A DNA stretch of 64,000 bases from the NCBI GenBank assembly GCA_021772935.1, contig JAJFLA010000044.1, positions 1-64,000 of the forward strand, given 5' to 3'. The stretch comes from Gammaproteobacteria bacterium. Its GTDB lineage: Bacteria > Pseudomonadota > Gammaproteobacteria > Xanthomonadales > SZUA-36. A model generated the notes under the pieces. That model made no database searches, was not told where the DNA came from, and saw nothing but the letters and a program-made list of their open reading frames with translations. Numbering within the stretch: the first letter of the stretch is position 1; every line of letters starts with the position of its first letter. Of the stretch, positions 1-64,000 are shown piece by piece. Both the position numbers and the translations under genes were made by a program.

Positions 1-141
1 AAACATTGTTGACGGCACCCACCGGTTCCGGGTAACAATATGCAAAACCCGCGTCGCTATCGCTCCGAGGGGTGGCAACCTTGACCGGTTCAGGTGGCAA
101 CCTTCAAACGGAATAGGGGGCAATCTTCACCGGAATACGCA
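1..141. mobile_element. Probable IS21-family insertion sequence end (remnant)
   Basis: Three imperfect 22-23 bp tandem units occupy 71-92, 93-115 and 116-137. Each begins GGTGGCAAC or GGGGGCAAT, and the last two end in CGGAATA. The final unit is followed by CGCA, so the element would end in CA at 140-141. Multiple internal copies of a terminal repeat, a GGAATACGCA-type border and a terminal CA are what I know from the ends of IS21-family (istA/istB) elements. No transposase gene is visible because the window starts here. The bases before 71 may be the tail of the element or unrelated sequence. The call rests on the repeat layout only and should be tested against the sequence to the left. Confidence 0.42.
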
Positions 142-165
142 TAGTTGTAAGCACCGTGAAAATAT

Positions 166-241
<76 letters not shown>

Positions 242-320
242 ATTTTGTCTAACGTCTCTCTGGAATCAGAGAGCGCGGTATTAAACCGTTTAGGCGGGGT
301 CAAGTCAAGATTTATGCGTG

Positions 321-599
321 TTATTTGTAATCTTCGGGCACATATCCTTCGGGTATTTCTGAGCCTTCGCCAAAAAAGTATTTTTCCATTTCACCTTCTA
401 AAAATTTTCTGTGCTCTGGTTCTATGGGGCTCAGGCGGTGTTCGTTGATCAAAATGGTCTGATGTGCCAACCATTTTTGCCAGGCTTGCAGGGATATGTT
501 GTCGAAAATCTTCTTGCCCAGTTCCCCCGGGTAAGTTTGAAAAGCCAATCCGGGTAACTCTTCTTTCAGCAGTGTGCAGTTAACCAAACGATCTGTCAT
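321..599 (-). CDS. yggX: YggX family probable Fe(2+)-trafficking protein
   Basis: A 92-residue cytosolic protein with the full YggX signature. It opens [18 protein letters not shown], with the single conserved Cys near position 8, followed by [13 protein letters not shown], the [14 protein letters not shown] helix and a [14 protein letters not shown] tail. The family is linked to protection of Fe-S proteins from oxidative damage and to iron handling. Its ATG overlaps the mutY stop in an ATGA arrangement (596-599), so the two are probably translated from one message. MutY is itself an Fe-S enzyme, which fits the pairing seen in many gammaproteobacteria. Length matches the family. Confidence 0.96.
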
Positions 600-1693
600 T
601 TTCTACCACTCTCCAGGTATGTTTCCAGCAGTTGTCTGACTGGTTTGGGCAGGCCAAGTGTTGGCCATTGCTGTGCTTTAAACCAGCGTTGATCAGACGT
701 ACATTCTACGCTTGTTGAAGCGGGTTCTGTATGCCCAATTGATGGCATTATCGTCATATGTATATGGGTCAGTTGATGTTGCAAACTGGGCAATGATTGC
801 AGCGTATCGCCATTTATGCCCAGGCGCTGATGTAACAACTGCTCATTATCATCTGCAGGCAGTGACCACAAACCACCCCAGATGCCGACAGGTGGGCGTC
901 GTTCGAGCAGAACCATTCCTTTGTGGTCAGTGAGGATCAGCATATGAAATGACTTCTTGTGTATTTTTAATGCTGGACGAGGTGTTGGAAAATGCTGCAC
1001 GGAATTTGTACAGAATGCCTGGCAGTCATCATTAACCGGGCATTGGCTGCAGGCTGGTTTTGTTCGGCTGCACACTGTTGCGCCAATATCCATGATGGCC
1101 TGGCTGTAATCTGCTCCGCGGCCACTCGGCAACAACTGTTTGGCGGTTTTCCATAGTTGTTGGTGAATACTGGATTTGCCCGGCCAGCCTTCGATTGCAC
1201 AGTATCGGGCAAGTACCCGTTTGACATTGCCATCCAGGATCACGGCTGGCTGGTTATAGGCTTGCGAATAGATGGCATTCGCGGTGCTCTCGCCGATTCC
1301 TGGCAGCGCTACCAGTTCCTCCGGTGTTTGCGGTAGTTGCGCTGCATGGTCGCGCAGACAAATTTTGGCGGTCTTCAGCAGATTGCGTGCACGGGCGTAA
1401 TAACCAAGACCGGACCACAATGCCAGCACTTCATCTGAAGTTGCTACAGCCAGACTTTGAACATCTGGAAAGTGATCAATAAACCGTTCGAAGTAGGGAA
1501 TAACGGTTTTGACCTGGGTTTGCTGCAACATGATTTCTGCAACCCAGACACGATAGGCGCTACGTGGATGCTGCCAGGGTAGGTCTTTGCGACCGTGCTC
1601 ATCCCACCACTCAAGCAGACGAACGGAGAAAGATGGCTTGTCCGCGGGTTGTTTCAGGACTGGGATATTGCTGCAATATTCGGGCTTGGGCAA
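596..1693 (-). CDS. mutY: A/G-specific adenine DNA glycosylase MutY
   Basis: A 365-residue base-excision repair enzyme that removes adenine mispaired with 8-oxoguanine. Visible features in order: catalytic Glu53 in EIMLQQTQ, the helix-hairpin-helix LPGIGESTA (about 130-138), catalytic Asp154 in ILDGNVKRV, and a [4Fe-4S] ligand set C208-x6-C215-x2-C218-x5-C224. A C-terminal NUDIX-like 8-oxoG recognition domain starts at about residue 240 ([16 protein letters not shown]). The N-terminus carries roughly 20 residues more than the E. coli protein, but no internal Met offers a shorter start. The stop overlaps yggX by 4 bp. Confidence 0.97.
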
Positions 1694-1699
1694 ATTGAA

Positions 1700-2692
1700 T
1701 TAATCCAACGGCAATATCGCGTTGATAAACGTACCCGCATCAAAGGGGCGCAAATCTTCTGCTGCCTCGCCAACGCCGATATAGCGAATGGGGATACCCA
1801 GCTCTCTGGCAATTGCAAACAGCATGCCACCACGGGCGGTCCCGTCCAGCTTGGTAATTGTGATGCCGGTGATTTTAACCGCAGCGTTGAAGTGCTGGGC
1901 CTGGTTCAAGGCGTTGGTGCCGGTACCGGCATCCACCACCAGCATAACTTCGTGTGGTGCGCTGTCATCGACCCGGCCGATAACACGGTGTATCTTTTTC
2001 AGTTCTTCCATCAGGTTGGATTGGGTATGAAGACGACCTGCGGTATCCGCAATCAGTATGTCAACTCCACGCGCTTTTGCCGACTGTATCGCATCAAAAA
2101 TAACCGCGGCAGAGTCGGCCCCGGTACCTTGCGCAATCACCGGCACATCATTTCGCGCACCCCATGATTTCAGTTGTTCAACGGCGGCGGCACGAAAGGT
2201 ATCACCGGCCGCCAGCATTACGGACAGTCCTTCTTCTTTAAATCGTTGTGCCAGTTTGCCTATGGTCGTGGTTTTTCCCGCGCCATTGATGCCCACCATC
2301 AGGATAACAAATGGTTGTTGCTTGGTATCGACAGCCAAAAACTGTTCACAGGGTGCTATCAGTTCGTATAGCTCCGCTTGTACTGCGGGTAATAATGAGA
2401 GTGGCTCTTTGATAACACCGTTGGCAATTGCGCTACGCAGGTTGTCCATGATCTCCAGGCTGGCTTTGACACCGACATCTGCGGTCAACAGTGTGGTTTC
2501 AAGTTCATCCAGCAGGTCTTCATTGATATTGCTATGATCACTGACCAGTGCTTTCAGCCGTTTTCCAATGGTGCGGCGAGAGTCTTCCAACCGTTTTTCC
2601 AGGGGATCAACACCGGACTGCTCCACCGGCCGAAGTTGAACATCCTGCAATTCGCCGGATTGTTTGTTCTTTTTACGGAAAATTCGAAACAT
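1700..2692 (-). CDS. ftsY: Signal recognition particle receptor FtsY
   Basis: A 330-residue SRP-receptor GTPase that docks SRP-ribosome complexes at the inner membrane. I chose the ATG at 2692, giving MFRIFRKKNK. An upstream start at 2998 would add 102 low-complexity Pro/Ser-rich residues that are antisense to rsmD. The acidic A domain is short. The N domain spans about 35-120. The G domain carries P-loop GINGAGKTTT (about 134-143), DTFRAAAVEQL, DTAGR and TKLDG, and ends in the membrane-facing RPFDAGTFINAI segment. It is divergent from rsmD across 85 bp, as in E. coli. In many bacteria ftsE/ftsX follow, but here mutY follows. Confidence 0.96.
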   Translation of the reverse strand: MFRIFRKKNKQSGELQDVQLRPVEQSGVDPLEKRLEDSRRTIGKRLKALVSDHSNINEDLLDELETTLLTADVGVKASLEIMDNLRSAIANGVIKEPLSLLPAVQAELYELIAPCEQFLAVDTKQQPFVILMVGINGAGKTTTIGKLAQRFKEEGLSVMLAAGDTFRAAAVEQLKSWGARNDVPVIAQGTGADSAAVIFDAIQSAKARGVDILIADTAGRLHTQSNLMEELKKIHRVIGRVDDSAPHEVMLVVDAGTGTNALNQAQHFNAAVKITGITITKLDGTARGGMLFAIARELGIPIRYIGVGEAAEDLRPFDAGTFINAILPLD

Positions 2693-2777
2693 GAGATTGG
2701 GTTTAACCCTTGGCACCAAAAGCGATATGCTATCAGTTTGCTTGTTTAATAACAGGTAGGTTCGAGGTACCTTACAT

Positions 2778-3389
2778 GTGAGCAAATCTGGAAAAAGCAA
2801 TAGTGTAAGAATAATTGGCGGTCGCTGGCGCGGTCGTCGTTTGCCAGTTGCCGAAGTGCCGGGGCTGCGTCCGACGGGTGATCGTTGCCGCGAAACCTTA
2901 TTCAACTGGTTACAGCCTTGGCTTGCGGGTGCCGATTGCGCAGATTTGTTTGCCGGTACCGGCGCGCTCGGTTTTGAGGCCGCTTCACGTGGTGCCACGT
3001 CCGTGTTGATGATCGAAAAACATCCACGTGCGCTGGCGGCGTTACGTCTAAGTATTGAGCAACTTCAAGCCACGCAGGTCAAGCTGCAAGCCGGTGGTGC
3101 GATGTCTCTGATCAAAGATATCAAGCCTGATCGTTTCGACCTGGTATTTGTTGATCCGCCGTTTGATAGCAATCTTGGTGCGTTGGTGCTCGAGCGCCTT
3201 GATGAAAACGGTTGTGTCCGGCGTGGCGGGTTTATCTATATAGAATCTCCAGTATCAATAATAATCACACCGCCAGAAGGCTGGTCGTTGTGGCGCGAGC
3301 AGCAGCTTGGGGAAGTTCGCATGCAACTTTTTCGCAGACAATTTCCAAATAACGAAAGAAATCTGCCGGGTGTCGGGTCTGATCAGTGA
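2778..3389 (+). CDS. rsmD: 16S rRNA (guanine(966)-N2)-methyltransferase RsmD
   Basis: A 203-residue SAM-dependent methyltransferase that modifies G966 of 16S rRNA. The opening RIIGGRWRGRRLPV, the RPTGDRCRETLFNWL helix, the SAM loop LFAGTGALG (57-65) and the catalytic DPPF (126-129) are diagnostic. The start is GTG at 2778. The ATG overlapping it at 2776 runs straight into TGA and cannot be used. The gene is divergent from ftsY and followed by a good terminator at 3427-3453. Confidence 0.95.
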   Translation: MSKSGKSNSVRIIGGRWRGRRLPVAEVPGLRPTGDRCRETLFNWLQPWLAGADCADLFAGTGALGFEAASRGATSVLMIEKHPRALAALRLSIEQLQATQVKLQAGGAMSLIKDIKPDRFDLVFVDPPFDSNLGALVLERLDENGCVRRGGFIYIESPVSIIITPPEGWSLWREQQLGEVRMQLFRRQFPNNERNLPGVGSDQ

Positions 3390-3426
3390 AGACAGGCCCC
3401 ACGCCTGTTTTCAGTCCCTGCTTTTA

Positions 3427-3453
3427 GGTCGGCTTCCAAGCCGGCCTTTTTTT
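3427..3453 (+). terminator. Rho-independent terminator after rsmD
   Basis: The stem GGTCGGCTT pairs with AAGCCGGCC around a short loop, with one G-T wobble, and is followed directly by a run of seven T. It separates rsmD from coaD. Confidence 0.8.
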
Positions 3454-3518
3454 ATATCCGTACTTTGGTTTAATCCCACACCCTATCAAGGGTAGAATAT
3501 CTATCCCTACAGTTTTAA

Positions 3519-5955
<2,437 letters not shown>

Positions 5956-6039
5956 TGCTCCTACTTTGATACACACAGTTTGTGATTACATAGATTGCTG
6001 CGAAATAAATTACGCTCCCTGCCTAAGTTGGAGATTTGT

Positions 6040-7332
6040 ATGAGTAAAACTATTCTCGCCATTGTTGCCTTAATCGCAGGACTGCCGGTAGCACAGGCAG
6101 GCATCACAGCTGAGGAGATCGATCTGGCTGCAGCAGTTGTTCAGCCGCAGGTGGTTGAATGGCGTCGCTGGTTTCACCAAAACCCCGAGCTCAGCAACCG
6201 TGAATTCAATACGGCTGCCAGGGTCGCAGAAATTCTGCGTGGCATGGGACTCGAACCTCGCACAGGCATCGCACATACTGGCGTGATTGCAATTATCGAA
6301 GGTGCTCTTCCGGGTCCGTTGGTTGCTATCAGGACAGACATGGACGCCTTGCCGGTGGTCGAAAAGACAGGCCTGGAGTTTGCCTCAAAGGCCCGCAGTG
6401 AATACAACGGTCACGATGTCGGTGTTATGCATGCCTGTGGGCACGATAGTCACATGGCCATGGTGCTGGGTGCAGCGAAAGTTCTGAATGATATGAAAGC
6501 CGAGCTTCCCGGCTCAGTGATGTTGATATTTCAGCCCGCCGAAGAAGGGCCCCCGGCAGGTGAAGATGGTGGTGCTTCGATGATGCTTGATGAGGGCATA
6601 TTTGAAGGGCAGAAGCCGGCCGCTGTATTTGGGATGCATGTTGGTATCAGTGTTCCAGGTGGCCAGTTTGCAGTCCGCTCCGGCCCGATGATGGCCGCTG
6701 CCGATCGCTATCAGATTACCGTAAAAGGAAAACAGACCCACGGCGCACGGCCCTGGGATGGAGTGGACCCAATTGTTGTGGCTGCTCAGATCGTGCTTGG
6801 CCTGCAAACCATAGCCAGTCGACAGGTAGATGTAACCCTGGCACCTTCGATCATCAGTGTTGGACGTATCAGCGGTGGCATTCGTAATAATGTGATTCCA
6901 GAAGATGTGGAGTTGGAAGGCACTATCCGTACCTTTGATCCCGACATGCGGGACTATATACACAAAGCGGTGGAACGCACGGCCAGGCTGATCGCTGAAA
7001 GCGCCGGTGCCGAGATTGAATTCGTGATTGATCAGGGTCCGCCATCGCTACAAAATAACGCTGAACTGACATCGTTGGTGCTGCCAGCGCTTGAACGGTC
7101 TTCAGGACACCCCGCGCTTTCTATCCAGCCACAAACTGTAGCCGAAGATTTTTCCGAGTATGGCAATGTAACGCCGGCCGTATTCGTGTTTCTCGGCAAT
7201 TGGCCCGAAGATATGGACCCAACTACCCAGCCAACCAACCATTCACCATTTTTTGATATGCATGAGCCTTACATGGAAAATGGTGTCAGGGCATTCAGCC
7301 ACATGGTCGTGGATTATTTGAAGTCACAGTAG
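6040..7332 (+). CDS. Exported M20D amidohydrolase (hippurate hydrolase-like)
   Basis: A 430-residue metal-dependent hydrolase of the M20D group (aminoacylase/hippuricase/IAA-amino acid hydrolase). The ATG at 6040 follows GGAG and gives a signal peptide MSKTILAIVALIAGLPVAQA, so the enzyme should act in the periplasm. Metal ligands are visible in MHACGHDSHM and in QPAEEGP, with a later H in GMHVG and the C-terminal TVAEDFSEYG. The dimerisation domain (about 200-310) is intact. It sits 85 bp after ggt in the same direction. Together the two could release amino acids from conjugated substrates, but the acyl group cannot be told from sequence. Confidence 0.88.
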   Translation: MSKTILAIVALIAGLPVAQAGITAEEIDLAAAVVQPQVVEWRRWFHQNPELSNREFNTAARVAEILRGMGLEPRTGIAHTGVIAIIEGALPGPLVAIRTDMDALPVVEKTGLEFASKARSEYNGHDVGVMHACGHDSHMAMVLGAAKVLNDMKAELPGSVMLIFQPAEEGPPAGEDGGASMMLDEGIFEGQKPAAVFGMHVGISVPGGQFAVRSGPMMAAADRYQITVKGKQTHGARPWDGVDPIVVAAQIVLGLQTIASRQVDVTLAPSIISVGRISGGIRNNVIPEDVELEGTIRTFDPDMRDYIHKAVERTARLIAESAGAEIEFVIDQGPPSLQNNAELTSLVLPALERSSGHPALSIQPQTVAEDFSEYGNVTPAVFVFLGNWPEDMDPTTQPTNHSPFFDMHEPYMENGVRAFSHMVVDYLKSQ

Positions 7333-7360
7333 CCACACTCCAGAGCACAGAACTTTAATC

Positions 7361-8572
7361 ATGGACGGACCCCTTGCTGGCACCCTGGTACTTGATCTTT
7401 CAAGGGTTCTCGCTGGTCCGTGGGCCAGTCAGGCGCTGGCCGATCTCGGCGCACGGGTGATCAAGGTTGAACGCCCTGGTCACGGTGATGACACGCGTAG
7501 CTGGGGCCCGCCTTACGTGGAATCCGGAGAAAACAGGGAAAGTGCATACTTCCTCTCCGCCAACCGTGGCAAGGAATCGATAGCGGTTGATTTCAAAGAC
7601 CCGCGCGGGCAATCGATCTTGCGGATGCTTGCGAAAAAGGCAGATATATTGATTGAGAATTACAAAGTTGGCGGGCTTGCTGCCTATGGTCTTGATTATG
7701 ATTCGATCCGCAAGCTTAACCCGGCCATTGTTTATTGCTCGATCAGTGGTTTTGGACAAACAGGCCCATATGCTAAAAAGCCCGGATATGACTTTATGAT
7801 CCAGGCTATGAGCGGCTTAATGAGTATTACCGGAGAGCAGAAAGCAACCAAGGTTGGCGTAGCCGTCTCGGATCTGGTCGCCGGTCTTTACGCAACGGTC
7901 GGCATCCTGGGCGCGAGCATTCGGGCCCGTGAAACCGGGCAGGGCGAACATATTGATATTTCCTTGCTTGATTCGCAGCTCGCCTGTCTGGCAAACCAGG
8001 CCTTAAATTATCTCGTAACTGGTGCAAGCCCTGGCCAGTCGGGTAATGCCCACCCAAATATCGTGCCTTATCAGGTGTTCGAAACCGCCGATGAGCCGAT
8101 CGTGGTTGCGGTTGGTAACGATGGCCAGTTTGCGGAATTGTGCAAGGCCATTAGTTGTGAACAGCTCAGCTCAGAGCCTCGCTTTATCAGTAATTCTACT
8201 CGCGTGCAAAACAGGCAGTCCCTGGTTCCACTGATTGCAACTGAATTGAAGAAACACCCCTCGAAGTATTGGCTTACATCACTGGAAGCTTGCGGAGTTC
8301 CGGTGGGCCCGGTCAACTCTATTGGCGATGCATTTGCAGACCCGCAAGTCATCGACAGGAAAACTGTGATGCAATTACAGCGTGCTGATCTCGGCAGCGT
8401 ACCCAGCGTGCGTTTCCCCATCAGGTTGCGCAATTGCACACTGGATGAAGGTCGTGCCCCACCGGCCCTCGGAGATTCAACAGTGGCCGTCTTGAGTGAA
8501 ATTGGCCTCAGTCAATTGGAGGTCGAAAACCTCTTATCCAAAGGTGTCATAGCGACACCGAAAAAAGATTGA
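7361..8572 (+). CDS. Class III (CaiB/BaiF family) CoA-transferase
   Basis: A 403-residue cytosolic CoA-transferase. The N-terminus GTLVLDLSRVLAGPWASQAL, the ANRGKESIAVDFKDP strand and the SGFGQTGPYAKKPGYD segment are family hallmarks. Asp171 in GVAVSDL sits where the catalytic Asp of formyl-CoA transferase and CaiB lies (169). The family moves CoA between carboxylic acids such as oxalate, carnitine, succinate or mesaconate. The substrate here is not defined. It is 28 bp after the M20 hydrolase in the same direction, so the three genes ggt, M20 and this one may be co-expressed. Confidence 0.9.
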   Translation: MDGPLAGTLVLDLSRVLAGPWASQALADLGARVIKVERPGHGDDTRSWGPPYVESGENRESAYFLSANRGKESIAVDFKDPRGQSILRMLAKKADILIENYKVGGLAAYGLDYDSIRKLNPAIVYCSISGFGQTGPYAKKPGYDFMIQAMSGLMSITGEQKATKVGVAVSDLVAGLYATVGILGASIRARETGQGEHIDISLLDSQLACLANQALNYLVTGASPGQSGNAHPNIVPYQVFETADEPIVVAVGNDGQFAELCKAISCEQLSSEPRFISNSTRVQNRQSLVPLIATELKKHPSKYWLTSLEACGVPVGPVNSIGDAFADPQVIDRKTVMQLQRADLGSVPSVRFPIRLRNCTLDEGRAPPALGDSTVAVLSEIGLSQLEVENLLSKGVIATPKKD

Positions 8573-8648
8573 AAGATATTTTCTTTGTACCGGGTCAAGT
8601 ACACTCCGCTCCCCCTCAAAAGCCTATAACGAGGAAAAGGCCGTTACT

Positions 8649-8786
8649 ATGAAAAAGTTCGTTTCGATAATATTGCTTGCAGAAAGTACGGTGACACCCA
8701 CGCTTTTTTTTAAGAGAAATGGTTCATGTACCGTCATATCAATTATGGATTGCAGCGAATGTGCAACAACTCAGCGTGTGTTTTGA
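8649..8786 (+). pseudogene. Leader remnant of the WFDP-module protein family
   Basis: A 45-codon frame that starts MKKFVSIILLAESTV and then degenerates. It matches the leader of the gene at 11670 (MKKFVSMILVTGLLFSVVAES) except that about nine residues of the hydrophobic core are missing and nothing of the mature protein follows. The upstream GGAAAAGGCCGTTACT also matches the ribosome-binding region of the family members at 11670 and 13659. The homology therefore includes the 5' untranslated region. I read it as a decayed duplicate, not a functional small protein. Confidence 0.6.
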
Positions 8787-8830
8787 AAAATTGAAGTATT
8801 TTAAGATCGAAGCATGGGAATCAGCTGGAT

Positions 8831-9142
8831 TCAGTTAGTTCCGGGCAGCCTCATGCTCAAGCTGGCGTACAAGTGATTTTTACCAAGCCCTTTTCGGGAA
8901 GAGTCTGTCGCCAAGTATGTGCCCTTGATAAAACTTCGACCCACGGATTTGGCAAAGACATTAAACCTGTTAACCTGGCCCAGCGCACCAAATGAGATGA
9001 TGTTGTTTTTTGTGAGGTAGTCCACTATCGGTGCAGCATGCATCCTTAGCCAGGTTATTATCAGGTCACATTTCCAGATGGGTTCATTTGTTTTGCAGTT
9101 GGACTTGAAATTCATCACAATTACCTTGAAATTGTCACTCAC
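8831..9142 (-). CDS. Uncharacterised small protein (doubtful)
   Basis: A possible 103-residue protein from a GTG at 9142 with no clear ribosome-binding site. I do not recognise it. It is basic, has no signal peptide or membrane segment, and contains the run GALGQVNRFNVFAKSVGRSF. It is the longest frame in the 680-bp stretch between the CoA-transferase and the regulator at 9253. The rest of that stretch, apart from the leader remnant at 8649-8786 and a T-rich tract near 8703, shows no structure I can name. It could equally be a chance frame. Confidence 0.25.
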   Translation of the reverse strand: MSDNFKVIVMNFKSNCKTNEPIWKCDLIITWLRMHAAPIVDYLTKNNIISFGALGQVNRFNVFAKSVGRSFIKGTYLATDSSRKGLGKNHLYASLSMRLPGTN

Positions 9143-9252
9143 CTAATATAAATAGAAAGTCCTTGATTCCGGTTTCTACTCTACCCTTGTTTAGGGCGCC
9201 CAGATAGCAGCGATCCGAATATGGCACATTTGAGTCTCACTCCGACTAACTT

Positions 9253-11331
9253 ATGATCCCGGTTAAAACATATTATTTTGAGCAGTGGTGTTTTTGCCCA
9301 ACACAAGCAACGCTAAGCTCGCCAGAGGGTGACCTCCAGGAAATAACGCCACGTATGCGCGATGTTCTGATTTTATTGCTTCACCGCGCTGGTTCAGTCG
9401 TGGGTCGCGATGAAATTTTTGAGCAAGTTTGGCATGATAAAAACGCCAACGACGAAGCACTGTCAAGGGTTATAGCCGATTTACGTAAAGCGTTGGGCGA
9501 CAGTGCATTCAGGTCGCGATTTATCAAAACCATCCCCAAAGCCGGCTACAAGTTCATCGCGGGGGTGGACATCAACGTGTCGCCACCACAGCGTACTGCG
9601 GAAACACCACAACATGGATTGTCAGACAACTTACGACTGAAGTGGTGGGGCAGCGTTATCATGCTGCTCATCATGGTGACTAGTGCCTGGTATATTTCGT
9701 CCGCAATAAACCGCACCACCCCCGTCCAACTCGGATCTTCACGGCCATTATTTACTTCTCAGTGGAATGCAGGGCTAGCCAGTTGGTCACCAGATGGCGA
9801 ACGACTGGTCTTCTCACGCACTGACGCAAGTGGCTTGGACAACCTGTATATAATGTCAACAGTGGTAGGCGCAGCGGAAATTCAATTAACCGAGTCGCCC
9901 GCCTTTGATTGGTTTGCAAGTTGGTCACCGGATGGGAACGATGTCGCCTTCCAACGATTTGATGGTGCGGGCGGTTGTCTGTTAATGCGCGTCAACCTTT
10001 CCACGCGTCAGGAAACCCAACTAACGCATTGTCTCTTCGGCAGCGGTGTTGCCTGGTTATCAGCGGATGAGATTGCCTATATCAGTATGAACGAGGGCCA
10101 ATCGGATCGTGCGGTTTGGATATTTAAACTGAGTAGTGGCAAATCGGAGCTTGAACCCAATTCTCAGAAGCACTCCCCGGGTCCTTTTCATGCACTGGGC
10201 AGCGACTCGAGTCGGCGGTTGACTGCTATATTTAAATCGACAGGCGAATCCACGCAAATCTTGCGGGCAGATAGCCACTGGAACTACCAGTCCGTGTTGA
10301 CTTCAGCAACACCTATCATGGGTTTCACCTGGCTACCAGACCAGCAACAATTACTTTTTAGTCAACATCTCAATGGCGTGCCGACACTATTTTATTATCG
10401 ATTGGGCTCAGATACACCGATCCGGCTGGATCCTCTGGTCGGGTCAGGCATTGCCTACCCCAGCCTATCGGCGGATGGCAAGAAACTGGTTTTCAGTCGC
10501 TATGAATCCGATACGGAGTTGTGGCATTTTGATACGGGTTCAGCCAAACGCCTGGACCGTTTTTCAGGTTCTTTCCATGGTGTTTCCTGTGAACCGGATT
10601 CTGAACAAATGGCGGTAATCGTGCGCCCACCCAACAGCAAAAGGCGGCTTCAGGTGAGCAATATTCATCAACGGCAATGGCGACGTATCAGCGAGTTTGA
10701 CACCACGGTGGTCAGGCCCATATTTTCACCCGACGGTGAGCGTATATTACTCACCCGGGTTGATATTGAAACAAACACCAGCCAAGTCGACCTGGTTGAT
10801 CTCGAGACGGGGTTGCTCAATCATGTTACCAGTGGCTCAAGAGACCATGTTCCAACGAGTTGGAATCACAACGGCGAGCTTTTCTATGCGCTTGAAAGAA
10901 TTGATGGCAAACCGAGCTTGGGTGAATACAACGTCGATGGACAGCGGTTGGGAGTTGCATCGATTCAGGCCCCCAGGTTACGTGAACTAAGCAAGGACTC
11001 GCAAGTGATTGCACGACCTAATAGCGACGGCGAGCGAGTTTTAGTTTGGCGCAAGGGTACACAGGAGACCACCCTTATCAAGCTCAACAGCGCCCTCTCA
11101 CCCGCCGCTTGGGATGCGTCCGCAAGCGCCGTATATTATTTTGCTTACGTCGGTGATGGCGTTGAGCTAAAACGCTTGCCGTTGACGGGTGGGGCGGCAG
11201 AAACCCTGGTGCATGTGGACCCACCATTTAATCATTTATCGTTACGGGTGTGCGCTCTGGATGATCAATCCGTTATGTATTCGATTGGGCGGGACAAAAT
11301 TGAACTTTATGTGGCGGATGTTCATCACTAG
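9253..11331 (+). CDS. ToxR/CadC-like membrane transcription regulator with beta-propeller sensor
   Basis: A 692-residue one-component regulator. Residues about 10-105 form an OmpR/PhoB-type winged helix: ITPRMRDVLILLLHRAGSVV, then EIFEQVWHDKNANDEALSRV, then the wing KTIPKAGYKFIAGV. A single membrane span lies at about 131-150 (WWGSVIMLLIMVTSAWYISS). The periplasmic part is a TolB/WD40-like propeller with repeated SWSPDGxxxxF units (first two near 178 and 221) and later FSPDGERILLTR. The layout matches CadC-type regulators that bind DNA from the membrane and sense in the periplasm. It precedes the WFDP-module gene array in the same direction and is its most likely controller, by position only. 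No strong ribosome-binding site precedes the ATG. Confidence 0.87.
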   Translation: MIPVKTYYFEQWCFCPTQATLSSPEGDLQEITPRMRDVLILLLHRAGSVVGRDEIFEQVWHDKNANDEALSRVIADLRKALGDSAFRSRFIKTIPKAGYKFIAGVDINVSPPQRTAETPQHGLSDNLRLKWWGSVIMLLIMVTSAWYISSAINRTTPVQLGSSRPLFTSQWNAGLASWSPDGERLVFSRTDASGLDNLYIMSTVVGAAEIQLTESPAFDWFASWSPDGNDVAFQRFDGAGGCLLMRVNLSTRQETQLTHCLFGSGVAWLSADEIAYISMNEGQSDRAVWIFKLSSGKSELEPNSQKHSPGPFHALGSDSSRRLTAIFKSTGESTQILRADSHWNYQSVLTSATPIMGFTWLPDQQQLLFSQHLNGVPTLFYYRLGSDTPIRLDPLVGSGIAYPSLSADGKKLVFSRYESDTELWHFDTGSAKRLDRFSGSFHGVSCEPDSEQMAVIVRPPNSKRRLQVSNIHQRQWRRISEFDTTVVRPIFSPDGERILLTRVDIETNTSQVDLVDLETGLLNHVTSGSRDHVPTSWNHNGELFYALERIDGKPSLGEYNVDGQRLGVASIQAPRLRELSKDSQVIARPNSDGERVLVWRKGTQETTLIKLNSALSPAAWDASASAVYYFAYVGDGVELKRLPLTGGAAETLVHVDPPFNHLSLRVCALDDQSVMYSIGRDKIELYVADVHH

Positions 11332-11546
11332 CGCTGGGCCCATAGAGGGGCTTACACACACAAAGTTCAGATTCAAATGCATCCAACACTTGTCAATCAT
11401 CACAAAGGACCTGATCGCATTCGAATATGATCCCGATTCTGTCATTTTTTTTGCCCGATCTTCGAAAAACTCATGTTTCTCAAGTCGACTTCTTGAATAA
11501 TGCATGACTTTTGTGGCCATACGGGTCGTGAAGCATGAGGCGTTCT

Positions 11547-11630
11547 ATGATGAAAAAGTTTGCACTGATGGGTCAGACTATTACTCTGCTGTTAGGAGTG
11601 TTAACACCTTATGGCAGCACACTCCGCTAG
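11547..11630 (+). CDS. Leader-like 27-residue open frame
   Basis: A short frame preceded by GAGG at good spacing encodes MMKKFALMGQTITLLLGVLT and a seven-residue tail. It resembles a secretory leader with a basic start and a hydrophobic core, and its MKKFALM start recalls the MKKFVSM leader of the gene that begins 40 bp after its stop. It may be a translated leader peptide or another decayed copy of the family. The remainder of the 338-bp gap after the regulator (11332-11546) shows nothing I can name. Confidence 0.35.
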   Translation: MMKKFALMGQTITLLLGVLTPYGSTLR

Positions 11631-11669
11631 CCTCGAAATTTATCTTGAAATTAGTAAAAGGCAATTGTT

Positions 11670-12920
11670 ATGAAGAAGTTCGTTTCGATGATATTGGTCA
11701 CAGGCTTATTGTTTTCCGTTGTAGCAGAGTCGGCCACGGTCAGCACCATATTACATGGTGGGACAATGGGTGGCGTTACGGTACACCCGACTACCGGTGA
11801 TATATATGCATCGGAATTTGGTGGGGTTTCCGATAGGACCCCAAATAAACGGGTTTTTCGGATAACCGCAGCCGGTGTCATCACGACCTTCGCCAGCGGT
11901 TTTACTAACGCCGAGGGCAACGACTTTGATTCGAATGGTAATCTTTTTCAGACCAATATGGGCGATGGCAGATTTAGCAAGATCACACCAAGTGGGGGGA
12001 TCACTACGTTCGCCAGATTTGGCGGGCCAAGTGATGTTGTTATTGATTCGCAAGATACAATGTACGTGGTTGATTTTAACTCCAGCCGGATCGCGAAGGT
12101 TTTACCCAACGGTTCGGTAACCACTGTCGTCCGTAGCTCGGTATTGAATCAACCCAATGGGATTACCCTGGATGCCAATGACAATCTTTATGTTAGCTCA
12201 TTTGGTGGTGGGGCCATATTCAAGCTTGAGAAAAGTGGCTCCTTCACCAGGTTTGCCCAGGTGCCGGGACAGGCGCCGCACCTCACCTCAGCCAATGGCA
12301 AGCTTTACGTAACATCCTGGAACAGACACGCGATATACGAAATACCGATTGAAGGCAGTTCGCATCCAGCCACGCTGATAGCTGGACAATCAGGTTTTAG
12401 GGGTGGCGCTGATGGTTCCGCCCTGGAAGCCACTTTCGACAGCCCGAATGGAATTACCGTGAATCGTGATGGCACGATTCTATACGTGAATGATAAAAAC
12501 GGTGTACGGCAAATCACCCTCGATGAACCTTCAACACCAATTACAAGCACTGTGGGTTTGAGTGGTGCGTGGTTCGATCCTGCTCTTGATGGAGAGGGTT
12601 ATAACCTGATTTTCTTCGCAGGTGGAATGGTGGTTTATTTTTATGGGTCGACCACAACAGGTGAACGTCTGTGGTTGTTATCTGATGTTTTTTCCGGGCC
12701 TCTGTCGTTCGGAGAAGTGGCAGAAATCACGATGTTCGAAGCCACAAGTGGAGAATTTTTGGCGCCCGTACCTTCGGCACAATCCTTAACCCCATGGGGC
12801 GTTCTCAAGATGCAGTTTGATGATTGTGCGAATGGTGTCTTTGAGCTCGACGGTGCTGATGGCGTCAAGTCGTCCAACGTACAACAGCTGGTCGGAATTG
12901 ATGGGGCCGTCTGCAACTGA
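11670..12920 (+). CDS. Secreted NHL-propeller protein with C-terminal WFDP module
   Basis: A 416-residue exported protein. Residues 1-22 are a signal peptide (MKKFVSMILVTGLLFSVVAES). Residues about 25-285 form a six-bladed NHL/SMP-30-like propeller with repeats such as GVTVHPTTGDIYASEF, GNDFDSNGNLFQ, DVVIDSQDTMYVVDF and GITLDANDNLYVSSF. A linker EPSTPITSTV leads into a C-terminal module of about 120 residues (297-416) that starts LSGAWFDPALDGEGYN, contains TPWGVL, and ends with a Cys pair (DDCANGV and the terminal VCN). The same module recurs at 13003, 14550 and, diverged, twice at 16165. It may bind a ligand or the surface. I know no experimentally defined role. AAAAGG precedes the ATG. Confidence 0.85.
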   Translation: MKKFVSMILVTGLLFSVVAESATVSTILHGGTMGGVTVHPTTGDIYASEFGGVSDRTPNKRVFRITAAGVITTFASGFTNAEGNDFDSNGNLFQTNMGDGRFSKITPSGGITTFARFGGPSDVVIDSQDTMYVVDFNSSRIAKVLPNGSVTTVVRSSVLNQPNGITLDANDNLYVSSFGGGAIFKLEKSGSFTRFAQVPGQAPHLTSANGKLYVTSWNRHAIYEIPIEGSSHPATLIAGQSGFRGGADGSALEATFDSPNGITVNRDGTILYVNDKNGVRQITLDEPSTPITSTVGLSGAWFDPALDGEGYNLIFFAGGMVVYFYGSTTTGERLWLLSDVFSGPLSFGEVAEITMFEATSGEFLAPVPSAQSLTPWGVLKMQFDDCANGVFELDGADGVKSSNVQQLVGIDGAVCN

Positions 12921-13002
12921 CCCTTGGATGAGGGCCGGCCCCCGCCGGCACTTGCAGATTTAACCGAGGCGCTTTTAAACCAATAAAATTAAGGTAATTA
13001 CG

Positions 13003-13479
13003 ATGAAAAAACTGAGTTCAATGATGGTGGTTTTAGGGCTACTGTTTTCGATGGCGGCAGAGTCGGCGCAGGTCAGTCTGAGTGCGGCTTTGACACCAAT
13101 CACAACGACTGCCGGTTTAAGTGGTGCGTGGTTCGATCCTGCTCTTGATGGAGAGGGTTATAACCTGATTTTTTTCCCAGGTGGAATGGTGGTGTATTTT
13201 TATGGATCCACCACAACGGGCGAACGTCTTTGGTTGTTATCTGACGTTTTTTCCGGGTCTCTGTCATTCGGAGAAGTAGCAGAAATCACGATGTTCGAAG
13301 CCACAAGTGGGGCCTTTCTGGCGCCCGTACCTTCAGCAGAATCCTTGACCCCATGGGGCGTTCTCAGGATGCAGTTTGATGACTGTGCGAATGGTGTTTT
13401 TGAGCTTGATGGTGCTGATGGCGTCAAGTCATCCAACGTACAACAGCTTGTCGGGATTGATGGGATAGTCTGCAACTGA
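13003..13479 (+). CDS. Secreted stand-alone WFDP-module protein
   Basis: A 158-residue exported protein that is a signal peptide (MKKLSSMMVVLGLLFSMAAES) joined by a short linker to one WFDP module (LSGAWFDPALDGEGYN to the terminal Cys). It looks like an NHL-fusion relative from which the propeller has been deleted. Its module differs from that of the 11670 product at only about six of 120 positions. An 82-bp gap follows 11670, containing a GCCGGC-cccc-GCCGGC hairpin at 12934-12949 with no T run. AAGG precedes the ATG. Bases 13093-13617 form one copy of a 525-bp direct repeat. Confidence 0.8.
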   Translation: MKKLSSMMVVLGLLFSMAAESAQVSLSAALTPITTTAGLSGAWFDPALDGEGYNLIFFPGGMVVYFYGSTTTGERLWLLSDVFSGSLSFGEVAEITMFEATSGAFLAPVPSAESLTPWGVLRMQFDDCANGVFELDGADGVKSSNVQQLVGIDGIVCN

Positions 13480-13617
13480 CAGCTGGGTTGGAAAAAAGCC
13501 AAGACCTATAATTTAAGGTGTTTCCGGTAGTGTGAGGTCACCAAAGTGATCTCGTGCTACCGGAAAATATTTAATTGTCGTCGGGTAGTCCCCTTTTCTC
13601 GTGCCGCAACATCCAGG
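13093..13617 (+). repeat. 525-bp direct repeat, copy A
   Basis: Copy A aligns without any gap to copy B at 14526-15050. It covers the WFDP-module coding region, the 3' untranslated hairpins and a tail. In copy B that tail is the last codons of the minus-strand gene at 15022-15204. In copy A the tail is a gene fragment that leads nowhere, so copy A is the derived copy. A shorter third match, coding part only, lies at 12534-12920. Confidence 0.9.
13521..13566 (+). terminator. Long conserved RNA hairpin, copy A (possible terminator)
   Basis: Two arms of about 21 nt flank a CAAA loop. All non-Watson-Crick positions in the + strand RNA are G-U wobbles. It lies 41 bp after the 13003 gene stop and is followed by AATATTTAATT, not a clean T run. 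A terminator or 3'-end stabiliser is likely. Confidence 0.6.
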
Positions 13618-13658
13618 TATTCGATCCCCAAAAAAACTATAAAAAAAAGGTAGTTGCT

Positions 13659-14519
13659 ATGAAAAACTTAGTTTCGATGTTATTGGTCACAGGTTTATTG
13701 TTTTCCGTGGTAGCAGAATCGGCTACGGTCAGCACAGTGTTTTCCGGCGTGACCAATGGTGGCGTTACAGTGCATCCGGTCACAGGCGATATTTATGCCT
13801 CGGAGTGGGGTGCGACAAATGCTCCTAAAAACCCGACGCATAGGATTTTTCGAATAACACCAGAGGGCAATGCGACGCTTTTTGCTGGTGGCTTTGCCAA
13901 TGCAGATGGAAATGATTTTGATTCGAAAGGTAATCTTTTTCAGGTCAATTACGGTGATGGCAGATTGAGCAAGATCACACCGGGCGGTTCGGTCAGTTCG
14001 TTCTCCGGCTTCAGTTCGCCGACCGATGTTGTGATCGATGCAGAAGATACGATGTATGTGGCAGAGTGGGGCAACAATAAAATTTCAAAGGTCTTGCCTG
14101 ATGGCACCAGCAGCACCATCGTGCGCAGTGCAGTTTTAGATGAGCCTAGTGGTATCACAATCGATGCAATGGGGGATGTTTATGTCGCGTCCTGGGGTAG
14201 TGGCAGGATATTCAAGTTGGAAAAAGATGGTTCAATCAACTTTTTTTCCAACGTCTCGGGGAATACACCGCACCTCACATCCGCGAATGGTAAGCTCTAC
14301 GTAACCTCTGCTAGCACCCAGACGGTTTGGGAAATACCGCTTGAAGGTGAAACTCACAAAGCTACGCTGTTGGCCGGCCGATCAAATATTGCCGGTAATG
14401 CTGATGGTCCTGCACTGGAGGCCACATTCGACCAGCCAAATGCAATCGCCGTAAATCGAGACGGAACGACACTATATGTGACCGACCTGAATGGTGTAAG
14501 GCAAATAACTCTCGATTAG
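13659..14519 (+). CDS. Secreted NHL-propeller protein, cut from its WFDP module by an in-frame TAG
   Basis: A 286-residue exported protein with a leader almost identical to that of the 11670 product (MKNLVSMLLVTGLLFSVVAES), followed by an NHL/SMP-30-like propeller with the same blade order but clearly diverged sequence. It ends GVRQITLD-TAG. In the paralogue the same place reads GVRQITLDEPSTPITST, and here the codons after TAG continue in frame as PSTPITSTAGLSGAWFDP. A single codon change (GAA in the paralogue) therefore separates propeller from module. I set the start at the ATG at 13659, which follows AAAAAAGG. Upstream in-frame codons reach into the copied tail of repeat copy A and are not credible. 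Confidence 0.75.
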   Translation: MKNLVSMLLVTGLLFSVVAESATVSTVFSGVTNGGVTVHPVTGDIYASEWGATNAPKNPTHRIFRITPEGNATLFAGGFANADGNDFDSKGNLFQVNYGDGRLSKITPGGSVSSFSGFSSPTDVVIDAEDTMYVAEWGNNKISKVLPDGTSSTIVRSAVLDEPSGITIDAMGDVYVASWGSGRIFKLEKDGSINFFSNVSGNTPHLTSANGKLYVTSASTQTVWEIPLEGETHKATLLAGRSNIAGNADGPALEATFDQPNAIAVNRDGTTLYVTDLNGVRQITLD

Positions 14520-14912
14520 CCTTCAACACCGATCACAAGCACTGCCGGTTTGAGTGGTGCGTGGTTCGATCCTGCTCTTGATGGAGAGGGTTATAACCTG
14601 GTTTTTTTCCCAGGTGGAATGGTGGTTTATTTTTATGGGTCCACCACAACGGGCGAACGTCTTTGGTTGTTATCTGACGTTTTTTCCGGGTCTCTGTCAT
14701 TCGAAGAAGTAGTAGAAATCACGATGTTCGAAGCCACAAGCGGGGACTTCTTGGCGCCCGTACCTTCAGCAGAATCCTTAACCCCATGGGGCGTTCTCAG
14801 GATGCAGTCTGATGACTGTGCGAATGGTGTTTTTGAGCTCGACGGTGCTGATGGCGTCAAGGTGTCCAACGTACAACAGCTGGTCGGAATTGATGGGGCC
14901 GTCTGTAACTGA
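14520..14912 (+). pseudogene. Detached C-terminal WFDP module downstream of TAG
   Basis: This 130-codon continuation of the 13659 frame encodes linker PSTPITSTAG and a complete WFDP module ending VCN. It has no signal peptide. A TTG at 14550 (LSGAWFDP) is the only nearby start-like codon and lacks a ribosome-binding site. The module would reach the cell surface only by TAG readthrough. The coding sequence is still intact and very close to the other two modules, so either the stop is recent, the module is refreshed by gene conversion, or readthrough keeps it useful. Confidence 0.65.
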
Positions 14913-15050
14913 CAACTGGGTTGGAAAAGTGCTAAGACCTATAATTTAAGGTCTTTCCGGTAGCGTGAGGTCACCAAAGTGGTCTCGCGCTACCGGAAAA
15001 TATTTAATTGTCGTCGCGTAGTTACCTGTTCTCGTGCCACAACATCCAGG
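14526..15050 (+). repeat. 525-bp direct repeat, copy B
   Basis: Gapless partner of 13093-13617, by eye about nine-tenths identical in the non-coding part. This copy keeps the intact 3' end of the minus-strand small membrane protein gene, so it marks the original arrangement. Confidence 0.9.
14934..14999. terminator. Double hairpin between convergent genes (copy B)
   Basis: A first hairpin (14934-14955) has perfect arms AAGACCT and AGGTCTT. A second (14954-14999) has arms of about 21 nt around a CAAA loop with only G-U wobbles. It sits between the module end at 14912 and the convergent small membrane protein gene ending at 15022. That position suggests a bidirectional terminator. In copy A the first hairpin has one mismatch. 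Confidence 0.55.
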
Positions 15051-15204
15051 CAATGGTGCCGGGCCCAACAACTCCCAGTACACTGACCCACTGGGGTGTG
15101 TGCCACACACCGATAATCAAGTCGACAGCAAAGACCATTCTTAACAAATGGGCCGTTGCAACCACACTAAACAAAATAATTGCGAGTTTTGATCCGGTTT
15201 TCAT
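15022..15204 (-). CDS. Small conserved inner-membrane protein
   Basis: A 60-residue protein, MKTGSKLAIILFSVVATAHL onward, with two hydrophobic segments (about 6-25 and 36-54, separated by DLIIGVWHTPQW) and a charged end WLWHENR-like tail. It resembles a small two-span membrane family common in gammaproteobacteria with no assigned function. The ATG at 15204 is preceded by AAGAGG. A longer frame from 15288 would add 28 residues without support. Its last codons are duplicated in antisense at about 13585-13617. The 349 bp between this start and the next gene hold nothing I can name. Confidence 0.72.
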   Translation of the reverse strand: MKTGSKLAIILFSVVATAHLLRMVFAVDLIIGVWHTPQWVSVLGVVGPGTIAWMLWHENR

Positions 15205-15553
15205 GATGACCTCTTTACCAAGAGTAGGCGCCCTCAGGTGAGAGCGAATCAGAACAAGCATACGCCAAAGAAGTGCTCTCGTTCCCAACAGTTCGGATTT
15301 CCAGTACGTGGCAGGATATTACTGTGTTGTTGAGATAGGATAAATACAGTATTCAGTTCAATGATAATTGCCATACAGCAAAAACATGCATCTGGTGATT
15401 GTTTCTACCCAGCAATTTGGTTGGGGTCGAATGCTGTATTTGTCCGATTGGGACAACAAATTACCATTGTGCCAAATGGTGAAGCACGGACGAATATGCC
15501 ACTGGGACTGTTCAGGTTGCCTGGTTGATTTTCTACTGTGTTGGGGACGCTGC

Positions 15554-15850
15554 CTAAAAGAAATCGGGTTTATCGTAAAGGGTTGCGACAACGTCTGCCC
15601 CCTGATCACGGATTTCCACCAGGTCCTGGTAGTCTTTGGACATATACCAGCCCTCAGCTGATGCTCTATCAGGAAATTTCAAAACTACCGCAGCTGAATG
15701 ACCTGCTTGTCCTGACGAAATGCCGGAAACGGTACTTCTGAATACCAGTTCCCCGCCAAAAGATACGACTGTTGCAGGAGCCGCATCAGTATATACCTTC
15801 AATTTGACAGGGTTCTTAACACTGATTTGCAGAAGGTAAAATGCGCTCAT
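15554..15850 (-). CDS. DUF1330 family protein
   Basis: A 98-residue dimeric alpha/beta-barrel-type small protein. It opens SAFYLLQISVKNPVKLKVYT, then AAPATVVSFGGELVFRS, then VVLKFPDRASAEGWYMSKDY, which is the usual DUF1330 order. Its biochemical role is unknown. No operon partner is evident: it faces away from the sulfatase gene, with 314 bp of shared upstream DNA. That gap (15851-16164) shows no motif I can defend beyond being the likely site of both promoters. Confidence 0.85.
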   Translation of the reverse strand: MSAFYLLQISVKNPVKLKVYTDAAPATVVSFGGELVFRSTVSGISSGQAGHSAAVVLKFPDRASAEGWYMSKDYQDLVEIRDQGADVVATLYDKPDFF

Positions 15851-16164
15851 GATTTCTCTGAATCACCCCGGTATTCCGGAGACTCCGTGTTTTGAGAGGG
15901 TGAAGTCACGTTTCATCAATAAGAGACTACCCGGATAAAAAGGAACGTGCAACACACATGGGTGTTGGAACAGCGGGGGAGCACAGTTCACTGTGGACTG
16001 TTATCCAGTACAGAAGTAAACGGTAAAATGGTACATTTGCGCATTCCGGATCGAAGTTCAAGGCAATAAAATCATCTTTACCTGTACTTACAGTCTGCTG
16101 ACACAAGATTACTGCAAGCTGGGTTTTAATATAGTCAGGAATTTCTCTGCCGGTATGTGTGCAA

Positions 16165-19100
16165 ATGAATAAGGCTTTCAAATATCTATTCTATATTATG
16201 TTATTGCTGGTATCGGTCAGCGATAACCTTGCACACGCCGAGACACTCGTTGACTCAAAGATGAGTGGGTCGTGGTTTGATCCTACCCACAATGGTGAAG
16301 GCTTTTTGCTGGAAGTGCTCGAGAGTGGCACGGTCGTTGTTTATTGGTTTACCTATGATGAGGCCGGTAACCAACGCTGGTTTTTCGGTACTGGATCGAC
16401 GCAGGGTGATACGGTCGTGGTCGATACATTATTGGCTGCGAGCGGGTCGGTTTTTGGCGAAGGGTTCGATCCTGATGATGTCGTATTTTCCGAGGTTGGA
16501 AACTTATCCATCAAGTGGGCCGATTGTTCGATTGCAACAGCAACCTATACCATTGATGGCGTGTCAGGTAATCAGGATCTAAGCCGCCTCACGACCCTCG
16601 CTGGTTTGGATTGTGGTGGCTCTGTTTCTACCCCTTCTCCCATGACCGGTTCCTGGTTTGACCAAACCCATGATGGTGAAGGCCTGCTGGTCGAAATCCT
16701 CAACGATGGCCGCGCACTTGTTTATTGGTTCAGCTATGACGGTGATGGCAATCCGGTCTGGTTTTTTGGTGTGGGTGAGCAGGATGGAGAGCTTATTTCC
16801 ATTCCTGAGATGTCCATCACCAGCGGCGGTCGTTTCGGGCCTGACTTTGACCCGGACCAGGTCCAGCTCGAGCCGTGGGGCAGCTTGTTGGTCGAATTGG
16901 ATTGTGATTTTGGTAAATTTGACTATGTTTCCGATCAGCTGGAATTTGGTAGCGGAAAGCAGACATTGACCCGTCTGACAAGCCTGGGAAACCCGATTTG
17001 TGAGGCCGCCAAGGCGCCCAATATACTGCTTGTTATTGCAGATGATCTTGGCCTCGATGCTTCCAACCAATACGATATCTCAGATGAGAACCCGACCACC
17101 CCCTCGCTCGACCAATTGGCGGCCGAGGGGCTGGTATTTGAAAATGCGTGGTCCAATCCGACCTGCAGTCCGACCCGTGCTGGCATCCTGACCGGAAAAT
17201 TCGGTACGCGTACCGGTGTATTGACCCCGGGGGATGTGCTTTCAGAAGATGAAACTTCGTTGCAGTCCTATATCCATCAACACCTGCCCGGAAAATATGT
17301 CGATGCCGTTATCGGCAAGTGGCACCTTGGCCCCCAGCCGGGCGGGCTCGACCACCCTTCGGATTTGGGTATTACTCATTTCGCCGGCATTACAGGGGGG
17401 GGTGTTGATGATTATGAAGACTGGGTGTTGACCACTAATGGCCAACGCAGCGATGAAACAGAGTATGTGACCAGTAAACTGGTTGATCTTGCCGTTGAGT
17501 GGACCGGACAGCAGGAGAATCCCTGGTTTTTATGGTTGGCTTTTAACGCACCGCATACGCCGTTTCACCTTCCGCCTGCAGATTTACATGACAGAGAATT
17601 GTCGGGGACCCAATCTGACATAGCCGCCAATCCATTGCCCTATTATCTTGCTGCCATCGAAGCGATGGACATGGAAATTGGCCGCCTTCTGGATTCATTC
17701 GACGCGGAAACGCGGGCAAATACAATCATCATTTTTGTGGGTGACAACGGCACGCCCGGCCAGGTCGCACAGTTTCCATACTCAAGGACAAAGGCCAAAG
17801 GCTCTCTGTACCAGGGCGGTATCAACGTACCCCTATACATATCTGGCCCGGGCGTGACTCGCACCAGTGAACGCGAAACCGCGCTGGTCAACACCACGGA
17901 TCTTTTCAGCACCATCGCCGCGCTTGCCGGTGTGAACGTTGACCAGGTCCATGACAGTGTTTCCTTTGCAGGCCTTGGCGGTGAGGATCGCGGGGTTGAG
18001 CGGTTCACTCAATATTCCGAAAAATCAACCGATACAGGTGAAGAATGGACCCTCTCTGATGGTCTTTACAAACTGATTGAATCCAGTGGAGGCACGCAGG
18101 AACTTTATCAGCTTTCGTTAGACCCTTTTGAAGCCACAGACCTGGTGGAATCGGGCGCTGCTCCAACTGATGTGGTCGATGATCTGCAGTTTCTGGCAGA
18201 TCAAATCAGGCAGGGGTCCAGTAAAACAGAGGGGTTCGCTGTTGTCGATACCGGTCAGGAAGCGTGCTACGACGACCTGGGCGCAGAAATATCCTGTCCT
18301 GCCAGCAATGAAGCTTTTTATGGTCAAGACGCTCAGTACACCGGCAATCACCCTGATTTCACTGACAATGGTGATGACACGGTATCAGACAATATCACTG
18401 GCCTGATGTGGCAATCAGACCCCGATACCAACCAGGACAGCCTCATTGATGCAAATGACAAACTGACATTCACCCAGGCGCAAGCCTATTGTGGCAACCT
18501 GGATTTGGCCGGTAACACCGATTGGTGGCTTCCCGATATCAAACAGCTTTATTCCCTGATTAACTTTGGTGGTATCGATCCGAGTGGTTACGAAGGCAGC
18601 AGTACAGCCGGCCTGGTGCCGTTCATTGATACAACGTACTTCAATTTTGCTTATGGGGACAGCAGTGTAGGAGAACGAATCATTGACGCGCAATATGCTT
18701 CGAGCACGCTTTACGTCTCCAATACTGCCAACGACGGGGGCCAAACCTTGTTCGGAGTCAATTTTGCCGATGGGCGTATCAAGGGTTATGGGCTCAGCCT
18801 TTTCGGCCAGGAAAAGACGTTTTATGTCATGTGCACACGAGGAAATAGCAATTATGGCCAGAATGATTTTATGGCCAACGGCGACGACACTATCACCGAC
18901 ACGGCGACCGGCTTGATGTGGGCGTTCGATGACAGTACCTCCAGCTTCAACTGGGAGCAGGCACTGCTGTGGGTTGAAGAACAAAATACTGCGGACTACC
19001 TGGGTTATGCCGATTGGCGACTTCCAAACGCCAAGGAGTTGCAAAGCCTGGTGGATTACAGTCGCTCGCCCGATACCAGCAACTCCGCTGCCATTGATCC

Positions 19101-19392
19101 GTTATTCAACGCCACCGGCATCATTAACGAGGCCGGCGATACCGATTATCCAGCCTACTGGAGTGGCACCACCCACATCAACTGGACGACAACACCGGGA
19201 GTGGCCAGTGTGTATATCAATTTTGGCCGCTCGATGGGTTATATGAACAACTCCTGGGTGGATGTACATGGTGCGGGTGCACAACGAAGCGACCCCAAGG
19301 CGGGTGATCCGGCTGACTACCCCACTGGCCTTGGTCCACAGGGTGATGCGGTTCGTATTTATAACCTTGTCCGCCTGGTTCGTACGCAGTAA
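16165..19392 (+). CDS. Exported sulfatase with two WFDP modules and a tandem Lcl/DUF1566 tail
   Basis: A 1075-residue multidomain protein with a signal peptide (MNKAFKYLFYIMLLLVSVSD, cleavage near AHA). Domain order: WFDP-type module 1 (MSGSWFDPTHNGEG, about 33-150), module 2 (MTGSWFDQTHDGEG, about 160-280), and a sulfatase of the alkaline-phosphatase fold (about 284-690). A C-terminal region of about 380 residues carries two Lcl/DUF1566-type units, each with a NGDDT-xxDxxTGLMW motif and a WWLPDIKQL or DWRLPNAKEL motif. Sulfatase signatures: metal Asp pair in IADDLG, formylglycine Cys334 in CSPTR, GKWHLG, APHTPFH and FVGDNG. A GTG two codons upstream is also possible. The modification enzyme is not in the window. 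The substrate is probably a sulfated glycan, which is inference. Confidence 0.9.
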   Translation: MNKAFKYLFYIMLLLVSVSDNLAHAETLVDSKMSGSWFDPTHNGEGFLLEVLESGTVVVYWFTYDEAGNQRWFFGTGSTQGDTVVVDTLLAASGSVFGEGFDPDDVVFSEVGNLSIKWADCSIATATYTIDGVSGNQDLSRLTTLAGLDCGGSVSTPSPMTGSWFDQTHDGEGLLVEILNDGRALVYWFSYDGDGNPVWFFGVGEQDGELISIPEMSITSGGRFGPDFDPDQVQLEPWGSLLVELDCDFGKFDYVSDQLEFGSGKQTLTRLTSLGNPICEAAKAPNILLVIADDLGLDASNQYDISDENPTTPSLDQLAAEGLVFENAWSNPTCSPTRAGILTGKFGTRTGVLTPGDVLSEDETSLQSYIHQHLPGKYVDAVIGKWHLGPQPGGLDHPSDLGITHFAGITGGGVDDYEDWVLTTNGQRSDETEYVTSKLVDLAVEWTGQQENPWFLWLAFNAPHTPFHLPPADLHDRELSGTQSDIAANPLPYYLAAIEAMDMEIGRLLDSFDAETRANTIIIFVGDNGTPGQVAQFPYSRTKAKGSLYQGGINVPLYISGPGVTRTSERETALVNTTDLFSTIAALAGVNVDQVHDSVSFAGLGGEDRGVERFTQYSEKSTDTGEEWTLSDGLYKLIESSGGTQELYQLSLDPFEATDLVESGAAPTDVVDDLQFLADQIRQGSSKTEGFAVVDTGQEACYDDLGAEISCPASNEAFYGQDAQYTGNHPDFTDNGDDTVSDNITGLMWQSDPDTNQDSLIDANDKLTFTQAQAYCGNLDLAGNTDWWLPDIKQLYSLINFGGIDPSGYEGSSTAGLVPFIDTTYFNFAYGDSSVGERIIDAQYASSTLYVSNTANDGGQTLFGVNFADGRIKGYGLSLFGQEKTFYVMCTRGNSNYGQNDFMANGDDTITDTATGLMWAFDDSTSSFNWEQALLWVEEQNTADYLGYADWRLPNAKELQSLVDYSRSPDTSNSAAIDPLFNATGIINEAGDTDYPAYWSGTTHINWTTTPGVASVYINFGRSMGYMNNSWVDVHGAGAQRSDPKAGDPADYPTGLGPQGDAVRIYNLVRLVRTQ

Positions 19393-19436
19393 TCATGGAC
19401 GCCAGCCGCGCTCGACGGATATCAAGCACTCCCAAA

Positions 19437-19703
19437 TCAGCGCAGCTGGCTGTCTTTACTGCCCCGTCGATTGATTCCGCTAATGTTTTCCTGCTTTTTA
19501 TCAGACGTTTCCTGGCAACTGATACACAGGCGTACTCCCGGGACGGCTTGGCGGCGGGCCTTGGGGATATCGGTACCGCATTCCTCGCAGTTGTTCAGGC
19601 TGTTCCCGTGCGGCAACTGACTGCGGGCACGTTTTACTGCGTCCTCGATTGTGGCATCAATCTGGTCTTGAACCGCCCCGTCTTTTGCAAATCCACCTGC
19701 CAA
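19437..19703 (-). CDS. DksA/TraR C4-type zinc-finger protein (YbiI-like)
   Basis: An 88-residue small DksA/TraR homologue. The start is a TTG at 19703, giving MAGGFAKDGAVQDQIDATIE, the usual start of YbiI-like proteins and the same total length. GGAG lies eight bases upstream. The zinc site is CEECG with CISC about 16 residues on, followed by the conserved NRRGSKDSQLR end. Longer frames reach 19808 but add an unrelated Cys-rich stretch. It lacks the coiled-coil of full DksA, so direct action on RNA polymerase is uncertain. It converges with the sulfatase gene 44 bp away. Confidence 0.88.
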   Translation of the reverse strand: MAGGFAKDGAVQDQIDATIEDAVKRARSQLPHGNSLNNCEECGTDIPKARRQAVPGVRLCISCQETSDKKQENISGINRRGSKDSQLR

Positions 19704-19838
19704 AATAGTTTCTCCAAATTTCCTTGCGTGATATTCGCACCAATGCTTCGAAGCTGCTGATTTACAGTTTCGAGCCGAGCCTGCAATTTTAGAATATGGG
19801 CTTCTCAATCACCATCACATTGAAGGAGCACTAGTTCG

Positions 19839-22115
19839 ATGAAGCCACTTGTGGACCGATTACTGTGTGTCCTGGCATTGGTGTTGATTACAGTCAATGC
19901 ATCGGCTGCTGGAAAATTTTCCGGAAGTGCTGCGTGTTCCGAATGCCATGACCGGCAATTCCAGGATTGGAAGGGCTCACATCACGACCTGGCCATGCAG
20001 CACGCCAATGCCGAGACCGTGCTGGGTGATTTCAACGACACGGAGTTCACCAACAATGGTTTCACTTCGCGATTTTTCCGTAAAAACGATAAATTCTTTG
20101 TCAACACCGACGGCAAGAACGGTCAACTGCAGGACTTTGAAATCAAGTTCACTTTTGGGGTAACACCGCTGCAGCAATATCTCGTTGAGTTCCCGGATGG
20201 CCGGGTCCAGGCGCTGAGTATTAGCTGGGACTCGAGACCGGAAAATGCAGGTGGTCAGCGCTGGTTTCACCTTTACACCGACGAATTTATTGACTACAAG
20301 GATGAACTGCATTGGACTGGACCACAACATAATTGGAACTACATGTGTGCCGACTGCCATTCCACCAATTTCAGCAAGGGTTACATGACGAGCAGCAACA
20401 GTTTCAACAGTACCTACTCGGACATCAACGTTGCCTGTGAAGCATGCCATGGTCCAGGCACGGATCACCTCGAGTGGGCAAAACAGGATACCGAATTGCA
20501 GGCAAACGATGTCACCAGCGGTCTCAACTTTATACTCGACGAGCGCCGCGATGTAACCTGGCCCATCAAACCGGCGACCGGAACTGCGAAACGCAGCAAG
20601 CCAAACACCCAGCGTACCGAGATGGATATCTGCGCGAGTTGTCATTCCAGGCGTGGAATCATCCGGGAGGGCGCAGCGGATCATGCTTCATTTCTTGACC
20701 ACTACCAACCGGTATTGCTAACCCAGGACCTGTATCACGCTGATGGACAAATATTCGATGAAGTCTTTACCTGGGGATCATTCAAACAGAGCAAAATGTT
20801 TGCCGCTGGTGTTACCTGTAGTGATTGCCATAATCCCCACAGTCTGCAACTACGTGCTGAAGGTGATGCAGTCTGTGCGCAGTGTCACCTGCCGGCGAAA
20901 TTTGCTTCCGAAAATCACCACCACCACCCAGCAGGGTCAACGGGCGCGAGCTGCCTGAACTGCCACATGCCCGAAACCACGTACATGGTGGTGGACCCGC
21001 GTCGGGATCACAGCATACGTATACCAAGACCCGATCAATCACAGGAATTCGATACACCCAACGCCTGCAATCAATGTCACAGCGGCGAAACCGTGCAATG
21101 GGCTGCGGACAAATTTGCCACTTGGTATCCACAGGCAAAACAGCCTTTTCAGAACTGGGCACCGACGTTTGCGCAAGCACGGTCGGGCTCACCGGCTGCC
21201 GGCGAGGCGTTGGCCGATTTGATTCTCGACCTGCAAACACCGGATATCGCCCGGGCAACCGCTGCGTACGAACTGCGTCACTACTTCGATGCCCGGACTA
21301 TAAGCGCATTGCAGTCCGCGCTCGGTGACCGCAGCCCACTGCTCCGCATGGCTGCCTTGCTCAGCCTGGAAACCATCCCGCCGGCAAATCGTTTGCCGCT
21401 TGCCGGCCCCCTTTTGCAGGACGATCACCGGGTTGTTCGTATCGAGGCGGCCCGGGCATTGGCTGGTGTACCTCGGGATCAAATAAATAAAACTACACGA
21501 ACTTTGCTGGATAAATCCCTGGGTGAATATATCGCCTCACAGGCACTCAACGCCGACCGCGTCGAATCACAGCTGAATCTTGGCAATCTGTATGTCAGTC
21601 TGGGTGAGCCCGTCCAGGCCGAGCAGAGATTCAGAAAAGCGATCAGTCTCAACCCCAGGTTTGTTCCCGCTTACATTAATCTGTCCGACCTGTATCGATC
21701 TCAGGGACTTAATGACCAGGCAGTCGTTGTTCTGCGAGAAGGAATTGAGCAACAACCGGGCGCGGCTGTGTTACATCACTCGCTTGGCCTGGCGCTGGTT
21801 CGACAGGGAGAGGCGGCGATGTCACTGGCTGCACTTGAAAAAGCGGTTAAATTGGACCCGGAAACCGCTCGCTACACGTATGTATACGGAGTTGCATTGA
21901 ATTCAATGGGGCAGGCCGAAACCAGTATTTCGGTGCTAAAAAAAGCCCATGACCGGCACCCCGAGCAACGTGAAATCCTGTTGGCATTGGCGACCATCAA
22001 CCGGGATATGGGCCACAAAGACAAAGCTGTAGACTGGGCCGAAAAACTGCTGGCACTCAACCCCGCTGATCCCGGGGCGCAGCAGTTATTACAATCGCTT
22101 GTTATCGAGGAATGA
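19839..22115 (+). CDS. Eight-heme cytochrome c with HEAT-like and TPR region
   Basis: A 758-residue periplasmic protein with a signal peptide (about 1-24). Eight CXXCH haem sites are visible: CSECH (33-37), CADCH, CEACH, CASCH, CSDCH, CAQCH, CLNCH and CNQCH. The haem region ends at about 420. A HEAT-like segment follows (residues about 450-560, LRMAALLSLETIPPANRLPL), then TPRs (about 575-755, with LGNLYVSLGEPVQAEQRFRK and related units). Such multihaem/TPR fusions are widespread, but their electron acceptor is usually unknown. No partner reductase is adjacent. It faces away from the zinc-finger gene across 135 bp. Confidence 0.9.
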   Translation: MKPLVDRLLCVLALVLITVNASAAGKFSGSAACSECHDRQFQDWKGSHHDLAMQHANAETVLGDFNDTEFTNNGFTSRFFRKNDKFFVNTDGKNGQLQDFEIKFTFGVTPLQQYLVEFPDGRVQALSISWDSRPENAGGQRWFHLYTDEFIDYKDELHWTGPQHNWNYMCADCHSTNFSKGYMTSSNSFNSTYSDINVACEACHGPGTDHLEWAKQDTELQANDVTSGLNFILDERRDVTWPIKPATGTAKRSKPNTQRTEMDICASCHSRRGIIREGAADHASFLDHYQPVLLTQDLYHADGQIFDEVFTWGSFKQSKMFAAGVTCSDCHNPHSLQLRAEGDAVCAQCHLPAKFASENHHHHPAGSTGASCLNCHMPETTYMVVDPRRDHSIRIPRPDQSQEFDTPNACNQCHSGETVQWAADKFATWYPQAKQPFQNWAPTFAQARSGSPAAGEALADLILDLQTPDIARATAAYELRHYFDARTISALQSALGDRSPLLRMAALLSLETIPPANRLPLAGPLLQDDHRVVRIEAARALAGVPRDQINKTTRTLLDKSLGEYIASQALNADRVESQLNLGNLYVSLGEPVQAEQRFRKAISLNPRFVPAYINLSDLYRSQGLNDQAVVVLREGIEQQPGAAVLHHSLGLALVRQGEAAMSLAALEKAVKLDPETARYTYVYGVALNSMGQAETSISVLKKAHDRHPEQREILLALATINRDMGHKDKAVDWAEKLLALNPADPGAQQLLQSLVIEE

Positions 22116-22286
22116 AGTGCCAGGCAATGCGTAACCCCGTCCACAGGCTGTAAAACAAGAGCGCAAGCATAAAGACAAACAAACAACTAAAGCGAGTGTT
22201 CGATATGCCCCAGGGCACCCTCACTTGATGCTGTGCATCAATCCATCCTGGCGATATAGTGTTTATTTCACCTATACCCAACAAAT

Positions 22287-23354
22287 TTACGGCGTCTTAC
22301 AACGGTCTTCTGAGGCTTCCGGCTTGTAGAAAATGTATAATAATGAGGACCTGTCTGGCCAACCCAGCTTAAAAGCCCTTTCACTAACAATATAAATGTA
22401 ACCCTCACAATCCATAGTGATACCTTCTGCCTGCGGGACTTGCTCAACTAATATGTCAGAAAACTCCAAGGTGGATAATGTGTCTGGCTTAGTAAGATCG
22501 ACCTCTATTACCGCCTCTGATTGATCGCTTAGAACTAATAAGTGGTTTGTGTCATTGTCAAAATACAATCCGGATAGGTCATATAAATACCTCACATCCT
22601 TCTCGACATCAAAATTGGGAATCAAATTCATGGGTTGTGATTTTTTCGATTCCTTATTTTCTTCAACGTTATAAACACTGTGATTTAGTTTTTTTTCACA
22701 AAACCGTGGTTTTTTGTTGTCTGGACAGGCACTAGTGATTTCTTCCTGCTTTTTTTTAGTTTCTTCAGAAGGCATCTCTTTGGCTACAAAAAAATATCCG
22801 TTGCCCCCATGTTTTGTTGGCGCAACGTAAGCCACACCTTCCCAACCCTTATTATTATTTTCTTCTGACCTTAAGCCAGTAATCGGAAGTTTTACATTAA
22901 ATTCATCTAGTTCACCACCTTCCATTTTCACATACCGCAGTGCCATGCGCTTCTCTTCAATTACTGCAAATGTGTGGTCAGCAATATATGCTAAGCCCTC
23001 TGTGTCGTCAAAATCCTTAAGTTTGTATACATTCTCCCAGCGAGCTTTTTTCAGTTTGTATTTGTACCGGTTTTCCGTTGTATTACAAGTGAGCAATTGG
23101 TCACGCTTGATTTCATAAATGCGAGGGGGTTTTTTCCTCTTAAGATCAAAAATGTGTGGCGAAGCGTTAGTGACAATAAAAAATGAATCAGTTTTACTGT
23201 TATACGTAATACCCGAAGCACCTTTAATTCCATTTAATTTCACGCGTTCACAGAGAGGTTCATATTTGCCAAGATCAATATTTTGAGCAAAAACGCTTTG
23301 CGCTGTAAAACTACATATTGCTGATAACATACAAATCTTAATAAGAAACCGCAT
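22287..23354 (-). CDS. Exported SdiA-regulated/YjiK-type propeller protein
   Basis: A 355-residue secreted protein. The ATG at 23354 gives a signal peptide MRFLIKICMLSAICSFTAQS ending at VFAQ. The motifs GASGITYNSKTDSFFIVTN, FDDTEGLAYIADHTFAVIEE, YDLSGLYFDNDTNHLLVLSD and PQAEGITMDCEGYIYIVSE place it in the SdiA-regulated (YjiK-like) beta-propeller group. Its function is not established. It is richer in A and T and in Lys/Asn than its neighbours, with a long charged insert (about 200-260), which suggests recent arrival. A longer frame to 23489 is possible but would bury the signal peptide. It converges with the cytochrome gene. Confidence 0.82.
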   Translation of the reverse strand: MRFLIKICMLSAICSFTAQSVFAQNIDLGKYEPLCERVKLNGIKGASGITYNSKTDSFFIVTNASPHIFDLKRKKPPRIYEIKRDQLLTCNTTENRYKYKLKKARWENVYKLKDFDDTEGLAYIADHTFAVIEEKRMALRYVKMEGGELDEFNVKLPITGLRSEENNNKGWEGVAYVAPTKHGGNGYFFVAKEMPSEETKKKQEEITSACPDNKKPRFCEKKLNHSVYNVEENKESKKSQPMNLIPNFDVEKDVRYLYDLSGLYFDNDTNHLLVLSDQSEAVIEVDLTKPDTLSTLEFSDILVEQVPQAEGITMDCEGYIYIVSERAFKLGWPDRSSLLYIFYKPEASEDRCKTP

Positions 23355-23589
23355 TCTGACCGCCCCAGTAATTACCTGTTGATGAATTTTGTTATTTAAA
23401 AGTATAGGATATTTAAACGCTGGCTGAGTATAAGCAGCATAAAAGGTATCGCCCAATCGACTTTGTCGATTACGCACGGAAGGCCTCAATCATGCTGGAA
23501 GAGTGTGCCCTCGACTATAGCGTGCATTCGTTGTCCGCTCTCGCCTGAGGGCGCCTGATCTTGGTGGTGAAATATGCGGCTAAGTAGGT

Positions 23590-24840
23590 TCATGGTTTGA
23601 TATAGGCTCTTGGCATATCCGGGTTTTCCGGTAGGTATCGGTCACGCAGCTTTGTCTGGCGTGATTCCATCGGGATCAGTCGGCCCTCGATGATGACGAC
23701 CTCTGCGGCCGATGTAACCTCGAGCGGATCACCGCTCCACAACACGAGGTTTGCCGACCTGTTACGTTGGATGCTGCCTTGCTGGCCTGCGGCATTGAAA
23801 ACACGGGCAGGATTGCTGGTTAATGCAGCAAGGCCGCTTTCATGCGGCAGACCGTAGGAAACAGCATTACCAGCCATTTGTCGTTGCTTGCGGGCGTTAT
23901 GTGAGCCGGCACCACCGATGATAACGGTGACGCCGCTCGCGTCCAAAATGGCCGCGTTGTCTTGACGTGCACCAAGACTGTCGAAGTTGGATGGCAGGTT
24001 TGCCAGTGGGTTAAGTACCACCGGGACTTTTGCCGCGGCCAGTTGTTCGGCCACCATCCAGGCTTCTGTTCCACCGGAAATCACAGCATTGAGACCGTAG
24101 CTATTTGCAAACCTGAGTGTTTCAAGTATGTCGCTGGCACGGTTAACCTTAAAGACCACTTTGCCGCCATTTGCGAAAGCAGATAATGTGCCACGACCTG
24201 CGCGTGTCAACAGTGCTGTTTCGGTTGATGAGGGTGGACTGTCTGCCTCTTGCATAGCCTGATGCAACAACATCCACTGACCGGCACGGGAACCGCCGCT
24301 GAGCGCACTTGCGTCCCTGCCTATATTGATAAACAGAACTGAGCTGCCGATAAAACTTTCATAACCGCCATTGAGGATGACCATGCGCCCCAGACCACCA
24401 AAAATTGAGCCCTTTGCACCGGCCCCCAAAAGCGTAAAGCTAAAGCCTTCAATGCGGGTGATGGGTAACAGGCTTGAGTTTGGGTTGAAGGCTGAGACCA
24501 CGTTAAATTCGGGACGCATCTCTTGCAGTGCAAGCCCTGAGTCTGCAGATTCTTCAACCGCGGACACTTCCTCAATGCCAATGCTGCTGATACCCGCAAA
24601 CAAACCCGGTGTTAATGGTTTGCCTTTGGCCTCTATGACATACACATCATCTTGCGGTAGCGATAAATCCTTGCCGATCTCTCTAATTTTTCCATTTGAA
24701 ATCAGTACATCAGTATTTTCCAGTGTGCCGTTTTTATCCATGGTGTGCACACTGGCACCACGGATCATGATGGTATCGGCCTGTATTGCCAGGGAGAAAC
24801 CGGCCAGGGCTGTGATCAATAATGTTCTGAACCCGCTCAC
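23590..24840 (-). CDS. Exported amidohydrolase-like protein lacking metal ligands
   Basis: A 416-residue protein of the imidazolonepropionase-like amidohydrolase fold with a signal peptide (MSGFRTLLITALAGFSLAIQ, cleavage near ADT). The fold is clear at both ends: IMIRGASVHTMDKNGTLENT and the closing NPARVFNAAGQQGSIQRNRS then LVLWSGDPLEV. The usual PGLIDxHxH reads PGLFAGISSIG, the second His pair (HMH in the partner) reads FKVNR, and the catalytic Asp site reads IIGGAGSH. No metal centre can form as in active relatives. It starts at GTG with a GTGA overlap to the upstream gene, so the two are translationally coupled and may form a hetero-oligomer. Confidence 0.85.
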   Translation of the reverse strand: MSGFRTLLITALAGFSLAIQADTIMIRGASVHTMDKNGTLENTDVLISNGKIREIGKDLSLPQDDVYVIEAKGKPLTPGLFAGISSIGIEEVSAVEESADSGLALQEMRPEFNVVSAFNPNSSLLPITRIEGFSFTLLGAGAKGSIFGGLGRMVILNGGYESFIGSSVLFINIGRDASALSGGSRAGQWMLLHQAMQEADSPPSSTETALLTRAGRGTLSAFANGGKVVFKVNRASDILETLRFANSYGLNAVISGGTEAWMVAEQLAAAKVPVVLNPLANLPSNFDSLGARQDNAAILDASGVTVIIGGAGSHNARKQRQMAGNAVSYGLPHESGLAALTSNPARVFNAAGQQGSIQRNRSANLVLWSGDPLEVTSAAEVVIIEGRLIPMESRQTKLRDRYLPENPDMPRAYIKP

Positions 24841-26198
24841 TTTGATACTCCCTGAAGTTGCCCCAGCTCAAAATCGGATAAGGGCTGGAGGTTCGAATTA
24901 TCACGGTCATAGACCAACGCACCGTCGATGAATACCTGACTGGCTTTTGCGTAAACACTAAACGGATTGCCGTTCCAGATCACAACATCGGCCATTTTGC
25001 CGGCCTCAAGGGAGCCGGTACGGTCTGCAATACCCAGCGATTTGGCCGCGTTGGAGGTGATCCAGCCAATCGCACGTTGTGGTGTAATATCCATGCCCGA
25101 GCGGTTGCCACTGCTCATGGCCTTGGCAGCCTCCTGGTTCAAACGTTGTATACCTTCTGCTGAATCTGAATGCACAATGGCACAACTGCCTTTGGCTCGA
25201 TCCACCAGGGCAATATTTTCCTGGATACCGTCATAAGCCTCCATTTTGAATCCCCACCAATCTGCCCATAAAGCAGCACAGACACCATTTTCAGCCAACT
25301 TATCGGCTATTTTGTAGGCTTCAACACCATGATGGAAAGTACCAAGCTTGTAGCCAAACTCATCTGCCATATCCAGGATGGTCAGCATTTCATCGGCGCG
25401 GTAACAATGCATGTGGACAATGATTTCACCTTTGAGTACGCCGGCCAGTGTTTCCATTTTCAGGTCACGTTTGGGAGCTTTGGCACCGTCTTTGCCCTTC
25501 GCAACTTTGTCGTTGTAAGCCGTCCAATCATCAATATAGCGTTGTGCGTCTATCCATTGCGCGCGATAGGCTGCCACATTTCCCATGCGGGTCATCGGTG
25601 CTTGTTTGCGCTCGCCGTAAACACGCTTGGGGTTTTCACCACAGGCCATTTTCATACCGTAGGGGGCATTGGGAAATTTCATGCCCTGATAACTATTGCT
25701 GTATATATTCTTCAAAGTGACACCGCGACCACCGATCAGATTGCCGGAGCCGGGCAGAACCTGCATTGAGGTAATGCCACCGGCCAGCGCACGCGCAAAA
25801 CCTGGGTCCTGCGGCCATACGCTATGTTCGGCCCACACATTGGGTGTCGCTGGGTTGGTCATTTCATTGCCATCTGAATGCGCCTTAACGCCCGGGCTGG
25901 CATACACACCCAGATGTGAGTGCACATCGATCAGGCCGGGTGTTAGCCAAAGTCCGCTGGCATCAATCGTGGTAATCCCCGTGGGTGTTGTGCCTTCGCC
26001 CACAAATGCAATTTTTCCGTTTTCAATCAACAGGCTGGCATCTTCCAGCCGCTCGCCGGTACCGGTGAGGATGGTTGCATGGGTAATCAGGGTCGTTTTG
26101 GAGGGTAGTGGTTGATAAGTGGAAGCGTAGGCTTCGGCTTGCACAGTGCCAATAGGTACCATCAGCATGGCCAACAACAGCAAGGATTTGAGCGGCAT
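24837..26198 (-). CDS. Exported amidohydrolase (metal-dependent)
   Basis: A 453-residue amidohydrolase with a signal peptide (MPLKSLLLLAMLMVPIGTVQA). All metal and catalytic positions are present: TPGLIDVHSHLG, GEIIVHMHCYRADE, TFHHGVEAYKI and IVHSDSAEG. The C-terminal ITSNAAKSLGIADRTGSLEA and DVVIWNGNPFSV complete the family. The substrate is unknown. Relatives include prolidase- and imidazolonepropionase-like enzymes that act on cyclic amides or dipeptides. It overlaps the following metal-less paralogue by 4 bp. The promoter should lie in the 100 bp shared with the divergent kinase gene. Confidence 0.9.
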   Translation of the reverse strand: MPLKSLLLLAMLMVPIGTVQAEAYASTYQPLPSKTTLITHATILTGTGERLEDASLLIENGKIAFVGEGTTPTGITTIDASGLWLTPGLIDVHSHLGVYASPGVKAHSDGNEMTNPATPNVWAEHSVWPQDPGFARALAGGITSMQVLPGSGNLIGGRGVTLKNIYSNSYQGMKFPNAPYGMKMACGENPKRVYGERKQAPMTRMGNVAAYRAQWIDAQRYIDDWTAYNDKVAKGKDGAKAPKRDLKMETLAGVLKGEIIVHMHCYRADEMLTILDMADEFGYKLGTFHHGVEAYKIADKLAENGVCAALWADWWGFKMEAYDGIQENIALVDRAKGSCAIVHSDSAEGIQRLNQEAAKAMSSGNRSGMDITPQRAIGWITSNAAKSLGIADRTGSLEAGKMADVVIWNGNPFSVYAKASQVFIDGALVYDRDNSNLQPLSDFELGQLQGVSK

Positions 26199-26298
26199 GA
26201 AAACTCCTGCAAAATCGGGAAAAGATCAGCATGTTAGCAAACGATGACTGAATTACATAGGTTCAAACTGCTTGTATCTTTAGTGTTGAAGGTTATCA

Positions 26299-27015
26299 AT
26301 GGTGCAATCGAAGGGCGCATGCCGGTATCATCCACAATCAATGAAAGTAAGCGCACACAAACCAATCGCTACCATACCGCAAGATTTACAGCAGTGGATA
26401 GAATCCAGTTTGGCAGCTAAACGGCATATCCTCGCCACCTCTAATCAGGGTACCTTACTGTTGTTTGAGGGGGACGGTTTGAAACTGGTTGTTAAAGCAG
26501 CCATGGGCCGTGGCCCAGTTCGTCAGGCACGTCAGGCGACACTGGAGCGGGAGTATTCGGCTTATCAGCGCCTGCAAGGCGTCGTTGGCGTACCTGTTTG
26601 TTATGGTCTGCTTGCGCAACGCTACTTGCTGATGGAGTTCATCGACGGTACGACTTACCGTGAAGCGAACTGGCAGGATCGAGAAGGCTGGTTTGCGCAG
26701 CTCTTGATTATCATCCGTGCGTTTCATGCGGTTGGTGTCAGCCATGGTGATCTGAAGTCCAAATCAAATTTGATCGTGGGTAAGGACCAACGACCCTATG
26801 CGATCGATTTTGGCACAACGTTTCTTCACAAAGATGGATTCCACCCCATCAATAATCGTTTGTTTGAATATGGCAAACGGCTGGATATCAACGCCTGGGT
26901 TAAGCACAAATACCACGGACGTTACAAAGATGCTTCCGAACAGGACCGGCAGTTACTGAACTATTCAAAACTTGAGTATGTGGTAAGGAAGTTACGCGGT
27001 AGACCGATGCATTGA
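26299..27015 (+). CDS. Small LPS-kinase/RIO-like protein kinase fold
   Basis: A 238-residue kinase-like protein. Motifs in order: LKLVVKAAMGRGPVRQ (nucleotide Lys), LLMEFIDGTTYREA hinge, HGDLKSKSNLIV catalytic loop and AIDFGTTFLHK metal loop, ending in a basic C-terminus. This layout fits the lipopolysaccharide (Kdo/heptose) kinase and InaA-like families. Substrate and role are unknown. GAAGG precedes the ATG at 26299. A second ATG at 26341 (MKVSAHKP) is possible but has no ribosome-binding site. It converges with oleD, only 6 bp between stops. Confidence 0.75.
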   Translation: MVQSKGACRYHPQSMKVSAHKPIATIPQDLQQWIESSLAAKRHILATSNQGTLLLFEGDGLKLVVKAAMGRGPVRQARQATLEREYSAYQRLQGVVGVPVCYGLLAQRYLLMEFIDGTTYREANWQDREGWFAQLLIIIRAFHAVGVSHGDLKSKSNLIVGKDQRPYAIDFGTTFLHKDGFHPINNRLFEYGKRLDINAWVKHKYHGRYKDASEQDRQLLNYSKLEYVVRKLRGRPMH

Positions 27016-27021
27016 GGACCT

Positions 27022-28005
27022 TTACGAAAGGCTGGCGGCCAGTTTGTCTAAGCCCTCAGCAATGCTAATTTCAACAGTGTAGCCAAGCTCACGTTTTGCG
27101 GCTGAAATGTCATACCAGTGAGCAGTCGACAGGTGTTCAGCCGACCAGCGTGTCAATGGTGGTTCTGATTTCAATCTGAGTAGTCTCCAGGCAGTTTCCA
27201 ACAGCGTTCCTGCTGCGATCGCGATACGTGGTGAGATTGGCTGTATGTCTACCTCAATGCCAGCGGCCTTCAACAGCCCCTGAATAACTTGCGCCTGGCT
27301 CAATGGTTCATCATTGGAAATAAAATAGGTTTTGCCGCCGACGATTTCTGGGTTGGAGTAAAGACGGTCCAGTGCTAACAGATGGGCTTTGGCCGCGTTT
27401 TCGATATAGATGGTATCAATTAATTTATCCGGCCCTGGCAGCTTCAACTTGCCGCTTTTTGCTCGCTGTAGCAAGTGTGGCAACAGGTGATTGTCACCCG
27501 GACCCCAAATCAGGTGTGGTCGCAATGAGACGGTGTGTAGTTGAGGGCAGTTAGCCGCCATTACCTGTTGCTCAGCCAGTGCTTTGGTGGCCGGGTAAGG
27601 TGAGTTGTAATGGTCTGCGTAGGGTAGGGACTCGTCACCGCCTTCAACATCTCCATCTGCATGTGTGACGCTCGGAGAGCTGGTAAACACGAGTTTACTG
27701 ATGCCACTACTCAGGCAGGCGGCAATGACGGCTTTGGTGCCAATGACGTTGGCACGAAAGTAACTGTCATAACTCCCCCAAATCCCAGCTTTGGCAGCCG
27801 TATGAACGACTGCATCAACACCCTTGAGTGCGGCACATAACAATTCGGTATCGGTGATGCTTGCCTGGATGATCCGAACGCCTTGTTTCTCAAGTTCATT
27901 GTTGGCACTACGCTGGTAGGCTATTACATCATCACCGCACGCCAGTAGTTGACGGCAAATAGCGCTGCCAAGAAACCCGCCACCACCGGTAACCAATATT
28001 TTCAT
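27022..28005 (-). CDS. oleD: OleD, 2-alkyl-3-oxoalkanoate reductase
   Basis: A 327-residue NAD(P)-dependent short-chain dehydrogenase of the extended (3-beta-HSD/epimerase-like) type. The start MKILVTGGGGFLGSAICRQL carries the Rossmann loop, the SSPSVTHADGD region precedes the active-site YPATK (YxxxK), and HLIWGPGDNHLLPHLL follows. In the olefin pathway OleD reduces the beta-keto acid from OleA to a beta-hydroxy acid. Its ATG overlaps the oleC stop as ATGA, so it closes the oleABCD operon. A longer start at 28026 would add seven residues and is less likely. Confidence 0.92.
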   Translation of the reverse strand: MKILVTGGGGFLGSAICRQLLACGDDVIAYQRSANNELEKQGVRIIQASITDTELLCAALKGVDAVVHTAAKAGIWGSYDSYFRANVIGTKAVIAACLSSGISKLVFTSSPSVTHADGDVEGGDESLPYADHYNSPYPATKALAEQQVMAANCPQLHTVSLRPHLIWGPGDNHLLPHLLQRAKSGKLKLPGPDKLIDTIYIENAAKAHLLALDRLYSNPEIVGGKTYFISNDEPLSQAQVIQGLLKAAGIEVDIQPISPRIAIAAGTLLETAWRLLRLKSEPPLTRWSAEHLSTAHWYDISAAKRELGYTVEISIAEGLDKLAASLS

Positions 28006-29669
28006 GCGAGTTTCTTTGCTGCCCACATGGCCAGTTTTTCCCGTCCAATCTTGGCGTTGTGACGAATATCGACGGGGAAGGCCTTATGAAACAGAAGCTG
28101 TTGAATCAATTTTGTAGCTGTATTATTCCGTCCGATCTGAAGCAGGTCGGTGCGAATCCGTTGCCGGCGGTGTTTGCCCGGTTTATCAAGCAACTCCACG
28201 CACAAAACCGGGGTTTGTCGACCGTCGGTACCGATACCTACCAGGGCGGTGCGTGCCACTTCCGGGTGGACATTGAAGATCGCCTCAATCTGGTCTGTGA
28301 ATAAGGTGCCATGCTCGTTAACCACTCTTTGGGATTTACGTCCGCAGTACCACAAACGGCCTTCGGTATCGAAATAACCCACATCACCCATGCGGTGCCA
28401 GATATTGCCCTCAGCATCCATGATTTTTGCCAAACGGGTTTGTTCGCTTCGTGACCAATAACGATCTGTTGAGGTTGGTCCGTGTACAACTATTTCACCG
28501 CTAATCCCGACAGGTAGATCAACCGTGTCCTCGAACGACTCCAGGCCACTGTCAGTTATCGGAATGATTCTTAAATTGTTCGGGGCAACCGGCCGACCGA
28601 TACAGATGCCTTCACCACTTGCCGTGCGTTGCTCCACTTCGGCATTCAGCTCTTTGCCGGAGACGCTGGCGACAGGCAGACACTCTGTCGCGCCATAAGG
28701 TGTGAATACTTCTGCGTCGGTGCTCAAAGCTTTTTGCAGACGCCTGAGGGTAGACATCGGCATGGCAGCACCGGCTGAAATAACCCGCCGCACAGAGGGC
28801 AGGCTGATGTTTTCTGATTCAGTATGGCGACCCAGGGTATTCAATAACGCTGGCGAGCCGAAAATATTGGTCACCGCAAAGCGATTAATCGTCTGCACCA
28901 ACAAATCCGGGTCGACAGTTGCCGGTCTGGTTGGGTCCATTAGCGGTACCACCGTGGTCATTCCCATGGCGGGGTCGAACAGGGCGAAAGGCGGGAACGT
29001 GGGCAGATCCACTTCACCCGGACAGATGTCAAACGCTGATTGCAGCATTTCAACCTGGGAGATGAAATGTCGGTGACGGTAGACCACGCCCTTTGGGATA
29101 CCGGTGCTGCCTGAAGTGAACAATAAGGCCGCCATCTCGTCGGGCTGTGTATCTGCCAGCACTGCACCGGACGTTTTCTGACCGAGCTTCCTTAATTGCT
29201 TTGTATTCAGTCCACCCCAGCCCAGTTTTGGGCCTGAAGTGACCAGTTTCACATGCGGTGCCCAGCCAAGTAATTTCCGTGCGACTTGGGCCTTTGTAAC
29301 ACCGATGAAGGCTTCCGGTTGGGCTTCCGTGAGGCACGTCTTGAGTGGTTTGATACCGATGCCAGGGTCAATCAACACCGGTACCGCACCCACTTTGAAG
29401 AGCGCAAAAAACATTGCGAAAAAGTCGAGACCGGGTGAAAGCATTAATGCCGTACGGATACCCCGACCGATGCCATATTCGATTAAACCACGCGCATAAT
29501 CGTCCGACAGTTCATTCAGTACTGCATAGCTTGCCGATGCATACTGAACCTGTTTGGCGCGCTTTCCAAGCGGATAATGAATCGCGATATTGTCGCCTTG
29601 CCGTTCAGCCTGACTGACCAGCGTTGCTGCAATATTACAGGGTTCAGCCTGCTTCGGTTCCACGGTCAT
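28002..29669 (-). CDS. oleC: OleC, beta-lactone synthetase (AMP-dependent ligase family)
   Basis: A 555-residue member of the acyl-adenylate superfamily. The phosphate loop LLFTSGSTGIPKGVVY, the A5 motif TPYGATE and the GDVGYFDTEGRLWYCGR segment are present. OleC converts the OleD product, a beta-hydroxy acid, to a beta-lactone using ATP. Identification rests on being inside a complete oleABCD order as much as on sequence. I chose the ATG at 29669 (MTVEPKQAEP), which overlaps the 3' end of oleB by 26 bp. A start at 29687 would add six residues. Confidence 0.92.
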   Translation of the reverse strand: MTVEPKQAEPCNIAATLVSQAERQGDNIAIHYPLGKRAKQVQYASASYAVLNELSDDYARGLIEYGIGRGIRTALMLSPGLDFFAMFFALFKVGAVPVLIDPGIGIKPLKTCLTEAQPEAFIGVTKAQVARKLLGWAPHVKLVTSGPKLGWGGLNTKQLRKLGQKTSGAVLADTQPDEMAALLFTSGSTGIPKGVVYRHRHFISQVEMLQSAFDICPGEVDLPTFPPFALFDPAMGMTTVVPLMDPTRPATVDPDLLVQTINRFAVTNIFGSPALLNTLGRHTESENISLPSVRRVISAGAAMPMSTLRRLQKALSTDAEVFTPYGATECLPVASVSGKELNAEVEQRTASGEGICIGRPVAPNNLRIIPITDSGLESFEDTVDLPVGISGEIVVHGPTSTDRYWSRSEQTRLAKIMDAEGNIWHRMGDVGYFDTEGRLWYCGRKSQRVVNEHGTLFTDQIEAIFNVHPEVARTALVGIGTDGRQTPVLCVELLDKPGKHRRQRIRTDLLQIGRNNTATKLIQQLLFHKAFPVDIRHNAKIGREKLAMWAAKKLA

Positions 29670-30615
29670 TATTGTCCAGGAAATCACAGATGGCTTGAGT
29701 TAATGGTTGACCAGCATCTTCAAGAATGTAATGCCCGCAATCTGGATAGCTGAGCACTTTGGCCTGTGGAAATATACGTTTCCACTTGTTCAGGAAATGC
29801 AGATCAAAAACAAAATCCTTCTCACCCCATACAAGCAAGCAGGGTTTGTCGCTAAAATCTGGTAAGCATGATTCGGTGGTTTGCACAATGTTGTAACTGG
29901 GATCATCTGGTTTAAGTGGAATATCCTGTACAAAACGCAATGTTGCAATGCGATTGTGCCAGCAGTCGTAGGGGCCAGTATACGCTTTGCGAACTTCGGC
30001 ACTGACCGGTTTTTTGAACGCAACACGCGCGGCCAGACCGGAAAACGCATTCAAACCCTGAACCAGCAAGGCACCCAGTTTTGTGTTGCGTACCAACCAC
30101 AGGGCTGCAGGTAATTTTTTTTCTGTCGGCAAGGGAAACGCTGCAGTGTTGGCGATAACCATGCTGGCGATCTGTTGTGGCCGTTTTATCGCCCAGCCAA
30201 ACCCGATCATACCTCCCCAATCATGCACGACCAGGTGGACCGGTGTTTTGGGCTGAACGTGGTTCATTAAGTCACTCAGATCAGAAATTCTTTGTGCCAG
30301 AGTGTAGTTGTAACGGTCATCGCCGGGTTTGTCCGACAGGCCGCAACCAATGTGGTCAGGTACGATGCAGCGGTAACGGTCACGCAACGCGAGCACAAGG
30401 TTGCGATAGTAAAACGACCAGGTCGGGTTGCCGTGCAGCATCAAAACGATTGGCGCGTCCCGTGGACCTTCGTCGAGAAAGTGCATGCGAATGCCAGAGA
30501 TATCGAGCCAATGTGACTCGAAAGGGTAGAGTTTTTCAGGTGCCCGGAACACGTGCTGCTCTCCGCTCAGGAGCGTATCGGTGAATGGCCTGTGTCCATC
30601 TTCATCACCAGACAA
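29644..30615 (-). CDS. oleB: OleB, beta-lactone decarboxylase (alpha/beta hydrolase)
   Basis: A 323-residue alpha/beta hydrolase of the haloalkane-dehalogenase-like group. The oxyanion segment LMLHGNPTWSFYYRN, nucleophile in VHDWGGMIGFGWA, the acid in VWGEKDFVFD and the His in DCGHYILEDA are all visible. In head-to-head hydrocarbon synthesis OleB turns the beta-lactone into a long-chain cis-olefin with loss of CO2. Its start overlaps the end of oleA by 11 bp. A separate oleB is the gammaproteobacterial arrangement, in contrast to the OleBC fusions of actinobacteria. Confidence 0.92.
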   Translation of the reverse strand: MSGDEDGHRPFTDTLLSGEQHVFRAPEKLYPFESHWLDISGIRMHFLDEGPRDAPIVLMLHGNPTWSFYYRNLVLALRDRYRCIVPDHIGCGLSDKPGDDRYNYTLAQRISDLSDLMNHVQPKTPVHLVVHDWGGMIGFGWAIKRPQQIASMVIANTAAFPLPTEKKLPAALWLVRNTKLGALLVQGLNAFSGLAARVAFKKPVSAEVRKAYTGPYDCWHNRIATLRFVQDIPLKPDDPSYNIVQTTESCLPDFSDKPCLLVWGEKDFVFDLHFLNKWKRIFPQAKVLSYPDCGHYILEDAGQPLTQAICDFLDNNDRGTEAG

Positions 30616-31621
30616 TTTCTGCCATTGAGCAATTCAGGCCGGATCCGATGCCCAGTAGTGCGATACGGTCCCCGGTTTTGATTTTGCCCATTTCAACCGC
30701 CTTTGCAAGCGCGATGGGTACTGCCGCTGGGCCGATATTGCCGAGTTCAGGGTAGATACGATGAATTTTCTCCGGATCCAGTCCCAACAATTTCATCAGG
30801 GAATCGGTATGTGCTTTACTGACCTGGTGAATGATGAATTGGTCGAGTTCATCCACAACCCAGCCGAGTGCTTCCCGCGCGGCTGCAAACGTCGTGGTTG
30901 CCAGTTTAAGGCCCTCTGTCAGTAGTACCCGCGTGTCGGTTACCATGCGATCCATTTGACCGTAACAAAGCTTGTTGAACTGCGTCGCCGCGCGAGTCAC
31001 GCTACCCAGGTAGGAATGCCCCTGTGGTGCCAGTTCACGTCGGCACATGACCATGGCAGCTGAACCCGAACCCAGCGTCAGGGAGGCAAACTCAGCACGG
31101 AACTGTTCTTCTTCTACACTCGGATGCAACAGGCGTTCAATGGTAGCTTCGGTGATGGGTCGGCTGGATTCACCATCAACGATCAAGGCATATTCAACTT
31201 CCCCACGCTCAATCATCCGTGCTGCGACATCCATGCCGTTCAAAAAAGCCAGACATGCATTGCCAATGTCAAAATTGAGGCAGCGTTCATGCAGGCCAAG
31301 ATTGCCGTGTACGAGGCAAGCGGTGGACGGTTCCAGATAGTCCCGACAGACTGATGTATTGATCAGTACACCGATTTGATTACGATCAATACCGGCATTA
31401 TCTATGGCTTTTTCTGCTGCCAGAGTAGCCGCATCAGAGGGCTGTGTGCCGTTATTCCAAAAGCGGCGTGCCTTGATCCCGGATATTTCTTCTATCAGGC
31501 CGGGACGAATCCCCAAGCGCTCCATTGCTGGACTCAGTCTTTCTCCGATTTCTGCAGAGGTCATTTTAATTGGTGCATCTACAGCAGCAAGAGATTGAAT
31601 TACAACATTTTTAAATTGCAT
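30605..31621 (-). CDS. oleA: OleA, acyl-CoA head-to-head condensing thiolase
   Basis: A 338-residue KAS III-like thiolase-fold enzyme that joins two acyl-CoAs to a beta-keto acid. The active-site Cys is in PSTACLVHGNLGL (about Cys102), the His in FIIHQVSKAH and the Asn in GIGSGLNCS. The start is the ATG at 31621 (MQFKNVVIQSLAAVDAP). A longer frame from 31684 adds 21 basic residues. oleA leads the operon. Its promoter must lie in the 163 bp shared with the divergent phosphopantetheinyl transferase gene. Confidence 0.93.
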   Translation of the reverse strand: MQFKNVVIQSLAAVDAPIKMTSAEIGERLSPAMERLGIRPGLIEEISGIKARRFWNNGTQPSDAATLAAEKAIDNAGIDRNQIGVLINTSVCRDYLEPSTACLVHGNLGLHERCLNFDIGNACLAFLNGMDVAARMIERGEVEYALIVDGESSRPITEATIERLLHPSVEEEQFRAEFASLTLGSGSAAMVMCRRELAPQGHSYLGSVTRAATQFNKLCYGQMDRMVTDTRVLLTEGLKLATTTFAAAREALGWVVDELDQFIIHQVSKAHTDSLMKLLGLDPEKIHRIYPELGNIGPAAVPIALAKAVEMGKIKTGDRIALLGIGSGLNCSMAEIVW

Positions 31622-31784
31622 GTGTATCCGAGTTAAATGAGGTGGCGGCCGTGGATTCAGGCGCGAATATTTGGAACGCGACATTGTAGCCTATGCAGGG
31701 TGTTGAGGCTACACGGTACCTGTTTGAGCAACTATGTATTAGACTGATTCCATTGTTGATTCAGAGTGTGAACAGGGTTGCCAT

Positions 31785-32555
31785 TTGGACATCTTCATTG
31801 GTCAGAATTCAGTGGTTAATAAAATAAGCAAAATCATTGGGCCGGACTCATTCAGCCCAAGACAACTCCCGCTGCGGCAGCTTGAAAAGCCACAGGGTAG
31901 CGATGTGCATCTGTGGCACCTTGATTTTAATAAATTATCAAACCCGCTTCATTCAGAAACGAGGGTTCGCTCCAGTGAGCTTTCTGTTTTCCAACAACGC
32001 GCAACAAGACGTTTTTACCTGCGTTTATTACTAGGGGCGTATCTTGGTATTCCGGGTAAAGACATTCACATTACTCGCAGGATTAAAGGTCGGCTGGAAC
32101 TTGATTCTACCCGGTCAAATGCTGAGCTGAATTTCAGCGTGGCCCGTAGCAATGGCTGTTATTTGATCGGTATCAGCAGTGGCGCAATCATTGGTGTCGA
32201 TTTGGAAATAGCGGCGCGGAGGTCGGGCAAACCTATGGAACTGGCCAGACGTTATTTCAGTCAAGACGAAACTGTGGCGCTGTCCGCGCTCAATGAAGAT
32301 GAATTGCACCGTGCCTTCATGCATGCGTGGGCCTGTAAGGAAGCAATCGTTAAAGCCAGTGGCATGGGTATTGCTAATCAATTATGTCGTTTTAGCGTGG
32401 ATGTTAACCCCGACAACCCACCTTCGGTACTGAATATGCTGGATGATGATCACACGGCCTGGAAATTGGCGATGGCAGAACCTGCCAAAGGAGCTATTGC
32501 AGCGATTGCCGTACGCCAACAAGCCGTGAGACTAAAGGGCTTCAGCCTTTCATGA
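31785..32555 (+). CDS. Sfp-type 4'-phosphopantetheinyl transferase
   Basis: A 256-residue holo-carrier-protein synthase. The two magnesium/CoA motifs are intact, IIGVDLEIAARR and HAWACKEAIVKASGMGI, and are preceded by the ELNFSVARSNGCYLIG strand. It transfers phosphopantetheine from CoA to acyl or peptidyl carrier proteins. No carrier protein is in the window. The start is uncertain: TTG at 31785 is the most upstream in-frame choice I can defend, and there is no ATG near it. It diverges from oleA, although OleA uses CoA thioesters and needs no carrier. Its 3' end overlaps the convergent peptidase gene by 14 bp. Confidence 0.85.
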   Translation: MDIFIGQNSVVNKISKIIGPDSFSPRQLPLRQLEKPQGSDVHLWHLDFNKLSNPLHSETRVRSSELSVFQQRATRRFYLRLLLGAYLGIPGKDIHITRRIKGRLELDSTRSNAELNFSVARSNGCYLIGISSGAIIGVDLEIAARRSGKPMELARRYFSQDETVALSALNEDELHRAFMHAWACKEAIVKASGMGIANQLCRFSVDVNPDNPPSVLNMLDDDHTAWKLAMAEPAKGAIAAIAVRQQAVRLKGFSLS

Positions 32556-33927
32556 TCGCGCTGCGAACACTTGCCATAGGCGCCTGATCTGAAAGACTGA
32601 CGCGGTTGTGGCGCGTATCGACACCAAGATTTTCCCAAGTGGAGCGCATATCCGGAAACCCCTCCGCATGTACGTGCTTTTTGTATAAAGCCGTAAAAAC
32701 CGCAGTGTCGGTTAACTGGTCAAGTTGTACGAACATGTCCCATGCACGCCAGGTTTTTCCATTTTTCATACAACAGGTGGTTAGTGCTTGTAACGCAGTA
32801 TCGAGTGACTTCAGGCCACCACTGGTTTTGCGTAGTTGTATGTCCGCCAGTAACATCAGGGCGGCTCCCGACCAGTACACACGCATGGTTGAACGCCGGC
32901 CCTTTTTTGTTGCTTGTGCTAATGAGCCTCTGTGGGTCCCATTTTCTCCTCGCATGAAGCCTTCGTACAGTTTCTGCCAAGCTTGTGTTTCTGACAAACG
33001 GCCGTTTCGTGCCCGCAGAACATTCTGGTAATACGAAGCCAAACCTTCGGATAACCAGCGGTCACTGCTGGAAATATATGGAACCAGCATATGGCTGAAC
33101 TCATGGGTGGCCGTCCAGTCGCTGGTAAACTCCTTTAGCGGTCGGTTTTCATCGACAAAAAACTCTGCGGCTAAACCACCGCCACGTATGACGTGCGCCC
33201 GTACCACGGCTTCACGTCTTGTGCCTATTGGTACAACCAGCACCTGTGGCTGCGGCTGTGGAAAACGACCGTTAACGGAGCTTACCGTGGTCACGGTTTC
33301 TTCTATCCAGAGCCTGATTTTTTCCCTCTGTTGGTTTGACAGACTGCCAATTGCCGCCAGTCTGACCTGTGCACCCGGCAGCTTGATTGTATCAACTTCA
33401 AAATGACCAACTGCGACTCTTGAGTCCCAGATTGCGGGGGTTCTGTCCGGGCGATAGCGGGTTTTTCCATGGGACTTATCTATGGCTATCCAGGGTGTTG
33501 AAATTGACATGTCCTCAGGTAGCACTATATCTACGACAAGATCCCTGTTCTTTGGTCCTTTCCAGAACCAGAGGGCTGTACTCATCACCAGGTCGTCACC
33601 CGTTTGTAAAATTAATCGGTAGTTTTTCTTCTTCAGTGCCGCCTTAAGGTTTGTTTGCCAGCTAATACAGGCATTGTCAGCTAAACCTGGCAGTCGCAAT
33701 GACGATCCATTGCCGGTGATCTTGAGCTTTGTTCCAGAATGGTAAATGCCGCTGGAAAACCTGTCGGCGTCTTTGTGTCTATACAAATGAGTCGGTGCCT
33801 GACCATCAAAACACAGGCGGGCGTGCACCTGGTCTAAATTATCTGAAAATGTGGCGGTAAAGACATCTCCGGCCGTTGCGAACAAGGGGTACAACAGTAT
33901 CAGGCAAGTGGCAATCAAAGGTCTCAT
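32542..33927 (-). CDS. Secreted M61/M1-like gluzincin metallopeptidase
   Basis: A 461-residue exported protein with a signal peptide (MRPLIATCLILLYPLFATAG). A beta-rich N-terminal region (about 20-215) leads to a zinc site HEFSHMLVP with third ligand Glu in WLSEGLASYYQNV, the HExxH-x18-E gluzincin pattern. The helical C-terminus includes MRVYWSGAALMLLADIQLR. It is close in layout to M61 glycyl aminopeptidases but lacks an obvious PDZ domain. The substrate is unknown. It is convergent with, and overlaps, the transferase gene. Confidence 0.83.
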   Translation of the reverse strand: MRPLIATCLILLYPLFATAGDVFTATFSDNLDQVHARLCFDGQAPTHLYRHKDADRFSSGIYHSGTKLKITGNGSSLRLPGLADNACISWQTNLKAALKKKNYRLILQTGDDLVMSTALWFWKGPKNRDLVVDIVLPEDMSISTPWIAIDKSHGKTRYRPDRTPAIWDSRVAVGHFEVDTIKLPGAQVRLAAIGSLSNQQREKIRLWIEETVTTVSSVNGRFPQPQPQVLVVPIGTRREAVVRAHVIRGGGLAAEFFVDENRPLKEFTSDWTATHEFSHMLVPYISSSDRWLSEGLASYYQNVLRARNGRLSETQAWQKLYEGFMRGENGTHRGSLAQATKKGRRSTMRVYWSGAALMLLADIQLRKTSGGLKSLDTALQALTTCCMKNGKTWRAWDMFVQLDQLTDTAVFTALYKKHVHAEGFPDMRSTWENLGVDTRHNRVSLSDQAPMASVRSAIMKG

Positions 33928-34112
33928 GATTAAATTATGTTGTATCCCTTAGTCATTTGCGTTTCGTTCAGTGGCACGAAAAAAACCGTTGGTCTGAAAT
34001 GTGACCCGAATAACACGGATTAACGTACATATAAAAACAGCATTGCCTTTGCCAGTGAGATAAAATTGCGCAATTCGGTTGGGCCATTTTGAGTAGTTTC
34101 TTTCTGACGATT

Positions 34113-35912
34113 ATGAAAATTATCTTATTCTTACTCGCACTGCTGATGGTTGGCTGCGCAGCGCAGGTACAGCCTGAGCTTAAGCAGGCAGTTGATGAGA
34201 AGCTGGCTCAGCGGCGATCAACAGAAGTTGATTGTGAGATGCCAAAAGATCCACTTTGCACGATTCGATCGCCGCTGCTTGAGCTGGGCCGCAGTGCTGT
34301 GCTCCAAGATTTGCATTACGCAGCATTGCTGGATATAGGAGAGGACTCCCTCAAGGCCCGCTTGCACTTGATCAGGGCAGCGAAGCAGAGAATTGAATTT
34401 CAAAATTTCCTGTTCCGCAGAGATCAAACCGGTGGGTTGATCATGCACGAGCTGGTACAGGCGGCCAAACGTGGTGTACGTGTACGGATATTATTCGATC
34501 AACTGTTTACCATTTCGGAGTTGGATTACCTGGTCAGCCTGGCGCTGGAGCACAGTAATTTCGAAGTGCGTTTATACAACCCTGTATTCAACAAGGCGAA
34601 AACCAGCAAATATTCCATGTTTGGCAGTGTGACCTGTTGTTTTAAAAAAACCAATCAGCGTATGCACAATAAACTTCAGGTCGTTGATGATGTAGTGGGC
34701 ATGGTCGGTGGAAGAAATATTGCTGATCGGTACTTTGATTTTGATACGGATTACGACTTCAAGGACCGGGAAGCGCTGATTTACGGGCAAGTGGCCAGGG
34801 AAATGCGTAGTTCCTTCGAGTTGTTTTGGGACAGTAAAACTACAGCCGAAATCGGTCATTTACGTGATGTGGCGTCCGTCATTGTGCGTGATGACTTTTC
34901 TTCTTTGCCTCAATTTGAAGCAACTGAAAGGTTACAGCCGTTACTGAAGGTTATTGAAGACTGGCAGGTGATGGACAGCTTGTTTGTTAAGACGGCGCAT
35001 CAGGTTGATTCGATAAAGTATTTTTATGACCTCCCGCACGGAAACGATGATGAAGGTTTATCCCATGAGAACACCACGGACGGTTTGCATTTGGCATTGG
35101 CCGGGGCTGAGAACTCGGTGGTTATACAGTCACCCTATCTTGTTCTGTCTAAACGTTCGCGCAAGCTATTCAAGGCTTTGCGTAAAGACCATCCTGATAT
35201 TAAATTGTTATTTTCTACCAATAGCTTGGCGGCAACCGACGCTTTTTCAGCCTATTCATTTACCCACAAACATAAGAAACATTACATAAAGACGCTCGGT
35301 TTTGATGTCTATGAATTTCGTCCATACGCAGCAGATGCAGCTGAATTTATACCACGTATGCCGTTGTTAATTATTGAAAAAAAAAGAGGTGTCACTAGCG
35401 GTCTGGTTCCTGCCATCGGGGCTAATCCAACGTTGGAGATGCCGGGACCGAGGATTGGACTCCATGCCAAGTCATTTGTGATTGATGGTTTGGTTTCCAT
35501 GGTAGGCTCGCACAATATGGATCCGCGCGGAGAGGGGTTTAATACTGAAAATGGCATTATCATTTACGATCAGGCTTTCGCGCAGGAGTTGGAAAACAGC
35601 ATCCGCAAAGATATTGAGCCGGACAATAGCTGGGTGGCAGCAATGAAGCCCCCAGGTCTGCCGATTTTGAGTAGCATCAATGGGATGATTGAATCAGTTT
35701 CACGCGCTTTGCCAATTTTTGATATCTGGCCTCATCGCTCCACAACGGTATATGAATTAATCCCTGGTGCTACACCGCTGCCGCCCAGTGCAGAAGGGTT
35801 TTACGAAAATTACCGACCGCTCGGCAGTTTCCCGGATGTGATAAGTCATCAGCGGCGTTGGCAGGTAATTTTTATAAGTTCGTTTTTGGGGTTTATGACA
35901 CCGGTGTTGTGA
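34113..35912 (+). CDS. Phospholipase D/cardiolipin synthase-like lipoprotein
   Basis: A 599-residue protein with a lipoprotein signal (MKIILFLLALLMVGCAAQ, lipobox LMVGC), so it should be membrane-anchored by lipid. Two HKD motifs are clear: MHNKLQVVDDVVGMVGGRN and LHAKSFVIDGLVSMVGSHN, the second followed by the MDPRGEGFNTENG segment of cardiolipin-synthase relatives. Its reaction may be phosphatidyl transfer or phospholipid cleavage. A TTG at 34089 would put eight residues before the signal and is less likely. It precedes pldA by about 60 bp in the same direction. Confidence 0.87.
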   Translation: MKIILFLLALLMVGCAAQVQPELKQAVDEKLAQRRSTEVDCEMPKDPLCTIRSPLLELGRSAVLQDLHYAALLDIGEDSLKARLHLIRAAKQRIEFQNFLFRRDQTGGLIMHELVQAAKRGVRVRILFDQLFTISELDYLVSLALEHSNFEVRLYNPVFNKAKTSKYSMFGSVTCCFKKTNQRMHNKLQVVDDVVGMVGGRNIADRYFDFDTDYDFKDREALIYGQVAREMRSSFELFWDSKTTAEIGHLRDVASVIVRDDFSSLPQFEATERLQPLLKVIEDWQVMDSLFVKTAHQVDSIKYFYDLPHGNDDEGLSHENTTDGLHLALAGAENSVVIQSPYLVLSKRSRKLFKALRKDHPDIKLLFSTNSLAATDAFSAYSFTHKHKKHYIKTLGFDVYEFRPYAADAAEFIPRMPLLIIEKKRGVTSGLVPAIGANPTLEMPGPRIGLHAKSFVIDGLVSMVGSHNMDPRGEGFNTENGIIIYDQAFAQELENSIRKDIEPDNSWVAAMKPPGLPILSSINGMIESVSRALPIFDIWPHRSTTVYELIPGATPLPPSAEGFYENYRPLGSFPDVISHQRRWQVIFISSFLGFMTPVL

Positions 35913-35970
35913 GTCAGTTTGAGCATGGCATCTATTCAGCCTTGATTAGAAAGTGACTGGAAGCTTAACA

Positions 35971-37026
35971 ATGATGAAACATTCGCCGATGCACATTAGA
36001 AGGTCTGGTCGTCAACCACCGGTATACCTGGGGTTGGTGCTTGTATTGTTAATGGTTTTGCTTGCACCTGGTATTAGCATGGCAGATGGTCTGGCTGCAT
36101 GCCTGACGCAAATGATGGAGCAAGCGAGTGACTCAACGACGCTGGGAGAGTTGCGCGCTCAATGTGGTAAAAAAGTAGCAGAAGAAATATCAACGGGGTC
36201 GAAGGACCCAGACCCGCTGCCCGCGGTTGTTGATGCTCGGCTAAAAAAGGATAAACGAAACGTTCTTCAACCGTTTTCGCTGATGGCTCACAAGCCCAAT
36301 TATTTCCTGTTCGGTGTGTATAACAAAGATAAATATAATTCGGCGCTATTTCAGCAACAGTTTGCTGATTCATCATTACAGTTTGACGACAATGAGGCTC
36401 AGTTCCAGATCAGCCTGAAAGTCCCTTTGGGGATCGATCTTTTTAATACGTTTGATGTTTATGCGGCATACACCAACCGATCTTTCTGGCAGGTTTACAA
36501 CCCCGAGATATCATCTCCTTTCAGGGAGACAAATCATGAACCTGAAGCATGGATCCAGTTTACTCCGGGGTGGCAAATTTTCGGCTTTAGAAATTTAGCT
36601 AACTCGCTTGGTGTGGTGCATCAATCCAATGGGCAGGGTGGTGTGCTTTCCAGAAGCTGGAATCGTGTTTATGCAAATTTTGTATTCGAACGAGGTCGCT
36701 TTGCGCTTGGTTTTAAACCCTGGATCAGAATTTCTGAGGATATTGAAAATGATGATAACCCTGAAATAACCGATTACCTGGGTCATTACGAACTGCGGGC
36801 CGGCTACAAGTGGAAGAATCATGTATTCAGCCTAATGTCCCGCAACAACCTTGAGTCAGGTTTTGACAGGGGTGCGCTTGAATTGGCCTGGAGCTTTCCT
36901 GTTTGGCATTACCGGTACCTTAAAGGTTACATCCAGTATTTCAGAGGCTATGGTGAGAGCCTTATTGATTACAATCAACGCGTCAACAGAATTGGCGTTG
37001 GGATTTCACTGACCGACTGGCTGTAG
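35971..37026 (+). CDS. pldA: Outer membrane phospholipase A1 (OMPLA)
   Basis: A 351-residue outer-membrane beta-barrel. The leader includes VYLGLVLVLLMVLLAPGISM with cleavage near ADG. The family catalytic motif is present as VVHQSNGQGG, His and Ser as in OMPLA, followed by SRSWNRVYANF, and the RETNHEPEAWI strand precedes it. It hydrolyses phospholipids that reach the outer leaflet when the membrane is disturbed. The protein is longer than E. coli PldA at the N-terminus. ATG at 35971 was chosen over 35953. It follows the phospholipase D-like lipoprotein and probably shares its message. Confidence 0.92.
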   Translation: MMKHSPMHIRRSGRQPPVYLGLVLVLLMVLLAPGISMADGLAACLTQMMEQASDSTTLGELRAQCGKKVAEEISTGSKDPDPLPAVVDARLKKDKRNVLQPFSLMAHKPNYFLFGVYNKDKYNSALFQQQFADSSLQFDDNEAQFQISLKVPLGIDLFNTFDVYAAYTNRSFWQVYNPEISSPFRETNHEPEAWIQFTPGWQIFGFRNLANSLGVVHQSNGQGGVLSRSWNRVYANFVFERGRFALGFKPWIRISEDIENDDNPEITDYLGHYELRAGYKWKNHVFSLMSRNNLESGFDRGALELAWSFPVWHYRYLKGYIQYFRGYGESLIDYNQRVNRIGVGISLTDWL

Positions 37027-37120
37027 TTTCTACTTTAAGGCAGCTCAGTTTAATCATAAGCCCATATGAATAATGAATGGCTAATTAAAACGGACTATTC
37101 ATCGGCTCAAATAGCTTGAA

Positions 37121-37687
37121 TCACCTGCCTTTATTACGCGCCTGAATAAGGCTTTCTTTTTCGGGGTTTTTACCACGTCGATTCGCATAGAATTGGCGTA
37201 TTTGTTTGAAATCAACCTCGATATCATCACCGGGAATAAACGATTCACCGATACCAACCTGCTTGTTTCCAAAGTCCAGGTAGCACATCACGATGGGGAC
37301 GTTGGCAGCGCGTGCTATGTAGTGAAAACCGGTTTTCCAGTGGTCGGTTTTGCTACGCGTGCCCTCAGGTGCCAGCGCTAAAACCAGTTGCTCGGAGTGT
37401 TCAAATAAGTCGGTCATTTGCCTAATATAATTCCGTCCCTTTTCACGATGAACTGGGGTGCCACCTATGGCGCGAAAAAACCAGCCATAGGGCCACCGAA
37501 ACAGACTGTGTTTGCCCATCCAGTGAACCTTCAGCCTGATCGCCTTGGCCGCCAGGATCCCGAGTGGGAAATCCCAATTACTGGTATGTGGGGCGGCAAT
37601 TGCCACGTATTTTTTGATATCTGGCAAATCTGCCTGAATCGTCCATCCAAGCACGTTGAGAATCCACATGGAGATGTGTGAAAGCAT
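37121..37687 (-). CDS. Lysophospholipid (PlsC-like) acyltransferase
   Basis: A 188-residue acyltransferase with the HxxxxD motif as HTSNWD, the EGTR motif as PEGTRSKTDHW and FRAIGGTPVHRE between them. The N-terminus contains one amphipathic or membrane segment. It is shorter than PlsC and closer to the 1-acylglycerol-3-phosphate-like group of minimal enzymes. It converges with pldA, so cleavage and re-acylation activities are neighbours. No terminator is visible in the 94 bp between them. Confidence 0.85.
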   Translation of the reverse strand: MLSHISMWILNVLGWTIQADLPDIKKYVAIAAPHTSNWDFPLGILAAKAIRLKVHWMGKHSLFRWPYGWFFRAIGGTPVHREKGRNYIRQMTDLFEHSEQLVLALAPEGTRSKTDHWKTGFHYIARAANVPIVMCYLDFGNKQVGIGESFIPGDDIEVDFKQIRQFYANRRGKNPEKESLIQARNKGR

Positions 37688-37723
37688 AATAAGCCTTAAT
37701 CAGCTAATGATCTTAAATCGATT

Positions 37724-37917
37724 GGGGTCAGATTCAAATGCACGGCAGGACTGGGGTCAGACTCAAATGCAGGGTCGGGGTCAGACTCAAATGCATCTGA
37801 TCCCAGTTTGATAACAACTTGTGGTTGCTGCATTTGAATCTGACCCCTATAAATTATTAATATTAACTTGTGGTTGCTGCATTTGAATCTGACCCCTATG
37901 AATTTGAATCTGAGCCC
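37724..37917. repeat. Cluster of direct and inverted GGGGTCAGATTCAAATGCA repeats
   Basis: Units in direct orientation lie at 37724-37742, 37753-37771 and 37777-37795. Units in inverted orientation (TGCATTTGAATCTGACCCC) lie at 37829-37847 and 37878-37896, with a degenerate one at 37901-37917. A 35-bp stretch is repeated exactly at 37816-37850 and 37865-37899. The two orientations face each other, so the RNA could form large stems. I know similar GGGGTCAGATTCAAAT boxes from gammaproteobacteria near Y1 (REP-type) transposases, but no transposase is nearby. Confidence 0.85.
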
Positions 37918-37954
37918 TGAGTATGAGACATATGGGCTGGCACCCTTGTCGGGC

Positions 37955-39610
37955 TTATCTGAGTGCTTTAAAAATCTGCCAGCCACCCATGGCGAGCAAT
38001 GCCAGGCCGGGCACAGAATACCCTCCAACAAACCAAGAGCCGGTCTCCATCGCGATCAGGATGGTGCCTGCAATACTGAGTGAGCCGCCCGCCAGCGCCT
38101 GTGATATTTTTTGGCGTGAGACAAGCTGCTCGTGTCTTATCCGGGCAGTGTCTTGTGAATCGGTATGTTTCAACAGCTGGCCGTTGTTGGCCTTAAGCAG
38201 GAAGTCATGAACAAGTTCGGGTATTTCCGGGGCTTTTGCGAGCCAGCCGGGCAGACGTTCACGTAGATCATGAGAGATATTTTCAATCTTGTGTTTTTCT
38301 TTGAGAATAGTTTCGAGTTCCGGCTTGGCCACGCCCCAGATGTCCAGCTCCGGGTCCAGCTGGCGAGCCAGACCTTCGACATTCAACAGCGTTTTTTGCA
38401 GCATTAATAGCTGTGGTTGCAAGGTCAACTGGAATCGATGTGCAACCTGGAAAAGATCAAATAGCACTTTTCCAAAAGAAACCTCATTCAATGGCCGGGT
38501 AAAGTTCGGCTCGCCCACCGTCCTTACTGCAGCTTCGAGTTCGTCCAGACGCGTATCTTCCGGTACCCAGCCAGCATCAATGTGCAATGCAGCCACGCGT
38601 CGGTAATCCTGGTTGAACAACGCCTTGAAATTCTCAGCAATGTAATAAAGATCCTTGGGTGACAAGCTGGCGACGATGCCAAAATCCATGGCGATATACG
38701 TGGGTTCATCTGGGTCGCTGGCATCTACAAGAATATTGCCCGGATGCAAATCGGCGTGGAACAGGTTGTCACGGAAAACCTGGGTATAGAAGACTCGTAC
38801 ACCACGTCGTGCCAGTTTTTTCAGATTGACACCGTGTTTGCGTAAATTTTCAATATCGCCTACCGGCAGACCTGATACCCGTTCCATGACCATTACCCGG
38901 TGCTTGCACCATTGCCAGTACACTTCCGGGATATATAGATCCTGGGAGCCTTGGAAGTTTCGCCGTAATATTGACGCATTGGCAGCTTCGCGTTGCATAT
39001 CGAGTTCATCAAAAACGACTGTTTCGAATTCACGTACAACTTCTAAAGGCTGAATTCTGGCACCACCCTGCAAGAATTTTTCAGCCAGGCGAGCAATAGC
39101 TTTGAGTAGATCGATGTCCTTACGTAACTGCTTTCCAATACCGGGTCGCACAACCTTGACCACAGCTTCTCGGCCATCATGCAAGGTGGCTGGATGGACC
39201 TGGGCAATGGAAGCTGAAGCCAGTGGTTGGGTATCAAATGATGCAAATATTTTTTCAACGGGTTCGCCCAGTGCCTGCTCGATGATATCGCGTGCTTCTT
39301 CGCCGGGGAAAGGCGGTACGTGATCCTGTAGCAGTGCCAGCTCATCGGCGACATCCAGCGGCAGCAAATCCCTGCGGGTGGATAGTATTTGCCCGAACTT
39401 CACATACACAGGCCCCAAATCCTGCAAAGCCAGTCGTAAGCGTTCGCCCCGTGGTAACCCGGACACGACTTTGCCGGTTGGGATGAACACCCGCACCCAA
39501 CGAATGGGGCTCGGTAAGCGGGTGGTATTGAATAGTTCATCCAGTCGGTACCGTTTGAGGATGACACCGATGTGCCAGATGCGCATAAATTGGCGCAGAT
39601 TGTGCCTCAT
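37955..39610 (-). CDS. ubiB: UbiB, atypical kinase for ubiquinone synthesis
   Basis: A 551-residue ABC1/ADCK-family protein. The family KxGQ motif is in VYVKFGQILSTRRDLLP, the Ala-rich nucleotide loop in LASASIAQVH, the catalytic loop in HADLHPGNILV and the metal loop in AMDFGIVASL. Two hydrophobic C-terminal segments anchor it to the membrane. UbiB helps supply or extract ubiquinone intermediates, and its target is still debated. Its ATG overlaps the ubiJ stop (ATGA), giving the standard ubiE-ubiJ-ubiB operon. Confidence 0.96.
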   Translation of the reverse strand: MRHNLRQFMRIWHIGVILKRYRLDELFNTTRLPSPIRWVRVFIPTGKVVSGLPRGERLRLALQDLGPVYVKFGQILSTRRDLLPLDVADELALLQDHVPPFPGEEARDIIEQALGEPVEKIFASFDTQPLASASIAQVHPATLHDGREAVVKVVRPGIGKQLRKDIDLLKAIARLAEKFLQGGARIQPLEVVREFETVVFDELDMQREAANASILRRNFQGSQDLYIPEVYWQWCKHRVMVMERVSGLPVGDIENLRKHGVNLKKLARRGVRVFYTQVFRDNLFHADLHPGNILVDASDPDEPTYIAMDFGIVASLSPKDLYYIAENFKALFNQDYRRVAALHIDAGWVPEDTRLDELEAAVRTVGEPNFTRPLNEVSFGKVLFDLFQVAHRFQLTLQPQLLMLQKTLLNVEGLARQLDPELDIWGVAKPELETILKEKHKIENISHDLRERLPGWLAKAPEIPELVHDFLLKANNGQLLKHTDSQDTARIRHEQLVSRQKISQALAGGSLSIAGTILIAMETGSWFVGGYSVPGLALLAMGGWQIFKALR

Positions 39611-40122
39611 GAACCGTTGTCTTTTATGATTTCAGACAGTATCTTGCGGGCTGTACGCGCGGTTTCCCGGGCTGTCTCCACGCCTTGGCGAATACCCTGG
39701 GCAGCCTGGTGCCCAGCTACATCGCCAAGCATACCGGCCAGTGGGCCTTGCCAGTCGGGTTCCAGTTTACTGAATATACGTTCCAGATCGCGGGCCAGGC
39801 TGGCATCACCGTTGATTTGCACTTTTGATTCCGGTAAACCCCAGTCGGCCTCTTCGGGTTCGGCCATGGAGAATAATGCGATAGCTGTGCCACTGATGAT
39901 GGTATCCGGTGTCATGTCTGTTTCCAGACGCACCCGCGCAACGCCGTGTTTAAAGGTAAAAAATAGTGTGATAGCCAGACCTTCAACGTCCAGCTGCAAT
40001 AAACGACCTTCCAGCTTTTTGATCCGTGATGGTGATTCCATATCCAGTTGCAGTAAATGGTTGATGGCCGTTTCCAGCGCCAGTGCCAGCATGCCTGGTA
40101 GCGGTGTGAGGTACTCAGCCAT
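39607..40122 (-). CDS. ubiJ: UbiJ, ubiquinone biosynthesis accessory factor
   Basis: A 171-residue SCP2-like lipid-binding accessory protein that scaffolds the ubiquinone synthesis complex with UbiK. The ATG at 40122 gives [20 protein letters not shown] and overlaps the ubiE stop by 8 bp. A GTG at 40152 is further inside ubiE and unlikely. The SCP2 core includes [20 protein letters not shown], and a helical tail with [20 protein letters not shown] follows. Confidence 0.93.
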
Positions 40123-40885
40123 GATGGCCACTATGAATGGCAACAACCCCACCGGTCAGATTGCGGTAAGTGACATTGCTGAAGCCCGCCTCTATCATCA
40201 TGTCTGCGAGATCATCCTGACTGGGGTGTTTACGTATGCTCTCTGCAAGATAGCGATAACTGTCTTCGTCGTCGGTTACCAATTTTCCCAGTCGGGGCAA
40301 GATACCGAATGAATAAGCGTCATAAACTTTTTTAAGGCCCTCAAATTCTACTTTTGAGAATTCAAGGATCATCGCGCGGCCACCCGGCTTGAGTACACGA
40401 AACATTTCTTGCAATGCGGCCTGCTGATCGGTGACGTTACGCAGCCCAAAAGCGATGGTCACGGCGTCAAACTCTGCATCGGCAAAAGGCAGCTTTTCTG
40501 CATTCGCCAGCGAGTACTCGATATTGCCCACAATACCGCGGTCTTCCATACGCTCGCGGCCAACAGCCAGCATTGCCTCATTGATGTCACTTAAAACAAC
40601 ACTGCCATTTGAGCCGACCCGTTTGCTCATCAACGCGGCTATATCACCGGTACCGCCGGCAAGGTCCAACACCCTTTGACCCGGCTGGATATTACTGATG
40701 GCAATAAAATGACGTTTCCACAAACGATGAACCCCCAAAGACATCAGGTCATTCATCAGGTCATAACGACTGGCCACGGAGTCAAAAACACCGCGTACCA
40801 TCCGGGTTTTGTCTTCAACGGGCACATCCTGGTAGCCAAAATGTGTGGTAACGCCTTTTTTTGGGCTTTTGTCTGCCTGTTGCAT
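40115..40885 (-). CDS. ubiE: UbiE, demethylubiquinone/demethylmenaquinone C-methyltransferase
   Basis: A 256-residue SAM methyltransferase. The family segments [30 protein letters not shown] (SAM loop), [11 protein letters not shown] and [11 protein letters not shown] are all present, and the end [15 protein letters not shown] is close to that of E. coli UbiE. It performs the C2 methylation in ubiquinone and menaquinone synthesis. It leads the ubiEJB run. Confidence 0.97.
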
Positions 40886-41216
40886 TGTTTAGGCCAGCTG
40901 GAAGAAAAAAACCATTGTACCTTCCCCGCGCTAAAACGTGGCGATATTTGTGAGTCAATACACTCGATAGACACTTAGCTATAATTTTTTTAATTACACT
41001 CGAGGGTTGATGCTGATGACACAAAATGGCGTGACCAGCATCAATTTCAAAGATTGCTTGTGATGCTGGTTTTGTCTGCCTCGCACCCCGAATTTAGAGC
41101 TGATGCGCTACGGAATCAATCGTCGCAATTACTCGATCAAGAGGCTTGGAGTCTGGTCAGTAGGTGGTCACTATCCGCTGATTGACAAAATGACCCAATC
41201 GTGGTGACAGTTTGGT
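40886..41216. other. Intergenic gap without a gene
   Basis: These 331 bp hold no credible coding frame. A 9-bp perfect inverted repeat, TTGATGCTG at 41007-41015 and CAGCATCAA at 41036-41044, is separated by 20 bases. It has no T run and could be a chance or decayed element. The ubiE promoter should be near 40890-40990. Confidence 0.5.
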
Positions 41217-41600
41217 TCAGTCTTTGACTTTCCAGGTAACGTATTTCCAGTCTCTGCGGTCGGGTGAACTGTGGTCGAGACCGACCCAGTAGGTTTTCCC
41301 GGCTTCAAACTCCGCTTCAAGCGGGGGGGTATGGTTCTGGTTGCTTACCCGTCCCACCGTTGGGCAAAAGGACGTGTTGATAAAGGCCTTTCCCGACAGG
41401 GTGTGCTTACCAGGTTCCAGGTCAAATCCCATTCTCTGTACACGGGCTTCACGACCATCAATTTTCAGGACATGCACGGATGAAATGCATTGAGCCGCCT
41501 TGTCGACGCTCGTAACAATCATTGCTTTGTCTGTTTTTTTAGCATTGGCCTGGAGTGGTAGCAAAAACAGGCAAAAAAGTACAAAAGTAAGTGTTTTCAT
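41217..41600 (-). CDS. Secreted small protein of unknown function
   Basis: A 127-residue exported protein. The ATG at 41600, after GGAG, gives a signal peptide MKTLTFVLFCLFLLPLQANA. The mature part has two Cys (AAQCISS and SFCPTVG) that could form a disulfide, an EPGKHTLSGKAF strand that recalls PEGA-like carbohydrate or surface domains, and the end EAGKTYWVGLDHSSPD. I do not recognise a named family. It follows hslU in the same direction by about 75 bp and might be read through. Confidence 0.7.
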   Translation of the reverse strand: MKTLTFVLFCLFLLPLQANAKKTDKAMIVTSVDKAAQCISSVHVLKIDGREARVQRMGFDLEPGKHTLSGKAFINTSFCPTVGRVSNQNHTPPLEAEFEAGKTYWVGLDHSSPDRRDWKYVTWKVKD

Positions 41601-41675
41601 TCTAAATCTCCGCAATGAACATTTAGTAGACCTGTTGGAGGGGCAGTCTATTGCATCTTCGCAAGTGTATGGCTT

Positions 41676-43022
41676 TCAGAGAATATACCGACTCAGGTCT
41701 TCGTCCGCTGCCAGAGCATCGAGATGCTCATTGACGTAGGCGGCATCCAGCGTGATGGTTTCCCCGCTGCGGTCCGGTGCCTCGAATGAGATGATGTCAA
41801 GCAGGCGCTCCAGGATGGTATGCAAACGACGCGCACCAATGTTCTCGGTTGACTCATTGACCTGCCAGGCGATTTCAGCAATCCGTTGAACACTGTCCTC
41901 ACCGAATTTCAGCTCTACACCTTCGGTCGCCATCAAGGCGCTGTACTGCTCGGTCAAAGAAGCCCTGGGCTCAGTCAGTATGCGGGTGAAGTCATGCGCA
42001 TCCAGCGCGCGTAACTCGACACGTATTGGCAAGCGACCCTGTAATTCCGGGATCAGGTCTGAGGGTTTGCTGAGGTGAAATGCACCGGATGCGATAAACA
42101 GCATATGATCGGTTTTAACCATGCCATAGCGGGTAGAAACGGTGCATCCCTCTACCAACGGCAACAGGTCGCGCTGTACACCTTCGCGTGAAACGTCAGC
42201 GCCAGCGTATTCCGAGCGCTTGGCGACCTTATCCAGTTCGTCGATAAATACAATGCCGTTTTGTTCAGCAGATTCCAATGCCTGTTGCTTGATTTCATCG
42301 TCATTGATCAACCTCGCAGACTCTTCTTCAATCAACAGCGGTACAGCATCCTTGATACGCATCTTGCGCTTTTGCGTCTTGCTACCACCTATGTTCTGGA
42401 ACATCCCCTGGAGTTGACTGGCCATCTCCTCCATACCCGGTGGTGTCATGATCTCTACCCCAAGCTGTGAGGCAACATCGAACTCGATTTCACGCTCGTC
42501 CAGTTCGCCAGCCAGCAATTTGCGTAGCATTTTCTGCCGTGTCGAAATCTGTTGGTCATTGCTGTCAGCAACCGGTTCGGGTTCGTTGGCGAACCCAATG
42601 GGGTTGGGTTTTGGCAGAAGAATATCCAGGATGCGGTCGCGGGCAGCATCTTCAGCGCGCGCCCCGACTTTTGCAACCGCCTGCTCGCGTAGCATATTGA
42701 CGGCAAAGTCGACCAGATCGCGAATAATGGATTCAACATCTTTGCCGACGTAGCCCACTTCAGTGAATTTGGTTGCTTCGACTTTGATAAATGGTGCATT
42801 GGCCAACTTGGCCAGGCGTCGGGCGATTTCGGTTTTGCCGACACCTGTTGGACCAATCATCAGTATGTTTTTGGGTGTGATTTCATTCCGCAGGTCTTCA
42901 TCTACCTGCATTCGGCGCCAACGGTTACGCAATGCAATGGCAACAGCACGCTTGGCATCCGATTGGCTGATAATATGCTCGTCCAGTTCCTGGACAATTT
43001 CACGTGGGGTCATTTGAGACAT
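41676..43022 (-). CDS. hslU: HslU, ATPase of the HslVU protease
   Basis: A 448-residue AAA+ unfoldase. It starts [18 protein letters not shown] and has Walker [10 protein letters not shown], Walker [12 protein letters not shown], the pore loop GYVGKDVE region and sensor-2 [17 protein letters not shown]. The inserted I-domain lies at about 110-240. It ends in the DEDLSRYIL tail that docks into HslV. It is 2 bp downstream of hslV and under the same heat-shock promoter. Confidence 0.97.
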
Positions 43023-43024
43023 GT

Positions 43025-43567
43025 TTATTTGATATCCAGAGTTTCTATAATAATATTGTCATTGGTGTAAATGCAGATGTCAGAAGCGATACACAGTGAC
43101 TTTCTGACAATGGCTTCTGCATCCTGATCGGTACCATCCAGGTAGGCCATTGCGGCAGCTTGTGCGAACGGGCCACCGGACCCAATGGCAATCAAGCCAT
43201 TTTCCGGCTCAATGACATCACCGTTGCCGGAAATCAATAGTGAGTTTTCCTTGTCGGCAATTGCCAGCAAGGCTTCAAGCCGTCTCAGCATACGATCAGT
43301 GCGCCAATCTTTTGCCATTTCCACGGCCGAGCGTACGAGGTTGCCGGAATATTTTTCCAGCTTGCCTTCAAAGCGCTCAAATAGTGTGAATGCATCGGCA
43401 GTGGCACCGGCAAAACCGGCAATGACCTGGTCTTTGTACATACGCCGTACCTTGCGTGCATTTGATTTCATCACGGTATTTCCAAGTGTCACTTGGCCGT
43501 CCCCACCCATGACTACCTGCTTGCCCCTGCGGACTGAGCAGATGGTCGTTCCCCGGTATTGTTCCAT
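43025..43567 (-). CDS. hslV: HslV, peptidase of the HslVU protease
   Basis: A 180-residue proteasome-like peptidase. The ATG at 43567 follows AAGGAG and gives [20 protein letters not shown]. The catalytic N-terminal Thr would be exposed after loss of a short propeptide (MEQYRG-T). [12 protein letters not shown] and [13 protein letters not shown] complete the fold. A longer start at 43597 adds ten residues through the ribosome-binding site and is unlikely. Confidence 0.97.
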
Positions 43568-43597
43568 GAGATACTCCTTCTGAAATACGTGAAACAA

Positions 43598-43626
43598 ACG
43601 TGGGGATACGTGCAGGTGATTGCAAG
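43598..43626 (-). promoter_or_regulatory. Sigma-32 (heat-shock) promoter of hslVU
   Basis: On the minus strand, CTTGCAA (43626-43620) and CCCCACGT (43605-43598) are spaced 14 bases apart. The sigma-32 consensus is CTTGAAA, 13-14 bases, CCCCATNT. The -10 lies about 30 bases before the hslV ATG. hslVU is a known sigma-32 target in E. coli. Confidence 0.7.
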
Positions 43627-43672
43627 CATGACGTAAACTACATTAGTCAAAAAAATTGGGTGAGGAAAAACT

Positions 43673-44212
43673 GTGGGGTTTCTGATTGAAGTTTTTTGGG
43701 CACTGTTGATGGTTACTGTGCCGATTACTGCGTTTACCTTGATGTTGGTTTCGTGGTCTTTTCGAAAAGGGTTTTTTCAGGAAACTCTTGATACCAAAGC
43801 ACTTGAGCGCGAAATGAAAGCGATGTCGCGCAAGGGTAAAAAGAACAAGACAGAGGAAAGCACTGTACAACATCCACTACAAAAAAAGTGGGCAAAATTT
43901 GGTGGTGGTTTCTACGGTATTGTTGCTTTTTTTACTTATATTGTTATCGAGGTGACTGACGTAATCACCATGATTGTAAATTTTGGTGGGTTTTTTGATT
44001 TTCTAAGACAGCTCGATTTCAATGTCATTATTAATCTACTTGTCGAAGCGGTGACCAATTTCATTACCGCTATGATCTGGCCGATGTACTGGATGAAGCG
44101 TATTGATACCAACGAGGTGTGGATATGGTTCGGTATGGCTTATGCGGGTTACTGGCTTGGGTTGAAACTGGCACAGGCATTGATTCAACGCCGTTCAGGC
44201 GTGGAAATCTGA
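43673..44212 (+). CDS. Uncharacterised membrane protein
   Basis: A 179-residue protein starting at GTG (43673). It has a hydrophobic segment at 3-27 (IEVFWALLMVTVPITAFTLM), a basic cytosolic stretch (about 40-75, SRKGKKNKTEE), a second segment (about 80-100), an amphipathic region, and two more hydrophobic stretches to the end (IWFGMAYAGYWLGLKLAQAL). I do not recognise the family. It diverges from hslV across about 100 bp and converges with xerC with 5 bp between stops. Confidence 0.75.
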   Translation: MGFLIEVFWALLMVTVPITAFTLMLVSWSFRKGFFQETLDTKALEREMKAMSRKGKKNKTEESTVQHPLQKKWAKFGGGFYGIVAFFTYIVIEVTDVITMIVNFGGFFDFLRQLDFNVIINLLVEAVTNFITAMIWPMYWMKRIDTNEVWIWFGMAYAGYWLGLKLAQALIQRRSGVEI

Positions 44213-44217
44213 CCCGG

Positions 44218-45105
44218 TCACTTTTTCTTTGCGCGGGGGTGGGCCTTGTCATAGACCTTGGCGAGGTGTTGAAAGTCCAGGTGGGTATAGATTTGCGTGG
44301 TCGTGATATCGGCGTGACCCAATAACTCCTGAACGGCTCGCAGGTCACCGGATGATTCCAGCATGTGACTGGCAAAACTGTGTCTTAATAAATGTGGGTA
44401 AACGTTTTGCGGTAATCCCTGGCGTTTTGCCCAGTAACGTATGCGGCTTTGAATCGTACGTGTAGCGATTGGGTTTCCGCGTTGGCTGACAAAAACGTGT
44501 GGTTCTTCAAAAGTGGTGATTTGACTGCGTGTTTTGCGCCATTCAAGCAATGCCTGTGTGGCAATGCGGCCAACCGGCACCATGCGGCTGCGATTGCCTT
44601 TACCGGTCACGGTAACCATACCTGATGCAAGATCAAGCTGTTCCCAGCGAAGGCTCGCCAGTTCTGACAAACGCAAGCCTGATGAATAGAATAATTCCAT
44701 GATGGCTTTGTCACGAATAGCCAATGGTGTATCGCAGGGCATATCCAGTAATTGAGTGATGCTGTCAGCATCCAGCGTTGCAGGCAGGTGTCGCGGACTT
44801 TTTGGTGCTCTCACTGGTGTTGCCGGGTTGTGCTGGGCAAATCCTTCACGCAGCATCCAACGGTAAAAGCTGCGTATTGCCGACAACATTCGTTGAAGTG
44901 ATTTCCCCCCCAGCCCCTGACGATGTCTTTGTGCAATAAAAGCACGGATATGGTGTTGTGTGACTTGATCAGGTCGGTCGATTTCTGCTACTTCTAAAAA
45001 CTGCAGCAGCTGGTCAAGATCGTGTTGGTAGGCTATTAACGTCCGCGCAGACAAGCCACGTTCATTTTTAAGGTAAATAAAAAACTGTTTAAGACGTTGT
45101 TTCAT
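44218..45105 (-). CDS. xerC: Tyrosine recombinase XerC
   Basis: A 295-residue site-specific recombinase that resolves chromosome dimers at dif with XerD. The N-terminal SAM-like core domain is followed by the catalytic domain: SSGLRLSELASLRWEQLD (first Arg), HLLRHSFASHML (His and second Arg) and LLGHADITTTQIYTHL (nucleophilic Tyr). It ends the lptM-dapF-DUF484-xerC run, as in E. coli and Pseudomonas. Confidence 0.95.
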   Translation of the reverse strand: MKQRLKQFFIYLKNERGLSARTLIAYQHDLDQLLQFLEVAEIDRPDQVTQHHIRAFIAQRHRQGLGGKSLQRMLSAIRSFYRWMLREGFAQHNPATPVRAPKSPRHLPATLDADSITQLLDMPCDTPLAIRDKAIMELFYSSGLRLSELASLRWEQLDLASGMVTVTGKGNRSRMVPVGRIATQALLEWRKTRSQITTFEEPHVFVSQRGNPIATRTIQSRIRYWAKRQGLPQNVYPHLLRHSFASHMLESSGDLRAVQELLGHADITTTQIYTHLDFQHLAKVYDKAHPRAKKK

Positions 45106-45255
45106 GCGGGTGCGGTTTCAATGTCGTAATCGTAAACTCAGCATTGCTGTGGGGTTACACAAGTGAACCCTAAAGATGACATTGAAAGAGTGCTGGCGCC
45201 CAGCTTATGCCGGTCATCAGGAAAGCCCCTGGGGAGCTTTCGTTCATACTGGCGC

Positions 45256-45948
45256 CTAGGCTGATTTACGCTGTTCTTCAGGCTCTTCCAGAGCCAAGCG
45301 GCTGCTGACAACCTGTGCCAACAGATCAAGGAAAAGAGTTCCCATTCCAGGGTAAAAACGTGCCGGGTCGCTGCTGCCGATGGCCAGTATTCCATCATCA
45401 CCCATCGGTACCAAAGCAGTAGATTGTACCCACTGGGCACGGGAGCCAAACAGGTGTGCACGTTTGTTGCGGTTCAAGCGACCGCAGACACTTACACCTT
45501 TTTCGATGTGGTCATGGAATTGTTGCATTTCCGGGTCGTCGCGGCGGATATGAAATATCGACGTTTTTGGCCCTGCTTCAACCTCCTGGTTGAATAGTGT
45601 GATATTGATGATGTCAGCTTTGAACTCACTTAAGAGGGCTTCGCTGAGTCGGTCGAAGAACGACGGCAGGTCACCTATTGTCACTAATTCCAGTGTCAAT
45701 TGGTGTAAGCGGGACATGAGTTTTTCGTTATCTGAAGCGACTTGTATCAGCTGATTATGCCGGTGTTCGAGGCTTTCGTTCTGTCCGCGCAGGTACTGTA
45801 CTTGTTTTTCAATCAGGGAAACCGCCGGCCCACTGGCATGGCTCAATTCCAGATGTTTTAATAACGCAGGTTCTCGTTCCAGAAAGTCTGGGTTCTGACG
45901 CAGGTATTTCTTAACGATATCTTCAATCGACCTGGTATTGTCACTCAT
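45256..45948 (-). CDS. DUF484 family protein
   Basis: A 230-residue GAF-like protein of the DUF484 group that commonly sits between dapF and xerC. It opens with IVKKYLRQNPDFLEREPALL and contains a coiled-coil (VSLIEKQVQYLRGQNESLEH) and a C-terminal GAF-like part (STALVPMGDDGILAIGSSDP). Its function is unknown. The ATG overlaps the dapF stop by 4 bp. Confidence 0.92.
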   Translation of the reverse strand: MSDNTRSIEDIVKKYLRQNPDFLEREPALLKHLELSHASGPAVSLIEKQVQYLRGQNESLEHRHNQLIQVASDNEKLMSRLHQLTLELVTIGDLPSFFDRLSEALLSEFKADIINITLFNQEVEAGPKTSIFHIRRDDPEMQQFHDHIEKGVSVCGRLNRNKRAHLFGSRAQWVQSTALVPMGDDGILAIGSSDPARFYPGMGTLFLDLLAQVVSSRLALEEPEEQRKSA

Positions 45949-46772
45949 GTCAACTTCCCTTTAAAAACGTGAGTTGCAGGTCCCGTCATTATGACGGGTT
46001 CGGTCCCCCCCAGCCACTTTATTATAAGGTTTCCGCCGGTCTGCGTCACGTTTATCCTTTTTTCTACCAGCTTAGCCTTGCGCAATATGCTCATTGCGGC
46101 ACAGGCACCTGAGCCACAAGCGTGGGTTTCAGCGGCGCCGCGCTCAAATACCCGCAGGCGGATATGGTCGCGATTCACAATTTCTGCAAAACCTGCATTA
46201 CAGCCGTTTGGAAAGGCAGAATGCGAGCTGATGGCGGCACCTAACCGGGCGACATCAGTGCTATCAATATCATCAACTACCATCAAGGCATGGGGATTGC
46301 CTATCGAAACTGCACCCAGGCGGCAGGTTTGCTGATCGATATCCAGTGAGTACCAGTTATCAATAGATTTCAACAACACGGGAACCCGCGGTGCTTCAAA
46401 TATGGGCTGGCCCATATCGACTCTCACCTGAGCGTCATCCAGACATTCAACTTTAACGATACCGACCGGACCACCAAGCAAAAACGGGCCCGCGGGTGCT
46501 TCTGAGCGCATATGCAGGTACAAACCCAGACAACGAACACCATTGCCGCATTGTTCGGCACTGCTGCCATCTGCATTCCAGACCTCAAATGATGCCACTT
46601 GCTTGTCAACAGATGGCTCACGCAGGACCAGTAACTGGTCACAGCCTATGCCGGTGTGGCGGTTGGCCAGTTGCGTTACCACACTTTTATTGATGGGGAA
46701 GTCCTGTTGACGCAAATCTAAAAGGATAAAGTCATTACCCAAGCCGTGCATTTTGTGAAACGTAACAGCCAT
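45945..46772 (-). CDS. dapF: Diaminopimelate epimerase DapF
   Basis: A 275-residue epimerase that interconverts LL- and meso-diaminopimelate for lysine and peptidoglycan synthesis. The two catalytic Cys are in SSAEQCGNGVRC and THACGSGACAA. The start TFHKMHGLGNDFILLDLR is typical. The gene lies 2 bp after lptM. Confidence 0.97.
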   Translation of the reverse strand: MAVTFHKMHGLGNDFILLDLRQQDFPINKSVVTQLANRHTGIGCDQLLVLREPSVDKQVASFEVWNADGSSAEQCGNGVRCLGLYLHMRSEAPAGPFLLGGPVGIVKVECLDDAQVRVDMGQPIFEAPRVPVLLKSIDNWYSLDIDQQTCRLGAVSIGNPHALMVVDDIDSTDVARLGAAISSHSAFPNGCNAGFAEIVNRDHIRLRVFERGAAETHACGSGACAAMSILRKAKLVEKRINVTQTGGNLIIKWLGGTEPVIMTGPATHVFKGKLT

Positions 46773-46774
46773 TT

Positions 46775-46963
46775 CTAATTCGAAACAGTGTTGCTCTTTT
46801 CGTCGTCATCGGTATTTTTTAACGCATCTGCATCCGAGCCCTGCTCATTGGTGGGATTTGAGGCCGGGTTTTCGTCCGGAAGGTAAAGCGGGCCCTTGAG
46901 GCCACAAGCACACAGCAAAGCAACACATATCAGTAGAAGTAAGGTGGCTTTTAGAGTTCGCAT
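46775..46963 (-). CDS. lptM: LptM (YifL) lipoprotein
   Basis: A 62-residue lipoprotein with lipobox LLCACGLKGPLYLP. In E. coli LptM mimics LPS and assists oxidative maturation of the LptD-LptE translocon. The CGLKGPLYLP motif after the lipidated Cys is the family signature. The C-terminus is acidic and poorly conserved. It is only 21 bp from the divergent carboxylesterase start, so the two promoters must overlap the opposing genes' 5' ends. Confidence 0.9.
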   Translation of the reverse strand: MRTLKATLLLLICVALLCACGLKGPLYLPDENPASNPTNEQGSDADALKNTDDDEKSNTVSN

Positions 46964-46984
46964 CAGTACGTAAATCCAAGCTAA

Positions 46985-47731
46985 ATGACTGCTACACTAT
47001 ACGCCATGGATAACAGCAATTCAGTACACAATACAGATAGTGAGGCACTGCTGGAGTATGTGGAAGTGACCACATCTGACAATCCGGAATATGTCGTCAT
47101 CTGGATGCATGGACTGGGTGCTGACGGTCATGATTTTGAGCCCATGGTGCCGTTTCTTGGCTTGCCGCCAGATACTGCCGTCCGCTTTATCTTCCCTCAT
47201 GCACTGATGCGACCGATAACGATCAACGGTGGTGCGGTCATGCGCGCCTGGTACGACATCATTGAGATCAGCAATAATAAAGGTCAGGATGAAGCGGGTA
47301 TTCGCCACAGTGCCGGGAAAATTCAGGCGTTGATAGATCATGAAATCAGGCGCGGCGTTCCAGCATCAAGAATTATATTGGCTGGCTTTTCCCAGGGGGG
47401 TGCAATGGCGTTATACGTTGGGCTCCGCTATCAGGAAAGGCTGGCGGGCATCATGGCGCTGTCTGCTTACTTGATGTTTCCTGAACGACTGCAAAGCGAG
47501 TGTTCAGCGGTTAATTCTGCAACGCCAGTATTTGTCGGCCACGGAACTCAAGACGCCGTTGTGCCTATCGCCTTGGGTGAGGCTGCCCAGTCGGCGCTGC
47601 AAGCCGGGCGATGGCCGGTGGAATGGCACAGTTATCCAATTCCACACTCGGTATCACAACCCGAAATAGCGGATATTGGCCGCTGGTTGCAAGGCTGTTT
47701 TGACAGGCCGCCTCAACAACGCAATCAATGA
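46985..47731 (+). CDS. Carboxylesterase/lysophospholipase-like alpha/beta hydrolase
   Basis: A 248-residue serine hydrolase of the phospholipase/carboxylesterase (EstB-like) family. The oxyanion region VIWMHGLGADGHDFEP, nucleophile GFSQGGAMAL, acid in GTQDAVVP and His in YPIPHSVSQ are visible. An internal ATG at 47006 (MDNSNSV) could be used, and neither start has a strong ribosome-binding site. Its end is 4 bp before the algZ start chosen here. Confidence 0.92.
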   Translation: MTATLYAMDNSNSVHNTDSEALLEYVEVTTSDNPEYVVIWMHGLGADGHDFEPMVPFLGLPPDTAVRFIFPHALMRPITINGGAVMRAWYDIIEISNNKGQDEAGIRHSAGKIQALIDHEIRRGVPASRIILAGFSQGGAMALYVGLRYQERLAGIMALSAYLMFPERLQSECSAVNSATPVFVGHGTQDAVVPIALGEAAQSALQAGRWPVEWHSYPIPHSVSQPEIADIGRWLQGCFDRPPQQRNQ

Positions 47732-47735
47732 CCCC

Positions 47736-48794
47736 ATGGAAGGCATGAATAATGACGAAATCACCACATTGCAGCGTGGTGTATACCCGCCTTCATTTTG
47801 TCGTTGGAGGTTGTTGTTGGCGGTGATGGCAGTGACACAAGTCTCGGTACTGTTAATGGGTGTCGGGACATTACAGGGTTTCAGCCTGGTCTGGCTGGGC
47901 GTTATATCGCTGTACGCGCAAATACTAGCGCTGGTTACTGCGATGAGTGTATGCATCAGCCGGGCCTGGCTTGGCCGACTTTCCGCCCGTGGTGCGTGGC
48001 TGGGTAGCTGGTTGGTAGCTATTGTCGTCGCTCTGGCTTTTAGTTACTCGGCGGGCATAATCGGCACGGTACTTGGGGCGGGACCCGGTCGGCAAGACTT
48101 TGGAATGTTTGTATTACAAAGTGTGTTGGCCGTTGCATTGGTTTCCCTCGCTCTTTTTCGTTATCTGTTTGTACGGGTCCAATGGCGGGCGCAGTTACTG
48201 GCTCAATCAGAAGCGCGAGTGCAGGCCTTACAGGCCAGGATTCGGCCGCATTTCCTGTTCAACAGCCTTAATACCATCGCCAGCCTGATACCGGAAGATC
48301 CTGTTAATGCTGAGCGGGCTATCGAAGACCTGGCGGATTTATTCCGCGGCAGTATGCGCCGAGCTGATAGTTTGATCAGCCTGTCAGAAGAGTTGAAACT
48401 GGCTGAGAAATACCTGCAGATGGAGCAACGTCGCTTGGGTGAGCGTTTACGCGTTGAGTGGCAGGTGAGTGAGCTGCCAAAAGGCGCGTCGGTATTGCCA
48501 TTGACGCTTCAGCCTTTGCTTGAAAATGCAGTTGCCCACGGCATTCAGCCGAGAGTTGATGGCGGCGAGATTTACGTTTACGGGCGGAGTGAAAAAGACA
48601 ATATCGTTATCACTATCTGCAACCCATTGGCGCCGGACAAGTATCACAACGAGGGTCATGGCATGGCCCTTGCAAACATTCGTGAACGATTGGAGCTGGC
48701 ATTTGGGCCGACTTCCAGCCTGATTACACATCAAAATGATGAGCAGTTTTTTGCTGTTTTGAGTTTACCTTATGTTGAGAATACTGATAATTGA
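47736..48794 (+). CDS. algZ: AlgZ/LytS-type sensor histidine kinase
   Basis: A 352-residue membrane kinase with about four N-terminal membrane spans (residues about 25-155). The phosphoacceptor His is in RIRPHFLFNSLNTIASLI, the N-box in LLENAVAHGIQP and a late glycine box in GHGMALANIRERLE. It is the partner of AlgR, whose start overlaps its end by 23 bp. The exact start is uncertain: ATG 47736 or 47745, the latter with GGAAGG too close. Pseudomonas AlgZ (FimS) controls motility and alginate, but the role here is not given by the sequence. Confidence 0.88.
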   Translation: MEGMNNDEITTLQRGVYPPSFCRWRLLLAVMAVTQVSVLLMGVGTLQGFSLVWLGVISLYAQILALVTAMSVCISRAWLGRLSARGAWLGSWLVAIVVALAFSYSAGIIGTVLGAGPGRQDFGMFVLQSVLAVALVSLALFRYLFVRVQWRAQLLAQSEARVQALQARIRPHFLFNSLNTIASLIPEDPVNAERAIEDLADLFRGSMRRADSLISLSEELKLAEKYLQMEQRRLGERLRVEWQVSELPKGASVLPLTLQPLLENAVAHGIQPRVDGGEIYVYGRSEKDNIVITICNPLAPDKYHNEGHGMALANIRERLELAFGPTSSLITHQNDEQFFAVLSLPYVENTDN

Positions 48795-49488
48795 TGACGA
48801 AGCACCGGCCCGTAACCGCTTGCGACGCATGCTGGCGGACATACCGGCGGTGCATGTAGTAGGTGAAGCCGCCACCGGGCAAGAGGCTTTACGCCTGATT
48901 CCGTTAAAGTTGCCGGATGTACTGTTACTGGATATCTCCATGCCGGGGATGGATGGAATGACGTTGGCGCGGATGCTGCAACAGCAGGATTCAGAGCCGG
49001 CTATCATTTTTTGCACTGCCTGGTCAGACCGGGCAGTGGAGGCGTTTGAATGTGAGGCGGTTGATTACTTGGTCAAACCCGTCCGTGTGGATCGACTTGA
49101 GGCCGCGTTGGCTAAAGCCAGGCATTTTGTCGCCAGGGTCGATACAGGTGCAAACGGTCCTTTTCTTCGCTCAAAAACCGGCGATAAGGTCAAGCTGTTG
49201 CCGTTGGCCGACGTGATCTACCTGAACGCAGAGGATAAATACACGACGGTTGTGCATAAAAACGGCAGCTTGGTTATCGATCAATCGTTGCTGGATTTGG
49301 AAAATGAACATACGAATATTTTCGTGCGCATTCATCGTGGCACACTGGTTGCAAAAAAATGCATTCGGGGACTGGAAAAAACCTCTGACGGGCGCCATTT
49401 TGTAAAGTTGGCGGGCTGTGAAGATGGTCCACAGGTGAGCCGTCGTAATCTCCCTGTTATAAGAAAACTCATTCGGAAATTAACATGA
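48772..49488 (+). CDS. algR: AlgR-type LytTR response regulator
   Basis: A 238-residue response regulator. The receiver (1-120) has the acidic pair IDDEAPARNRLRR, phosphorylatable Asp in LLLDISMPGMDG and Lys in VDYLVKPVRVD. A LytTR DNA-binding domain follows (about 135-238: VIYLNAEDKYTTVVHKNGS, FVRIHRGTLVAKK). Its TGA overlaps the hemC ATG, so kinase, regulator and haem genes are coupled in one series. Confidence 0.93.
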   Translation: MLRILIIDDEAPARNRLRRMLADIPAVHVVGEAATGQEALRLIPLKLPDVLLLDISMPGMDGMTLARMLQQQDSEPAIIFCTAWSDRAVEAFECEAVDYLVKPVRVDRLEAALAKARHFVARVDTGANGPFLRSKTGDKVKLLPLADVIYLNAEDKYTTVVHKNGSLVIDQSLLDLENEHTNIFVRIHRGTLVAKKCIRGLEKTSDGRHFVKLAGCEDGPQVSRRNLPVIRKLIRKLT

Positions 49489-50402
49489 AAAAAATCCTCA
49501 GAATCGCAACACGCAAGAGCGCATTGGCTTTGTGGCAGGCTAATCATGTGCAATCACTGCTACGTGAAGCACATGCCGGCATTGAAATCGAATTGGTGAA
49601 AATAGTCACCGAAGGTGATCGTATCCTTGACCGGCCGCTCGCAGAAATTGGCGGGAAAGGACTGTTCTTGAAAGAGCTGGAACGCGCCATGTTGAATGGA
49701 GAGGCTGATTTGGCGGTGCACTCGATGAAGGATGTGCCAGCAGGTATGACTGCCGGTTTGGTGCTTGACGCGGTATTACCAAGAGCCAACCCATTTGATG
49801 CTCTGGTGAGTCGTGATAATCAGTTGTTGGCTGATTTGCCAGCAGGCAGTCGTATTGGTACCTCAAGTTTGCGCCGCAAGTCTCAGCTATTGGCGCTGCG
49901 GCCTGATCTTTTAGTTGCTGATCTGCGCGGTAACGTCGATACCCGCCTGCGAAAACTTGATGAAGGCCAGTATGACGCAATCATTCTGGCCTGTGCCGGC
50001 TTGCAACGCCTTGGCTTGGGTGCACGTATTACCGAAACACTTCAGCTACCTGACTGGCTGCCCGCTTCAACCCAGGGAATTATCGGTCTGCAGTGTCGGC
50101 AAGATGATGTGGTTACACGTTCTTTAATCAAGCCGCTGGCGGATACCGATACGATGGTTGTGGCCAGTGCAGAAAGAGCGGTAGCGCAGGTTCTGGAAGC
50201 CACTTGCCAGGTACCGTTGGCAGTTTACGCGGTTCTGGAAAACGGCATGGTCAAGTTGAAGTCTGTGGTAAGCACGCCGGATGGCAAAGAATCAATCGAG
50301 GCAGCGGGCGAGGCGTCGGCTGCAGACGCAGTTGCTTTGGGTGAACAGGTAGCTGCCGATTTGTTAAAAAGTGGCGCTGGAAAAATTATTGCGAACTTGT
50401 AG
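49485..50402 (+). CDS. hemC: Hydroxymethylbilane synthase HemC
   Basis: A 305-residue porphobilinogen deaminase that assembles hydroxymethylbilane. RIATRKSALALWQANHVQ, EIGGKGLFLKELE, AVHSMKDVPAG and RGNVDTRLRKLD line the active site, and the dipyrromethane cofactor Cys is in ATCQVPLAVYA. It overlaps algR by 4 bp. Confidence 0.97.
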   Translation: MKKILRIATRKSALALWQANHVQSLLREAHAGIEIELVKIVTEGDRILDRPLAEIGGKGLFLKELERAMLNGEADLAVHSMKDVPAGMTAGLVLDAVLPRANPFDALVSRDNQLLADLPAGSRIGTSSLRRKSQLLALRPDLLVADLRGNVDTRLRKLDEGQYDAIILACAGLQRLGLGARITETLQLPDWLPASTQGIIGLQCRQDDVVTRSLIKPLADTDTMVVASAERAVAQVLEATCQVPLAVYAVLENGMVKLKSVVSTPDGKESIEAAGEASAADAVALGEQVAADLLKSGAGKIIANL

Positions 50403-50431
50403 GGCTGGATTAATTTCAGCATCGAGGACTC

Positions 50432-51184
50432 ATGACTCACGTTCTTGTAACACGGCCGTTAGCGGCATCTCAGCAACTGGCCAACCAGCTTGAAAGCTTG
50501 GGCTTGTTTTCCATAGTCATGCCCATGTATACATTTTCAGCTTGCAAGCCTTCAGTTGATATGAGCTCAGTCTGGTCTGCGACGACGGTGCGTAAGCTCG
50601 CCGTTTTTACCAGCCCACGTGCCGTGCAATTCGGACTTTCACATATCCCTCGTAATCAATTAGGCGATCTGGAATTTGCCGTTGTTGGGTCGGCCACACG
50701 CGCCAAGTTGGAATCCTCTGGTCATACAGTTCATCTGCAGGCCCAGGCCGGGTTTACCAGTGAAGACCTGTTGCAAATACCGGAATTGACTGTTAATCCA
50801 GGCAAAGCCGTCATATTTTGTGCGCCGGGTGGTCGTGAGGCTCTGGCAAAGGGCCTGGGTGATCTGGGTTGGGATGTGATCAAGGCGATGGTCTATGAGC
50901 GCTTGCCGCTGCGACCGGTAACCAAGCAGATTGATGCCCTTTCGGGTGCTGAAGACTTATTGAGCGTATGGACCAGTATTTCGGCACTAAAACTAGCCGA
51001 GGAGTATCTGCCTGGATTTGTGTGGGCGAAAATATTGAACGCACCGGCACTGGTGATTTCTGTGCGTATCCAGCATCATTTACAGCAAATGGGTGCAACA
51101 CGTGTTGAATTGGCTGATGGACCGGGAAATCCCCAACTGTTGCAATCAATACTGCGCTTGACTGGGCGGCAGATTCCCGACTGA
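50432..51184 (+). CDS. hemD: Uroporphyrinogen-III synthase HemD
   Basis: A 250-residue enzyme that closes and inverts ring D of the tetrapyrrole. The family is weakly conserved. The pattern THVLVTRPLAASQQLANQLE, VFTSPRAVQFGLSH, VVGSATRAKLESSGHT and FCAPGGREALAKGL supports the call, as does the position between hemC and hemX. Confidence 0.92.
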   Translation: MTHVLVTRPLAASQQLANQLESLGLFSIVMPMYTFSACKPSVDMSSVWSATTVRKLAVFTSPRAVQFGLSHIPRNQLGDLEFAVVGSATRAKLESSGHTVHLQAQAGFTSEDLLQIPELTVNPGKAVIFCAPGGREALAKGLGDLGWDVIKAMVYERLPLRPVTKQIDALSGAEDLLSVWTSISALKLAEEYLPGFVWAKILNAPALVISVRIQHHLQQMGATRVELADGPGNPQLLQSILRLTGRQIPD

Positions 51185-51275
51185 AGCAAACACCAATCTT
51201 ATAGCAGGTGCGGAACCACGAGGATTTGGTTAGCATTTGCAGGAATTGATCTGGCAAGTATGAACAGGTGCCAAG

Positions 51276-52475
51276 ATGGACAGTAAACAATTGAACCAAG
51301 AGATTGACCATACGACAACCGATCCGGTGGACAGCTTGTTGCAGAAAGAAAAACCTGCATCGTCTGGTAAAGCGATTGCCGTAATGGCACTAGTGCTGGC
51401 TTTGCTAGCTGGCAGCGCCAGTGGCTGGCAGTGGTGGCAGACACAGCTGTCAGATCCGAATGAGCTTACGCAAAAAGAATCACTGCTTCATATGCAGGAT
51501 AGACAACAGCAACTTGTCAAATCTGTGGCTTCCATCGAATCACAGTTGGGTGCCTTTGAACCACCCATTGACTCGGCCGAGTTTTCACGCAGAGATAAGC
51601 GGCTCAAGTCGGTTGAAAACCAGCTGGTGGGCTTACAGGGCCAGTCAAGTGAAGAGCAGGCATCAATCAATGCCGTACAGGGTAGTGTGCGTTCCCTGGA
51701 GCAACGTCTTTCTGCAACCGAGTCAGGTCTTGTGAGTGTGGCGGCCAGTAGTCAGAACAGCAGCGTGGAACTGGACATCGCAGAAGTGAATTTTCTTTTG
51801 CGTACAGCAAGTGAACGCTTGCAATTATTCTCAGACCCGTCGGCAGCTGACCTCGCTCTGCAGGCAGCTGATGTTCAAATTGAGGCCTTGAATGACCCGA
51901 TGTTTCTCAGTGTACGCCAACGGATCGCATCCGCGCGTCAGGCGTTGGCGAGGGTGCCCCGTGTTGATCGTGTGCAATTGTCAACAGCGCTCACTGATTT
52001 ACAGTCAAAAGTAGCCGACTTGCCATTTCATGGTGAGGTCGCCTCAGTGCCGGCTCCTGAATTGCCGGCTGACGCGGGCTGGTGGGAAAGCTTTAAACAA
52101 ACCCTGTCATCGCTCGTGACGGTCAGACGACAAGTACCTGAGGATCAGTCGTTATTGAGTCTTGATGACAAGGATTACCTGCGTCAGGGTTTGTGGTTGC
52201 AACTTGAATCGGCACGGTTGGCACTGATGCGCAACGATACCAGCACCTACACAGGGTCGCTTGATAGGGTTAGCGAAACCGTAACGCAGTTTTTTGAGGC
52301 AAATTCAACTGCTGTGCAAGTCCTGGTTAACGAGATTGCGAGCTTGAAACAGGTGACTATTGCACCTGAGATGCCTGATATCAGTGCCGCCTGGACGCAG
52401 CTACGGCAATTGCGGGATAGCCGCAGGTTGCTGCAATCCGCTAACCCTGTTGAAATCACGGAGTCCGTCGAGTGA
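51276..52475 (+). CDS. hemX: HemX membrane protein
   Basis: A 399-residue HemX-like protein. One membrane span (about 29-49, AIAVMALVLALLAGSASGWQ) anchors a long periplasmic part rich in Gln, Ser and Glu with predicted coiled-coil (QQLVKSVASIESQLG, SVENQLVGLQGQ). It contains the conserved EVNFLLRTASERLQLFSD segment. Its enzymatic role is doubtful: the old methyltransferase annotation is not supported by its sequence. It overlaps hemY by 4 bp (GTGA). Confidence 0.93.
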   Translation: MDSKQLNQEIDHTTTDPVDSLLQKEKPASSGKAIAVMALVLALLAGSASGWQWWQTQLSDPNELTQKESLLHMQDRQQQLVKSVASIESQLGAFEPPIDSAEFSRRDKRLKSVENQLVGLQGQSSEEQASINAVQGSVRSLEQRLSATESGLVSVAASSQNSSVELDIAEVNFLLRTASERLQLFSDPSAADLALQAADVQIEALNDPMFLSVRQRIASARQALARVPRVDRVQLSTALTDLQSKVADLPFHGEVASVPAPELPADAGWWESFKQTLSSLVTVRRQVPEDQSLLSLDDKDYLRQGLWLQLESARLALMRNDTSTYTGSLDRVSETVTQFFEANSTAVQVLVNEIASLKQVTIAPEMPDISAAWTQLRQLRDSRRLLQSANPVEITESVE

Positions 52476-53680
52476 AACGCAGCTTCCTACTGTTGCTGAT
52501 CCTGGCGCTATTGCTGCTGGCCAGCGCCTTGGCGCCGATGTTCAAATCCGACCCGGGTCATGTATTGATCAATTTTGGCGAGTGGACCATTGAAACCAGT
52601 GTTTTGGTTCTGGCTGCGGCATTGTTAATATTGTGGTTTTCGGTACAGATAGCTGTCTGGCTCTGGCGTATGCCGGTTGAGACTGCGCGCAGAATGCGCG
52701 AACAACGTGCTTTTAAACAGCTTGAAAAAGGCTTGCTTGCACTCACTGAGGGCGACTGGGGCGCGGCCGAGAAGGCTTTGGAGAAATCTGCCAGTGTTCA
52801 GGGCAGGACTACGGCGCAATACCTGGCCGCGGCCCAGGCCGCCGACAGCCAGGATGCTCATGATCGGCGCGAATACTATCTCGAACAGGCTGATAGTGGT
52901 GGGTCCAAAAAGCGTTTCCTGGTAGAGCTGACACGGGCACGTATGCTGCTGGCCAATGGCAGTCGTGCTGCCGCACTTCCCATCTTACTGGAGCTGTACA
53001 AACGTCGACGCAAACATCCCCAGGTACTGGAGTTATTATCACGTTGTTACCGTGAGCTCGGCGATTGGGATGAATTGCAGGCCATGCTGCCAGCATTATG
53101 CAAAGCCGGCGTGCTCGATGATGATCAGGCACAGAACCTGCAACAAGAGGTTGCGATTAATAAAATAAGGTCAGTAACCGATGCAGAAGAATTGCTACCG
53201 GTCTGGAAGCAACTTTCACGTGCTATGCGTTGGCAGGCCGCAGTTGTCGAAGCTTTTGCCGTTGAGGCGGCCAGGCTTAAGCAGGTGGATCTGGCTGAAC
53301 CGGTCATTAGCGCAAGTCTGAAGAACGAGTGGAACCCAATCCTGGTTCTGCGTTACGGCGATCCGGCAGCAGTTGACAGGTCAAAACGGTTGAAGCAAAG
53401 TGAGAAGTGGTTAAAACAACACCCTGATGATGCCAGTTTGCATCTTGCATTAGGTCGTTTGTGTGCTGCAGAATCATTGTGGGGCAAGGCTCGCGAGCAC
53501 ATGGTCAAAAGCCTCGAACTGGAGCCCAGCAGTCTCGGCTATGACGCTTTCGGTCAACTGCTTGAACACCAGGGTGAACTTGAACCCGCTATGGCCTGTT
53601 TTCGAAATGCACTACGTATGAATCAAGGCCAACCACCAGAGCCACTGCCAGTTGACACCGCGCGCTTGAGTGCGCCTTAG
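52472..53680 (+). CDS. hemY: HemY protein (porphyrin operon TPR membrane protein)
   Basis: A 402-residue protein with two N-terminal membrane spans (about 4-20 and 42-62) and a TPR-rich cytosolic C-terminus (FKQLEKGLLALTEGDWGAAE, LHLALGRLCAAESLWGKARE). It is the usual last gene of the hemCDXY series and may guide haem synthesis enzymes. It starts at GTG. Its 3' end overlaps the next gene by 11 bp. Confidence 0.94.
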   Translation: MKRSFLLLLILALLLLASALAPMFKSDPGHVLINFGEWTIETSVLVLAAALLILWFSVQIAVWLWRMPVETARRMREQRAFKQLEKGLLALTEGDWGAAEKALEKSASVQGRTTAQYLAAAQAADSQDAHDRREYYLEQADSGGSKKRFLVELTRARMLLANGSRAAALPILLELYKRRRKHPQVLELLSRCYRELGDWDELQAMLPALCKAGVLDDDQAQNLQQEVAINKIRSVTDAEELLPVWKQLSRAMRWQAAVVEAFAVEAARLKQVDLAEPVISASLKNEWNPILVLRYGDPAAVDRSKRLKQSEKWLKQHPDDASLHLALGRLCAAESLWGKAREHMVKSLELEPSSLGYDAFGQLLEHQGELEPAMACFRNALRMNQGQPPEPLPVDTARLSAP

Positions 53681-54566
53681 CCTTTTGTCGCTGCTTTTGA
53701 AACCTGCACAGCTATGCCTGCTCGGATTCGGCGAGGTTGGCCAGTGTTTTGGTGTTGATCTTCTCGCCGCCAACATTGCCGACATCGTTGCATGGGACAT
53801 AAAGTTTGCAATTACTGAAAGCCCACCCGCGCAAGCCCTGCAGCACATTGCGGTAAAAGCTGGCAAGAGTGGCAGCGACGCAGCAAAGGCTGCCGATATC
53901 ATAATTTCTGCTGTAACCGCTGCGCAGACCGTTTCAGCGGCCAGGAAAGCTGCCGAGGGTATTAAGCCTGGTGCATTCTTTCTGGATATGAACTCAGCTT
54001 CTCCTAATATGAAAAAGGAGGCTGCAGACATTATCAATAGCGCTGGTGGGTATTATGTTGAAGCGGCAGTTATGTCGCCTATAGGCCCTAAACGACTGGC
54101 TACACCGATTTTGTTGGGTGGGCCCCATGCGACAAATTTTTATCCTCTCGCTCAGGATATTGGTCTGACCGGCACTTCAGTTTTTTCTGTTGAATACGGC
54201 AAAGCCTCTGCCGCTAAAATGTGTCGTAGTATCATAGTTAAGGGGATGGAATCCTTGTTATGCGAGTCCATGCTCACTGCACGTCTCTACTCGGTTGAGG
54301 ACACCGTCTTAACCTCACTTGCTGATTTGCTGCCCGGACCTGATTGGGCAACGCTTACACCCTATATGATCTCCCGTAGCATTAAGCATGGTAGCCGGCG
54401 TGCGGAAGAAATGAGCGAGGTGGAAAAAACGGTTACGGACGTTGGCCTTGATCCCTTGATGAGTGTGGCATGTGCAAAACGCCAAAAATGGGCGGGTACT
54501 CGCATTGATGATGTTGCACCGACCGAATTGCATGCCATGCTGGATGCACTGATTGGCACCATCTGA
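53670..54566 (+). CDS. NAD(P)-dependent dehydrogenase, DUF1932/6PGDH-like
   Basis: A 298-residue beta-hydroxyacid dehydrogenase-like protein. The Rossmann loop is LCLLGFGEVGQCFG, followed by FFLDMNSASPNMK, the GGYYVEAAVMSPIGP motif and a Lys in SIIVKGMESLL, with a C-terminal DUF1932 domain. The substrate is unknown. The start is a GTG at 53670 inside hemY. TTG codons shortly after are alternatives. Its coding style matches the upstream genes, so it may be the last gene of the hem run. Confidence 0.86.
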   Translation: MRLSLLSLLLKPAQLCLLGFGEVGQCFGVDLLAANIADIVAWDIKFAITESPPAQALQHIAVKAGKSGSDAAKAADIIISAVTAAQTVSAARKAAEGIKPGAFFLDMNSASPNMKKEAADIINSAGGYYVEAAVMSPIGPKRLATPILLGGPHATNFYPLAQDIGLTGTSVFSVEYGKASAAKMCRSIIVKGMESLLCESMLTARLYSVEDTVLTSLADLLPGPDWATLTPYMISRSIKHGSRRAEEMSEVEKTVTDVGLDPLMSVACAKRQKWAGTRIDDVAPTELHAMLDALIGTI

Positions 54567-54634
54567 CATAAAGACATATTGGGATTAGTGAGTGATTACA
54601 AGTCACGGGTCATTGTCTGCTTGACCCATATAGG

Positions 54635-55114
54635 ATGAGCCAGGAGATCAACTGTATGCTTAAAATCATCCAGGAAATTTATGTGGAGTGGGGTCATTGT
54701 GACCCTGCCAGAATTGTATTCAACCCGAACTTTTATAAGTGGATAGATGCCGCACAAGACAAACTACTGGTGACCGCTTACCCGGATTTGCACACATTGC
54801 ACCACAAAATTGGTTTTGCGGGTACACCACTGGTATCGAATAAAACAGAGTTTATCAAACCCGCCCGTTACGCTGATTTATTGCAACTCCATTGCCAGCT
54901 CACCGAACTTGGAAATAGCTCATTTCACATCCATCACCAGTTTTATAAAGGCGAAGATTTGCTGGTTGATTGCAGGGAAATACGTGTCTGGACCTGTCGG
55001 GATTCGGTTGAGCCAGAAAAGCTATATGCCAGTCCGATTCCAGCAGCAGTCAGGGATGGTTTGGCACGTCCGCAGTGTCATAGTTTTCAGTTAATGAAAG
55101 ACGTAGTAAATTAA
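54635..55114 (+). CDS. 4-Hydroxybenzoyl-CoA thioesterase-like hot-dog thioesterase
   Basis: A 159-residue hot-dog fold thioesterase. The active-site loop VEWGHCDPARIVFNPNFYKW follows the 4HBT pattern, with Asp in place. The central part has FAGTPLVSNKTEFIKPARYA. It cleaves an acyl-CoA, and the aryl nature is likely but not proven. An ATG at 54656 (MLKIIQEI) could also start it. Its neighbour on the opposite strand is a PaaK-like ligase. Confidence 0.88.
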   Translation: MSQEINCMLKIIQEIYVEWGHCDPARIVFNPNFYKWIDAAQDKLLVTAYPDLHTLHHKIGFAGTPLVSNKTEFIKPARYADLLQLHCQLTELGNSSFHIHHQFYKGEDLLVDCREIRVWTCRDSVEPEKLYASPIPAAVRDGLARPQCHSFQLMKDVVN

Positions 55115-55175
55115 ACAAGACCTGTTATTGCTTAAACCTGGGAGCCTTTGAACAAGTCTATAGCCTGCCTTGATT

Positions 55176-56468
55176 TCAGGTTTTTATGTGGAACCGCTTA
55201 GCCTTGTCTTCAGAACGTGGCAGTGTTCCACGACTCACCACGCGCAGAACTGGCCGAACACCTAACTCGCTGGCAACGGTGCGCGAAAGTGCTGATTGCA
55301 CCGAGGCATCATCACTACCCTCTACCAGTTCTATCTCGATTTTCAATTCATCCATATTGCCGGTTTTGTCAACTATAACCCGGTACTCATCTACCGCTCC
55401 GTATCGCCGGACAAAGTTGTCGATGGCACTGGGAAAAATGTTCACGCCGCGCACAATGGTCATGTCATCACTGCGGCCAATAATACCGCCATCAAAAGAC
55501 AATAAGCCCTTGTTGGTATGGGCCGATGGGGGCACCGTAACAGCGTCACCGGTACGATAACGAATGACAGGAAACCCCCAGCGTCCGAGATTGGTAAGTA
55601 CGAGTTCGCCAGTGCTGCCTTCAGCGGCCGGTTCACCACTGACGGGATCGATAATTTCGGCAATGAATTCAGTTTCAATGATAGAAAGGTGATGACGGTT
55701 GTTTTGTGATTCAAAACCAAACGCGCCTATTTCAGATGCACCGGCGTGGTCGTAACAAAGAGCTGACCAACCAGACTCAATACGCTTTTTCGTTGCTGGT
55801 ACATTTGCTCCAGGTTCGCCTGCGTGGATCGTTGTACGAACATTCAAATCAGTAAGGTCGAAATCGTGTACACGTGCAACTTCCAGTAGGTGCAAGGCAT
55901 AGGTCGGGGTACAACACAAAACAGTGCATTGCGTGTCACGCATCAGATGCAGGCGGTCAATGGAAGAACGGCCACCACCTGGTATCATTAATGCACCATC
56001 CTGTTTTGCACCTTCCACTGAAGCCCAAAAGCCAATAAACGGGCCAAAGGAGAATGCACAAAACAAGCGGTCATCAGACGTGACACCTGCACCGGATAGT
56101 ACGTGTGCCCAGCACTTGCCCCACCAGTCCCAACTTTCGTTCGTATCAAATACGTGCAATGGTTTACCTGTGGTACCGGATGTCTGATGAAAACGTGTGT
56201 ACCGCTCCATTGGATAGGTGAGATTGGCAGCAAATCCGTTACGTTCCTGATCGGCGCTTAGCTCGCTCTTGCGGGTAAATGGTAGATTTTTAAGGTCAGA
56301 AAGTTGGGTGATATCGCCTGGTTGAGCATCGGCAGCTTTTAGTTTGTCGGTATAAAAACGGTTCTGACCATAGATTTCTTCGAGCATCCGCCGCAGCTTT
56401 TTCAGCTGCGTATTCGATAACTGGTCTCTTGATAGCGAATCGATGGCTTGTACGGTTTGCAGCGTCAT
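55176..56468 (-). CDS. PaaK-like phenylacetate--CoA ligase family protein
   Basis: A 430-residue adenylate-forming CoA ligase of the compact PaaK group. The phosphate loop is HQTSGTTGKPLHVFDT, then the AGEPGANVPATKKRIE region, YDHAGASEIGAFGFE, RYRTGDAV and the C-terminal ARTVASELGVRP-like segment (RTVASELGVRPVLRVVS). The substrate is probably an aromatic or related carboxylic acid. It converges with the thioesterase gene, an opposing pair for CoA loading and release. Confidence 0.88.
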   Translation of the reverse strand: MTLQTVQAIDSLSRDQLSNTQLKKLRRMLEEIYGQNRFYTDKLKAADAQPGDITQLSDLKNLPFTRKSELSADQERNGFAANLTYPMERYTRFHQTSGTTGKPLHVFDTNESWDWWGKCWAHVLSGAGVTSDDRLFCAFSFGPFIGFWASVEGAKQDGALMIPGGGRSSIDRLHLMRDTQCTVLCCTPTYALHLLEVARVHDFDLTDLNVRTTIHAGEPGANVPATKKRIESGWSALCYDHAGASEIGAFGFESQNNRHHLSIIETEFIAEIIDPVSGEPAAEGSTGELVLTNLGRWGFPVIRYRTGDAVTVPPSAHTNKGLLSFDGGIIGRSDDMTIVRGVNIFPSAIDNFVRRYGAVDEYRVIVDKTGNMDELKIEIELVEGSDDASVQSALSRTVASELGVRPVLRVVSRGTLPRSEDKAKRFHIKT

Positions 56469-56586
56469 ATAGAAATCCTGGCTGGAGTGTTGGAAGCGTC
56501 TTTATTATCAAGGAATTATTCGAAACTTAATACAATGAAAAACAATGATGGGGCCAGTTTCCAGGCACCAGTCTCTGGTTTTTTTG

Positions 56587-57354
56587 CTAGTTAATTTTAT
56601 TCGCATCTTTGTACATTACTTTATGCCGTTTTTTACGAATCCAATTATCCAGTTCTTCGTTGCTGATGAAGTTGTCAGGGTTGAATCTATCCCAGTTGGT
56701 GATTTCGTGTGCCGTTTTTTTCCAGCGTTTGTAGACTGGTTTTCGTGGTGGTCCAAAACAAAATATATCCAATATTGACAATTCATCAGGAATGCCCAGC
56801 AAGGGTTTCATGGCATCCTGGGCCTTTTGCTGGCCGATGGCGGTTACCCACCAGACGTTATAACCTAGTGCGGCAGCGGCCAGGTGCGCTGACATTGTAG
56901 CGGCGGCGACACTTTGCAACAGAATACGCTCAGCATTTTCTATGTACATTTTGTTGAGGTCTGATTGATCATCAGGCAGCACAGGAAACGCCTTAACATA
57001 ACGAAAGTCCGAGGCCACGACAATAAAGCCAGGGGCGTTCGCGAGCCCACTATAATCCGGGGTTGGAAATTTCATTTTAAGACTTGCTCGGAAGCGTTGT
57101 TCTTCGACAAAATAATCAGCAATTTGCTGCTTCACTGCCTGTTCCCTTACGATGATGAAGTGCCAGGGCTGAGCATTGGCGCCAGATGGTGCATGGCGTG
57201 CCGCCTCCAGGATGAGTTCATAATGCGCGCTTGGTACTTTGAAGTCTGGATCAAACTGGCGCGTAGTAATGCGATTACGGGCGATATCCATGAAGCGGTC
57301 ATAGAGTAAGTGTTCACCGATTTTTGGCAACATTTCGTTATTGTTGTTGGGCAT
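56587..57354 (-). CDS. Nitroreductase family protein
   Basis: A 255-residue FMN-dependent nitroreductase-like protein. The FMN-binding start NRITTRQFDPDFKVPSAHYE, the HAPSGANAQPWHFIIV motif and the central AAALGYNVWWVTAIGQQK and LSILDIFCFGPPRKP segments are intact. Members reduce nitro groups, quinones or enones, or act in dehalogenation. The specific reaction is not clear. It lies between the CoA ligase and the ThDP enzyme, same strand. Confidence 0.9.
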   Translation of the reverse strand: MPNNNNEMLPKIGEHLLYDRFMDIARNRITTRQFDPDFKVPSAHYELILEAARHAPSGANAQPWHFIIVREQAVKQQIADYFVEEQRFRASLKMKFPTPDYSGLANAPGFIVVASDFRYVKAFPVLPDDQSDLNKMYIENAERILLQSVAAATMSAHLAAAALGYNVWWVTAIGQQKAQDAMKPLLGIPDELSILDIFCFGPPRKPVYKRWKKTAHEITNWDRFNPDNFISNEELDNWIRKKRHKVMYKDANKIN

Positions 57355-57455
57355 TGTTCCCTCTCCTTAAATGGTTACCTTTCATTGGCAGTCCCTGGTT
57401 TGTTCTGGACCCAGGATTGCGAAATCATGAATAGACTAAAGGTTTCCTGGTGGCT

Positions 57456-59357
57456 TCAGCCGATGGTGAACTGGTCGAACCATGTGGAATCTGCGCCCGG
57501 AAACCGTGCCTGAACTGAGACATCCAATACGTAGGGGTAACCGGAGGCAACGGTTTTTAAACACCGATCGATGGCCGCCCCCAATTTTCCAGGGTCAGTT
57601 ACTATCTCTCCATCAACACCGTATCCACTGGCTATCTGGACATTGTTAATAGTTGGTGAGCCCAGGTAGCAACCCGTGTATTTGCCACTTGCAGCTGCTC
57701 GGCCGCCGTACTTGTGTAAGGCCCGTCGGTTGGCTTGGTAAGCACGATTGTTCCAGATAATGATCGCCACCGGAATTTTGTATCGAGCAGCACTCCACAG
57801 TGCCTGTACACCGAACTGGAAGCTGCCATCGCCAACAAGCAAAACTGTCTGTTTGTCCGGCCGGCCCATTTTTGCACCAATTGCAGCCCCCAGCCCCCAG
57901 CCAAGGCAGCCTCCGGCTGAGGTGATGTGTTGCCGGCCGGGGTCGGCCTGGTGGAAATCGAGGTAGCGCCACACGAAAAAGTCTGATGTCGCGGTCTCGC
58001 AGACGACGGTGGCATCGGCAGCCAGTCGATTGTTCAGTTCAATAGCGAGTCGTTCAGGTGCGATCGGTGATTCATTCCAAACTTTTTTTGCGTTGGCCAG
58101 CAAGTTGGTGCGTCTCGCAACATGCCCGGTCATGACTGATTGTCGGCGGGCGTCGATGTGGCCGTGTGGAAGGTCGCGTTGTTGAAGCTCTTCCAGGACA
58201 GCCTTTAGTGTCAGCTGAGTATTACCCGCCACAGCGAGGTCCACCGGGTAGTTACGGCCGATTCGGGTGCCTTCTATACTTGAGTGTATGACCTCAACTG
58301 AGGGTCGCACGATCGCTTGCTGTGGTTTTCTGAACTGTGTAAACATGGTGCCGCCAATTGACCAGAACAGATCGAAATCCGTTGTCTGGCCGGCGTCCAG
58401 GGTGAATAATCCTCCGTATTGCTTGTGATTGGTCGGGAATCCGATCGGGCTATGGCTGGCCGGTATATCACCCATCACCGGTGCACCCAAAAGTTCAGCG
58501 ATGGCGACCAATTCACGTGTTCCGCCATAGCGATTTATTTCGCGACCGGCAATCAATAACGGCATCCTGGCACGCAGCAGGCGATCCACCAGTTCGCTGA
58601 CCACGTTGGCTTCAGGTTGAAACGCTTGACTGACCGGTGATCTCTCGGGCGTGATGATTTCTGTTTCATCCACCGTTTTTTCCCACAGGTCTTTGGAGAA
58701 AGTCAGGAATGAAGGACCCTCCGGGGGCACCGATGAGATCATGAAGGCACGTCGCAATGTCTCCGGAATTGAATCACTACGCAATACATCCCAGGTCCAG
58801 CGTGCATAATCACCTGGCATGGTGTGTAAGTTGGTTGCTTCCAGGAACGCATCGCCGCCGCGAATGTCTGTACTCTGGCGACCCACGGTGACCACCATTG
58901 AAGTGCGGTCCTTGAAGGCGTTGACCATGGGACCCAGTGCGTAGCTTGCACCAGCAATCGAGTGCAAATTGACAAAACTTGTGGTGCCACTGCTGCGTGC
59001 ATAGCCATCGGCCATCGCCATGGCAGAACCCTCATGTAGCGCCAGCACGTAATGCAGATCATCCTGGTCCGTCAGGGCATCAAGAAAACCAACCTCCTCT
59101 GAGCCACCGAGTCCAAATACATAGGGTACTTTCCAGTCACGTAGAAATTCGACCATCAATTCGCCACCGGTCAGGCCGGTGACACGTCTGCCCCCACCAG
59201 GAGCTGCCATTGCCTGTGCAGGAAGCAATGTGCTCAATACCGCATTGGCCCCGGCTGAGGCGATTCCCAGTGAAGTGAGGCGGCTTAGAAATGTACGTCG
59301 GGATACTTCACCTTCCAATAGTGCCCTGGCTGAAGCCCGTAATGTGTTATCCGGCAT
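57456..59357 (-). CDS. Thiamine-diphosphate enzyme with a Tat signal peptide
   Basis: A 633-residue protein with a twin-arginine signal: SRRTFL at 19-24, a hydrophobic stretch (about 25-46) and an A-x-A-like site in PAQAMAAP. The mature part is a complete acetolactate synthase/benzoylformate decarboxylase-like fold. The N-terminal PYR domain has HEGSAMAMADGYAR with the cofactor-activating Glu, a central domain follows (about 225-370), and the C-terminal PP domain has the ThDP/Mg motif GDGSFQFGVQALWSAARYK ending IIWNN. Export of a ThDP enzyme is unusual. It diverges from the TonB receptor gene across 500 bp. Confidence 0.87.
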   Translation of the reverse strand: MPDNTLRASARALLEGEVSRRTFLSRLTSLGIASAGANAVLSTLLPAQAMAAPGGGRRVTGLTGGELMVEFLRDWKVPYVFGLGGSEEVGFLDALTDQDDLHYVLALHEGSAMAMADGYARSSGTTSFVNLHSIAGASYALGPMVNAFKDRTSMVVTVGRQSTDIRGGDAFLEATNLHTMPGDYARWTWDVLRSDSIPETLRRAFMISSVPPEGPSFLTFSKDLWEKTVDETEIITPERSPVSQAFQPEANVVSELVDRLLRARMPLLIAGREINRYGGTRELVAIAELLGAPVMGDIPASHSPIGFPTNHKQYGGLFTLDAGQTTDFDLFWSIGGTMFTQFRKPQQAIVRPSVEVIHSSIEGTRIGRNYPVDLAVAGNTQLTLKAVLEELQQRDLPHGHIDARRQSVMTGHVARRTNLLANAKKVWNESPIAPERLAIELNNRLAADATVVCETATSDFFVWRYLDFHQADPGRQHITSAGGCLGWGLGAAIGAKMGRPDKQTVLLVGDGSFQFGVQALWSAARYKIPVAIIIWNNRAYQANRRALHKYGGRAAASGKYTGCYLGSPTINNVQIASGYGVDGEIVTDPGKLGAAIDRCLKTVASGYPYVLDVSVQARFPGADSTWFDQFTIG

Positions 59358-59858
59358 ATTGCACCATTATTCCCCGTGCTTCGACGTGTAAATTTGAACG
59401 CTGTAATTTAGTTAACACTGTATTGTTTTCAATCCTGATTGTCAGAGTGGAAGCGTTAATTGCTTATTGAATAAATTTGAAATCTATTATTCGGTAGAAA
59501 CTAAAATGCTTTTTTGCATGAGAGTAAAGTGAACCGAATCGTACAGTTTATGATTATGAGCCAATGAAAGACAATGTCAAATCACCGCTTCCCCGAAACA
59601 AATGTTATGTACTTAACATGGCGGACCTATGAAGTTGGTTTCCATGTCCATATAATCCATATTCCTGGCCAGTTGATGAGCAAGTGACATGGAAAACTTG
59701 CGTGATTGTGTAATCAATACTAAACTGTACTGTACTGTACTGTCTGGCGTGTTTAAGACGTATCAGTAACTCAAGTGAAGTCTCACGTGGACGTCTATGC
59801 TGACTTGAGCATGACCGACCTGAGCCACGCGTTGTTCGTCAAACAGAGGGAGTTACCC
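59358..59858. promoter_or_regulatory. Divergent regulatory region between the ThDP enzyme and TonB-receptor genes
   Basis: This 501-bp gap holds a near-perfect 18-bp palindrome ATGTTATGTACTTAACAT at 59602-59619 and a possible promoter. The promoter is TTGCGT at 59698-59703, 17 bases, then TAAACT at 59721-59726. Its spacer contains the inverted repeat TGATT-GTGT-AATCA (59703-59716). Four tandem ACTGT units follow at 59724-59743. A TetR-type gene lies downstream. Operator assignment is inference. Confidence 0.4.
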
Positions 59859-62234
59859 ATGCGACCAATCAATTTTGTAGTCAGCACTGCTTGTATATCG
59901 ACAATCGTCGGCACGCTTTTAATCGTGCCTGCCGGGGTTGCGATAGCTGCAGAATCGGCTGTACTGGAGGAGATCATTGTGACCGCTCGTAAGCGCGAAG
60001 AGTCACTCCAGGATATACCGATTTCAGTGCAAACGCATTCGGGCGAAATGATTGCTGAACAGGGCATCGTCGCCTTGCAGGATCTTGCGCCTTACACACC
60101 AAGTTTCGCTTATGTTCAGGCAGCTGGCGCATCTGATCTCTATTTTATGCGCGGTATCGGAACATTCGGAAGTGGTGTCCATTTTGAGCCAGGTGTGGGA
60201 CAGGTCTTTAATGGGTTCTTTTCGACCCGTGGCCGACTGGGCCGAAGCGCACTGGTTGACGTAGCACAGGTGGAAGTATTGAAGGGTCCGCAAGGTGCCA
60301 TCATTGGTAAAAATACCTCGTTGGGTGCCATCAATATCACATCGAACAAACCTACTGAAGAATTTGAGGCCATGATTGGTGCGCAATATAACTTTGACGC
60401 GAGCGAAGGTTACGAGATAGACGGTATTGTATCTGGCCCGATCTCCGACGGTGTTCGTGGCCGTGTCGCCATCAACTATCGTGATGTGGATGGTTGGATT
60501 GATAACGGTCCCACTGGGGATAGTCTGCCCCAATCGGAAGATTTAACCGCGCGTTTCCTGCTCGATGTGGATATCACCGAAACCCTCACTGCCGAGATCA
60601 TGTATCAACGTACAGACATCGACAGGCAAGGTAAGGCGAGAGTACCAGCAGGTTGTCTGGAATTTGCACCACCAGCAGGCCCGCCACACTCGATTGGCAG
60701 GGCGACGGGCAACGGTTTTAACTGTTTTCTTACCGATTCAAACTCTACAGCAGATCTGCGTCGCGACAGTGCAGGTGGTGCAGTATTCAATTCAAACGAG
60801 CCATTCACACTGGAGAATGATTTTTTTGGCCTGACTCTGGTTTGGGACATGGGTGATTTCGATGTTACTTCATTGACCAGTTATTTCAGTTATGACATCA
60901 CCGATATGTTCAGTGGTGATCAAACCGCCAGAGAACGTGTAAGTATCCAGAACACCGAGAACTACGATCAGCTCTATCAGGAAGTGCGAATCAGTTCGAG
61001 CAATTCAGGTGCGATCGACTATACAGCAGGGCTGATGTACTTCGATGGTGATATGGATGGTACCCAGTCGTTCCATGCTGTGGCTGGTGCCATTGGTGGC
61101 CCTTCTGCTCCGGCTTTGGCACGGCATGAGTTTTATTCTTCGCAAACTGAATCACTGGCTGCGTTTGGTGAGATTGATTGGCATCTCAATGACCAGTTCA
61201 CGTTGACTATTGGTGGCCGTTACACAGATGAGGATCGTGATGGTCAAAAAGCACAGCGTCCCGGTGCGATCTACAGTGATCCGAGTGAGGCCGATGTGAG
61301 TCTGTGTTTCGTGGCGGGCCCGCTTTCACCCTGCACTCGGGGTGATGATGGCGTAAGTATTGGTGCACCGATCACAGGCTCTATCGGTGATACGGATTTC
61401 TCTTATAACGTTTCGCTGGGATATGCTGCCAGTGACACCAGCAATCTTTATGTCACCTATGCCACCGGCTTTAAGTCAGGCGGTTTTGATCTGCGCGGTG
61501 CTGGTAATCCTGCGAAGTTCATTTTCGACAATGAAGAATCCACCAATATTGAATTCGGTGGCAAGCACACATTGGCGGGTGGTTCTGTAAGATTTAACTG
61601 GGCCATTTTTCATACCGAGGTCGATGAGCTACAAACCTCAGCCAACGATCCGGTCCTGATCCAACAAATCGTTGCCCCGGCTGATGTTACGTCCGAAGGT
61701 GTAGAGGTGGATATACTCTGGGCCGTCAACGACAACCTGCGTTTGTCCTTTGTAGGCACCTATCTCAATGCAGAATATGATGATTTCATCGGCTCTTGCT
61801 ATCTGGGTCAGGTGGAGAATGGCACAGGTTGTTTTAATGTTGGCATAGCCGCTGGCGTCAGGGCGGGTGTACAGGATCTCGCTGGTGAGCAGTTGGTATT
61901 TGCGCCCGATTACCAATATGTAGTGGGTGGTGATTACACCCTGCCTGTCGGTGGTGACAAAGATCTGACGTTTTCAGCTAAATGGATTCATGTAGGCAGT
62001 CACTTCACGACCATTGAGAGAGACCCTCTCGGTCACCAGGGTTCTAGTGATCGCTTTAACCTGACCGTGGCCCTCAATGCTGAAAATTGGTCATTGGCAC
62101 TGGTGGGTAGAAACCTGAGCAATGAATTAGTCCAGACCTTCGGCAATGCAACCACGCTGTCGGGCACGGCTATCCTGTCAACAAATATTGAAGAGACAAG
62201 AGCAATAGCTTTAAGAGCTACCTACCACTGGTAA
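59859..62234 (+). CDS. TonB-dependent outer-membrane receptor
   Basis: A 791-residue receptor. The ATG at 59859 follows GAGGGAG and gives a signal peptide (MRPINFVVSTACISTIVGTL, cleavage near IAAE). An N-terminal LEEIIVTARKREESLQDIPI segment (TonB box and plug start) leads to the plug (about 40-160, VEVLKGPQGAIIGKNTSLGA) and a 22-strand barrel that ends in Trp (TYHW). Substrate is unknown. Receptors of this type with no siderophore genes beside them often import organic compounds. Longer starts at 59775 lack a ribosome-binding site. Confidence 0.93.
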   Translation: MRPINFVVSTACISTIVGTLLIVPAGVAIAAESAVLEEIIVTARKREESLQDIPISVQTHSGEMIAEQGIVALQDLAPYTPSFAYVQAAGASDLYFMRGIGTFGSGVHFEPGVGQVFNGFFSTRGRLGRSALVDVAQVEVLKGPQGAIIGKNTSLGAINITSNKPTEEFEAMIGAQYNFDASEGYEIDGIVSGPISDGVRGRVAINYRDVDGWIDNGPTGDSLPQSEDLTARFLLDVDITETLTAEIMYQRTDIDRQGKARVPAGCLEFAPPAGPPHSIGRATGNGFNCFLTDSNSTADLRRDSAGGAVFNSNEPFTLENDFFGLTLVWDMGDFDVTSLTSYFSYDITDMFSGDQTARERVSIQNTENYDQLYQEVRISSSNSGAIDYTAGLMYFDGDMDGTQSFHAVAGAIGGPSAPALARHEFYSSQTESLAAFGEIDWHLNDQFTLTIGGRYTDEDRDGQKAQRPGAIYSDPSEADVSLCFVAGPLSPCTRGDDGVSIGAPITGSIGDTDFSYNVSLGYAASDTSNLYVTYATGFKSGGFDLRGAGNPAKFIFDNEESTNIEFGGKHTLAGGSVRFNWAIFHTEVDELQTSANDPVLIQQIVAPADVTSEGVEVDILWAVNDNLRLSFVGTYLNAEYDDFIGSCYLGQVENGTGCFNVGIAAGVRAGVQDLAGEQLVFAPDYQYVVGGDYTLPVGGDKDLTFSAKWIHVGSHFTTIERDPLGHQGSSDRFNLTVALNAENWSLALVGRNLSNELVQTFGNATTLSGTAILSTNIEETRAIALRATYHW

Positions 62235-62250
62235 ACAGCCAGAATCGAAT

Positions 62251-62279
62251 CGTCCGGTGTTAACCGGGCGATTTTTTTT
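62251..62279 (+). terminator. Rho-independent terminator after the TonB receptor
   Basis: The stem CGTCCGGT pairs with ACCGGGCG, with one wobble, around GTTA and is followed by a run of eight T. It closes the receptor gene before the convergent TetR gene. Confidence 0.8.
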
Positions 62280-62296
62280 GTCTTGTTTTAAGGGGG

Positions 62297-62950
62297 TTAT
62301 GGCTTACGGAATGCACCGAGAAAACGATCAACCACATGCCCTGCACGTTGGCGCATGGCTTCAGTTGTGGGCAGTGAAGCACGAAGCAATAATTGGCTGA
62401 TATACCATTGATGCAGCAGCATTCCGATGAAAAACTCGGCGGATTCCTCGGCGCTTTCAATATCCAGATGTCCACGCTGTTTCAATTCAAGCATATACGC
62501 AACCAGCAGATCATGACTTCGTTTGGGCCCACGTTCAAAATACATTAGAGCAATATCCGGAAATCGTTCGCGTTCAGCAACAATCAGACCCAGCAAGGCT
62601 TGGTGTCGCTGCGAAAAGACAACCTGTAAGCGGTGCTCGGCATAGGTGCTCAGCGTGATACGGATATCTTCAGACGCTTGTAACTGTGGTTCCTCCCGGT
62701 TGGATACAATCCCGTCGACCACAGCCCTGAGTAATACATCTTTGGTTGGGAAATAGCTGTAGAAAGTCGCTTTTGAGCCACCGGAGCGGGCAACAATAGT
62801 ATTGACCGATGTTGCTCCATAACCATCTTTAAGGAACAACGAGGTTGCAGCCTTCAGAATGCTGGCCTTTCTCAATTGTCCTCGCCGGGATGATGGAGTG
62901 GCCGGTAATTTTGTTGTTGAGGTGCGTGATCGTGTATTATTTTTTTCCAA
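62297..62950 (-). CDS. TetR family transcription regulator
   Basis: A 217-residue repressor-like protein. The helix-turn-helix lies at about 45-75 within SLFLKDGYGATSVNTIVARS and GGSKATFYSYFPTKDVLL. The basic N-terminus (1-28) is longer than usual. The ligand-binding half is not diagnostic. It is 27 bp after the aldehyde dehydrogenase gene on the same strand and likely controls that gene, the receptor and the ThDP gene. An 18-bp palindrome at 59602-59619 is a candidate operator. Confidence 0.9.
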   Translation of the reverse strand: MEKNNTRSRTSTTKLPATPSSRRGQLRKASILKAATSLFLKDGYGATSVNTIVARSGGSKATFYSYFPTKDVLLRAVVDGIVSNREEPQLQASEDIRITLSTYAEHRLQVVFSQRHQALLGLIVAERERFPDIALMYFERGPKRSHDLLVAYMLELKQRGHLDIESAEESAEFFIGMLLHQWYISQLLLRASLPTTEAMRQRAGHVVDRFLGAFRKP

Positions 62951-62977
62951 TTTGAATCTCCCAGCCCTGCGGGTCGA

Positions 62978-64000
62978 TTACCGCAACCAGCCAGCCGTAC
63001 TTGATATGCTATGTGGTTCGAGAAACTCCATGATTCCCTCAAGACCCAGGTTGCGTCCAATACCACTCTGCTTGAAGCCGCCAAATGGTGCCCGGTTGTC
63101 TTGCGACGTTGGGCCGTGAGCGTTCAGGTAAGTATATCCAGCCTCAAGCCTTCGTGCCACACTTAAGGCACGTTCACGATTCTCTGTCCAGACCGATGAG
63201 GATAAACCAAATTCGGAGTTATTGGCCAGTTGGATTGCTTCTTCATCCGACACAAACGGCATGATGGCAATTGCGGGGCCGAATTGTTCCTGTGCAACAA
63301 TTTTCATACTCTGGTCTGCACCGGTAACAACTACAGGTCTTTGAAAATAGCCTTTTCGATAGGTTTCTTCATCGGCAATTTGACCCAGTTCATGGATCGT
63401 TGCGCCACCTTGTCTGGCATCAGCAATGAAATCCTGAACAATGCCCAGTTGAGCCGCATTGTTTAGTGGTCCCATCGTTACGCCTTCATCAAGGCCATTG
63501 CCGACGACAATACGATCAGTGACAGCCATGAATTGATTCAGTAGTTCGTCATATCGTGATGTGTGAACGTAGATTCGTTTGATCGCCATGCAAACCTGGC
63601 CTGATGTCATGAATGTGGCGAGTACCATACGTTGGATAGCCGCTTCATCCAGTAAAGCATCATCGAGAACGAGTGCTGCATCGTTACCGCCCAGCTCCAG
63701 TGTGACCGGTTTGAGGGTATCTGCTGCGACCCGCATGACGTGTTTACCGGTTTCGACGCCACCGGTAAAATTGATTTTGCTGACCAGGGGGTGCGAGACC
63801 AAAGCGTCACCTATTTCAGACGAGGAGCCCGTGAGCACATTGATGACACCGGGTGGCAGCACTTCAGCCATGATCCGCATGGTTTGAATTGATGCCATGG
63901 GTGATCGTTGGGCTGGTTTGATGACCACCGTATTGCCTGCAATAAGTGCTTGCGGTAACTTGGCCCCCAGGATTGACATGGGCCAGTTCCAGGGCACGAT
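62978..64000 (-). CDS. Aldehyde dehydrogenase family protein (partial)
   Basis: The C-terminal part (about 340 residues) of an NAD(P)-dependent aldehyde dehydrogenase whose start lies beyond the window. The segment at the edge is VPWNWPMSILGAKLPQAL. Then come the cofactor loop INFTGGVETGKHV, the Glu in TLELGGNDAALV, the nucleophilic Cys in TSGQVCMAIKRIYV and EQFGPAIAIMPFVSDEEAI, with the usual PFGGFKQSGIGRNLGLEGI near the end. The substrate is unknown. It probably shares a message with the TetR gene. Confidence 0.93.
   Translation of the reverse strand: MVPWNWPMSILGAKLPQALIAGNTVVIKPAQRSPMASIQTMRIMAEVLPPGVINVLTGSSSEIGDALVSHPLVSKINFTGGVETGKHVMRVAADTLKPVTLELGGNDAALVLDDALLDEAAIQRMVLATFMTSGQVCMAIKRIYVHTSRYDELLNQFMAVTDRIVVGNGLDEGVTMGPLNNAAQLGIVQDFIADARQGGATIHELGQIADEETYRKGYFQRPVVVTGADQSMKIVAQEQFGPAIAIMPFVSDEEAIQLANNSEFGLSSSVWTENRERALSVARRLEAGYTYLNAHGPTSQDNRAPFGGFKQSGIGRNLGLEGIMEFLEPHSISSTAGWLR

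Follow-up and report, generated by a model that had tools for sequence, protein, structure and literature searches.

A stop codon at the joint of propeller and module

When an in-frame TAG parts a secreted β-propeller from a C-terminal module that remains open and almost unchanged beyond it, is the codon a device for making two proteins or the mark of a recent loss? The question is posed by a small tandem gene family within the window—the whole 64,000-nucleotide stretch of gammaproteobacterial DNA analyzed here—in which all the features described lie on the forward strand. Copy 1 (11670..12920) encodes an intact NHL propeller followed by the module (416 aa), copy 2 (13003..13479) a signal peptide followed by the module only (158 aa), and copy 3 (13659..14519) a secreted NHL/Vgb-type β-propeller of 286 aa that starts with ATG and ends with the TAG at 14517-14519. 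The copy 3 propeller scored over the Pfam cut-offs for SGL (7.8e-14), Vgb_lyase (1.5e-13) and NHL (1e-11), and its N-terminus reads as signal-peptide-like (MKNLVSMLLVTGLLFSVVAESA). Further downstream, the N-terminus of a sulfatase (16159-19392) contains two more, diverged copies of this module (16258..16926).

The frame spanning positions 13659-14912 runs through 286 residues to ...VRQITLD, meets the TAG, and then continues for 130 sense codons to a TGA at 14910-14912; this open tail (14520..14912), comprising the C-terminal module and its stop, is probably left untranslated. At the same joint, copy 1 reads LDEPSTP, with a GAA codon (12525-12527) in the place of the TAG. Since GAA and TAG differ by two bases, the codon replaced was probably a one-step neighbour such as GAG. 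The module encoded by the tail shares 92% protein identity with copy 1 and 94% with copy 2. An earlier note on this DNA had described just this arrangement—a TAG splitting the propeller from its module where copy 1 has GAA, a frame open for 130 codons up to a natural stop, and a tail close to the other two copies—and our analysis bears out the description, coordinates included. Among 279 long ORFs in a 464-kb sample of the genome, 18 (copy 3 included) had an in-frame extension of at least 130 codons after their stop. Most such extensions presumably represent the following gene; that of copy 3 is more than chance because it is a homologous domain.

A terminator-like element, a 20-bp hairpin with an A/T-rich stretch behind it, lies beyond the copy 3 module (14955..14998; RNA fold z -7.8), and a near-copy of it is found after copy 2 (13522-13565). 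The differences between the two hairpins (13521-13566 and 14954-14999) preserve stem pairing, exchanging G-C for G-U or A-U. The non-coding stretch after copy 2 as a whole (13480..13617) is ~91% identical to the one that follows copy 3 (14913-15060).

To place the stop codon in an evolutionary context, we examined NHL propellers from five relatives, one from the same genus (L022), two from the same family (L023 and L025) and two from the same order (L024 and L026). In all five, the frame continues past the propeller into a module of this type with no intervening stop; hence, the copy 3 TAG stands where both its paralogue and its relatives have a sense codon—the pattern looked for in a nonsense-truncated paralogue. 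With all five relative propellers entering their modules in this way, the fusion of NHL propeller and module is probably ancestral and the copy 3 TAG a derived loss. A scan of GTDB r220 contigs returned distant propellers only, with nothing closely related to the locus among them, and a family-wide search found no module outside this genome closer than ~48% identity.

Taken together with the results below, these observations make it likely that the copy 3 TAG is a real nonsense mutation that recently truncated one member of a recombining tandem family, leaving as its product the propeller without the module.

Similarity of the module extends to synonymous and non-coding sites

The near-identity of the tail had suggested in the earlier note that something keeps it intact, on the premise that a dead tail should drift. 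This premise fails: the synonymous sites and the downstream non-coding DNA are alike, too. Between copies 1 and 3, fourfold sites were identical at 43 of 104 positions before the TAG and at 56 of 66 after it, with 60 of 66 identical between copies 2 and 3 after the TAG. Correspondingly, a pairwise codon model gave a dS of ~1.23 for the propeller part versus 0.15-0.17 for the copy 3 module. The similarity of copies 2 and 3 reaches past the final stop codon into non-coding DNA (106 of 118 positions identical, hairpin included), and this flank has no further copy in the genome. Moreover, the site patterns within the module are mosaic (maximum chi-square 12.9, permutation p=0.0036), with copy 3 being mainly copy-2-like up to codon 102 of the module alignment and copy-1-like beyond it. 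Both signatures of gene conversion or exchange are thus present—a rise in synonymous and non-coding similarity within the tract, and a mosaic of donors inside it. Because synonymous and non-coding similarity is high and the module is mosaic, these patterns indicate that the module DNA was homogenized recently by recombination, either gene conversion or unequal exchange, and not kept by selection acting after the TAG. Selection on the protein would not keep synonymous or non-coding sites alike, and the identity of the tail is therefore no sign of selection. The drift argument takes propeller and module to have diverged over the same length of time, an assumption that the same sites indicate to be false.

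Substitutions private to the copy 3 tail

The substitution pattern past the TAG, a check proposed in the earlier note, speaks on two counts: the synonymous sites turned out to be alike, which removes the apparent constraint, while the changes specific to copy 3 are skewed towards non-synonymous ones, with borderline significance. Changes private to one copy amounted to 6 non-synonymous and 4 synonymous in the copy 3 tail, versus 10 and 26 in copies 1 and 2 combined (Fisher p=0.067). In a three-branch codon model, omega was 0.79 for the copy 3 tail versus 0.155 for the other branches (LRT p=0.051), the former not being different from 1 (p=0.77); in a parametric simulation, 14 of 300 replicates reached the observed LRT, 8 of these in the same direction. 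Two of the private changes, G62E and F97S, fall at columns constrained across 57 family modules (mostly G/N/D and mostly hydrophobic, respectively). The tail retains the invariant module residues G22, G24, W49, G91, C100 and C129. With ~10 neutral substitutions, the probability of meeting no further stop is 0.75, and the unbroken frame of the tail is therefore uninformative. Overall, the substitutions look like relaxation rather than constraint, a signal that is borderline because it comes from 10 substitutions. Peptides private to the copy 3 tail would include those around SFEEVVEITMFEATSGDF.

Decoding of TAG in this genome

We also examined whether TAG is read in any unusual way. RF1 is present in the genome, the only match to the PylS profile lies below the cut-off—as is likewise the case in twelve of the control genomes—and none of the 40 tRNA matches carries a CTA (CUA-reading) anticodon. 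TAG behaves as an ordinary stop, terminating 55 of the 279 long ORFs in the 464-kb sample, long in-frame extensions not being significantly enriched after it (7/55 vs 15/224, p=0.16). Reassignment of TAG, or its use for pyrrolysine, is rejected on these grounds. The RNA fold at and after the copy 3 stop (14517-14616) was of mild stability, with a z of -1.7 and 10 of 200 shuffles as stable. Decoding in this genome is normal and nothing marks the copy 3 TAG as recoded; a low background of readthrough at this codon is possible.

A weak tRNA-like match (C17:1206) was set aside: it has by eye a CCA (Trp-like) anticodon, and ARAGORN calls no tRNA there. The stop inside the prfB match is not damage, the 360-aa frame being preceded by the usual CTT TGA frameshift site.

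A probable recent truncation and its alternatives

The truncation of copy 3 can be laid out as a succession of events. A tandem family encoding secreted NHL/Vgb-like propellers with a C-terminal β-rich module would have undergone recent gene conversion or unequal exchange, homogenizing the module, together with the 3' flank in copies 2 and 3. A sense codon at the joint of propeller and module in copy 3 would have changed to TAG, presumably after the exchange. Translation most likely ends at this codon with efficient termination, and the complete propeller would fold and be secreted without the module; the tail would be transcribed but unread and starting to drift, and copies 1 and 2 would still supply the module. 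Of the three explanations offered by the earlier note, recent mutation and gene conversion (or module exchange) both enter into this account, whereas functional readthrough gained no positive support from tRNA, PylS, RF1, RNA structure or the five relatives.

An error in the consensus sequence, such that the cell has a sense codon and an intact gene, is unlikely. Repeated modules that are 92-94% identical invite mis-mapping, and the genome is in 56 contigs; however, the TAG is two bases away from the copy 1 codon and comes with no frameshift, copies 1 and 2 have no TAG at this position that could have been mis-mapped, and the tail looks relaxed.

Functional readthrough, in which a minority of ribosomes would use a near-cognate tRNA at the TAG to yield two secreted forms, one with the module and one lacking it, is very unlikely. 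It draws on the position of the stop exactly at the domain joint—as expected of a functional two-product stop, and a point against simple truncation—on an open tail with its invariant residues kept, and on the hairpin beyond the tail, which is terminator-like, so that the transcript probably includes the tail. In-frame stops with dN/dS below 1 have been reported in bacteria (PMC7918605), and E. coli ranks TGA > TAG > TAA for readthrough (PMC11126739). The genome has a second module-bearing gene that a derived TAG interrupts (C46:3884-3886), a fact that likewise counts against truncation alone. Against readthrough stand a tail omega indistinguishable from 1, a synonymous similarity that accounts for the identity with no need of selection, the failure to find a CUA tRNA or a PylS over the cut-off, a downstream RNA fold with a z of only -1.7, five relative propellers with no stop at the joint, and a module already supplied by copies 1 and 2. 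That a leaky TAG would act as a switch setting the ratio of module-free to module-bearing propeller, with the gene at C46:3884-3886 under the same control, is highly improbable. If the tail were translated on its own, through a restart at TTG 14550 or coupling at the TAG, it would give a free module like that of copy 2, a module standing alone after a signal peptide, and a 120-aa ORF does run from 14550. However, the product would have no signal peptide, no Shine-Dalgarno-like sequence is visible by eye, the TTG falls where the conserved module begins and the tail carries no purifying signal, making this the least credible of the alternatives.

Relation to known systems

The truncation of copy 3 is in itself ordinary. 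Homogenization of tandem paralogues by gene conversion is a known process in prokaryotes. As in concerted evolution, the similarity between the paralogous segments, also at synonymous sites, exceeds that in the remainder of the gene; in contrast to the concerted evolution of a whole conserved gene, the tract here is a single domain with its 3' flank, within a tandem family of few members. Single in-frame nonsense codons are widespread in bacterial genes, mostly short-lived and on the scale of polymorphism, with purifying selection seen overall across strains (Belinky et al. 2021, PMC7918605). Like the genes in that survey, copy 3 has one in-frame TAG, an open frame after it and few other differences; unlike them, it comes from one genome, and its tail has an omega near 1 and has been homogenized by neighbouring copies. 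In E. coli reporters, readthrough of TAG lies between that of TGA and TAA (PMC11126739). Compared with pyrrolysine or amber-recoding systems, the in-frame TAG is alike, whereas PylS falls below the cut-off here and no CTA-anticodon tRNA was found. Copy 3 fits the known short-lived stops combined with paralogue homogenization and represents no new kind.

Among propeller proteins, the family resembles the virginiamycin B lyase-like/NHL group in scoring over the SGL, NHL and Vgb_lyase cut-offs, and adds an unnamed C-terminal module. Relative to secreted propellers of the ScyD/ScyE type, the copy 3 propeller falls just under the NCBIfam ScyD/ScyE cut-off (79.1 vs 80).

Two implications follow for reading such loci. 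In a recombining tandem family, protein identity past a stop codon is no evidence of readthrough, and synonymous sites and non-coding flanks should be checked first. Were readthrough true, copy 3 would be a natural case in bacteria of a domain whose attachment is controlled by a TAG.

The module family and neighbouring observations

The module is an unnamed secreted-protein domain of ~120 aa, predicted to be all-β, with an invariant G-x-G, W and G and two near-invariant Cys. It matched no Pfam or NCBIfam model over the cut-off, CBM_56 appearing in one module only and below its cut-off. Copies within the window lie at 12528-12917, 13093-13476, 14520-14909 and 16258-16926, with further ones at L004-L020 and L087-L115; the genome holds 23 matches in all. 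Across the family, 38 of the 39 genomes carry the module, which occurs there on propellers, on kelch proteins and on sulfatases. An AlphaFold model of the module had a mean pLDDT of 65.9 and gave no convincing match among PDB structures (best E 0.054, to designed beta barrels), and the sequence itself had no match in the PDB.

The second TAG-interrupted gene mentioned above (L084:3776-5578, G000:C46) encodes a secreted two-module kelch-repeat protein, interrupted within its first module by the TAG at 3884-3886. A 64% identical orthologue (L179) has a conserved tryptophan there, and 563 codons remain open afterwards. The location of this TAG inside a module near the start of the protein, as against the position of the copy 3 TAG at a joint, suggests that the two stops are not one regulatory design; with 23 module matches in the genome, two broken genes are not very surprising.

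Finally, scattered copies of a repeat, GGGGTCAGATTCAAATGCA, were observed around prfB (L137) and at L127, L130, L133, L148 and L163; they frequently lie close together in pairs, occur in either orientation and are possibly REP-like.
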